Both the position numbers and the translations under genes were made by a program. 33,298 nucleotides of DNA from Betaproteobacteria bacterium HGW-Betaproteobacteria-18 (GTDB taxonomy: Bacteria > Pseudomonadota > Gammaproteobacteria > Burkholderiales > Burkholderiaceae_C): assembly GCA_002842265.1 (NCBI GenBank), contig PHCO01000048.1, positions 1 through 33,298 of the forward strand. Direction: 5' to 3'. Under the pieces are notes generated by a model. The model saw only the letters and a program-made list of their open reading frames with translations, had not been told where the DNA came from and did no database searches. Below are positions 1 to 33,298 of this stretch, piece after piece; position 1 is the stretch's first letter, and each line of letters begins with the position of its first letter.

Positions 1-1
1 C

Positions 2-307
2 CAGGGCACCTGGGTCATCATGTTTCCGGAAGGCACGCGCATGCCACGCGGCCAAAAAGGCACCTTCCAGACGGCCGGTACGCGCCTCGCCGTGCAGTCT
101 GGCGCGCCCGTCATTCCGATTGCGGTGGCCACGGCGCGTTGCTGGCCGCGCGAGGGCTTCATCAAACACCCTGGCGTGGTGACGGTGTCGATTGGACCGG
201 CCATGGACAGTGCAGGGCGCGATCCCAAGGGCTTGATGCGCGAGGCCGAAGCCTGGATCGAGGCCGAAATGCGTCGCATTGATCCCGAGGCTTACCCCCC
301 GGTTTAA
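2..307 (+). CDS. plsC: 1-acyl-sn-glycerol-3-phosphate acyltransferase, C-terminal part (5' end outside window)
   Basis: The reading frame is open from the window edge, so only about 101 C-terminal residues are visible. They include FPEGTRMPRG, the block III phosphate-binding motif of PlsC-type acyltransferases, and a later VIPIAVATARCWPR stretch that fits block IV. The family acylates lysophosphatidic acid to phosphatidic acid at the inner membrane during phospholipid synthesis. The HX4D catalytic motif would lie upstream of the window. The next gene starts 12 nt after the stop, so the two are probably cotranscribed. The acyltransferase family is clear; the exact substrate is inferred from family membership. 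Confidence 0.85.
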   Translation, partial: QGTWVIMFPEGTRMPRGQKGTFQTAGTRLAVQSGAPVIPIAVATARCWPREGFIKHPGVVTVSIGPAMDSAGRDPKGLMREAEAWIEAEMRRIDPEAYPPV

Positions 308-319
308 GCGCTTCATCAC

Positions 320-1291
320 ATGCATCCCCTGCTGCGCTTTACGCTGGATTTATTTGAGCCCAACCAGGCTGGGACACCTGACATTCAGGCACCAAAAGCG
401 GAGAAAACAACAATTGGAACAGCGCCAACCTCAAGCCAGCCCAAGCCCCGGGCCAAGGCTCCTGCGGCCCCATCAATTTCTTCAGGGGGGCTGACCGCGG
501 TGCATTTTCGCCACCCACAGGCCAGTCGCGAAGTGCGGCTGGGCCATGCGCTGGTGGCCTATGAATTCAAGCGCGGCCAGCGGCGCAGCATTGGCTTCAG
601 TGTCGGGCCGCACGGACTGGCGGTGCGCGCACCCAAGTGGGTGCCACTGGTTGAGGTGGATGCCGCGCTGCAGGAAAAATCTGCCTGGATTTTGCGAAAA
701 TTGCAGGAAAGCCGCGAGCGCCATGCGCGGCTGGCCGAGCACGTGATCGATTGGCGCGATGGCGCCAGTCTGCCGTTTTTGGGGCAAGCCATCGTGCTCA
801 AGCTGGACCCGGAGCATGGTTTTGCCGCCGCTGGTGCGGCGCTGGCTGCGGCTGATGATTTCATCCCGGACGGTGCGGCAACCATTGGCAATTCGCCCCC
901 CATGGCGCTGGGTTTGAGCTTGCCGCGCCACGCCTCGCCCGAGCAGATCCGCGATGTGGTGCAAGCCTGGCTGATGCGTCAGGCCAGGCGCGTGTTTCAG
1001 GAGCGCCTGGACCACTTTGCTCCGCTGCTGGGGGTGCAGTGGAAAAAAATGGCACTCAGCAATGCCGGTACCCGCTGGGGCAGCGCGCGCGCTGATGGTT
1101 CGATCCGGCTGAACTGGCGGCTGATTCATTTCAGCATGGCGGTGATCGACTACGTGGTGGCGCACGAGCTCAGCCACTTGCGCGAGATGAACCACAGCCC
1201 GCGCTTTTGGGACACCGTGCAGTCGGTCGTGCCCAACTATGCCGCGCTGCGCCGACAGCTTAAAGACGAGGCCGCGCCGCGCTGGATGTGA
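320..1291 (+). CDS. YgjP/DUF45-family zinc metallohydrolase (SprT-like)
   Basis: The 323-residue protein carries HELSH at residues 282-286 followed by H292 in NHSPRFW. This HExxH...H layout is the zinc site of the YgjP-like (DUF45/M48-related) metallopeptidase family. The preceding block WGSARADGSIRLNWRLI is also family-typical. The first 55 or so residues are Pro/Ala/Lys-rich and look unstructured, so translation might begin further in; the ATG at 320 is kept because it lies 12 nt after plsC. No signal peptide or membrane segment is visible. The cellular substrate of this family is not established, so only a metal-dependent hydrolase call is supported. Confidence 0.82.
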   Translation: MHPLLRFTLDLFEPNQAGTPDIQAPKAEKTTIGTAPTSSQPKPRAKAPAAPSISSGGLTAVHFRHPQASREVRLGHALVAYEFKRGQRRSIGFSVGPHGLAVRAPKWVPLVEVDAALQEKSAWILRKLQESRERHARLAEHVIDWRDGASLPFLGQAIVLKLDPEHGFAAAGAALAAADDFIPDGAATIGNSPPMALGLSLPRHASPEQIRDVVQAWLMRQARRVFQERLDHFAPLLGVQWKKMALSNAGTRWGSARADGSIRLNWRLIHFSMAVIDYVVAHELSHLREMNHSPRFWDTVQSVVPNYAALRRQLKDEAAPRWM

Positions 1292-1349
1292 TGCTGGCTT
1301 GGCGGCCGTTGCCGGGCGGGCGCAAATTTACTCCGGATTTGCTTCATAA

Positions 1350-1371
1350 TTGACGTTTACGTTAACGTCAA
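1350..1371. promoter_or_regulatory. Probable LiuR operator upstream of the MerR-type regulator
   Basis: A dyad with perfect 8-bp arms, TTGACGTT (1350-1357) and AACGTCAA (1364-1371), separated by 6 nt, lies 19 bp before the regulator ATG at 1391. A -10-like CATAAT (1345-1350) abuts its left side. MerR-family regulators bind such dyads at the promoter, and LiuR proteins are known to control leucine-degradation operons. The assignment to LiuR is inferred from position; I saw no second copy elsewhere in the window, including upstream of liuB. Confidence 0.6.
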
Positions 1372-1390
1372 TACACCGCAAACATTCGTC

Positions 1391-1795
1391 ATGGCACACA
1401 CCTACAGCATCAGCGACCTGGCCAAGGAATTTGATTTGACCACCCGCGCCATGCGTTTTTACGAAGACATGGGCTTGCTCCGCCCTGAGCGCACCGGCAC
1501 CGCCGGGCGCAACCGGGTCTATAGCGGGCGCGACCGGACCCGCCTGAAACTCACACTGCGTGCCAAGCGCCTGGGCTTGAGCCTGGTGGAGGCCAAGGAC
1601 ATCATTGACATGTATGACAGCCCACGCGACACCGCCGTGCAACTGGAGAAATTTTTACTGGTGCTGGCCCAGCACCAGCAGCAGCTCGAAGCCCAGATGA
1701 AAGACTTGCAAGCCAATCTGGACGAGCTCAAAGTGCACCAGCGCGAAGCCAAAGCCCTGCTGACCAAAAGCCAGCCTCCCAAGGACAAACCATGA
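1391..1795 (+). CDS. liuR: MerR-family regulator of the leucine/isovalerate cluster (LiuR-like)
   Basis: The 134-residue protein begins with a MerR winged helix-turn-helix (about residues 4-72, including TTRAMRFYEDMGLL). It ends in a long charged/Gln-rich helix (about 80-130) that would form the antiparallel coiled-coil dimer. There are no cysteines, which argues against a metal- or redox-sensing MerR protein. Its ATGA overlap with the thioesterase gene and its place at the head of a run containing isovaleryl-CoA dehydrogenase match LiuR, the known regulator of branched-chain amino-acid degradation in proteobacteria. A palindrome upstream suggests autoregulation. The MerR call is firm; the LiuR identity is inferred from context. 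Confidence 0.8.
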   Translation: MAHTYSISDLAKEFDLTTRAMRFYEDMGLLRPERTGTAGRNRVYSGRDRTRLKLTLRAKRLGLSLVEAKDIIDMYDSPRDTAVQLEKFLLVLAQHQQQLEAQMKDLQANLDELKVHQREAKALLTKSQPPKDKP

Positions 1796-2226
1796 CACAG
1801 CCTATAGCGTCCCTGGAACGGGTCCAGCACAGTTTTGAGCGTCAGGGCCTGATGCGATTTTTGGGGGCACGGGTGGTCCGTGTTGACCCCGGTGTGTGTG
1901 TGCTGCGCTTGCCGTATTCCGACAAGGTGACGCAACAACAGGGGGCGTTTCACGGCGCTGCCATCGGCGCCCTGGCCGACATTGCCGGCGGTTACGCGGC
2001 CCTCACGCAGGCCCCCGCCGGCATGGAGGTGGTGAGCGTGGAGTACAAAATCAACTTTTTGGCAGCCTGCCAGGGCGGCGAACTGCGCGCCACCGGGCGC
2101 GTCATCAAGGCCGGCAAGCGCATCATCGTGACCAGTGCCGAGGTGGTGCATGTGGCCGACGACGGGGTTGAGACCGCCTGCGCCGTGTTGCAGCAAACGG
2201 TGATGCCGGTGGCCAAGAATTATTGA
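1792..2226 (+). CDS. PaaI-type hotdog thioesterase
   Basis: The 144-residue protein fits the hotdog-fold acyl-CoA thioesterase family (PaaI/YbgC-like). The segment around residues 46-65, with QQQGAFHGAAIGALADIAGG, matches the active-site loop and central helix, including a helix-start Gly/Asp pattern. It overlaps the regulator stop by 4 nt (ATGA), so translation is probably coupled. In this position it could hydrolyse stalled acyl-CoA intermediates of leucine degradation and release free CoA. That role is inferred; the substrate cannot be read from the sequence. It is followed by an unusual AATTC tandem repeat before the next gene. Confidence 0.8.
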   Translation: MTQPIASLERVQHSFERQGLMRFLGARVVRVDPGVCVLRLPYSDKVTQQQGAFHGAAIGALADIAGGYAALTQAPAGMEVVSVEYKINFLAACQGGELRATGRVIKAGKRIIVTSAEVVHVADDGVETACAVLQQTVMPVAKNY

Positions 2227-2230
2227 TGCC

Positions 2231-2260
2231 AATTCAATTCAATTCAATTCAATTCAACTC
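2231..2260 (+). repeat. AATTC pentanucleotide tandem repeat (5 perfect units plus AACTC)
   Basis: Five perfect AATTC units (2231-2255) and one variant AACTC (2256-2260) fill most of the gap between the thioesterase stop and isovaleryl-CoA dehydrogenase. The array ends directly at the AGGAGA ribosome-binding site (2261-2266). Such arrays are prone to slippage, and a unit change here would alter the leader length by 5 nt without touching the coding frame. Confidence 0.95.
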
Positions 2261-2274
2261 AGGAGACATACAAC

Positions 2275-3456
2275 ATGAACAATTTACCCGGCCTTGACTT
2301 TCAACTCGGCGAAGACATCGACGCGTTGCGCGACGCGGTGCGCGACTTTGCCCAAGCCGAGATCGCACCGCGGGCGGCAGAGATCGACCGCAGCGACCAG
2401 TTCCCGATGGATTTGTGGCAAAAGATGGGCAGTCTGGGCGTGCTCGGCATCACCGTGGGCGAGGAATACGGCGGGGCCAACATGGGCTATCTGGCGCACA
2501 TGATCGCGATGGAGGAAATCAGCCGTGCCTCGGCCTCGGTCGGGCTCTCCTATGGCGCGCACAGCAATCTGTGTGTGAACCAGATCAAACGCAACGGCAC
2601 GCCCGAGCAGCGCGCCAAGTACCTGCCAAAACTCATCAGCGGCGAGCATGTGGGTGCGCTCGCCATGAGCGAGCCGGGCGCCGGCAGCGACGTGCTGTCG
2701 ATGAAGCTCAAGGCCGAAGACAAGGGCGGTTACTACCTGCTCAATGGCAACAAGATGTGGATCACCAACGGCCCTGATGCCGACACGCTGGTGGTCTATG
2801 CCAAGAGCGACCCTGAGCTGGGCGCGCGCGGTGTCACGGCCTTCCTGATTGAAAAAGGCATGAAGGGTTTCAGCATTGCGCAAAAGCTTGACAAGCTGGG
2901 CATGCGCGGCAGCCACACCGGCGAGCTGGTGTTCAACAACGTCGAGGTGCCGGAGTCGCACATTCTGGGTGGCCTCAACATGGGCGCCAAGGTGCTGATG
3001 AGCGGGCTGGACTACGAGCGCGCCGTGCTCACCGGTGGCCCGCTGGGCATCATGCAGTCGGTGATGGACAACGTCATTCCCTACATCCACGACCGCAAGC
3101 AGTTTGGCCAGAGCATTGGTGAGTTTCAGATCATTCAGGGCAAGGTGGCCGACATGTACACCGTGCTGCAGGCCGGGCGAAGTTTTGCCTACACCGTGGC
3201 CAAGAACCTGGATTTGCTGGGTGTGGAACACGTGCGCCAGGTGCGCAAGGACTGCGCTTCGGTCATTCTGTGGTGCGCCGAAAAAGCCACCTGGATGGCC
3301 GGTGAAGGCGTGCAGATTTTTGGCGGCAACGGCTACATCAACGAGTACCCGCTGGGGCGCCTGTGGCGCGACGCCAAGCTCTATGAAATTGGCGCTGGCA
3401 CCAGCGAGATTCGCCGCATGCTGATCGGGCGTGAACTATTTGCCGAGACGCTATGA
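2275..3456 (+). CDS. liuA: Isovaleryl-CoA dehydrogenase
   Basis: This 393-residue FAD acyl-CoA dehydrogenase oxidises isovaleryl-CoA to 3-methylcrotonyl-CoA, passing electrons to ETF. The catalytic base fits Glu248 in [15 protein letters not shown]: isovaleryl-CoA dehydrogenases carry the base at this internal position (Glu254 in the human enzyme), whereas most acyl-CoA dehydrogenases carry it near the C-terminus. Here the C-terminal loop reads [12 protein letters not shown], with Gly-Ala where the usual Glu would be, which supports the specific call. The FAD-binding block [10 protein letters not shown] is also present. The start has a good AGGAGA site 8 nt upstream. It is the first catabolic enzyme of the LiuR-headed cluster. 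Confidence 0.93.
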
Positions 3457-3553
3457 CACGGGTTCGTGTTGCACGATGGCCATTCAGGACAAGGCCATCG
3501 CCCTGTTTGCCACCTTCGCCGGTGGCCGCGAGCGCGAGCCCGCCTGTCCCATC

Positions 3554-4495
3554 ATGATTGACGTCGTCGTCCTGTTTTTTCTGTTCGGCCTGGCAGCGGG
3601 CCTGGCCCGCTCGGAGCTCAAGCTGCCGGCTGCGCTTTATGACTCCCTGTCGGTTTTCCTGTTGTTGACCATTGGCCTCAAGGGCGGCGAAGGCCTGGCG
3701 CAACAGGCGCTCGGCCCGCTGCTGCCGCAACTCGGCGCGGTGATCCTGCTGGGGGTGGCGCAGACGCTGATCGCCTTTGCCATTCTGCGCGCGCTGGGAC
3801 GCCTGGGCCGCGCTGACGCAGCGTCCATGGCGGCCCACTACGGCTCGGTGAGCGTGGCCACCTTTGCCGTGGGCGTCAACTGGCTGCTGACCAGGAGCAT
3901 CGGCTTCGAGCCGCAATTGGCGATCTTCCTCACCGTCATGGAGGTGCCTGCGATCATGGTCGGCATCGTGCTGGCGCGCGGCGTGGGCAAGCAAACCGAC
4001 TGGCGCGCACTGGCGCACGAGACCTTTCTGGGCAAGGGCGTGACCTTGCTGCTGGGTGGCATGGCGATCGGCTGGGCAGCTGGCCCGGAGGGTCTGGCGC
4101 CCATCAAGGGGCTGTTCTACGAACTGTTCAAAGGCGCGCTGGCGCTGTTCCTGCTGGAGATGGGGCTGATCGTCAGCCGTCAGGTCGGCGAGTTGCGCCA
4201 GCGCGGCGTGTTCATGCTCGCATTTGGCCTGCTCATGCCACTGTTGTCGGCGCTGCTGGGGCTGGGTTGCGGCGTGCTGCTGGGGCTGTCGGTCGGTGGC
4301 GTGACGCTGCTCGCCACCTTGGCCGCGAGTGCTTCTTATATTGCGGTGCCGGCCGCCATGCGCATGGCCGTGCCAGAGGCCAACCCGACGCTTTCGCTGG
4401 CCGCCGTGCTGGGCGTGACCTTTCCCTTCAACATCCTGGCTGGCATTCCGCTTTACCATTGGCTGGCCTTGCAACTCGTCGGAGCGACCCCATGA
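3554..4495 (+). CDS. sbtA: SbtA-type sodium-dependent bicarbonate transporter (DUF897 permease)
   Basis: The protein is almost entirely hydrophobic, with about 10 predicted membrane helices and the family-typical opening MIDVVVLFFLFGLAAGLARS followed by KLPAALYDSLS and LLTIGLKGGEGL. SbtA proteins import bicarbonate with sodium; beyond cyanobacteria many members are annotated by homology only. The start at 3554 (313 residues) is chosen by similarity to family N-termini. In-frame alternatives are ATG 3476 and GTG 3431, neither with a clear ribosome-binding site, and the latter lies inside liuA. The gene overlaps the PII-like gene by 4 nt, the classic sbtA-sbtB arrangement, and carbonic anhydrase follows. 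The transported ion is inferred from family and neighbours. Confidence 0.85.
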   Translation: MIDVVVLFFLFGLAAGLARSELKLPAALYDSLSVFLLLTIGLKGGEGLAQQALGPLLPQLGAVILLGVAQTLIAFAILRALGRLGRADAASMAAHYGSVSVATFAVGVNWLLTRSIGFEPQLAIFLTVMEVPAIMVGIVLARGVGKQTDWRALAHETFLGKGVTLLLGGMAIGWAAGPEGLAPIKGLFYELFKGALALFLLEMGLIVSRQVGELRQRGVFMLAFGLLMPLLSALLGLGCGVLLGLSVGGVTLLATLAASASYIAVPAAMRMAVPEANPTLSLAAVLGVTFPFNILAGIPLYHWLALQLVGATP

Positions 4496-4800
4496 CCCTG
4501 CTGACCGAAAAACGAACGCTGCTCACGGTGATCACCGAGGCCGCCATCGAAAAAAATCTGCTGCGGGATTTGAAACAATTGGGCGTGCGGGGCTACACCG
4601 TTCTGGACGCGCGCGGCCAGGGTCACCGTGGCGTGCGCAACGCAGCGTGGGGGGAGGCCGCCAATATTCAAATCGAGGTGATCTGCTCGCGCGCACTGGC
4701 AGAAACCGTGCTGCAAGACTTTCAGGCGCGCTATTACGACAACTATGCCATGGTGGCTTTTCTTCAGGATGTTGAAATCATTCGCCCTGACAAATTCTGA
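4492..4800 (+). CDS. sbtB: PII-like regulator of the bicarbonate transporter (SbtB-like)
   Basis: This is a 102-residue ferredoxin-like protein of PII type: a beta-alpha-beta opening (KRTLLTVITEAAIEKNLLRDL), a central loop (about residues 38-56) at the T-loop position, and a second half ending in YAMVAFLQDVEIIRPDKF. It overlaps sbtA by ATGA. In cyanobacteria SbtB binds adenine nucleotides including cAMP and gates SbtA. The C-terminal CGPxGC redox motif of some SbtB proteins is absent. Ligand and function here are inferred from pairing with SbtA. The trpBA-like overlap suggests fixed stoichiometry through coupled translation. Confidence 0.82.
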   Translation: MTLLTEKRTLLTVITEAAIEKNLLRDLKQLGVRGYTVLDARGQGHRGVRNAAWGEAANIQIEVICSRALAETVLQDFQARYYDNYAMVAFLQDVEIIRPDKF

Positions 4801-4867
4801 CCGGCAAAAGGCACCACCTTTCTTTCCAGACAAGTTTTGTGATGGTTTCGTTGACTAAGATGCCCCC

Positions 4868-5524
4868 ATGACCAAACCCCTCCAAAACCTTATCGACAAC
4901 AACCGCATCTGGGCGGCGCGTATGCAAGCGCAGCAGCCCGGGTTTTTCAGTCAATTGGCGCAGCAACAAACGCCCAAATACCTCTGGATTGGTTGCTCGG
5001 ACAGTCGCGTGCCGGCCAACGAAATCACCGGACTCGACCCGGGTGAGGTGTTCGTGCACCGCAACATTGCCAATGTGGTGGTGCATTCGGATCTGAACGC
5101 GCTGTCGGTGATCCAGTTTGCCGTGGACCACCTCAAGGTCGAGCACATCATGGTCGTGGGGCACTATGGCTGCGGTGGCGTATTGGCCGCGTTGCGCGGC
5201 ACCCGTGTCGGCCTGGCCGACAACTGGCTGCGCCATGTCCACGACGTGAAGCTGCGCCACCGCCGCCGCCTGGACCATTTGACGGTGGCCGAACAGGAAG
5301 ACACCCTGTGCGAAATGAATGTGATCGAGCAGGTGGGCAACGTGGCGCTCAGCAACGTGCTGCAGGATGCCTGGGCGCGTGGCCAAAAAATTGCCGTACA
5401 CGGCTGGTGTTATGGCCTCAAAGACGGTTTGGTGAAAGATTTGGATGTCAGCATGCAGGGTAGCGACGAAGTGGTGAACGTGTTTCGCAATGCGTTCAAG
5501 CGTTATCCTCGCCCGATGCAGTAA
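4868..5524 (+). CDS. can: Beta-class carbonic anhydrase
   Basis: The 218-residue protein interconverts CO2 and bicarbonate. The zinc site is complete: Cys43 and the Asp45-Arg47 dyad in CSDSRV, then His99 and Cys102 in GHYGCGG. These match the E. coli Can residues with an offset of one, and the length is also Can-like. It lies 67 nt after sbtB, in the same direction, so with SbtA/SbtB it makes a bicarbonate supply module inside the leucine-degradation cluster, where methylcrotonyl-CoA carboxylase needs bicarbonate. No signal peptide is seen, so it should be cytosolic. The enzyme call is firm; the metabolic link is inferred. Confidence 0.95.
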   Translation: MTKPLQNLIDNNRIWAARMQAQQPGFFSQLAQQQTPKYLWIGCSDSRVPANEITGLDPGEVFVHRNIANVVVHSDLNALSVIQFAVDHLKVEHIMVVGHYGCGGVLAALRGTRVGLADNWLRHVHDVKLRHRRRLDHLTVAEQEDTLCEMNVIEQVGNVALSNVLQDAWARGQKIAVHGWCYGLKDGLVKDLDVSMQGSDEVVNVFRNAFKRYPRPMQ

Positions 5525-5567
5525 CCCCTGCCGGTGAGTTCAAGCCCCAGTCAATAACAGAGCAGAC

Positions 5568-7418
5568 ATGTTTCCTACCCGCCTCGACTCCACCCTTGCT
5601 TACGACATTGCCAAAGCCATGATCGATGGCTTTAACCGCCATTACCGGCTGTTTCGCACCGAATCAGCCCGCGCCAAGCACCGCTTTGAAACAGCCGACT
5701 GGCATGGCCAACAGCGTGCCCAGCGTGAGCGCATCGAGTTTTACGACCTGCGCGTGCGCGAGGCCTCGAATCGGCTGGAGCGTGAATTCAAGGCCGGTGA
5801 ACAGCCCATGGAGATCTGGCATCAGGTCAAGCTGCATTACATCGGCTTGCTGGTGGACCACCACCAGCCCGAGCTGGCCGAGACGTTTTTCAACTCGGTT
5901 ACCACCAAAATTTTGCACCGCAGCTACTTTCAAAACGACTTTATTTTCATTCGCCCGGCGGTCAGCACCGAGTACATTGAAAATGATGAAACCGAGAAGC
6001 GCCCGACCTACCGTGCCTATTACCCCGGTGCAGACAATCTGGCCGAAGTGTTGCTGCAGATGGTGCATGACTTTGACCTGCGGCGCGAATTTGTTGATCT
6101 TTCAGGGGATGTGGCACTGGTCACCAAGGCCATGCAAGCGGTGCTGGGCGACGTGAAGTTGCGTGCCAACTTCCAGATTCAGGTGCTCTCCAGCCTGTTT
6201 TTCCGTAACAAGGGTGCGTATGTGGTCGGCAAACTCATCAATGGCTACAACGAGTTTCCGTTTGCCTTGCCCGTTTTGTACACCGCTGGTGAAACCAAAC
6301 TGGTTATCGATGCCATTTTGTTTGGCCAGGACGACTTGCTGATGCTGTTCAGCTATGCGCGTGCCTACTTTATGGTGGACATGGAAATCCCCAGCGCCTA
6401 TGTGCAGTTTTTGCGCAGCATGATGCCGCTCAAGCCACGCAACGAGCTCTACAGTGCGCTCGGTCTGGCCAAGCAGGGCAAAACGCTGTTTTACCGCGAC
6501 TTTTTGTTTCACCTGCGCCACTCCACCGACAAATTCCGCATTGCGCCGGGCATCAAGGGCATGGTCATGCTGGTGTTTGACTTGCCCAGTTTTCCCTATG
6601 TGTTCAAGGTCATCAAAGACTTTTACCCGCCGCCCAAAGAAACCAGCCGTGAGCAGATCAAGGGCAAATATTTGCTGGTGAAACAGCACGACCGGGTGGG
6701 GCGCATGGCCGACACGCTGGAATACAGCGAGGTGGCTTTTCCGCGCAACCGGTTTACCGACGAGCTGATGGCTGAGATTGAAAAATTCGCCCCCAGCCAG
6801 CTTGAGGTCAGCGACCGCGATGGCGACGGCCAACTGGAAGTGATCCTGAAACACGTCTATATCGAGCGGCGCATGATTCCGCTCAACATCTACCTGCAGG
6901 AAGCCTTCGATGCCGGTGGAGCCGACCCTGCCAACACCAGCCCGGCTGCCCAGCGCGCCCGCGAGCAGCTTGAACACGGCGTGATCGAGTACGGCAATGC
7001 CTTGAAGGACCTGGTGGCCGCCAACATCTTTCCCGGTGACATGCTGTGGAAAAACTTTGGCATCACACGCCATGGCAAGGTGGTGTTTTATGACTACGAC
7101 GAGATCGAATACATCACCGACTGCGTCTTTCGCCGGGTGCCCCAGGCGCGCAACGAAGAAGAAGAAATGTCGGGTGAAGTCTGGTACACCGTGGGCCCGA
7201 AAGACGTGTTCCCGGAGACTTTTGGGCCGTTTCTGCTGGGCAATGCCGTGGTGAAAGAAGTCTTCATGAAACACCACGCCGACCTGCTGGATGTGGCGTT
7301 TTGGCAAAGCCACAAAGAGCGGATCCAGGCTGGCCACGTGTATGACGTGTTTCCGTACGACCAGCACAAACGGTTTCACCCCGAGCGCGCCAATGAGTCG
7401 GCACGGGAGTCGATTTAA
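5568..7418 (+). CDS. aceK: Isocitrate dehydrogenase kinase/phosphatase
   Basis: At 616 residues it matches the usual AceK length (about 580-610). AceK phosphorylates and dephosphorylates isocitrate dehydrogenase, diverting isocitrate into the glyoxylate shunt during growth on acetyl-CoA-yielding substrates. Visible hallmarks are the nucleotide-binding APGIKGMVM (about residues 326-334), the lysine-containing [14 protein letters not shown] that follows, and [12 protein letters not shown], whose Asp509 and Asp511 occupy the metal-binding DFG-like position. It starts 43 nt after can and precedes the thiolase by 22 nt. In E. coli aceK sits with aceBA; here it lies among leucine-degradation genes instead, which is noteworthy. 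Confidence 0.95.
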
Positions 7419-7440
7419 TTTTTTATCCAAGGAGTTTGAT

Positions 7441-8622
7441 ATGTCTGATTCAATTGTGATCGTTGGCGCCGCCCGCACCCCCATGGGTGCATTCCAGGGT
7501 GATTTTTCTTCTCTCGCGGCGCATGACCTGGGTGGCGTTGCCATCAAGGCCGCTGTGCAGCGTGCGGGCGTCAACCCCGAACTGGTGAATGAAGTGCTGT
7601 TTGGCAACTGCCTGATGGCCGGCCAGGGCCAGGCACCAGCGCGGCAAGCGGCACTGAAGGGCGGTTTGCCCTTGAGTGCCGGCGCTGTGACCTTGTCCAA
7701 AATGTGCGGCTCGGCCATGCGTGCGGCCATGTTTGCCAACGACATGCTGGCCGCAGGCAGTGCCGATGTGCTGGTGGCCGGCGGTATGGAGAGCATGACC
7801 AACGCGCCCTACCTGTTGCCCAAGGCGCGTGGCGGCTACCGCATTGGCCACGACCGTATTTTTGACCACATGATGCTCGACGGTCTGGAAGATGCGTACG
7901 AACCCGGCCGCTCCATGGGCACCTTTGGCGAAGACTGCGCCGCCAAATACGGCTTTACCCGTGAACAACAAGACGCCTTTGCCACCACCAGCGTGCAGCG
8001 CGCCCAAGTGGCGACAAAATCCGGCGCCTTTGCCGCCGAGATTGCGCCGGTCACGGTGAAAACTCGCGCCGGTGAGATCGTGATTGCCATCGACGAAGGC
8101 CCCGGCAAGGTCAAGCTCGACAAGATCAGCTCACTCAAACCCGCGTTCAAAAAAGACGGCACCATCACTGCGGCCAGCAGTTCCAGCATCAACGACGGTG
8201 CTGCCGCTTTGGTGATGATGCGCGCCTCCACCGCTGCCAGGCTTGGCCTCAAGCCGCTGGCGCGACTGGTGGCCCATGCGGTGCACGCGCAGGAGCCCAA
8301 CTGGTTTGCCACAGCGCCCATTGGTTCGGTTAACAAGGTTTTGGACAAAGCCGGCTGGACCGTGAAAGACGTGGACTTGTGGGAAGTGAACGAAGCCTTT
8401 GCCGTGGTGCCGATGGCGCTGATGCATGAGCTGGGACTGAGTCATGATGTGGTGAATGTGAACGGCGGTGCCTGCGCCCTGGGTCACCCGATTGGTTGCA
8501 GTGGTGCGCGCATCATGGTGACCCTGATGTATGCGTTGCAAGCCCGTGGCCTGAAAAAAGGCGTGGCCAGCCTGTGCATCGGCGGTGGTGAAGCGACTGC
8601 CGTGGCGCTGGAAATGCTCTGA
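7441..8622 (+). CDS. atoB: Acetyl-CoA acetyltransferase (acetoacetyl-CoA thiolase)
   Basis: This 393-residue thiolase has the full catalytic set: nucleophile Cys89 in KMCGSAMRAAM, His349 in GGACALGHPIGCSGAR, and Cys379 in LCIGGGEA, at essentially the numbering of the Zoogloea enzyme. It reversibly cleaves acetoacetyl-CoA to two acetyl-CoA, the last step of leucine breakdown, or condenses acetyl-CoA for polyhydroxybutyrate (then phaA). Neighbours favour the degradative role. The start is set by AAGGAG about 6 nt before the ATG. The last 34 nt, including the stop, are repeated exactly at 10332-10365, flanking an inserted restriction-modification pair; the coding sequence itself is intact. Confidence 0.93.
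   Translation: MSDSIVIVGAARTPMGAFQGDFSSLAAHDLGGVAIKAAVQRAGVNPELVNEVLFGNCLMAGQGQAPARQAALKGGLPLSAGAVTLSKMCGSAMRAAMFANDMLAAGSADVLVAGGMESMTNAPYLLPKARGGYRIGHDRIFDHMMLDGLEDAYEPGRSMGTFGEDCAAKYGFTREQQDAFATTSVQRAQVATKSGAFAAEIAPVTVKTRAGEIVIAIDEGPGKVKLDKISSLKPAFKKDGTITAASSSSINDGAAALVMMRASTAARLGLKPLARLVAHAVHAQEPNWFATAPIGSVNKVLDKAGWTVKDVDLWEVNEAFAVVPMALMHELGLSHDVVNVNGGACALGHPIGCSGARIMVTLMYALQARGLKKGVASLCIGGGEATAVALEML
8589..8622 (+). repeat. 34-nt direct repeat, left copy (3' end of the thiolase gene)
   Basis: This is the left copy of a perfect 34-nt direct repeat whose right copy is at 10332-10365. It starts TGAAGCGACTGCC and ends GAAATGCTCTGA, and it includes the thiolase stop codon. The bases immediately outside differ on both sides, so the match has sharp borders. 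It is the expected footprint of an insertion that duplicated its target. Confidence 0.95.
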
Positions 8623-8627
8623 ACGAA

Positions 8628-8654
8628 ATGGAATTTTTATGCCTGCGATTCCAT
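8628..8654. other. Short inverted repeat between the thiolase and methyltransferase genes
   Basis: ATGGAAT (8628-8634) and ATTCCAT (8648-8654) form perfect 7-bp arms around a 13-nt spacer, 28 bp before the methyltransferase ATG. It could be an operator for the restriction-modification genes or a weak hairpin; there is no U-run after it, so a rho-independent terminator is not supported. No separate control (C) protein gene is present. Confidence 0.4.
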
Positions 8655-8682
8655 CTGCTGGTTCACGCGCTAAGATGACATC

Positions 8683-9600
8683 ATGAACCATCCTATTCCT
8701 AGCTTTGCTAATTGGAGTCCATCTGATCTGAAGAGTGAAATTCTGCTGGGAGACTGCGCGGAGGTACTTCAACGTTTGCCGAACGAAAGCGTTGATCTCA
8801 TCGTAACTTCACCTCCATATGCAGATCAACGCAAGTCAACCTATGGTGGTATCCATCCCGATAAATACGTTGAATGGATGTTGCCTCGAACCGCGCAGAT
8901 GTTTCGTGTGCTCAAAGACGGGGGGTCTTTTGTACTGAATATCAAGGAAAAGGCAATGGATGGGCAGAGGCATACTTATGTGCTGGAGTTGATTTTGGCA
9001 CTGAAAAAACAGGGGTGGCTGTGGACAGAGGAGTATGTTTGGCACAAGCGCAATTGTTATCCTGGCAAGTGGCCAAATAGATTCAGGGATGCATGGGAAA
9101 GATGCCTGCACTTCACCAAGAGCCGGAAATTCAAGATGAATCAGCAATCGGTCATGGTTCCAATGGGAGATTGGGCGCAGACTCGCCTGAAGTCGCTGGG
9201 GAAAAACGATGTCCTCCGCCATGACTCGCAGGTGGGAAATGCATTCGCCAAGAACATTGCGAATTGGCAGGGACGTGACATGGCGTACCCCACCAATGTC
9301 TTGCATCTTGCGACCGAGTGTGGCAACAAGGGGCACAGTGCAGCTTTTCCATTGTCCCTGCCACAGTGGTTTATCAAGTTGTTTACTGACCCCGGTGATG
9401 TGGTGCTGGACCCTTTTGTGGGTTCGGGTACAACCGTGGAGGCCGCCAGTGGTTTGGGTCGCTCCGTCATTGGCATCGACGTACTCGATGAATACGTCCA
9501 AATGTGCCGTCAAAAACTGATTCCCGTACAAGGAGTGTTACTTGAAAAAGCAGCAAAATACAATGTTGACCAAGTCAGCCAAAAAATTTGTCGCCGATAA
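8683..9600 (+). CDS. Type II DNA methyltransferase, beta class, probably N4-cytosine
   Basis: The 305-residue protein has the catalytic motif IV TSPPY at residues 42-46 and the AdoMet-binding motif I DPFVGSGTT at 243-251, so the order is IV before I, the beta-class layout. The (S/T)SPPY form is typical of N4-cytosine enzymes, although N6-adenine cannot be excluded. The variable target-recognition region lies between (about 95-215). It would protect host DNA from the endonuclease gene that overlaps its 3' end. Base composition is visibly AT-richer than the flanking genes and the pair sits between direct repeats, both pointing to recent acquisition. The recognition sequence cannot be read from the protein. 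Confidence 0.9.
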   Translation: MNHPIPSFANWSPSDLKSEILLGDCAEVLQRLPNESVDLIVTSPPYADQRKSTYGGIHPDKYVEWMLPRTAQMFRVLKDGGSFVLNIKEKAMDGQRHTYVLELILALKKQGWLWTEEYVWHKRNCYPGKWPNRFRDAWERCLHFTKSRKFKMNQQSVMVPMGDWAQTRLKSLGKNDVLRHDSQVGNAFAKNIANWQGRDMAYPTNVLHLATECGNKGHSAAFPLSLPQWFIKLFTDPGDVVLDPFVGSGTTVEAASGLGRSVIGIDVLDEYVQMCRQKLIPVQGVLLEKAAKYNVDQVSQKICRR

Positions 9601-10297
9601 CGTTGCACCGAGATTTCACGATAAGTTGCTTGAAGGGCTGGCCAAACTCCGCCTTCCCGCACTCCTTAAACGAAAAAATCCATATCTATTCAAGGCCAAG
9701 GCAGTTCAGTCTGCACCAGACTTGGTCAAACGGCTTCTTGATGCTTACCTGTCCTCTAAGGAAGAAACGATTTTTGGAGACTTTTTGGAATCGTTGGCCA
9801 TTCACGTATGCGGCCAGGCGTATGGCGGTAAAAAGTCGAATGCAGAAGGGATAGATCTTGAATTTGACAGAGACTCTCGCCGGTATATTGTCTCCATCAA
9901 AAGCGGGCCAAATTGGGGAAATTCGCAACAGATCAAGCGCATGATTGCAAATTTTAACCAAGCAAGAAAAATTGCAGGCGTCAAAGTCTCGGTTGAAGCC
10001 GTCAACGGTTGTTGCTATGGCAAAGAGGCAAATCCGCACAAAGGCAGTTATATCAAACGCTGTGGCCAGGATTTTTGGGAGTTGGTGTCTGGCGTTGATG
10101 ATTTTTACCAACAGATTGTTGAACCCTTGGGCTTTGATGCGAAACGTAGAACTGAAGAGTTCGACGAGAAATATGCAGCTGTTATTAATCAATTCAGCGC
10201 CGCGTTCATCTGCGATTACTGCGAGCCTGACGGAGTGATTAACTGGAACAAACTACTGGAATTTAATTCTGGTCGCGTTCTTGCCAAGCAACAGTGA
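9542..10297 (+). CDS. Type II restriction endonuclease, PmeII-like family
   Basis: The 251-residue protein has a PD-(D/E)xK-like core: Glu102 and Asp105 in AEGIDLEF, then SIK with Lys120 in YIVSIKSGPNWGNS. Blocks such as KRKNPYLFKAK, EETIFGDFLE and VNGCCYG recall the PmeII-type endonucleases I know. Translation probably starts at TTG 9542, which has AAGGAG 6 nt upstream; ATG 9563 is the alternative. Either way it overlaps the methyltransferase gene (59 or 38 nt), so translation is coupled with the methyltransferase first. The gene is AT-richer than its neighbours. The family assignment is from recalled similarity; cleavage site and activity are not known from the sequence. Confidence 0.85.
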   Translation: MKKQQNTMLTKSAKKFVADNVAPRFHDKLLEGLAKLRLPALLKRKNPYLFKAKAVQSAPDLVKRLLDAYLSSKEETIFGDFLESLAIHVCGQAYGGKKSNAEGIDLEFDRDSRRYIVSIKSGPNWGNSQQIKRMIANFNQARKIAGVKVSVEAVNGCCYGKEANPHKGSYIKRCGQDFWELVSGVDDFYQQIVEPLGFDAKRRTEEFDEKYAAVINQFSAAFICDYCEPDGVINWNKLLEFNSGRVLAKQQ

Positions 10298-10331
10298 ATT
10301 GCTCACCCTGTTTATTGGCTGACTGTGAAGT

Positions 10332-10365
10332 TGAAGCGACTGCCGTGGCGCTGGAAATGCTCTGA
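10332..10365 (+). repeat. 34-nt direct repeat, right copy
   Basis: This is an exact copy of 8589-8622, the thiolase 3' end with its stop, but here it lies 34 nt after the endonuclease stop and is fused to no gene. It marks the right border of the 1.7-kb restriction-modification insertion. Downstream of it the sequence returns to host-like composition and a REP-type hairpin. Confidence 0.95.
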
Positions 10366-10370
10366 TGTGG

Positions 10371-10446
10371 TCATTGCGATGTGCGTAGCGCCGTGGCAAT
10401 CCATGAATTTGGACGTCGTGGATTGCCACGCTTGCGCTCGCAATGA
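10371..10446. repeat. REP-like long inverted repeat
   Basis: Two arms of about 30 nt, starting TCATTGCGA and ending CGCAATGA, pair around a loop near 10406-10416, with a few mismatches. Each arm contains the GTGGCAATCCA / TGGATTGCCAC core typical of interspersed palindromes in Comamonadaceae genomes. It lies between the restriction-modification insertion and the second acyl-CoA dehydrogenase and may attenuate readthrough or stabilise mRNA ends. A shorter relative occurs at 26287-26314. Confidence 0.75.
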
Positions 10447-10486
10447 CGGGACTCTGTCGGTTTATTTTGCTTTGAAAGCCTGACCC

Positions 10487-11614
10487 ATGCTGCTGACCCA
10501 AGACCAGGAAATGATCCGCGACGCGGTTCGCGCTTTTGCCCAAGCCGAGCTCTGGCCCAACGCCGCCAGGTGGGATAAGGAGCACACCTTTCCCAAAGAA
10601 GTGCACAAGGGTCTGGCGGCGCTGGGTGCCTACGGCATTTGTGTGCCGGAAGAGCTGGGCGGCGCGGGGCTGGACTATCTGACGCTGGCGCTGGTGCTGG
10701 AAGAAATTGCCGCTGGTGACGGTGGCACAAGTACCGTGATCAGCGTGACCAATTGCCCGGTCAACGCCATCCTGATGCGCTACGGCAACCCGGCGCAGCA
10801 AAAGCAGTGGCTGACGCCGTTGGCGCAGGGGCAAATGCTGGGCGCCTTTTGCCTGACCGAGCCACATGTGGGCTCGGATGCCTCATCGCTCAGAACCACT
10901 GCCGTGAAGGATGGCGATGACTATGTGATCAACGGCGTCAAGCAGTTCATCACCAGTGGCAAAAATGGCGACGTCGCCATCGTCATTGCGGTGACCGACA
11001 AGGGCGCGGGCAAGAAAGGCATGAGCGCTTTTCTGGTGCCCACCAATGCCCCCGGCTATACCGTGGCGCGGCTTGAAGACAAGCTGGGCCAGCATTCCAG
11101 CGACACCGCGCAGATCAATTTTGACAACTGCCGCATTCCCGCAGACAACCTGATCGGCACCGAGGGCCAGGGCTACGGCATTGCGCTGGGTGGCCTCGAA
11201 GGCGGCCGTATTGGCATTGCGGCGCAAAGCTTGGGCATGGCGCGCAGTGCGTTTGAGGTGGCGCTGGCCTATGCCAAAGAGCGTCAAAGCTTTGGCACCG
11301 CCATCTTCAACCCCCAGGCGGTGGGCTTCAGGCTGGCCGAGTGCGCTACAAAGTTGGAAGCGGCCCGGCAGTTGATCTGGCACGCCGCATCGTTACGCGA
11401 TGCCGGCAAACCTTGCCTGAAAGAAGCCGCCATGGCCAAGCTCTTTGCCAGTGAAATGGCCGAGCAGGTGTGCAGCGTAGCCATCCAGACCCTGGGCGGT
11501 TACGGTGTGGTGAGCGACTTCCCGGTAGAGCGCATCTACCGTGACGTGCGCGTCTGCCAGATCTACGAAGGCACCTCCGACGTGCAGAAGATCATCATTC
11601 AGAGGAATCTCTAA
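10487..11614 (+). CDS. Acyl-CoA dehydrogenase (short/branched-chain type)
   Basis: This 375-residue FAD flavoprotein has the usual acyl-CoA dehydrogenase blocks: FCLTEPHVGSDASS for FAD/substrate binding and, near the C-terminus, QIYEGTSDVQK with catalytic Glu361, the standard position. That differs from isovaleryl-CoA dehydrogenase (liuA), where the base is internal. It probably oxidises a short or 2-methyl-branched acyl-CoA, for example from isoleucine or valine, but chain specificity cannot be read. No strong ribosome-binding site precedes the ATG. Before the restriction-modification insertion it would have followed the thiolase directly. The enzyme class is certain; the substrate is inferred. 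Confidence 0.9.
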   Translation: MLLTQDQEMIRDAVRAFAQAELWPNAARWDKEHTFPKEVHKGLAALGAYGICVPEELGGAGLDYLTLALVLEEIAAGDGGTSTVISVTNCPVNAILMRYGNPAQQKQWLTPLAQGQMLGAFCLTEPHVGSDASSLRTTAVKDGDDYVINGVKQFITSGKNGDVAIVIAVTDKGAGKKGMSAFLVPTNAPGYTVARLEDKLGQHSSDTAQINFDNCRIPADNLIGTEGQGYGIALGGLEGGRIGIAAQSLGMARSAFEVALAYAKERQSFGTAIFNPQAVGFRLAECATKLEAARQLIWHAASLRDAGKPCLKEAAMAKLFASEMAEQVCSVAIQTLGGYGVVSDFPVERIYRDVRVCQIYEGTSDVQKIIIQRNL

Positions 11615-11653
11615 ACCTTGTGGGACAGACCGCCGCACGCGAAGCGGGCCAGC
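11615..11653 (+). repeat. 39-nt direct repeat, copy 1
   Basis: A perfect 39-nt sequence beginning ACCTTGTGGGACAGACC directly after the acyl-CoA dehydrogenase stop (TAA ends at 11614) recurs 74 nt later. The two copies fill most of the gap between two convergent genes. No function is recognised. Confidence 0.9.
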
Positions 11654-11688
11654 TCTGTCTCCAACTGATCGTCGGAAGTCGGCTGTTC

Positions 11689-11727
11689 ACCTTGTGGGAC
11701 AGACCGCCGCACGCGAAGCGGGCCAGC
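11689..11727 (+). repeat. 39-nt direct repeat, copy 2
   Basis: This is an exact second copy of 11615-11653 after a 35-nt unique spacer, ending 6 nt before the stop codon of the convergent TRAP permease gene. The arrangement suggests a local duplication of an intergenic segment or a pair of small repeat units. Confidence 0.9.
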
Positions 11728-11733
11728 GTGGTG

Positions 11734-13035
11734 TTAATTTTTCATTTGACGCGGTAGCCAGGTGACGATCTCTGGCACAAAATAAATCAGCAAGATGGCC
11801 CCCAGGATCAATAAAAACATGGGTGTGGCCACCCGGGCAATAAAGGGCAACTCTTTGCCTGTCATACCCTGTAGCACAAACAGGTTAAAGCCCACTGGCG
11901 GCGTGATTTGCGCCATTTCAACCACCAGCACCACAAAGATGCCAAACCAGACCGGGTCAATGCCCGCCGTCAGCACTGTGGGCATGAGCACGCCCATGGT
12001 CAATACCACCACGCTGATGCCGTCCAGAAAACAGCCCAGAATGATGAAAAACACCATCAGCGCCATGACCAGGCCAAACTGGCTCAGGCCCAGGCCGCCA
12101 ATCCATTCGGCCAGGTGGCGCGGCAAACCGATGTAGCCCATGGCCAGCGTCAAAAACGCTGCCCCCGCCAGAATCATGGCAATCATGCAGTACAGACGCG
12201 TGGCCCCCATGAGCGATGCGCGAAAGGTCGGCCAGTTCATGGCGCCCTGCAGGCTCGACAGCACCAGCGCGCCGACCACCCCCACGCCGGCGGCTTCGGT
12301 GGCGGTGGCGATGCCGGCATAAATGGAGCCCAACACCGTCACAATCAACAAAATCACAGGAATCAGACTGGCCGAGGCCTTGATTTTTTGCATGAAGGAC
12401 ATGGGTGCATCGCGAGGCGGCACCTGGTCCGGGTGGCGCAAGGCCCACAGCATGATGTAGATTGAAAACAGTGTCGCCAGCAAGATGCCCGGCATGACCC
12501 CGGCAATGAACAGGTCAGAGATCGACACGTCCGCTGCGACGCCATACACAATCATGATGATGCTGGGGGGGATCAACAGCCCGAGCGTGCCAGCGCCGGC
12601 CAGCGTGCCAATGGTCATGTGCTCGGGGTAGCCGCGGCGCTGGAGCTCTGGCAGCGTCATTTTGCCAATGGTGGCGCAGGTGGCGGCACTTGATCCAGAG
12701 ACTGCGGCAAAGATGGCGCAGCCCACCACGTTGGTGTGCAGCAATCTGCCGGGCAGGGCTTGCATCCAGGGGGCCAGCCCCTTGAACATGTCTTGCGACA
12801 AGCGGGTTCTGAACAATATTTCGCCCATCCAGATAAACAGCGGCAAAGCGGTGAGCGTCCAGCCCGAGGATGAGCCCCAGATGGTGATGGCCATGGCATC
12901 ACCGGCCGAGCGTGCTGAAAAAACCTGGATGCAGATCCAGGCCACACCCGACAGCGTGAGCCCGATCCAGACTCCGCTGCCCAAAATCAAAAATAGCGCG
13001 CCGACAAGAATGCCGGTGACGAGCAGGTCATTCAT
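11734..13035 (-). CDS. dctM: TRAP transporter large permease subunit (DctM)
   Basis: The 433-residue protein is strongly hydrophobic with about 12 membrane helices and family blocks such as SGSSAATCATIGKMTLPELQ and GTLGLLIPPS. DctM is the ion-coupled translocation subunit of TRAP transporters, which import carboxylates using a periplasmic binding protein. It is last in the minus-strand order dctP-dctQ-dctM and begins 16 nt after the dctQ stop. The start ATG at 13035 opens MNDLLVTGILVGALFLILG, a normal first helix. The substrate is set by DctP and is unknown; the divergent oxoprolinase-like gene suggests a cyclic amide or related carboxylate. Confidence 0.93.
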   Translation of the reverse strand: MNDLLVTGILVGALFLILGSGVWIGLTLSGVAWICIQVFSARSAGDAMAITIWGSSSGWTLTALPLFIWMGEILFRTRLSQDMFKGLAPWMQALPGRLLHTNVVGCAIFAAVSGSSAATCATIGKMTLPELQRRGYPEHMTIGTLAGAGTLGLLIPPSIIMIVYGVAADVSISDLFIAGVMPGILLATLFSIYIMLWALRHPDQVPPRDAPMSFMQKIKASASLIPVILLIVTVLGSIYAGIATATEAAGVGVVGALVLSSLQGAMNWPTFRASLMGATRLYCMIAMILAGAAFLTLAMGYIGLPRHLAEWIGGLGLSQFGLVMALMVFFIILGCFLDGISVVVLTMGVLMPTVLTAGIDPVWFGIFVVLVVEMAQITPPVGFNLFVLQGMTGKELPFIARVATPMFLLILGAILLIYFVPEIVTWLPRQMKN

Positions 13036-13051
13036 GGTGGCGCTTTCCTAT

Positions 13052-13561
13052 TTATTCATTGCGCAGCAATTCGCCACTGCGTAGGGGCTGGCGTTGCCCC
13101 AGCAGTTCCAGGATGAAGTCATCGACAAAGGCAATGGCAAACACCACCGTGCCCAGCGCCATGGTCAATTGCGGCAACCACAGGGGGGTGGCGTCAACGC
13201 CCGTGGAGATGTCGTTGAATTGCAGCGACTGCCAGGCCAGGCGGCAACTGTAAAAAGCCAGCAAACAACTCAGCAGCGCGGCAAGCGCGAGGCACCAGAT
13301 TTCCAGGGCACGGCGCCAGCGCCCATGAACAGAATTCAGGATCAGGGTGACCCGAATGTGCTCGCCCATCTTGAGGGTGTGGGCCAGCGCCAGAAAGCCG
13401 GCGCCGGCCATCAGATAGCCGGCATAGGCATCGGTGCCGCGGACATTAAAGCCCAGCAACCGGCTGACAATGGACAGCATCACCATGATCAAGAGGCCGA
13501 CCATGCACAGCGCAGCAAGTGCTGCTGCACTGTTGTAGAGGCCGTTCAGCAACCGCCGCAT
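13052..13561 (-). CDS. dctQ: TRAP transporter small permease subunit (DctQ)
   Basis: The 169-residue protein has four predicted membrane helices (about residues 13-35, 45-65, 85-110 and 130-150) and the family-typical G/A-rich second helix in TDAYAGYLMAGAGFLALAHTLKMGEHIRV, of which the GEHIRV portion is a DctQ signature. DctQ partners DctM in the membrane complex. It starts 12 nt after the dctP stop in the same operon. Assignment is supported by topology and position between the other two subunits. Confidence 0.88.
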   Translation of the reverse strand: MRRLLNGLYNSAAALAALCMVGLLIMVMLSIVSRLLGFNVRGTDAYAGYLMAGAGFLALAHTLKMGEHIRVTLILNSVHGRWRRALEIWCLALAALLSCLLAFYSCRLAWQSLQFNDISTGVDATPLWLPQLTMALGTVVFAIAFVDDFILELLGQRQPLRSGELLRNE

Positions 13562-13573
13562 GGGCTGCGGGGT

Positions 13574-14554
13574 TCAGGGTTTTTGGAACGCGTCAATCAC
13601 GCTCTTGCCTTCAGGGCCCGCTTTTTCAAGCCATTCCTTGAGCATGGTGTCGCCCACTTTTTTCATATCGGCCTTGAGCTGCGGGGACGGTGGCAGGACC
13701 TGCATGCCATTGGCCTTGAGCTTTTCCAATGTCTCCGTATTGACGCGCTTGCTGGCGGCCAGTCCGCGCACCTCGGCCGCGGCGGCTGCCTTCAGCACGG
13801 CATCCTGGGTCGGCTTGTCCAGGTCGTCGAAAGCTTTCTTGTTCACCAGAACCGCGTTTTTGGGCAGCCAGGCCTGCATGTCGTAGTAATACTTCAGGTG
13901 CTCAAACAGCTTGCTGTCAACCCCGGTAGCGCCCGAAGTCATGGTGGATTCCACCACGCCGGTGGCCAGTGCTTGCGACAGCTCGGCCGCCTGCACGGTC
14001 ACGGGTTGGGCGCCCACCAGCTCGGCAATGCGGCTGGTGGCCGGGCTGTAGGCGCGCCACTTCACGCCTTTGAGGTCGGCCGCCGAGTTCAGGGGTTTCT
14101 TGGTATAGATGCCTTGTGGCGGCCAGGCCACGGTGTACAGCAGAACCATGCCTTGCTCGGCCAGCTTCTTCTCGATCAGTGGTTTTTGGGCTTGGTAGAG
14201 CTTGACCGATGCGTCGTAGCTGTCGGCCAGAAAAGGCAGGCCGTCGGCGCCATAAATTTGCCATTCGTTCTGGAAATTGGCAAAAATGATTTCACCCGCC
14301 TGGGCTTGCCCGCCTTGCACGGCGCGTTTGATTTCAGGTGCTTTGAACAGCGACGCACCGGCATGTACCGTTATCTTGAGCTTGCCAGCGGTCGCCTGGT
14401 CGACATCGCTGGCGAACTGTGCCAGGTTGACCGAATGGAAGTTGCTTGCCGGGTAAGCCGCAGCCAGGTCCCACTTGGTCTGGGCGCTGGCGATGCCTGC
14501 ACTGAGCAACAACACGGCGCTGGCCGCCGTCAGAGAGAAGATTCGACGCTGCAT
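13574..14554 (-). CDS. dctP: TRAP transporter periplasmic substrate-binding protein (DctP)
   Basis: The 326-residue protein starts with a clear Sec signal peptide (residues 1-24, positive n-region MQRR, hydrophobic core, cleavage after ASA before QTKWDLA). The mature part fits the DctP fold: ASNFHSVNLAQFASDV near the start, the KGVKWRAYSP strand with its family-typical Arg (about residue 157), and a long C-terminal helix. It delivers the ligand to DctQM. It is the first gene of the minus-strand operon and diverges from the MarR-like regulator, with a palindrome-rich gap between. The ligand cannot be deduced. Confidence 0.92.
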   Translation of the reverse strand: MQRRIFSLTAASAVLLLSAGIASAQTKWDLAAAYPASNFHSVNLAQFASDVDQATAGKLKITVHAGASLFKAPEIKRAVQGGQAQAGEIIFANFQNEWQIYGADGLPFLADSYDASVKLYQAQKPLIEKKLAEQGMVLLYTVAWPPQGIYTKKPLNSAADLKGVKWRAYSPATSRIAELVGAQPVTVQAAELSQALATGVVESTMTSGATGVDSKLFEHLKYYYDMQAWLPKNAVLVNKKAFDDLDKPTQDAVLKAAAAAEVRGLAASKRVNTETLEKLKANGMQVLPPSPQLKADMKKVGDTMLKEWLEKAGPEGKSVIDAFQKP

Positions 14555-14609
14555 AAAAGAACTCCGGTAGGTTGAGGAACAGATGGCCCAATGTAAATAC
14601 CCAGTCTTA

Positions 14610-14657
14610 AATTGTCATCGGTAGTTTCCCTAATTGTTGACAATTTGATGACAAATT
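14610..14657. promoter_or_regulatory. Palindromic operator region between the TRAP operon and the MarR-like gene
   Basis: The AT-rich divergent gap holds a perfect palindrome AATTGT-TG-ACAATT (14632-14645). Around it lies an outer pair AATTGTCATC (14610-14619) and GATGACAAATT (14647-14657), inverted with one extra base. TTGACA-like and TTGATGACAA stretches repeat the same half-site TTGTCA/TGACAA. This is the expected binding region of the adjacent MarR-like regulator controlling both transcription units. The binding protein is inferred from position. Confidence 0.6.
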
Positions 14658-14694
14658 ATCATTGTTTTATTTTTAATTCATAGAAGCCCCGAAC

Positions 14695-15213
14695 ATGCCA
14701 ACACCATCCTCCTCCGCACCGATTGTGTCGTCGGCGCATTTGGTTTCGCCTAAAAGTGCCGAAATGAGCGAGTTCGAGTTCGGGCTGATCGTGGCGGGTA
14801 ATGCCTTTCACCGCTGGGTGGTGCACTGCATGAGTGCGGCAGGTCTTAAAGACCTGATGCCGCTGGATGTCCTGGTGCTGCACCATGTCACGCACCGGGC
14901 GCGCAACAAACGGCTGGCCGACATCTGTTTCATCATGAATGTCGAAGACACCCACCTCATCAACTACTCACTTAAAAAACTGCAAAACCTCGGGGTGGTG
15001 GTGTCGAGCAAGAGTGGCAAGGATGTGACCTATGCCTCAACCGACAGCGGCCTGGATTTTGTGAACCGCTACCGCGCCATTCGTGAGTCGTGTCTGATCA
15101 ACGCGCTCAACGCCGACGACGGGCTGAATCGTGACATTGGCGAGCTGGCGCGTCTGTTGCGCTTGCTCTCGGGTATCTACGACCAGGCCGCCCGCTCTGC
15201 CGCCAGTCTTTAA
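14695..15213 (+). CDS. MarR-like winged-helix regulator
   Basis: The 172-residue protein has a winged-helix core at about residues 60-130: a recognition-helix region near NVEDTHLINYSLKKLQNLG and a wing in VVSSKSGKDVTYASTDSG, as in MarR-type repressors. The N-terminal 20 or so residues are Ser/Pro-rich, so a later in-frame ATG at 14764 (MSEFEFG) is possible. It lies between the divergent TRAP operon and the oxoprolinase-like gene, 12 nt before the latter, and most likely regulates both. The regulator class is supported by fold; the effector is unknown. Confidence 0.75.
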   Translation: MPTPSSSAPIVSSAHLVSPKSAEMSEFEFGLIVAGNAFHRWVVHCMSAAGLKDLMPLDVLVLHHVTHRARNKRLADICFIMNVEDTHLINYSLKKLQNLGVVVSSKSGKDVTYASTDSGLDFVNRYRAIRESCLINALNADDGLNRDIGELARLLRLLSGIYDQAARSAASL

Positions 15214-15225
15214 GAAATGGAAGCC

Positions 15226-16743
15226 ATGAGTACACCTTTTCAACAACGCTGGCAGTTCTGGATTGACCGCGGCGGCACCTTTACCGACATCGTGGCGAAG
15301 CGCCCGGACGGCACGCTGCTGACGCACAAGCTGCTGTCGGAAAACCCCGAGCAGTACCGCGATGCGGCGGTGGCGGGTATCAGGCACTTGCTTGGGCTGC
15401 AAGCGGGCGAGCTCATCACGCCCGAGCGGGTGGCGTGCGTCAAGATGGGCACGACGGTGGCCACCAATGCGTTGCTGGAGCGCCAGGGCGAGCCCACGCT
15501 GCTGGTGACTACGCGCGGTTTTCGCGATGCGCTGCGCATTGCCTATCAAAATCGGCCGCGGCTGTTTGACCGCCATATTGTGCTGCCCGAGCTGCTTTAC
15601 AGCTTCGTGGTGGAGGCCAAGGAGCGCATGGGGGCGCACGGCGATGTCGTTCAGGCGCTCGACGAGCCGCTCTTGAAGGAAGCGCTGCTGGCGCAATACC
15701 AAAGAGGGCTGAGGGCTGTTGCCATCATCTTCATGCATGGTTACCGTTACACCGCGCACGAGAAGGCGGCCAAACGCATTGCACAGGAGCTGGGCTTTAC
15801 GCAGATCAGCTGCTCGCACGAGGTCAGCCCGATGATGAAGTTTGTCAGCCGCGGTGACACCACCGTGGTCGATGCCTACCTGTCGCCCATTTTGCGGCGC
15901 TATGTGGACCAGGTGGCCGCCGACATGCCAGGGGTCAAAATTTTCTTCATGCAGTCCTCGGGCGGCCTGACCGACGCCCATGCGTTCCAGGGCAAGGATG
16001 CCATTTTGAGCGGCCCGGCAGGGGGCATTGTGGGCATGGCGCGCACCGCCGCGCTGGCTTTTCAGGGGGCCGCCGGCCAGCCACCAGACGCTGCACAGGC
16101 TGCCTCCGGTGGCGCCATCGCCGGACCGATCCGGGTGATCGGTTTTGACATGGGGGGCACCTCTACCGACGTGTCGCACTATGCCGGGGAGTTTGAACGC
16201 GAGTTTGAAACCCAGGTGGCCGGCGTGCGGATGCGCGCGCCGATGATGAGTATCCACACCGTGGCCGCTGGCGGCGGCTCGTTGCTGAAGTTTGACGGCG
16301 AACGTTTTCGCGTCGGACCGCAGAGTGCCGGGGCCAACCCCGGCCCGGCCTGCTATCGGCGTGGCGGCGCGCTGGCGGTGACCGATGCCAACGTCATGGT
16401 CGGCAAGGTCCAGCCCAACTACTTTCCCAAGCTGTTTGGCCCCCAGGCCGATGAAGCGCTCAGCTTCGAGGCGGCCCAGGCCCAGTTTGAGGTGTTGGCC
16501 CGGCAGAGCGGACGCAGCCCGGAGGCGGTGGCAGAAGGCTTCATCAACATTGCCGTGCAGCAGATGGCCAACGCCATCAAGAAAATTTCGGTGGCGCGCG
16601 GCTACGACGTGACGCGCTACACCTTGCAATGTTTTGGCGGCGCCGGCGGCCAGCATGCCTGCCTGGTGGCCGACGCCCTGGGCATGACGTGCGTGCTGGT
16701 GCACCCACTGGCGGGTGTATTGGCCTGGCGGATCAGAGCGTGA
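15226..16743 (+). pseudogene. Hydantoinase/5-oxoprolinase, N-terminal part of a frameshifted gene
   Basis: This frame gives 505 residues with the HyuA/oxoprolinase actin-like ATPase: [10 protein letters not shown] at about residue 13 and [12 protein letters not shown] at about 306. The start at 15226 is preferred to ATG 15217 because GGAAG precedes it. The frame runs on through [18 protein letters not shown], then meets a stop at 16741-16743 after [13 protein letters not shown]. In family members this place reads GVLSAYGMGLAD and continues. Joining TTG to GGCCTGGCG fits loss of about 16 nt (the SAYGM codons), which shifts the frame. The rest of HyuA and all of HyuB lie in the next frame. Intact proteins hydrolyse 5-oxoproline or hydantoins with ATP. 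Confidence 0.82.
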
Positions 16744-18839
16744 TACGCGAACAAGCGGTTGAGCTCAAATTGTCGGCCGCCGCCATGCCTGACATCGAGG
16801 CCAAACTGCTGGCCCTGGCCATGGCCGCACGTGCTGAACTGGTGCGACAACAGGTCAGTACCTGCACCGTCTCGCTGTTCCAGCGCGTGCATGTGCGTTA
16901 TGAGGGCAGTGACTCGGCGCTGGTGGTGCCGTTTGGCTCGGTGGCAGAGATTGAAACTGGTTTCGAGGTCGCCTACCAGCAGCGCTTTGCCTTTTTGATG
17001 CAGGGCAAGGCGCTGGTGGTCGAGGCGGTGTCGGTCGAGGCCGTGGTGGCCGGCGATGCGCCCGCCGAGCCCCGTTTGCCGACCTTTGCGCCGCGCGCGG
17101 TGCCGCGGCGTGACACGGTGCGCATGTTCTCGGGCGGGCGCTGGCATGACGCGGCCCTGGTGGTGCGTGAAGACTTGCGCGCGGGCGACGTGATTGCCGG
17201 CCCGGCCATCATTGCCGAGCAAAACGCCACCACCGTGGTGGAGCCGGGCTGGGTTGCCAATTTGACCTGCCTTAACCATCTGATCCTGACCCGGCAGGCG
17301 CAGCGTGCCATTGAATTTGCGATCGGTACGCAGGTCGATCCGGTCTTGCTGGAAGTGTTCAACAACCTGTTCATGAACATCGCCGAGCAGATGGGCCTGC
17401 AATTGCAAAACACGGCCTACTCGGTCAACATCAAGGAACGGCTCGACTTTAGTTGCGCCCTGTTTGACGCTGCGGGCAACCTGATTGCCAATGCGCCGCA
17501 CATGCCGGTGCATTTGGGCTCCATGGGGGAAAGCATCAAGACCGTCATTCGTGAGAACGCCGACACCATGCGCACGGGGGATGTTTATGTGCTCAACGAC
17601 CCCTACCATGGCGGCACGCACCTGCCCGACATCACCGTCATCACCCCGGTTTATCTGCCTCAGGCAGCTACTGACAAGCCGCAGTTTTATGTCGGTTCGC
17701 GCGGCCACCATGCCGACATCGGCGGTACCACGCCGGGCTCGATGCCGCCGTTTTCGACCCACATCGAAGAAGAAGGCGTGCAAATCAACAATGTCAAGCT
17801 GGTGGCGCAAGGCGTGCTGCAAGAGGCGCAGATGCTGGCGCTGCTGCAGAGCGGGCCCTACCCCAGCCGCAACCCGCAGCAGAATATGGCCGACCTGAAA
17901 GCCCAGATTGCAGCCAATGAGAAGGGGGTGCAAGAGCTGCGCAAGATGGTCGCGCAGTACGGCCTGCCCGTGGTGCAGGCTTACATGGGCCATGTGCAGG
18001 ACAACGCCGAAGAATCGGTGCGCCGCGTCATCACCCGACTAAAAAATGGCAGTTTTACCCTGCCACTGGACAACGGCGCACAGATCCAGGTGGCGCTGCG
18101 GGTCGATGCCGCTGCGCGCACGGCCGAGGTTGATTTCACCGGAACCTCGCCGCAGCAAAGCAACAACTTCAATGCGCCCACCGCGGTGTGCATGGCGGCG
18201 GTGCTTTATGTGTTTCGCACGCTGGTTGATGACGACATTCCGCTCAACGCCGGCTGCCTCAAGCCCATCAAGGTCATCATTCCTGCGGGTTCCATGCTTA
18301 ACCCCAATCCGCCCGCCTCGGTGGTGGCAGGCAATGTGGAAACTTCAAGCTGTATCACCAATGCGCTGTATGGCGCTTTGGGGGTGATGGCGGCCAGCCA
18401 GTGCACCATGAACAACTTCACTTTTGGCAACGCCCGGTACCAGTATTACGAGACCATTTCTGGCGGCTCGGGCGCGGGCGAGGGTTTCAATGGCACCCCC
18501 GTGGTGCAAACCCACATGACCAATTCGCGCCTGACCGACCCCGAGGTGCTGGAATTCCGTTTTCCGGTGCGACTGGAAAGCTACGAAATTCGCCAGAATT
18601 CTGGGGGGGGCGGTCAGTGGCAGGGGGGCAATGGCGGGGTGCGCCGTTTGTCCAACGGACGCCGTCATGGCGCTTTTGGCATGGCCGGTGGCCAAGCCGG
18701 CCAGGTGGGCATCAACCGTGTGGTGCGCGCCGACGGCCGGGTTGAAGCGCTGGGGCATATTGGCCAGGCCGAGATGCAGGTCGGCGATGTGTTTGAAATT
18801 CACACCCCTGGAGGGGGGGGATTTGGTGCCTGCAAGTGA
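16740..18839 (+). pseudogene. Hydantoinase/5-oxoprolinase, C-terminal part of the frameshifted gene (HyuA C-terminus plus HyuB)
   Basis: From about 16719 the +1 frame continues the same protein: [16 protein letters not shown], the HyuA C-terminal domain to about 17320, then the complete HyuB domain (VDPVLLEVFNNLFMNIAEQM onwards, HHADIGGTTPGSMPP, and a Gly-rich GGGGFGACK end). Total length with the upstream part is about 1,200 residues, matching single-chain bacterial 5-oxoprolinases. A GTG at 16740 overlaps the upstream TGA and could allow reinitiation, but has no ribosome-binding site and lies inside the HyuA domain, so two independently folded proteins are unlikely. Coordinates start at that GTG. 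An assembly error would also explain the break. Confidence 0.82.
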
Positions 18840-18903
18840 AGCCTGTTGCATGCCTGGAACAGTGATTGCCCAGTTATGATTCGTCCAACACAAGGTTTCC
18901 TCC

Positions 18904-20292
18904 ATGCGCATCATTATTCTGGGCGCCGGGCGTGTTGGCGAAAGTGTCGCCGAGAGCCTGGTTTCCGAGCAAAACGACATTACCCTGATTGACCCCGACC
19001 CCGAGTTGCTGCGCGACCTGGAGGACCGGCTCGACCTGCGCGGCGTGCCGGGCAACGGCATTCAGCCCTCGGTCTTGCGCCGCGCCGGTGCCGAAGATGC
19101 CGACCTGTTTGTGGCCTGTGCCGCGCTCGACGAGACCAACCTGACGGCCTGCAAGGTGGCGCACGATGTATTTGGCATCCAGGTCACGGTGGCGCGCCTG
19201 CGCTCGCCCGAATTTGAAGAGGGCGGCGAGCTGCTGGGCAAAACCGGCTTTGGCGTAAGCCATGTGATATGCCCGGAAGAGTCGGTGATGCACTACATCC
19301 ACAAGCTCATCGACTACCCCGAGGCCTTGCAGGTGCTGGAGTTTTCGCGCGGGCGCGCCCACCTGATTGCGGTGCGTGCCGCGCAGGGCAGTGCCCTGGT
19401 GAATCACACCATCCGTGAATTTCGTGCCCTGTTTCCGTGGGCCGAAATGCGTGTGGTGGCGGTCTATCGGCAAGACGCAGAGATGCCGATTGCGCCCGAT
19501 ACCCGTGTGCTGCCGGGTGACGAGGTCTTTGTGCTGGCCGACAGAGACAAGATTCGCGAAGTGCTGCGCGCCATTCACAACCATGACAAACCAGTGCGCC
19601 GCGTCATGATTGCCGGTGGTGGCAAGGTGGGCTTGCGCCTGGCGCGCAGCCTGGTCGGGCAGTGCGAGGTGAAACTGATCGAGCGTGACCGCAAGCGTTG
19701 CAAGTATCTGGCCGGCGAGCTTCCGGCGAACATGCTGGTGCTCGAGGGCGACTCGGCCGATGAAAACCTGCTGATTGAAGAAGGCGTGAGTGAGATGGAT
19801 TTGTTCATCTCGCTCACCAACGACGACGAAGACAATATTTTGTCGGCCATGCTGGCCAAGCGCCTGGGTGCGACGCGGGTCATTGCGCTGATCAACCGGC
19901 GCATTTACGCTGAAATGATGCAAGGCAGCACCATTGACATTGCCATCTCGCCGGCCCAAACCGTCATTGGTGAACTGCTGGTGCATGTGCGTCGTGGCGC
20001 GTTGGCGGCGGTGCACAGCTTGCGCCGCGGCGAGGCCGAGGCGCTGGAGGGGGTGGCGCGGGGCGACATCAAGTCATCGCAACTGGTGGGGCGTCGCATT
20101 GAGCAGATCAAGCTGCCCGATGGCGCGCGCTTTGGCGTCATTGTGCGCGGCGAGGGTCGCAGCTGCGAGGTGTTGATGCCACACCATGACCTGGTGATTC
20201 TGGAGGCTGACCACATCATCATCTTCATTCCCAACAAGCGCTTGCTCAAGCCGGTTGAAAAATTGTTCCAGGTGAGCGCCAGCTTTTTCTAG
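18904..20292 (+). CDS. trkA: Trk potassium uptake NAD-binding protein TrkA
   Basis: The 462-residue protein is a tandem RCK protein: the first Rossmann motif ILGAGRVGESVA lies at residues 4-16 and the second, IAGGGKVGLRLA, at about 235. Each is followed by an RCK-C regulatory domain (about 140-220 and 370-455). TrkA binds NAD(H)/ATP on the cytosolic face of the TrkH channel and gates potassium uptake. Its length matches E. coli TrkA (458). The stop lies 3 nt before the trkH start, so both are cotranscribed. Confidence 0.95.
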   Translation: MRIIILGAGRVGESVAESLVSEQNDITLIDPDPELLRDLEDRLDLRGVPGNGIQPSVLRRAGAEDADLFVACAALDETNLTACKVAHDVFGIQVTVARLRSPEFEEGGELLGKTGFGVSHVICPEESVMHYIHKLIDYPEALQVLEFSRGRAHLIAVRAAQGSALVNHTIREFRALFPWAEMRVVAVYRQDAEMPIAPDTRVLPGDEVFVLADRDKIREVLRAIHNHDKPVRRVMIAGGGKVGLRLARSLVGQCEVKLIERDRKRCKYLAGELPANMLVLEGDSADENLLIEEGVSEMDLFISLTNDDEDNILSAMLAKRLGATRVIALINRRIYAEMMQGSTIDIAISPAQTVIGELLVHVRRGALAAVHSLRRGEAEALEGVARGDIKSSQLVGRRIEQIKLPDGARFGVIVRGEGRSCEVLMPHHDLVILEADHIIIFIPNKRLLKPVEKLFQVSASFF

Positions 20293-20295
20293 ACC

Positions 20296-21756
20296 ATGTC
20301 CAGCCTGGCTCCGGTTTTCAACATTCTGGCCCGCATCATGGTGGGCTATTCCTTCCTTTTTCTGGTGCCCATGGCTTGGGCCTGGGCGCTTGACAGCACC
20401 GCTTTGGTTGACGTCTGGCTGCACGGCATGGCCATCACCTCGGGCGTCGGCCTGATCGTCTGGCTGGCAACGGCGCGCTTTCAGCGCGAACTGCTGCCAC
20501 GCGACGGCTTCTTGCTGGTCAATCTGGTGTGGACGGTGCTGCCCGCTTTTTCTGCCGTGCCGCTGGTGCTGGCGGTGGACGGCCTGAGCTGGACCGATGC
20601 CTACTTCGAGGCCATGAGCGGGCTGACCGCCACGGGCGCGACGGCCTTGTCAGGGCTGGATGGCCTGCCGGTATCTGTCAATGTGTGGCGCTGTTTCCTG
20701 CAACTCATCGGTGGCCTGGGTGTGATGTTGCTGGTGGTGGCTGTGCTGCCGCTGCTGGGCCTGGGCGGCGTGCAGCTTTACAAGGCGGAAACCCCCGGCC
20801 CCATGAAAGATGCCCGCCTGACCCCGCGCATTGCCGAGACCGCACGCGGCCTGTGGGGGGTGTATTTTGTGTTTTCTCTGGTCTGCATGCTGGCTTATCA
20901 CTGGGCGGGCATGAGCTGGGCCGATGCCTTCATGCACATGTGCACCACCATGGGACTGGGCGGGTTTTCGTCCCACGATGCCAGCTTTGGCTTCTGGAAC
21001 TCGCGCGACATCGAACTGGTGGCCATTGTGTTCATGTCGCTGGCGGGCATCAGCTTTGCGCGCTACTTCATCGTGTGGCGTGCGCGCTCGTTGCGCTCCA
21101 TGCTGCTCGATGCCGAGGTGCGCGCCTATGTGTTTACACTGCTGGCATCGGTGCTGGGGCTGGCTGCGGTGCTGATTTTTCATGACACGTTTGGGCACCC
21201 GCTGGAGGCCTTGCACACGGCGGCTTTTCATGTGGTGTCGCTGGCCACCACCACCGGTTATGCGTCGGCTGACTACGCCCTGTGGCCGGTGTTTGCCCCG
21301 GTGTGGCTGATGTTTTTGGGCGCCTTTGTGTCGTGCGCTGGCTCGACCGGCGGCGGCATCAAGATGGTGCGCATGGTGCTGCTCATCAAGCAGTCGCGCC
21401 GCGAACTGGTGCGTGCCATTCACCCCCGGGTGGTGAACCCGGTGACCATGGGGCGCGCCACCATTCCGGCCACCGTGATCGCGGCCGTCATGGCCTACAT
21501 GCTGATTTACGGGGCCAGCACGCTGGGGCTGACCATGCTGATGTTGCTCTCGGGGCTGGACATCGTCACCGCCTTTTCAGCCGTGGTGGCCACGGTGAAC
21601 AACATCGGTCCGGGTTTGGGGCTGGTCGGGCCGGCCTCCAATTTTGGTGTGCTCAATGATTTTCAGACCTGGATTTGCACCGTGGCCATGCTGCTGGGGC
21701 GGCTTGAATTGCTGGCCGTGATGGTGCTGTTTGTGCCCCAGTTCTGGCGCAAGTAA
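20296..21756 (+). CDS. trkH: Trk potassium uptake channel TrkH
   Basis: This 486-residue membrane protein contains the four-repeat potassium-channel fold. Pore-loop filters are visible as SGLTATGATAL, TMGLGGFSSHD, TTTGYASADY and NNIGPGLG, and GSTGGGIKMVRM is the TrkH/KtrB signature. It starts 3 nt after trkA and forms the complete Trk system with it. It is unrelated to the catabolic genes on either side. Confidence 0.95.
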   Translation: MSSLAPVFNILARIMVGYSFLFLVPMAWAWALDSTALVDVWLHGMAITSGVGLIVWLATARFQRELLPRDGFLLVNLVWTVLPAFSAVPLVLAVDGLSWTDAYFEAMSGLTATGATALSGLDGLPVSVNVWRCFLQLIGGLGVMLLVVAVLPLLGLGGVQLYKAETPGPMKDARLTPRIAETARGLWGVYFVFSLVCMLAYHWAGMSWADAFMHMCTTMGLGGFSSHDASFGFWNSRDIELVAIVFMSLAGISFARYFIVWRARSLRSMLLDAEVRAYVFTLLASVLGLAAVLIFHDTFGHPLEALHTAAFHVVSLATTTGYASADYALWPVFAPVWLMFLGAFVSCAGSTGGGIKMVRMVLLIKQSRRELVRAIHPRVVNPVTMGRATIPATVIAAVMAYMLIYGASTLGLTMLMLLSGLDIVTAFSAVVATVNNIGPGLGLVGPASNFGVLNDFQTWICTVAMLLGRLELLAVMVLFVPQFWRK

Positions 21757-21790
21757 AGTTCCCCCTTATTTTTCTAACAGGAGACTCCTC

Positions 21791-22216
21791 ATGCCCATCA
21801 CCAAAGGCTGCCAACAACTCGTGGCCGAGGCCATGGCCCAGGTCAAGACCTACTCGGTTGACGACGTCAAGGCCCGTTTGAGCGATCCCCATGTGCAAAT
21901 TGTTGACATCCGCGATGTGCGCGAACTGGAGCGCGAAGGCACGGTGCCAGGCTGCTTTAACGCACCGCGCGGCATGCTGGAGTTTTGGGTGGACCCGGCC
22001 TCGCCCTATTACAAACCGGTATTTGGCGATGCGTCCAAGGAATTCATCCTGTTTTGCGGTGCCGGCTGGCGCAGTGCGCTGGCCACCCAGGCCCTGCAAG
22101 CCATGGGCATGCGCAACGTGGCGCACATCGACGGCGGTTTTACCGAGTGGGTCAAGCAGGGCGCACCGGTGGAAACCTATGAACAACACAAGGCGCGCCG
22201 CCACGCCAAGGCTTAG
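21791..22216 (+). CDS. Rhodanese-like sulfurtransferase
   Basis: The 141-residue single-domain rhodanese has an active-site loop CGAGWR at residues 89-94 with catalytic Cys89, the VDIRDVRELEREGTVPG block (38-54) and a closing HIDGGFTEWVKQGAPV. It would carry a persulfide on Cys89 for sulfur transfer, cyanide detoxification or thiol metabolism; the acceptor is not evident. The ATG at 21791 is preceded by ACAGGAGA at 7 nt. The product has no signal peptide and should be cytosolic. Confidence 0.92.
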   Translation: MPITKGCQQLVAEAMAQVKTYSVDDVKARLSDPHVQIVDIRDVRELEREGTVPGCFNAPRGMLEFWVDPASPYYKPVFGDASKEFILFCGAGWRSALATQALQAMGMRNVAHIDGGFTEWVKQGAPVETYEQHKARRHAKA

Positions 22217-22238
22217 GTCGGCATATAGGGTACAAGCC

Positions 22239-22643
22239 ATGAAATTCAATGCCGTGTTGTTTGACTGTGACGGTGTGCTCGTGGACAGCGAGCCCATGAC
22301 CAACCAGGTGCTGCGCGACATGCTCGAAGTATCTGGCTGGTCCATGACGCTGACCGAGTGCATGAGCTTCTTTGCGGGACGTGTTTTTAGCGGCCATGAA
22401 ATGCCGCGCTCCAAGCCCGCACCCGATGTCTATCTGGCGGCTGCCGGGCATCTGAACGTGCCAGGTCATCAGTGCCTGGTGATTGAAGACACCCACGTGG
22501 GTGTCACGGCGGGCGTGGCGGCCGGCGCCACCGTGTGGGCTTACAGTCCGCAACCGGTAGGGGATGTCGCCCTGCTGCTGGCGGGTGCGAGCCAGGTGTT
22601 TCGTCGCATGGACGATGTGCCGGAGCTGTTAGCGGCCAGGTGA
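22239..22643 (+). pseudogene. HAD-superfamily phosphatase with a large in-frame internal deletion
   Basis: Only 134 residues remain of a family usually about 220-230 long. The N-terminus has motif I, FDCDGVLVDSEP (Asp9, Asp11), and the C-terminal half has Lys59 in SKPAPD and motif IV VIEDTHVGV (Glu83, Asp84). The cap domain and motif II (Ser/Thr) that should lie between are missing: residue 48 (FFAGR) runs directly into VFSGHEMPRSKP at about 22382. The frame is preserved, but a protein without cap and motif II is unlikely to be an active phosphatase. The 3' end overlaps the convergent AraC gene by 15 nt. Confidence 0.8.
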
Positions 22644-23717
22644 TCCAGGCGCGGCGCCGACCGCATGCCTGAATTCCGCAGGGGATTGCCCGGTCCAGCC
22701 CTTGAAGGCGCGCATGAAACTTTTTTCGTTTTGAAATCCGCTGGCCTCTGCAATCTGTTTGATGGGGCGGTGGGTGCGAAGCAACAGGTCTTGCGCCCGC
22801 TGCCTGCGCACCTCGTCTTTCAGTGCCTGCAATGACGCGCCTTCATCCTTGAGTTGCCGGTGCAGGGTGCGCGGCGACATGGCCAGCAGCGCGGCCAGGT
22901 CGCTGGCGCTGTGCGTGTTGGCGGGTTGGGTACTCAAGGCCTGGCGCACCCGCTGCACCAGCAGGCGGTCGCGCCGGTATTGCAAAACAGTCAGGGGCAG
23001 GGCGCGCTTGAGCATCTGCCGCAAAGCGGCCTCGTCACGTTTGAGCGGCAATGTCAGGTAGCGCGCATCGAAACTGATCGCGGCTGATGCGGCATCAAAC
23101 GTCGTGGGGCCGGAGAACAACACGCCGTACACGTCCTGATGCGCAGGCGCGGTAAACGGGAACTGTGCGCCCTGCAAGGCAATGCGCGAGTCAATCAGCC
23201 AACAGGCCAGACCATGAAAATTGCGCAACACCGAGACCAGGCAGAACTCGCGCAGCGCTTGCAACTCACGGTGTTCAGTAATCGTCAGCGTCGCCTGATC
23301 TCCCGTGGTGGCGAGCTTGAGGCTGATGTCGTCGGCCATCAGACCATGGTGGCGGCACCAGCGCTGCAAGGCCACGCCCAGGCTGGGTGCGCTGATGGAG
23401 GCGCGCGCCAGCATGCCGTAGCTGCCCCAGGGCAGGCGGCGGCTGAACCAGCCAAGCGCCTCGTCGTCGAGCTCCTGCATGGCTGCGCCCGAGATGCGCT
23501 CCATTTGCAAGGCGCTGATCCGATGCCTGGGATTGAGTAAAAAGTTTGGCTTGATTTGTGCTGAGTGCAGCGCTTGTGCCGGGTTTTTTCCGTATTTCTC
23601 GTAGGCTTGCACAATGGCTTGTACAAAGGCGATCGGCGTGACAGCCAGCGATCTGGCATGGGCGCCCAGGACGCTCGGGGCGGGACAATCCTCGGCTGAA
23701 TGGTGTGCATTTGGCAT
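22629..23717 (-). CDS. AraC-family transcriptional regulator
   Basis: The C-terminal 90 or so residues form a double helix-turn-helix: SDLAALLAMSPRTLHRQLKD, then IKQIAEASGFQNEKSFMRAFKGWTGQSPAEFR, the AraC signature. The N-terminal domain (about residues 20-215) resembles the arabinose-binding-type sensor found in regulators of the OruR/ArgR-like group. The start at 23717 (MPNAHHSAED, 362 residues) is preferred; an in-frame ATG at 23813 would add 32 residues lacking family character. It diverges from liuB, so it may control the carboxylase genes, which is inferred from position only. Confidence 0.88.
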   Translation of the reverse strand: MPNAHHSAEDCPAPSVLGAHARSLAVTPIAFVQAIVQAYEKYGKNPAQALHSAQIKPNFLLNPRHRISALQMERISGAAMQELDDEALGWFSRRLPWGSYGMLARASISAPSLGVALQRWCRHHGLMADDISLKLATTGDQATLTITEHRELQALREFCLVSVLRNFHGLACWLIDSRIALQGAQFPFTAPAHQDVYGVLFSGPTTFDAASAAISFDARYLTLPLKRDEAALRQMLKRALPLTVLQYRRDRLLVQRVRQALSTQPANTHSASDLAALLAMSPRTLHRQLKDEGASLQALKDEVRRQRAQDLLLRTHRPIKQIAEASGFQNEKSFMRAFKGWTGQSPAEFRHAVGAAPGSPGR

Positions 23718-23848
23718 GGTGCAAAGTATCGCCAAAGATGGCACGATTTGCAACCTGTGTGACAACTCCGAACCCGCTATTGCCCTTATGCTCAGGCGGC
23801 GGTCCAATGGCACATCGGTCGCTGTTTTGAACTTTAGAAAGAGACATC

Positions 23849-25471
23849 ATGTCAGTTCTGGAAACCAAGCTCAATGCCCGCTCAAGCGACTTTGTGGCCA
23901 ACGCTACCGCCATGCGTGCCCTGGTGCAAGACCTCAACGCCAAGGTCACCCAGGTCGAAATGGGCGGTGGCGACGCCGCCCGCGCCAAACACACGGCGCG
24001 CGGCAAGCTGTTGCCGCGTGACCGCGTGCAAATGCTGCTGGATCCCGGCACGCCGTTTCTGGAGCTGTCGCCCCTCGCCGCTTTGGGCATGTACCCGGAC
24101 CGCGATGACTCTGACAGCGCGCCCGGTGCCGGCTTGATCGCCGGTATTGGCCGGGTGAGCGGCGTCGATTGCATGATTGTCTGCAACGATGCCACCGTCA
24201 AAGGCGGCACCTATTACCCGATGACGGTCAAAAAGCACCTGCGCGCGCAGGAAGTGGCGCAGCAAAACCGGCTGCCCTGCATTTACCTGGTGGACTCGGG
24301 CGGGGCCAACTTGCCCAACCAGGACGAGGTTTTTCCGGATCGCGACCACTTCGGCCGCATCTTCTTCAACCAGGCGACCATGAGCGCGCTGGGTCTGGCG
24401 CAAATTGCGGTGGTCATGGGAAGTTGCACCGCCGGTGGCGCCTATGTGCCGGCCATGAGCGACGAGGCCATCATCGTCAAGAATCAGGGCACCATTTTTC
24501 TGGGTGGCCCACCGCTGGTCAAAGCCGCCACCGGCGAGGTGGTCACCGCTGAAGACCTGGGCGGCGGCGACGTGCACACGCGGCTCAGCGGCGTGGCCGA
24601 CCACCTGGCGCAAAACGACATGCACGCGCTGGCGCTGGCACGCACGGCAGTCAAAAACCTGAACAAAAGTAAGCCATTGGCACCCGCAGACCATGCACCC
24701 GTAGCGCCCAAATATGCGGCTGAGGAGTTGTATGGCGTGATCCCGGTCGATACCCGCAAACCATTTGACGTGCGCGAGATCATCGCCCGCATCGTCGATG
24801 ACTCGGACTTTGACGAATTCAAGTCGCGCTTTGGCACCACGCTGATCACCGGCTTTGCCCGCATCGAGGGCATGCCGGTCGGCATCATCGCCAACAACGG
24901 CATCTTGTTCAGCGAATCGGCGCTGAAAGGCACGCACTTCATCGAGTTGTGCTGCCAGCGCAAAATCCCGCTGGTGTTCTTGCAGAACATCACCGGCTTC
25001 ATGGTCGGGCGCAAGTACGAAAACGAAGGCATCGCCCGCAACGGCGCCAAGATGGTGACGGCGGTCGCGACCGCAAGTGTTCCGAAGTTCACCATCATCA
25101 TTGGTGGCAGTTTTGGCGCCGGCAATTACGGCATGTGCGGCCGTGCTTTTGGCCCGCGCTTTTTGTGGATGTGGCCGAACGCGCGCATTTCGGTGATGGG
25201 CGGCGAGCAGGCGGCCAGCGTGCTGGCGACGGTGCGCCGCGATGGCATCGAACTCAAAGGCGGGCAGTGGAGTGCGGCAGAAGAAGAAGCTTTCAAAGCC
25301 CCGATCCGCCAGCAATACGAGGTGCAAGGCCACCCCTATTTCGCCACCGCGCGCCTGTGGGACGACGGCATCATCGACCCGGCCGACACCCGCCGCGTGC
25401 TGGCCTTGGGCTTGAGCGCCACGCGCAACGCGCCGATCGAAGACACCCGCTTCGGTTTGTTCCGGATGTGA
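23849..25471 (+). CDS. liuB: 3-methylcrotonyl-CoA carboxylase, beta (carboxyltransferase) subunit
   Basis: The 540-residue protein is an acyl-CoA carboxylase carboxyltransferase. It has two crotonase-like halves, with [19 protein letters not shown] and [20 protein letters not shown], matching MccB in motif and length. With the biotin subunit (liuD) it carboxylates 3-methylcrotonyl-CoA to 3-methylglutaconyl-CoA. The SGGANLPNQ form is characteristic of the methylcrotonyl rather than the propionyl enzyme. It heads the second part of the liu cluster, 12 nt before liuC, with an AGAAAGAGA ribosome-binding site. Confidence 0.94.
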
Positions 25472-25482
25472 GCGAGGACCCC

Positions 25483-26262
25483 ATGACATCCATCTCGATT
25501 TCCACTGCTGGCCACTGTGCCACGGTCACATTGAACCGCCCCGAGGTGCGCAATGCCTTCAACGACGAGGTGATTGCCGAACTCACCTTGGCCTTCACCC
25601 GATTGGGCCAGGCCCCTCAGGTGCGCGCCATAGTGCTGGCCGCAGAAGGCACCGCTTTCTGCGCTGGCGCTGACCTCAACTGGATGCGCCGCATGGCCGA
25701 CTACAGCCGTGCCGAAAACCTGCTTGACGCCGCACAACTGGCCGAGATGCTGCGCGTGATTCATACCTGCCCCAAGCCCACTGTGGCGCGCATCCAGGGC
25801 GATGTGGTCGCCGGTGGCATGGGTCTGGTGGCGGCCTGCGACATGGCGGTCAGCGTGGACAGCGCCAATTACTGCCTGAGCGAAGTCAAGCTGGGCCTGT
25901 ACCCGGCCACCATCAGCCCCTACGTGATTCGCGCCATGGGGGCCCGTGCCGCACACCGCTACTTCCTGACCGCCGAGCGATTTGATGCGGCGGAGGCTTT
26001 GCGCATCGGTTTTGTGCATGCGGTAGTGAGCCCGGATCAGCTCGACGACAAAGTGGCCGAACTCACCCAGGCCTTGGTCAGCGCCAGCCCCAATGCAGTG
26101 AAGGAATGCAAAACCCTGCTGCAGGATGTTGCGGGCAAGGACATCGACGCCGCCCTGATCGCCCACACGGTGGAAGGCATCGCCGGCATCCGCGCCAGCG
26201 CCGATGGCAAGGAAGGCGTGCAGTCTTTCCTGCAAAAGCGCAGACCCAACTGGCTGGTTTAG
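25483..26262 (+). CDS. liuC: Enoyl-CoA hydratase, probable methylglutaconyl-CoA hydratase
   Basis: This 259-residue crotonase-family protein has the oxyanion-hole segments AEGTAFCAGADLNWMRRM (about residues 55-72) and GDVVAGGMGLVAACDMAVS, plus Glu in LSEVKLGLYPATISPYV in the hydratase active-site region. Its position between the two methylcrotonyl-CoA carboxylase genes identifies it as the hydratase that makes HMG-CoA. The ATG at 25483 lies 12 nt after liuB, preceded by GCGAGGACC. The crotonase fold is certain; the specific substrate rests on synteny. Confidence 0.9.
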   Translation: MTSISISTAGHCATVTLNRPEVRNAFNDEVIAELTLAFTRLGQAPQVRAIVLAAEGTAFCAGADLNWMRRMADYSRAENLLDAAQLAEMLRVIHTCPKPTVARIQGDVVAGGMGLVAACDMAVSVDSANYCLSEVKLGLYPATISPYVIRAMGARAAHRYFLTAERFDAAEALRIGFVHAVVSPDQLDDKVAELTQALVSASPNAVKECKTLLQDVAGKDIDAALIAHTVEGIAGIRASADGKEGVQSFLQKRRPNWLV

Positions 26263-26286
26263 AAGGCATGTCCATGAACCGGTATC

Positions 26287-26314
26287 GTCATCGCCGCGCT
26301 TCGCTCGCGATGAC
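26287..26314. repeat. Short REP-like hairpin between liuC and liuD
   Basis: GTCATCGC (26287-26294) and GCGATGAC (26307-26314) pair perfectly around a 12-nt loop CGCGCTTCGCTC. The right part, CGCTCGCGATGACGGG, resembles the right arm of the element at 10371-10446, suggesting a shorter member of the same repeat family inside the liuBCD operon. It may modulate expression between liuC and liuD. Confidence 0.65.
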
Positions 26315-26347
26315 GGGCCTCAGCAAACCTAATTAGCGAGAAACGCC

Positions 26348-26473
26348 ATGTTCACAAAAATCCTGATCGCCAACCGCGGTGACCAGCCGCAAAGCGGCGC
26401 AGCAGCGAAGCTAAAACGCCAGGCACGCGCAGCGGGCCAAGGAAATTTCACCACGGAGTTCATCCATGTTTAA
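26348..26473 (+). pseudogene. Duplicated 5' end of liuD, now a 41-codon overlapping frame
   Basis: The ATG at 26348 opens MFTKILIANRGD, nearly identical to the liuD start MFNKILIANRGE; 26 nt (26357-26382) repeat exactly at 26475-26500. After the Asp codon the sequence departs to an unrelated Arg/Ala/Gln-rich stretch, and the frame stops at 26471-26473, overlapping the liuD ATG (26466). It looks like a truncated duplicate of a biotin carboxylase start. Because the frame runs into liuD it could act as an upstream translated leader, but that is speculative. Confidence 0.7.
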
Positions 26474-28466
26474 TAAAATCCTGATCGCCAACCGCGGTGA
26501 AATTGCCTGCCGTGTCGCCGCAAGCGCGCGCCGCATGGGTATCAAAACCGTGGCCGTGTATTCCGATGCCGATGCCAGCGCCAAACACGTGGCGGCTTGC
26601 GACGAATCGGTGCACATTGGTGGCAGCGCGCCCAAAGACAGTTACCTGCGGTGGGAAAAAATCATCGAAGCGGCTAAAGCTACCGGGGCTCAGGCGGTGC
26701 ACCCCGGCTATGGCTTTCTCAGCGAAAACGAAGACTTTGCCAAGGCCTGCGTGGCTGCGGGTCTGGTGTTCATCGGCCCGCCGGCTTCAGCCATCCAGGC
26801 CATGGGCCTCAAAGCCGAGTCCAAGCAATTGATGGAACGCGCCGGTGTGCCGCTGGTGCCCGGCTACCACGGTTCGGACCAGGACCCCGCCTTGCTGCAG
26901 CTCAAGGCCGACGAAATCGGCTACCCGGTGCTGATCAAGGCCAGCGCCGGCGGTGGCGGCAAGGGCATGCGGGCGGTGGAGCGCTCGCAAGACTTTGCCG
27001 ATGCCCTGACCAGTTGCAAGCGCGAAGCCATCAACAGCTTTGGCAGCGACGCGGTATTGGTCGAGAAATACGTGCAGCGCCCGCGCCACATCGAAATCCA
27101 GGTGTTTGGCGACAGCTTTGGTAATTACGTTTACCTGTTCGAGCGCGATTGCTCGGTGCAGCGCCGCCACCAGAAGGTGCTGGAAGAAGCCCCGGCGCCG
27201 GGCATGACCCCGGAACTGCGTGCGCAAATGGGCAATGCGGCAGTGGCCGCCGCCCGTGCGGTGAACTATGTGGGCGCCGGCACGGTGGAATTCATCGTCG
27301 AGCAACGCGAAGATGGCTCCATGAACTTCTTCTTCATGGAAATGAACACGCGCCTGCAGGTGGAACACCCGGTGACCGAAGCCATCACCGGGCAGGATCT
27401 GGTGGAGTGGCAACTGCGCGTGGCCAGTGGCGAGCCGCTGCCTTTGCAGCAAGACCAGCTCAAGATCACCGGCCACGCCATCGAGGCGCGCATCTGCGCC
27501 GAAAACCCCGACAACAACTTCCTGCCCGCCACCGGCACGCTCGAGGTTTACCGCAAGCCCGCCTGCAGCAGCTTTGCAGTGAGCCCGGTGCGCTTTGACG
27601 ACGGCGTGCGCCAGTTTGATGCCATCAGCCCGTATTACGACTCCATGGTGGCCAAGCTCATCGTGCATGGCGACACCCGCGAACAAGCCCTGTCTCGGCT
27701 CGATGCGGCGCTGGCGCAGACCCACATCATCGGCCTGACCACCAACGTGCAGTTCTTGCGCCATGTGCTGCAGTCGCCCTCGTTTGCCCAGGCCAATCTG
27801 GACACCGGTTTGATTCCGCGCGAGGCAGGAGTGCTGTTCAATCAGGAGCGGGTGGGCCTGGCGCTGGCCGCTGCTGCCGATGTGTCGCAAACCCTGCTTG
27901 ACGAGCGCGCCGCCGAAAGCGCCGACCCGTTCAGCAAGACCGATGGCTGGCGCAGCCATGGCGTGTTCACCCGGCGATTTGCGTTTGAATTTGCCGGCGA
28001 GCAGGTGCAGGCGGGGCTGACCTATTTGCACGATGGCGCGCTGTCGTTGTCAGTGGGTGAGAGCGCCGGGTTGCTCGAATTTGCCGCCACGCCAGCCGGT
28101 ATCGACCTGCGCTTTGCCGGCCAGCGGGCGCTGGTCAACGTCTATCGCAAAGGCGAGGTCGGCTACATCCATGCCGCGCAAGGCGCCACGCAGATCATTG
28201 CCGTTGACCTGCTGCTGCACGCGGGCGAGGCCCCCGCCGAGGTCGGCCGCCTGACGGCGCCCATGCCGGGCAAGGTGGTGTCGTTTGCCGTCAAGGCCGG
28301 AGACATGGTGAAGCGCGGCCAGGCGCTGGCGGTGATGGACGCCATGAAAATGGAGCACACCATTGCCGCGCCCATCGACGGCGTCGTCGAAGAACTGCTC
28401 TACGCCCCTGGTGACCAGGTGGTGGAAGGCGCAGAACTGCTTAAATTGGTGGCCGCTGGGGGTTGA
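26466..28466 (+). CDS. liuD: 3-methylcrotonyl-CoA carboxylase, alpha (biotin carboxylase/biotin carrier) subunit
   Basis: The 666-residue protein combines biotin carboxylase (residues 1 to about 445) with a C-terminal biotinyl domain. It has the ATP-grasp glycine loop KASAGGGGKGMR (158-169), the MEMNTRLQVEHPVTE active-site block, and VMDAMKMEHTIAAP with biotin-accepting Lys628. It uses ATP and bicarbonate to carboxylate biotin and passes CO2 to LiuB. The length fits MccA (about 660). The ATG at 26466 gives MFNKILIANRGEIACRV. A duplicated start lies just upstream. Bicarbonate demand connects it functionally to the SbtA/Can module at 3554-5524. Confidence 0.94.
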   Translation: MFNKILIANRGEIACRVAASARRMGIKTVAVYSDADASAKHVAACDESVHIGGSAPKDSYLRWEKIIEAAKATGAQAVHPGYGFLSENEDFAKACVAAGLVFIGPPASAIQAMGLKAESKQLMERAGVPLVPGYHGSDQDPALLQLKADEIGYPVLIKASAGGGGKGMRAVERSQDFADALTSCKREAINSFGSDAVLVEKYVQRPRHIEIQVFGDSFGNYVYLFERDCSVQRRHQKVLEEAPAPGMTPELRAQMGNAAVAAARAVNYVGAGTVEFIVEQREDGSMNFFFMEMNTRLQVEHPVTEAITGQDLVEWQLRVASGEPLPLQQDQLKITGHAIEARICAENPDNNFLPATGTLEVYRKPACSSFAVSPVRFDDGVRQFDAISPYYDSMVAKLIVHGDTREQALSRLDAALAQTHIIGLTTNVQFLRHVLQSPSFAQANLDTGLIPREAGVLFNQERVGLALAAAADVSQTLLDERAAESADPFSKTDGWRSHGVFTRRFAFEFAGEQVQAGLTYLHDGALSLSVGESAGLLEFAATPAGIDLRFAGQRALVNVYRKGEVGYIHAAQGATQIIAVDLLLHAGEAPAEVGRLTAPMPGKVVSFAVKAGDMVKRGQALAVMDAMKMEHTIAAPIDGVVEELLYAPGDQVVEGAELLKLVAAGG

Positions 28467-28472
28467 TTAATC

Positions 28473-28543
28473 GCGCCACAATAGCGCCAAAACCGCGCCA
28501 AAACTGCGCCATAATCGCGCCAATGACTCCTGAAACAGCGCCA
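28473..28543 (+). promoter_or_regulatory. GCGCCA array with 11-bp period upstream of the Fic gene
   Basis: GCGCCA occurs at 28473, 28484, 28495, 28506 and 28517, exactly 11 bp apart, with AT-rich 5-nt spacers (CAATA, AAACC, AAACT, TAATC). A sixth copy at 28538 is 21 bp further, about two helical turns. All copies face the same side of the helix. The array fills the gap between liuD and the Fic start at 28552 and looks like a cooperative protein-binding site. The Fic protein has an N-terminal winged-helix-like segment and is an obvious candidate binder, but that is inferred. Confidence 0.75.
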
Positions 28544-28551
28544 CTACTGCC

Positions 28552-29901
28552 ATGTCATCAAGCACAGACCTGCTGAACAGCATTCAGTCATCCGGCAACG
28601 GATTGACCTTGGCTGAACTGCTGGTCGGGCACCCCGGTCTGGCCCGGCGCACGGCACAACGCCTGATCGCCGGGTTGATCGACCGTGGCGAAGTCATGGC
28701 CAAAGGTGAAGCCAGAGCACGTCGCTATTTTGGCGCCATCACATCGGTCAGCGATGGTTTTCCCAGGCAAATTCCCTTGTCTGCTGACAGCCAGGACATC
28801 CTGGCCTATATCGACCAGCCTGCGCAAGCCCGCAAACCGGTGGGCTACCAGCATGATTTTCTGGATGCCTACCTGCCCAACAAGACCTGGTATCTGTCAG
28901 CGGCGCTGCGCCGTCAATTGCACAGAATGGGCAAAACCGCCGACATCGATCAGCCGGCAGGCACTTACAGCCGCGCCATTCTGAACCGCTTGCTGATCGA
29001 CTTGTCATGGGCATCGAGTCATTTGGAAGGCAACACCTACACCCGGCTCGACACGCGTGAACTCATCGAGCACGGCAAGGCCGCGCGTGGCAAATCCGCC
29101 ATCGAAACGCAGATGATCCTTAACCACAAGGCGGCGATCGAATTGCTGGTGGAAAACATCGACAGTGCCGAACTCAACCGCTATACCTTGATGAACCTGC
29201 ACAGCGCCCTGGCGGAAAACTTGCTGCCCAACCCGGCGGATGAAGGCCGGGTTCGCCAGCACGCCGTCGATATTGGCAAAAGTGTCTATCGACCCCTGTC
29301 AAAACCGCAGCAAATTGAAGACGCACTGAGCGCACTGCTGGCCAAGGCCAATCAGATTCACGATCCGTTCGAGCAATCATTCTTCATGATGGTGCACTTG
29401 CCCTACCTGCAGCCCTTTGCCGACATCAACAAGCGCACCTCCCGGCTGGCCGCAAACCTCCCCCTGTTCCGCGCCAATTTGTGCCCGCTGACGTTTATGG
29501 ACGTACCCGATCAGGCCTACAGCCGCGCCACGCTTGGCGTGTTTGAGATGACGCGCGTCGAGCTGCTGCGCGACCTTTACGTCTGGGCCTACGAACGATC
29601 CACGCAGGAATATCTGGCCATCAAACAAGACCTGGCAGAGCCCGACCCCCTTCGCCTGGCCTGGCGCGACTTCATCAAACAAACCCTCCGTGAAGTCATC
29701 TTGCACCCGCAAGCTGATCCACTGGCCAGCATTGCGCATTCCGTGGCCCAGCGTGTACCCGAGCAAGAACAAGCTGAAGTGCACGCACTGATCGTCGAAG
29801 AACTCAGGCGGCTGCACGAGGGGGTGCTGGCGCGCTACGGTCTGCGACCCTCTGAGTTGCTGGCGTGGCAAGAGCTGCATCGGCCAATGCGTACCAGTTG
29901 A
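28552..29901 (+). CDS. Fic-family protein with a degenerate active-site motif
   Basis: The 449-residue protein has a winged-helix-like N-terminus (about residues 5-65, LTLAELLVGHPGLARRTAQRLIAG in outline). A Fic domain follows at about 145-345. The inhibitory motif (S/T)xxxE(G/N) reads SSHLEG (Ser155-Glu159-Gly160), N-terminal to the core, so it is a class II Fic arrangement. The core motif HPFx(D/E)GN(K/G)R reads QPFADINKR: Gln287 replaces the catalytic His and Ile292 replaces Gly. Fic enzymes usually transfer AMP to proteins; with this change normal AMPylation is doubtful. Lone Fic proteins of this form with LPYLQPF are a recurrent variant as I recall. It is preceded by a periodic repeat array. 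Confidence 0.88.
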   Translation: MSSSTDLLNSIQSSGNGLTLAELLVGHPGLARRTAQRLIAGLIDRGEVMAKGEARARRYFGAITSVSDGFPRQIPLSADSQDILAYIDQPAQARKPVGYQHDFLDAYLPNKTWYLSAALRRQLHRMGKTADIDQPAGTYSRAILNRLLIDLSWASSHLEGNTYTRLDTRELIEHGKAARGKSAIETQMILNHKAAIELLVENIDSAELNRYTLMNLHSALAENLLPNPADEGRVRQHAVDIGKSVYRPLSKPQQIEDALSALLAKANQIHDPFEQSFFMMVHLPYLQPFADINKRTSRLAANLPLFRANLCPLTFMDVPDQAYSRATLGVFEMTRVELLRDLYVWAYERSTQEYLAIKQDLAEPDPLRLAWRDFIKQTLREVILHPQADPLASIAHSVAQRVPEQEQAEVHALIVEELRRLHEGVLARYGLRPSELLAWQELHRPMRTS

Positions 29902-29924
29902 ATTTTTTAGCATCTTTCTGCCCC

Positions 29925-30854
29925 ATGTCTGTCTTGAACATCACCTTCTGCTGCACCAACACCGCCCCGGAACCCTGGCTGGCGGGCTTGCACACTACCT
30001 TGCCGCACGCCGAGGTGGCCGTGTGGCAGCCCGGCGCTGCCCCGGCCGACTACGCCGTGGTGTGGCAACCGCCCCAGCAATTTTTTGACGAGCAACCGCA
30101 GCTCAAAGGCATTTTCAACATCGGCGCGGGTGTCGATGCGCTGCTGAAACTGCGCCTGCCGCCGCAAGTCGTGGTGGTGCGGCTGGAGGATGCGGGCATG
30201 GCGGTGCAGATGGCCGAATACGTGTGCCAGGCGGTGATTCGGCACTTTCGAGACCTGGAGGCTTACGCCGCCGACATCCGCGCCGGGCATTGGACGTATC
30301 ACGCGCCGCGCCAGCGCAGTGACTTTGCCGTCGGCGTGATGGGCCTGGGTGTGCTTGGCGCGCGCGTGGCGCAGGCCTTGGCGCACTTTGAATTCCCCGT
30401 CAACGGCTGGAGCCGAACACCCAAGGCGTTGGCCGGTGTGCGGGGCTTCAGCGGCGCGGCGCAGCTGGATGATTTTCTGGCCAGCAGCCGCGTGCTGGTC
30501 AACCTGCTGCCGCTGACACCCGACACCACCAACATCCTGAACCGCGAACGCTTGAGCCGGCTGCAGCCCGGCGGCTACGTCATCAACGTGGCGCGCGGCG
30601 CCCATCTGGTGGATGACGACTTGCTGGCGCTGCTCGACAACGGCCACCTGGCCGGTGCCACGCTGGACGTGTTTCGCACCGAGCCCCTGCCGAGCGGGCA
30701 CCCCTTTTGGCGGCACCCCAAAATCACCCTCACGCCACACACCTCGGCGCGCACCTTGCGCGAGACCAGCATTGCGCAGATTGTTGCCAAACTCATGGCT
30801 TTGCAGCGGGGTGAATCGGTGGCTGGGCTTGTGGATGTTGGGCGGGGGTATTGA
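29925..30854 (+). CDS. ghrA: Glyoxylate/hydroxypyruvate reductase A
   Basis: This 309-residue D-2-hydroxyacid dehydrogenase has the nucleotide-binding motif VGVMGLGVLGARVAQAL (about residues 137-153) and the catalytic triad Arg224 (NVARGAHLV), Glu253 (FRTEPLP) and His272 (TPHTSA). Length and N-terminus (MSVLNITFCCTN) fit the GhrA subgroup, which reduces glyoxylate and hydroxypyruvate with NADPH. The ATG at 29925 is 23 nt after the Fic stop. It could consume glyoxylate generated when the aceK-controlled shunt is active, although no direct link is shown. No signal peptide is present. Confidence 0.9.
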   Translation: MSVLNITFCCTNTAPEPWLAGLHTTLPHAEVAVWQPGAAPADYAVVWQPPQQFFDEQPQLKGIFNIGAGVDALLKLRLPPQVVVVRLEDAGMAVQMAEYVCQAVIRHFRDLEAYAADIRAGHWTYHAPRQRSDFAVGVMGLGVLGARVAQALAHFEFPVNGWSRTPKALAGVRGFSGAAQLDDFLASSRVLVNLLPLTPDTTNILNRERLSRLQPGGYVINVARGAHLVDDDLLALLDNGHLAGATLDVFRTEPLPSGHPFWRHPKITLTPHTSARTLRETSIAQIVAKLMALQRGESVAGLVDVGRGY

Positions 30855-30950
30855 GTTGGTTTGATGTCCTGTTCGCAGCGGTCAGTCGCATTATGGTGTG
30901 ATACTTCCTCAATCGACCAAATAAGGAGTGATTTGACATGCCACTTAAAC

Positions 30951-31523
30951 GTAAGCGTGCGGCCAACACACCTTGACCGCACCCGTGCCTTGGTGGCACG
31001 CAGCCGCAGCTAAAGTGGGCTGGGCTGCCAGCGGTGTGGCAGCAATTCGTCGATCTGACTGTTTTTCTGTGTCGGCAGACGAGTCAGCACATCGCGGATG
31101 TAGGCATACGGATCATGCCCGTTGAGCTTGGCGCTCTGAATCAAACTCATCACCGCAGCAGCGCGCTGTCCGGCCAGCAAGTAACCGGCGAACAACCAAT
31201 TGTTGCGACCAATGGCAATCGGGCGAATCTGGTTCTCGATGCAGGTTGTTATCGATAGGCAACTTCCCGGTGCCCAGAAACTGCGTCAGAGTCGTCCAGC
31301 GCTTGAGGCTGTAATCAAGCGCTTTGGCCGTGGCCGTGCCGTCGGTGACCTGCCTGCGCTGCAACAGCATCCACGCATGAAACTTGTCCGCCAGTGGTTT
31401 TGATCTGGCCTGGCGAATTTGTAGACGTTCATCGGCCCCCAGCGTCTTGACCTCGCGCTCAATCTCATAGAGCTGACTGATATACGCACAAGCCTGCCCC
31501 GCAATCTGGCTCTTGGCAGCTAC
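30951..31523 (-). mobile_element. IS66-family insertion sequence remnant (one end only)
   Basis: GTAAGCGTGCGGCC at 30951 matches the terminal inverted repeat typical of IS66 elements, 59 bp beyond the transposase stop as expected for the 3' end. Transposase homology runs inward to about 31523 and stops there; no second terminal repeat is visible, so the element has lost its 5' two-thirds. The 5' flank reads TAAGGAG...ACATG followed by 12 coding nt and the repeat, so it appears to have landed just inside the start of an unidentified gene. Confidence 0.75.
31010..31523 (-). pseudogene. tnpC: IS66 transposase (TnpC), C-terminal remnant with a frameshift
   Basis: About 170 residues of TnpC are readable on the minus strand: KSQIAGQACAYISQLYEIER, the WTTLTQFLGTGKLPIDNN block, then, one frame over, FAGYLLAGQRAAAVMSLIQS and NGHDPYAYIRDVL to the stop at 31010. 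Full-length TnpC is about 510-530 residues, so the N-terminal two-thirds is gone. A single extra base near 31243 breaks the frame: removing it restores DNN-RIENQIRPIAIGRNNW. The remnant cannot encode an active transposase. Confidence 0.85.
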
Positions 31524-31846
31524 ACATAAGGGCACTTATGCACATCTCTGCATAAGCAGCGGGAGCCGACATAGGTCTGCCCAAAATGCGCGCTCCATAC
31601 CCGTCATTCACCCCAGTGGGCTAACCTTCAGCGATGTGGTGTGGACTTTGAGGATCGCTGCACTGGTCAACTCCACATTCCCGCGCATACGCAAAGACAA
31701 CTGTCGCAAGTTGAAGCCGTGTTTCTGCCTCCTTAAGCCTGGGAATGGGCACCCGTGTGGAGGGCGCGCCTTCGTCGGCATTTTGACCAAGGGGCGTGGA
31801 GATCATGGAGAATCAGCCCTGTTAATGCAACAAATCGCCAGGTCAT
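31524..31846. other. Unrecognised intergenic DNA in the decayed region
   Basis: About 320 nt between the IS66 remnant and the aldolase fragment. Open frames exist on both strands, but none gave a family I recognise, and none has a good ribosome-binding site. Composition is intermediate. It may be a degraded insertion-sequence or gene fragment. Confidence 0.5.
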
Positions 31847-32242
31847 CTACGCCTCAAGATGAAAAGTCTTTTCAAGCTCTGCTATTTGACGATCATTGAT
31901 GCTGACGATCTCGCCCAGACTGCGGGCCGAGATGATGGCCTTGGCGCTGTATTCAGCCACTTCCAAGCGATCAAACGCGCTGAGTAGGGTATTGCCTGTC
32001 ACGATAAAGCAATCGTTGGCCATCATGACGATCGGTGTTCTGGCTGACAACTGGTCGGCTGTCCCATCGATGTCCAGAAAATTGCTGCCGAATGCCATTT
32101 TTTTTATGGTTCTGAGAAGAATGTAGCTCTCAGCCCAAGATGCTTGATTGGTGTTTTCTTCACCGCCGTGGCTCCCTGCTAAGCGGTGCGAATGAGGCCT
32201 TTCGTCAACTTGTTTTGACTCGAGGTGCCGAGTTGGCGGCAT
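31847..32242 (-). pseudogene. Class II aldolase/adducin-family protein, C-terminal fragment
   Basis: The last 80 or so residues (TPIVMMANDCFIVTGNTLLS, then AFDRLEVAEYSAKAIISARSL and a tail ending TFHLEA) match the C-terminal part of class II aldolase/adducin proteins, which act on sugar phosphates using a divalent metal. Full-length members are about 220-260 residues; here homology begins only near 32110. Upstream residues (SKQVDERPHSHRLAGSHGG) look unrelated. The position where many relatives have ANHG or ENHG reads ANDC. I read it as a broken gene remnant; family assignment is by recalled pattern. Confidence 0.55.
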
Positions 32243-32355
32243 GCCACATTAGTCGACCAGAAAAACTATCTGTCTGAATGCATGCGGATTCAAGGTTCAT
32301 TTAGCTTGATTGACGGCAGCATGCAGTGCATACGACACGAACAAATCTCTCAAAC

Positions 32356-33177
32356 TCAAGCCTTGCGAGTCAGCGTGATCTCATAGCTATAGGTTTTTTC
32401 TGGCAGCACGCTGATCGAGACCATTTCGCATTGACCCGAACTGCTTCGATAGCGCCTGATGAGCTCAAGCGCCCTGGTGCCGGCATCGCCGCCGAAACGC
32501 GGCAATAGGTCGGCGGGGATGTCGATGGCGCGGATGCTCTGGCGTATTTCGCTGATGGTGACGTTGTAACGCTGCTCGATCAAGGTATAGATCAGCCCGG
32601 TATAGGTAGAGATTTCCTGGCGCAGGTCGGCGTATTCGACGGGTAAATAGACATCTGTCCAGCACACTGGCATGTCGTTGCCCTGCACATGGCGGGTCTG
32701 GCCGATGCGAAGCCAGCGGTGACCAGGCCGGTTGTCGAGTTTATGCGCCAGAACTTCATCTGCAACCAGGTCTTCCATCTCGTGAATTTGGCGTGTCGAG
32801 GGTCCGGCGAACTGCAACAGATCGCCGCTGGCGTTCATGCTGTGCACATAAACCGGCGCTGCATCGCCCGCACAAACCCGTGTTCCAGCCCCTTGTTTGC
32901 GATCGACAAAGCCCAAGCCTTGCAAGGTGGTCAAGGCGGCGCGCAGGGTTGAGCGGCTGATTCCATACTCCGCAGCCAGCAGTGGTTCGCTCGGCAGCAG
33001 ACTGCCAATGGCAAAACGCCCAGAACGTATTTCCCCAATGATCCGGTCGGTCACCTGACTGTGACGTGTTGTATTTTTTTTGAGCATATTTTCGGCAATG
33101 GTCCCATTTTTTGGTGTCAGTCTAGCTGAATCAGATTGTTGAAAATAAGTGTTGACGGACTCCGTATTGATGATCAT
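32356..33177 (-). CDS. GntR-family regulator, HutC type with UTRA effector domain
   Basis: The 273-residue protein has a GntR winged helix (about residues 37-105, with LPSEPLLAAEYGISRSTLRA, wing GFVDRKQGAGTRV) and a C-terminal UTRA ligand-binding domain (about 125-270), so it is of HutC type. An internal ATG at 33087 would give 243 residues, the usual HutC length, so the first 30 residues may not be translated; neither start has a good ribosome-binding site. It diverges from the gene beginning at 33273 across a gap with two palindromes and probably represses it. The effector is unknown. Confidence 0.88.
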   Translation of the reverse strand: MIINTESVNTYFQQSDSARLTPKNGTIAENMLKKNTTRHSQVTDRIIGEIRSGRFAIGSLLPSEPLLAAEYGISRSTLRAALTTLQGLGFVDRKQGAGTRVCAGDAAPVYVHSMNASGDLLQFAGPSTRQIHEMEDLVADEVLAHKLDNRPGHRWLRIGQTRHVQGNDMPVCWTDVYLPVEYADLRQEISTYTGLIYTLIEQRYNVTISEIRQSIRAIDIPADLLPRFGGDAGTRALELIRRYRSSSGQCEMVSISVLPEKTYSYEITLTRKA

Positions 33178-33196
33178 AATTCACGCCAATTTAAAT

Positions 33197-33224
33197 TGTT
33201 CGTACATTTAAATATGTTCGAACA
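33197..33224. promoter_or_regulatory. Twin GntR-type operator palindromes
   Basis: TGTTCGTACA (33197-33206) and the perfect palindrome TGTTCGAACA (33215-33224) have centres 18 bp apart in an AT-rich gap between the GntR gene and the divergent gene at 33273. They share the form TGTTCG(A/T)ACA. GntR/HutC regulators bind short palindromes like these near their own promoters. The binding protein is inferred from adjacency. Confidence 0.65.
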
Positions 33225-33272
33225 AAATTACAAGGCAACGAATTCTTCCATTGCATTCAGGAGACACGTGAC

Positions 33273-33298
33273 ATGGCAACTCAGACGGACGCACTGTT
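33273..33298 (+). CDS. Start of an unidentified gene (truncated by the window edge)
   Basis: An ATG preceded by CAGGAGA (33258-33264) opens MATQTDAL and continues past the window. Divergent orientation from the GntR regulator and the paired palindromes suggest it is that regulator's target. Too little sequence is present to name a family. Confidence 0.6.

Follow-up and report, generated by a model that had tools for sequence, protein, structure and literature searches.

Our analysis points to the insertion of a bare pair of Type II restriction-modification genes between those for a thiolase and an acyl-CoA dehydrogenase, with duplication of the thiolase end, in the window, the 33,298-nt stretch of DNA from Betaproteobacteria bacterium HGW-Betaproteobacteria-18 that was analysed here. 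The case for an insertion that duplicated its target is strong, because relatives have empty sites, the repeat is exact and unique in the genome, and no second thiolase end occurs at the locus in 62 other genomes. We think it likely that the gap between the two conserved genes is, beyond this single event, a site of cassette swapping that resembles a minimal mobile element.

An exact repeat of the thiolase end around a Type II pair

The thiolase gene's final 34 nt, stop codon included, recur downstream of the pair (Table 1). The two copies are identical at 34/34 positions with a mismatch flanking each side, which bears out the sharp borders described in the original prediction, and the thiolase gene itself is intact, as that prediction had held. 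With up to three mismatches allowed, the 34-mer is found at only these two sites in the 3.58-Mb assembly; it is neither a chance match nor a dispersed repeat, because it has just two sites, and the spread through the genome that would have told against an insertion is not seen. In a draft assembly of 521 contigs, a mis-join of contigs at the repeat could in principle have produced the arrangement, but we regard this as highly improbable given that the 34-mer lies nowhere else and that both flanks are the syntenic neighbors of relatives.

Table 1. Features of the thiolase–dehydrogenase locus (positions in the window)
Feature	Position	Strand	Basis
Thiolase (acetyl-CoA acyltransferase) gene, left conserved flank, intact	7441..8622	+	PF00108/PF02803
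Repeat copy 1, the thiolase last 34 nt including the stop, original copy	8589..8622	+	Exact repeat; same 34 nt in G055
ACGAAA, ancestral intergenic sequence still joined to copy 1	8623..8628		G055, G043, G048, G022, G028
Inserted unit, with neither a mobility gene nor terminal inverted repeats	8629..10331		Absent from relatives; low G+C
Predicted Type II DNA methyltransferase, N4/N6 amino class	8683..9600	+	PF01555, 152 bits
Predicted Type II restriction endonuclease, EcoO109I/PmeII type, start TTG	9542..10297	+	PF14511 RE_EcoO109I
Repeat copy 2, the duplicate of the thiolase 3' end	10332..10365	+	Exact repeat
REP-like palindrome, dispersed in the genome, missing here in relatives	10370..10448		52 matching segments; relatives' gaps
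GAAAGCCTGACCC, ancestral intergenic sequence resuming at about 10474	10474..10486		Compare ACGAAAGCCTGAACC in G055
Acyl-CoA dehydrogenase gene, right conserved flank	10487..11614	+	PF00441/PF02771/PF02770

Between the copies lie a methyltransferase gene and an endonuclease gene that overlaps it by 59 nt, both frames being open, and the AT-richness claimed for them holds in overall and third-position composition. The G+C content is 0.477 for 8623-10331, with 0.493 (GC3 0.54) in the methyltransferase and 0.452 (GC3 0.47) in the endonuclease, against about 0.61 in the flanks (thiolase 0.617, GC3 0.72; acyl-CoA dehydrogenase 0.612, GC3 0.76). The closest solved chain to the methyltransferase is M.PvuII (1boo_A, 1.2e-28). 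The endonuclease scores 258.1 bits over 191 residues against PF14511 (cut-off 22.5), and it matched no NCBIfam or PADLOC family and no solved relative (best E 0.29). Residues E102-G-I-D105 and I119-K120-S-G-P-N-W are invariant across 8 aligned endonuclease relatives, and E102-G-I-D105 ... I119-K120 forms a catalytic-looking block, presumably the active site, which we take to be of the PD-(D/E)XK kind. A related methyltransferase adjoins the endonuclease in 41 of the 55 loci that hold endonuclease relatives. The two are predicted to form a restriction-modification pair with one shared specificity, which would be active and might make its host dependent on it through addiction.

As the original prediction had stated, no integrase, transposase or terminal inverted repeat was seen in the inserted unit. 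An Rfam scan of 8300-10900 returned no RNA at gathering score, and a promoter and terminator scan of the locus gave a number of sites not above that in shuffled sequence.

The empty site and the right border

The thiolase matched at the DNA level in 84/89 genomes of the genus. We fetched 76 loci behind it, 13 of them without a dehydrogenase within the fetched stretch and one without a thiolase end, and the gap was measurable in 62 other genomes, where the thiolase and acyl-CoA dehydrogenase genes flank it. In five (G055, G043, G007, G048 and G022) the gap is exactly 15 nt; these empty sites have a single thiolase end and lack both the methyltransferase and the endonuclease. The prediction that relatives would carry one copy of the 34-mer was thus right, but the predicted junction was not, as the single thiolase end joins ACGAAAGCC... 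and not the sequence found at 10366 in the window. A second thiolase end occurs in 0/62 other gaps, so that no relative has both copies without the genes. In a scan of the 49 gaps of at least 60 nt, matches to the thiolase end reached no more than 12 nt, and on reading the 13 gaps shorter than 60 nt we saw no thiolase end in any of them.

A tree of the dehydrogenase, built from 61 of 63 rows (G049 and G063, with short sequence, left out), places the window with the five 15-nt genomes, G028 (66-nt gap) and G044 (SDR gene) in a cluster of 8 rows with support of 100/99. A 6-row sub-clade that includes the window has support of 97/91, with the window's exact sister not fixed and the bootstrap not fully settled. 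Since the window lies inside a clade with the five 15-nt gaps, a short gap is likely ancestral and the insertion recent in the window's lineage. The empty site is read across about 13% DNA divergence, in a comparison between species.

ACGAAA follows the thiolase stop in four of the genomes with 15-nt gaps (G055, G043, G048 and G022) and in G028, while G007, the exception, has ATGAAA. After copy 1 the window reads ACGAAA and then foreign sequence; because ACGAAA also follows the stop in relatives, copy 1 with its ACGAAA is the original. Copy 2 is followed by TGTG, the REP-like palindrome, 25 nt and GAAAGCCTGACCC-ATG, so the REP region lies between copy 2 and the ancestral right flank. G055 reads ...GAAATGCTCTGA-ACGAAAGCCTGAACC-ATG, and GAAAGCCTGA resumes ahead of the dehydrogenase in the window; 10366-10473, comprising the REP and about 30 nt, is an addition relative to the relatives' gaps. 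None of 200 shuffles folds as well as the palindrome, and some of the matching segments of its family in the genome are the two strands of one place.

These borders allow three possible orders of events. In the simplest reading, the duplication was about 40 nt long and included ACGAAA, and a REP later split the right copy; the duplication may therefore be somewhat longer than the 34 nt originally proposed. Had the REP come first, the insertion would have duplicated exactly 34 nt up to the stop codon, in keeping with repeat borders that are sharp at 34 nt and a copy 2 that adjoins the REP region. This order is unlikely in our view, as it requires both a chance ACGAAA at the start of the insert, at roughly 1 in 4000, and a REP region beginning exactly at the stop. 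An empty allele reading ...TGA-ACGAAAGCCTGA... without the REP, if one exists, would favor the duplication of about 40 nt with the REP added later.

A gap that takes and loses cargo repeatedly

Across the genus the gap takes and loses cargo repeatedly. It is shorter than 300 nt in 41/62 other genomes and longer in 21/62, with at least six kinds of cargo between species. SDR genes are present in nine gaps (G044, G002, G025, G030, G034, G049, G051, G058 and G059), Uma2 in three (G001, G032 and G039), an M20 peptidase in two (G035 and G082) and a gene that we take to be RidA-like in two (G019 and G027). Three more (G060, G010 and G065) hold what are presumably a small gene and a PIN-like gene, the examples scanned having no Pfam match.

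Two other gaps contain complete Type II pairs, in which, as in the window, the methyltransferase gene comes first and both genes share the orientation of those flanking the gap. The G046 pair consists of a PF01555 methyltransferase (185 bits) and an Endonuc-BglII endonuclease (117 bits), the G013 pair of a PF00145 C5-methyltransferase (174 bits) and an RE_Eco29kI endonuclease (213 bits). Remnants sit in two of the three PIN-like alleles: G065 keeps the beginning of a gene of EcoO109I/PmeII type (20.6 bits, under the Pfam cut-off of 22.5, with 44% over 78 residues), and G010 has two fragments of the BglII-like gene seen in G046 (residues 98-114 and 164-203). Restriction-modification genes, present or past, thus occur in 5/63 gaps with the window counted, and they belong to at least three unrelated endonuclease families. 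None of the other four alleles shows a duplication of the thiolase end. For G013, the tree neighbor G050 shows no recognisable junction from which an empty site could be read.

The left and right intergenic copies in G046 are alike, and we considered a second, longer duplication there (the whole intergenic sequence of about 85 nt on both sides). This would be at most a possibility, as what the two copies share is a dispersed element, about 58 nt long, that has at least 40 copies in each of G046, G016 and G024 and is absent from the genome of the window.

The variety of alleles bears on another account of the window, in which one homologous and one illegitimate crossover set the pair between two alleles, so that a REP-free resident left side, running from the thiolase through its 34-mer to ACGAAA, and a REP-bearing right side, running from a second 34-mer to the dehydrogenase, now stand in series and the apparent duplication is one 34-mer from each allele of the locus. 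A single step would then explain both the ACGAAA after copy 1 and the REP after copy 2, and gap alleles are indeed swapped or replaced quickly. In G046 the left intergenic sequence is most like that of G021, G024 and G003 and the right most like that of G026, G016 and G054, but this likeness is weakened by the dispersed repeat of about 58 nt that makes up the shared part, and none of the relatives with a 15-nt gap proved to have an empty allele with a REP. We consider such a join possible, though rather unlikely.

Cargo labels change 18 times on the tree against 19.0 in shuffled labels, and 60/200 shuffles were as low; since the changes about equal those of the shuffles, cargo turnover is fast. 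The tree gives separate origins to the pairs (3) and to the remnants (2), which with three and two rows are beyond shuffle testing. As a control we examined 138 gaps between adjacent genes upstream in the same gene cluster, from 33 loci. Only 12/138 exceed 300 nt, most with host-like G+C, and PADLOC found no restriction-modification match in 18 ORFs of at least 150 aa from 10 of these 12. Two AAA proteins in the long control gaps gave weak AAA-type PADLOC matches. The genus is not poor in restriction-modification methyltransferases, as 187 matches to PF01555 in 89 genomes and 73 match segments for PF00145 attest. Taking about 240 genes and 3,500 gaps per genome as rough assumptions, we estimate p at about 0.002 for finding, in one given gap, two complete pairs in addition to that of the window. 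Counting remnants, the contrast with the control gaps gives a Fisher p of 0.009 (4/62 vs 0/138), and for complete pairs only it is weak (2/62 vs 0/138, p 0.095); all these gap statistics are post hoc, and the gaps of related genomes are not independent.

A stronger reading would make the thiolase 3' end a preferred, integrase-free entry point at which at least three unrelated restriction-modification families were captured separately through some local cause. We hold this to be doubtful. Local causes that suggest themselves are the gene end, the REP or 58-nt palindromes, and breaks from transcription or replication that favor capture or tolerance; the window would then be a freshly kept footprint of capture.

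Source and entry of the pair, and comparison with known systems

Searches of genomes of the order and of plasmid, phage and viral-contig records turned up no close relative of the pair. The nearest endonucleases are 60-64% identical and come from other beta-proteobacteria and from bacteria labelled only 'Pseudomonadota'. Matches occur in 9/399 genomes of the order, the window's own counted, in one phage record, in one viral contig and in 13 plasmid records, all below 60% and mostly about 5.6 kb in size, whose endonucleases are annotated 'PmeII family'; one of the searches used exact 8-residue patterns and reaches only fairly close endonucleases. Within the genus, EcoO109I/PmeII-type endonucleases are present in 6/89 genomes, and two of the six sit in the thiolase–dehydrogenase gap.

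That this family always inserts with long duplications was considered and rejected. Exact direct repeats of at least 20 nt were sought around the pair in the 55 endonuclease-relative loci, where control spans have repeats of up to 79 nt; 53 of these loci came from the search with 8-residue patterns, one from the viral contigs and L034 from a further search. Only L055 has one, part of a 4-copy attC-like array; a 199-nt value at L034 was an artefact of a minus-strand match.

An IS, integron or phage element might have carried the pair in and then been lost, as the plasmid records (11/13 predicted mobilizable) and the place of the L055 endonuclease inside its attC-like array could suggest. However, the inserted unit retains neither inverted ends nor a mobility gene, nor is a second repeat left, and to our knowledge a duplication of 34 nt exceeds those made by IS elements; we therefore judge a lost element very unlikely.

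We favor instead the entry of a bare pair into a gap of roughly 15 nt in the window's lineage. Entry copied the final 34 nt of the thiolase gene, or perhaps about 40 nt, to ACGAAA, so that this gene stayed whole. The REP would have been added at the right, most simply later, splitting copy 2 after the stop codon. Most likely either a staggered break captured a fragment, derived from a plasmid or from transforming DNA, or the pair was brought in by recombination that was homologous at one end and illegitimate at the other. Later spread could proceed by exchange through the conserved flanking genes, and a crossover between the two 34-nt copies might excise the pair while keeping the thiolase intact.

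The question of how restriction-modification genes can move when no mobility enzyme accompanies them is a long-standing one, and most work on it concerns Helicobacter and Neisseria. In the genus studied here, a single gap is found empty, recently filled with the duplication still in place, occupied by other intact systems, or left with decaying remnants. The order of entry, swap and loss can thus be tested directly in an environmental bacterium, at the level of strains. This combination at one site is the part worth following.

A literature search found no description of the window's thiolase–dehydrogenase locus. With the EcoO109I family (PF14511) the window endonuclease shares the conserved E-G-I-D ... 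I-K-S-G block. The partner of EcoO109I is a C5 methyltransferase, whereas that of the window endonuclease is of the N4/N6 class and near M.PvuII.

Some restriction-modification systems are described, in the excerpts of PMC3874152 available to us, as inserting with long, variable target duplications of the order of 100 bp; the excerpts of PMC3031569 likewise state long target duplications and show IS-linked movement, and both sources cite Nobusato et al., 2000 and Furuta et al., 2010 for such insertions. As far as those excerpts go, the window has in common with these units its bare genes, direct target duplication, lack of a mobility gene and detection by comparison of related genomes. It differs in that its duplication is 34 nt, or perhaps about 40 nt, and not of the order of 100 bp, in that the repeat is the 3' end of a gene kept whole, in having a REP in or beside copy 2, and in being compared between species and not strains.

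Minimal mobile elements at the Neisseria pheS/pheT and other sites were reportedly treated by Saunders and Snyder in 2002 and by Snyder et al. in 2007. The parts of PMC3082526 and PMC3898611 at hand define such elements and give a pheS/pheT site with a Type II system. Set against that partial account, our gap likewise has two conserved genes around varied whole-gene cassettes that include Type II pairs, with no mobility gene in the window unit. Unlike there, the variation is between species, homologous recombination in the flanks is what we infer for this gap, and one allele, the window's, keeps its insertion duplication. Insertion with long target duplication and the minimal mobile element are thus known kinds, of which the window is a further example; what is new is that the same gap takes cargo repeatedly, including two unrelated complete Type II pairs.

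Dispersed elements beside the thiolase gene

The gaps of G016, G024, G046 and other genomes of the genus (G numbers) contain a dispersed, roughly 58-nt intergenic element (AAATAGCT...GGGCTAGAGCC...), which often lies directly 3' of the thiolase stop. It reaches at least 40 copies per genome in the three genomes searched, and a search of the window's own genome returned no match. In the window, a REP-like palindrome sits between the second copy of the duplicated 34-nt thiolase end and the acyl-CoA dehydrogenase gene, and may influence transcription into the latter.

Cargo in this gap and its neighbors

In two species, the thiolase-dehydrogenase gap holds a small gene and a PIN-like gene followed by decayed endonuclease pieces; G060 carries the same gene pair without the remnant. 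Other gaps of the cluster, used as controls, also receive cargo, but of host-like metabolic genes, which we read as ThiC, a MocR-type regulator, CbbQ/CbbO and SulP.

Coordinates of features in the window and in compared loci (L numbers)
Feature	Location	Positions	Remark
REP-like palindrome	Window	10370-10448	Family dispersed across the window's genome
Small and PIN-like genes with endonuclease remnant	L135 (G065)	3692-4982	
Small and PIN-like genes with endonuclease remnant	L215 (G010)		
Cargo, aceK-thiolase gap	G007, G047, G052		
Cargo behind carbonic anhydrase	G032, G055		
attC-like repeat copies	L055	4978-5002, 6825-6849; also 3117-3141, 8356-8380	The first two enclose the related pair
Endonuclease and methyltransferase matches	G008, C224	10509-12588	

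Related pairs and known systems

In L055, on a contig labelled Candidatus Omnitrophota, a related restriction-modification pair is flanked by repeats that we interpret as attC-like, an arrangement resembling an integron cassette array. In G008, a C5 methyltransferase match adjoins a distant (31%) EcoO109I-type endonuclease match, a side-by-side pairing like that of EcoO109I.
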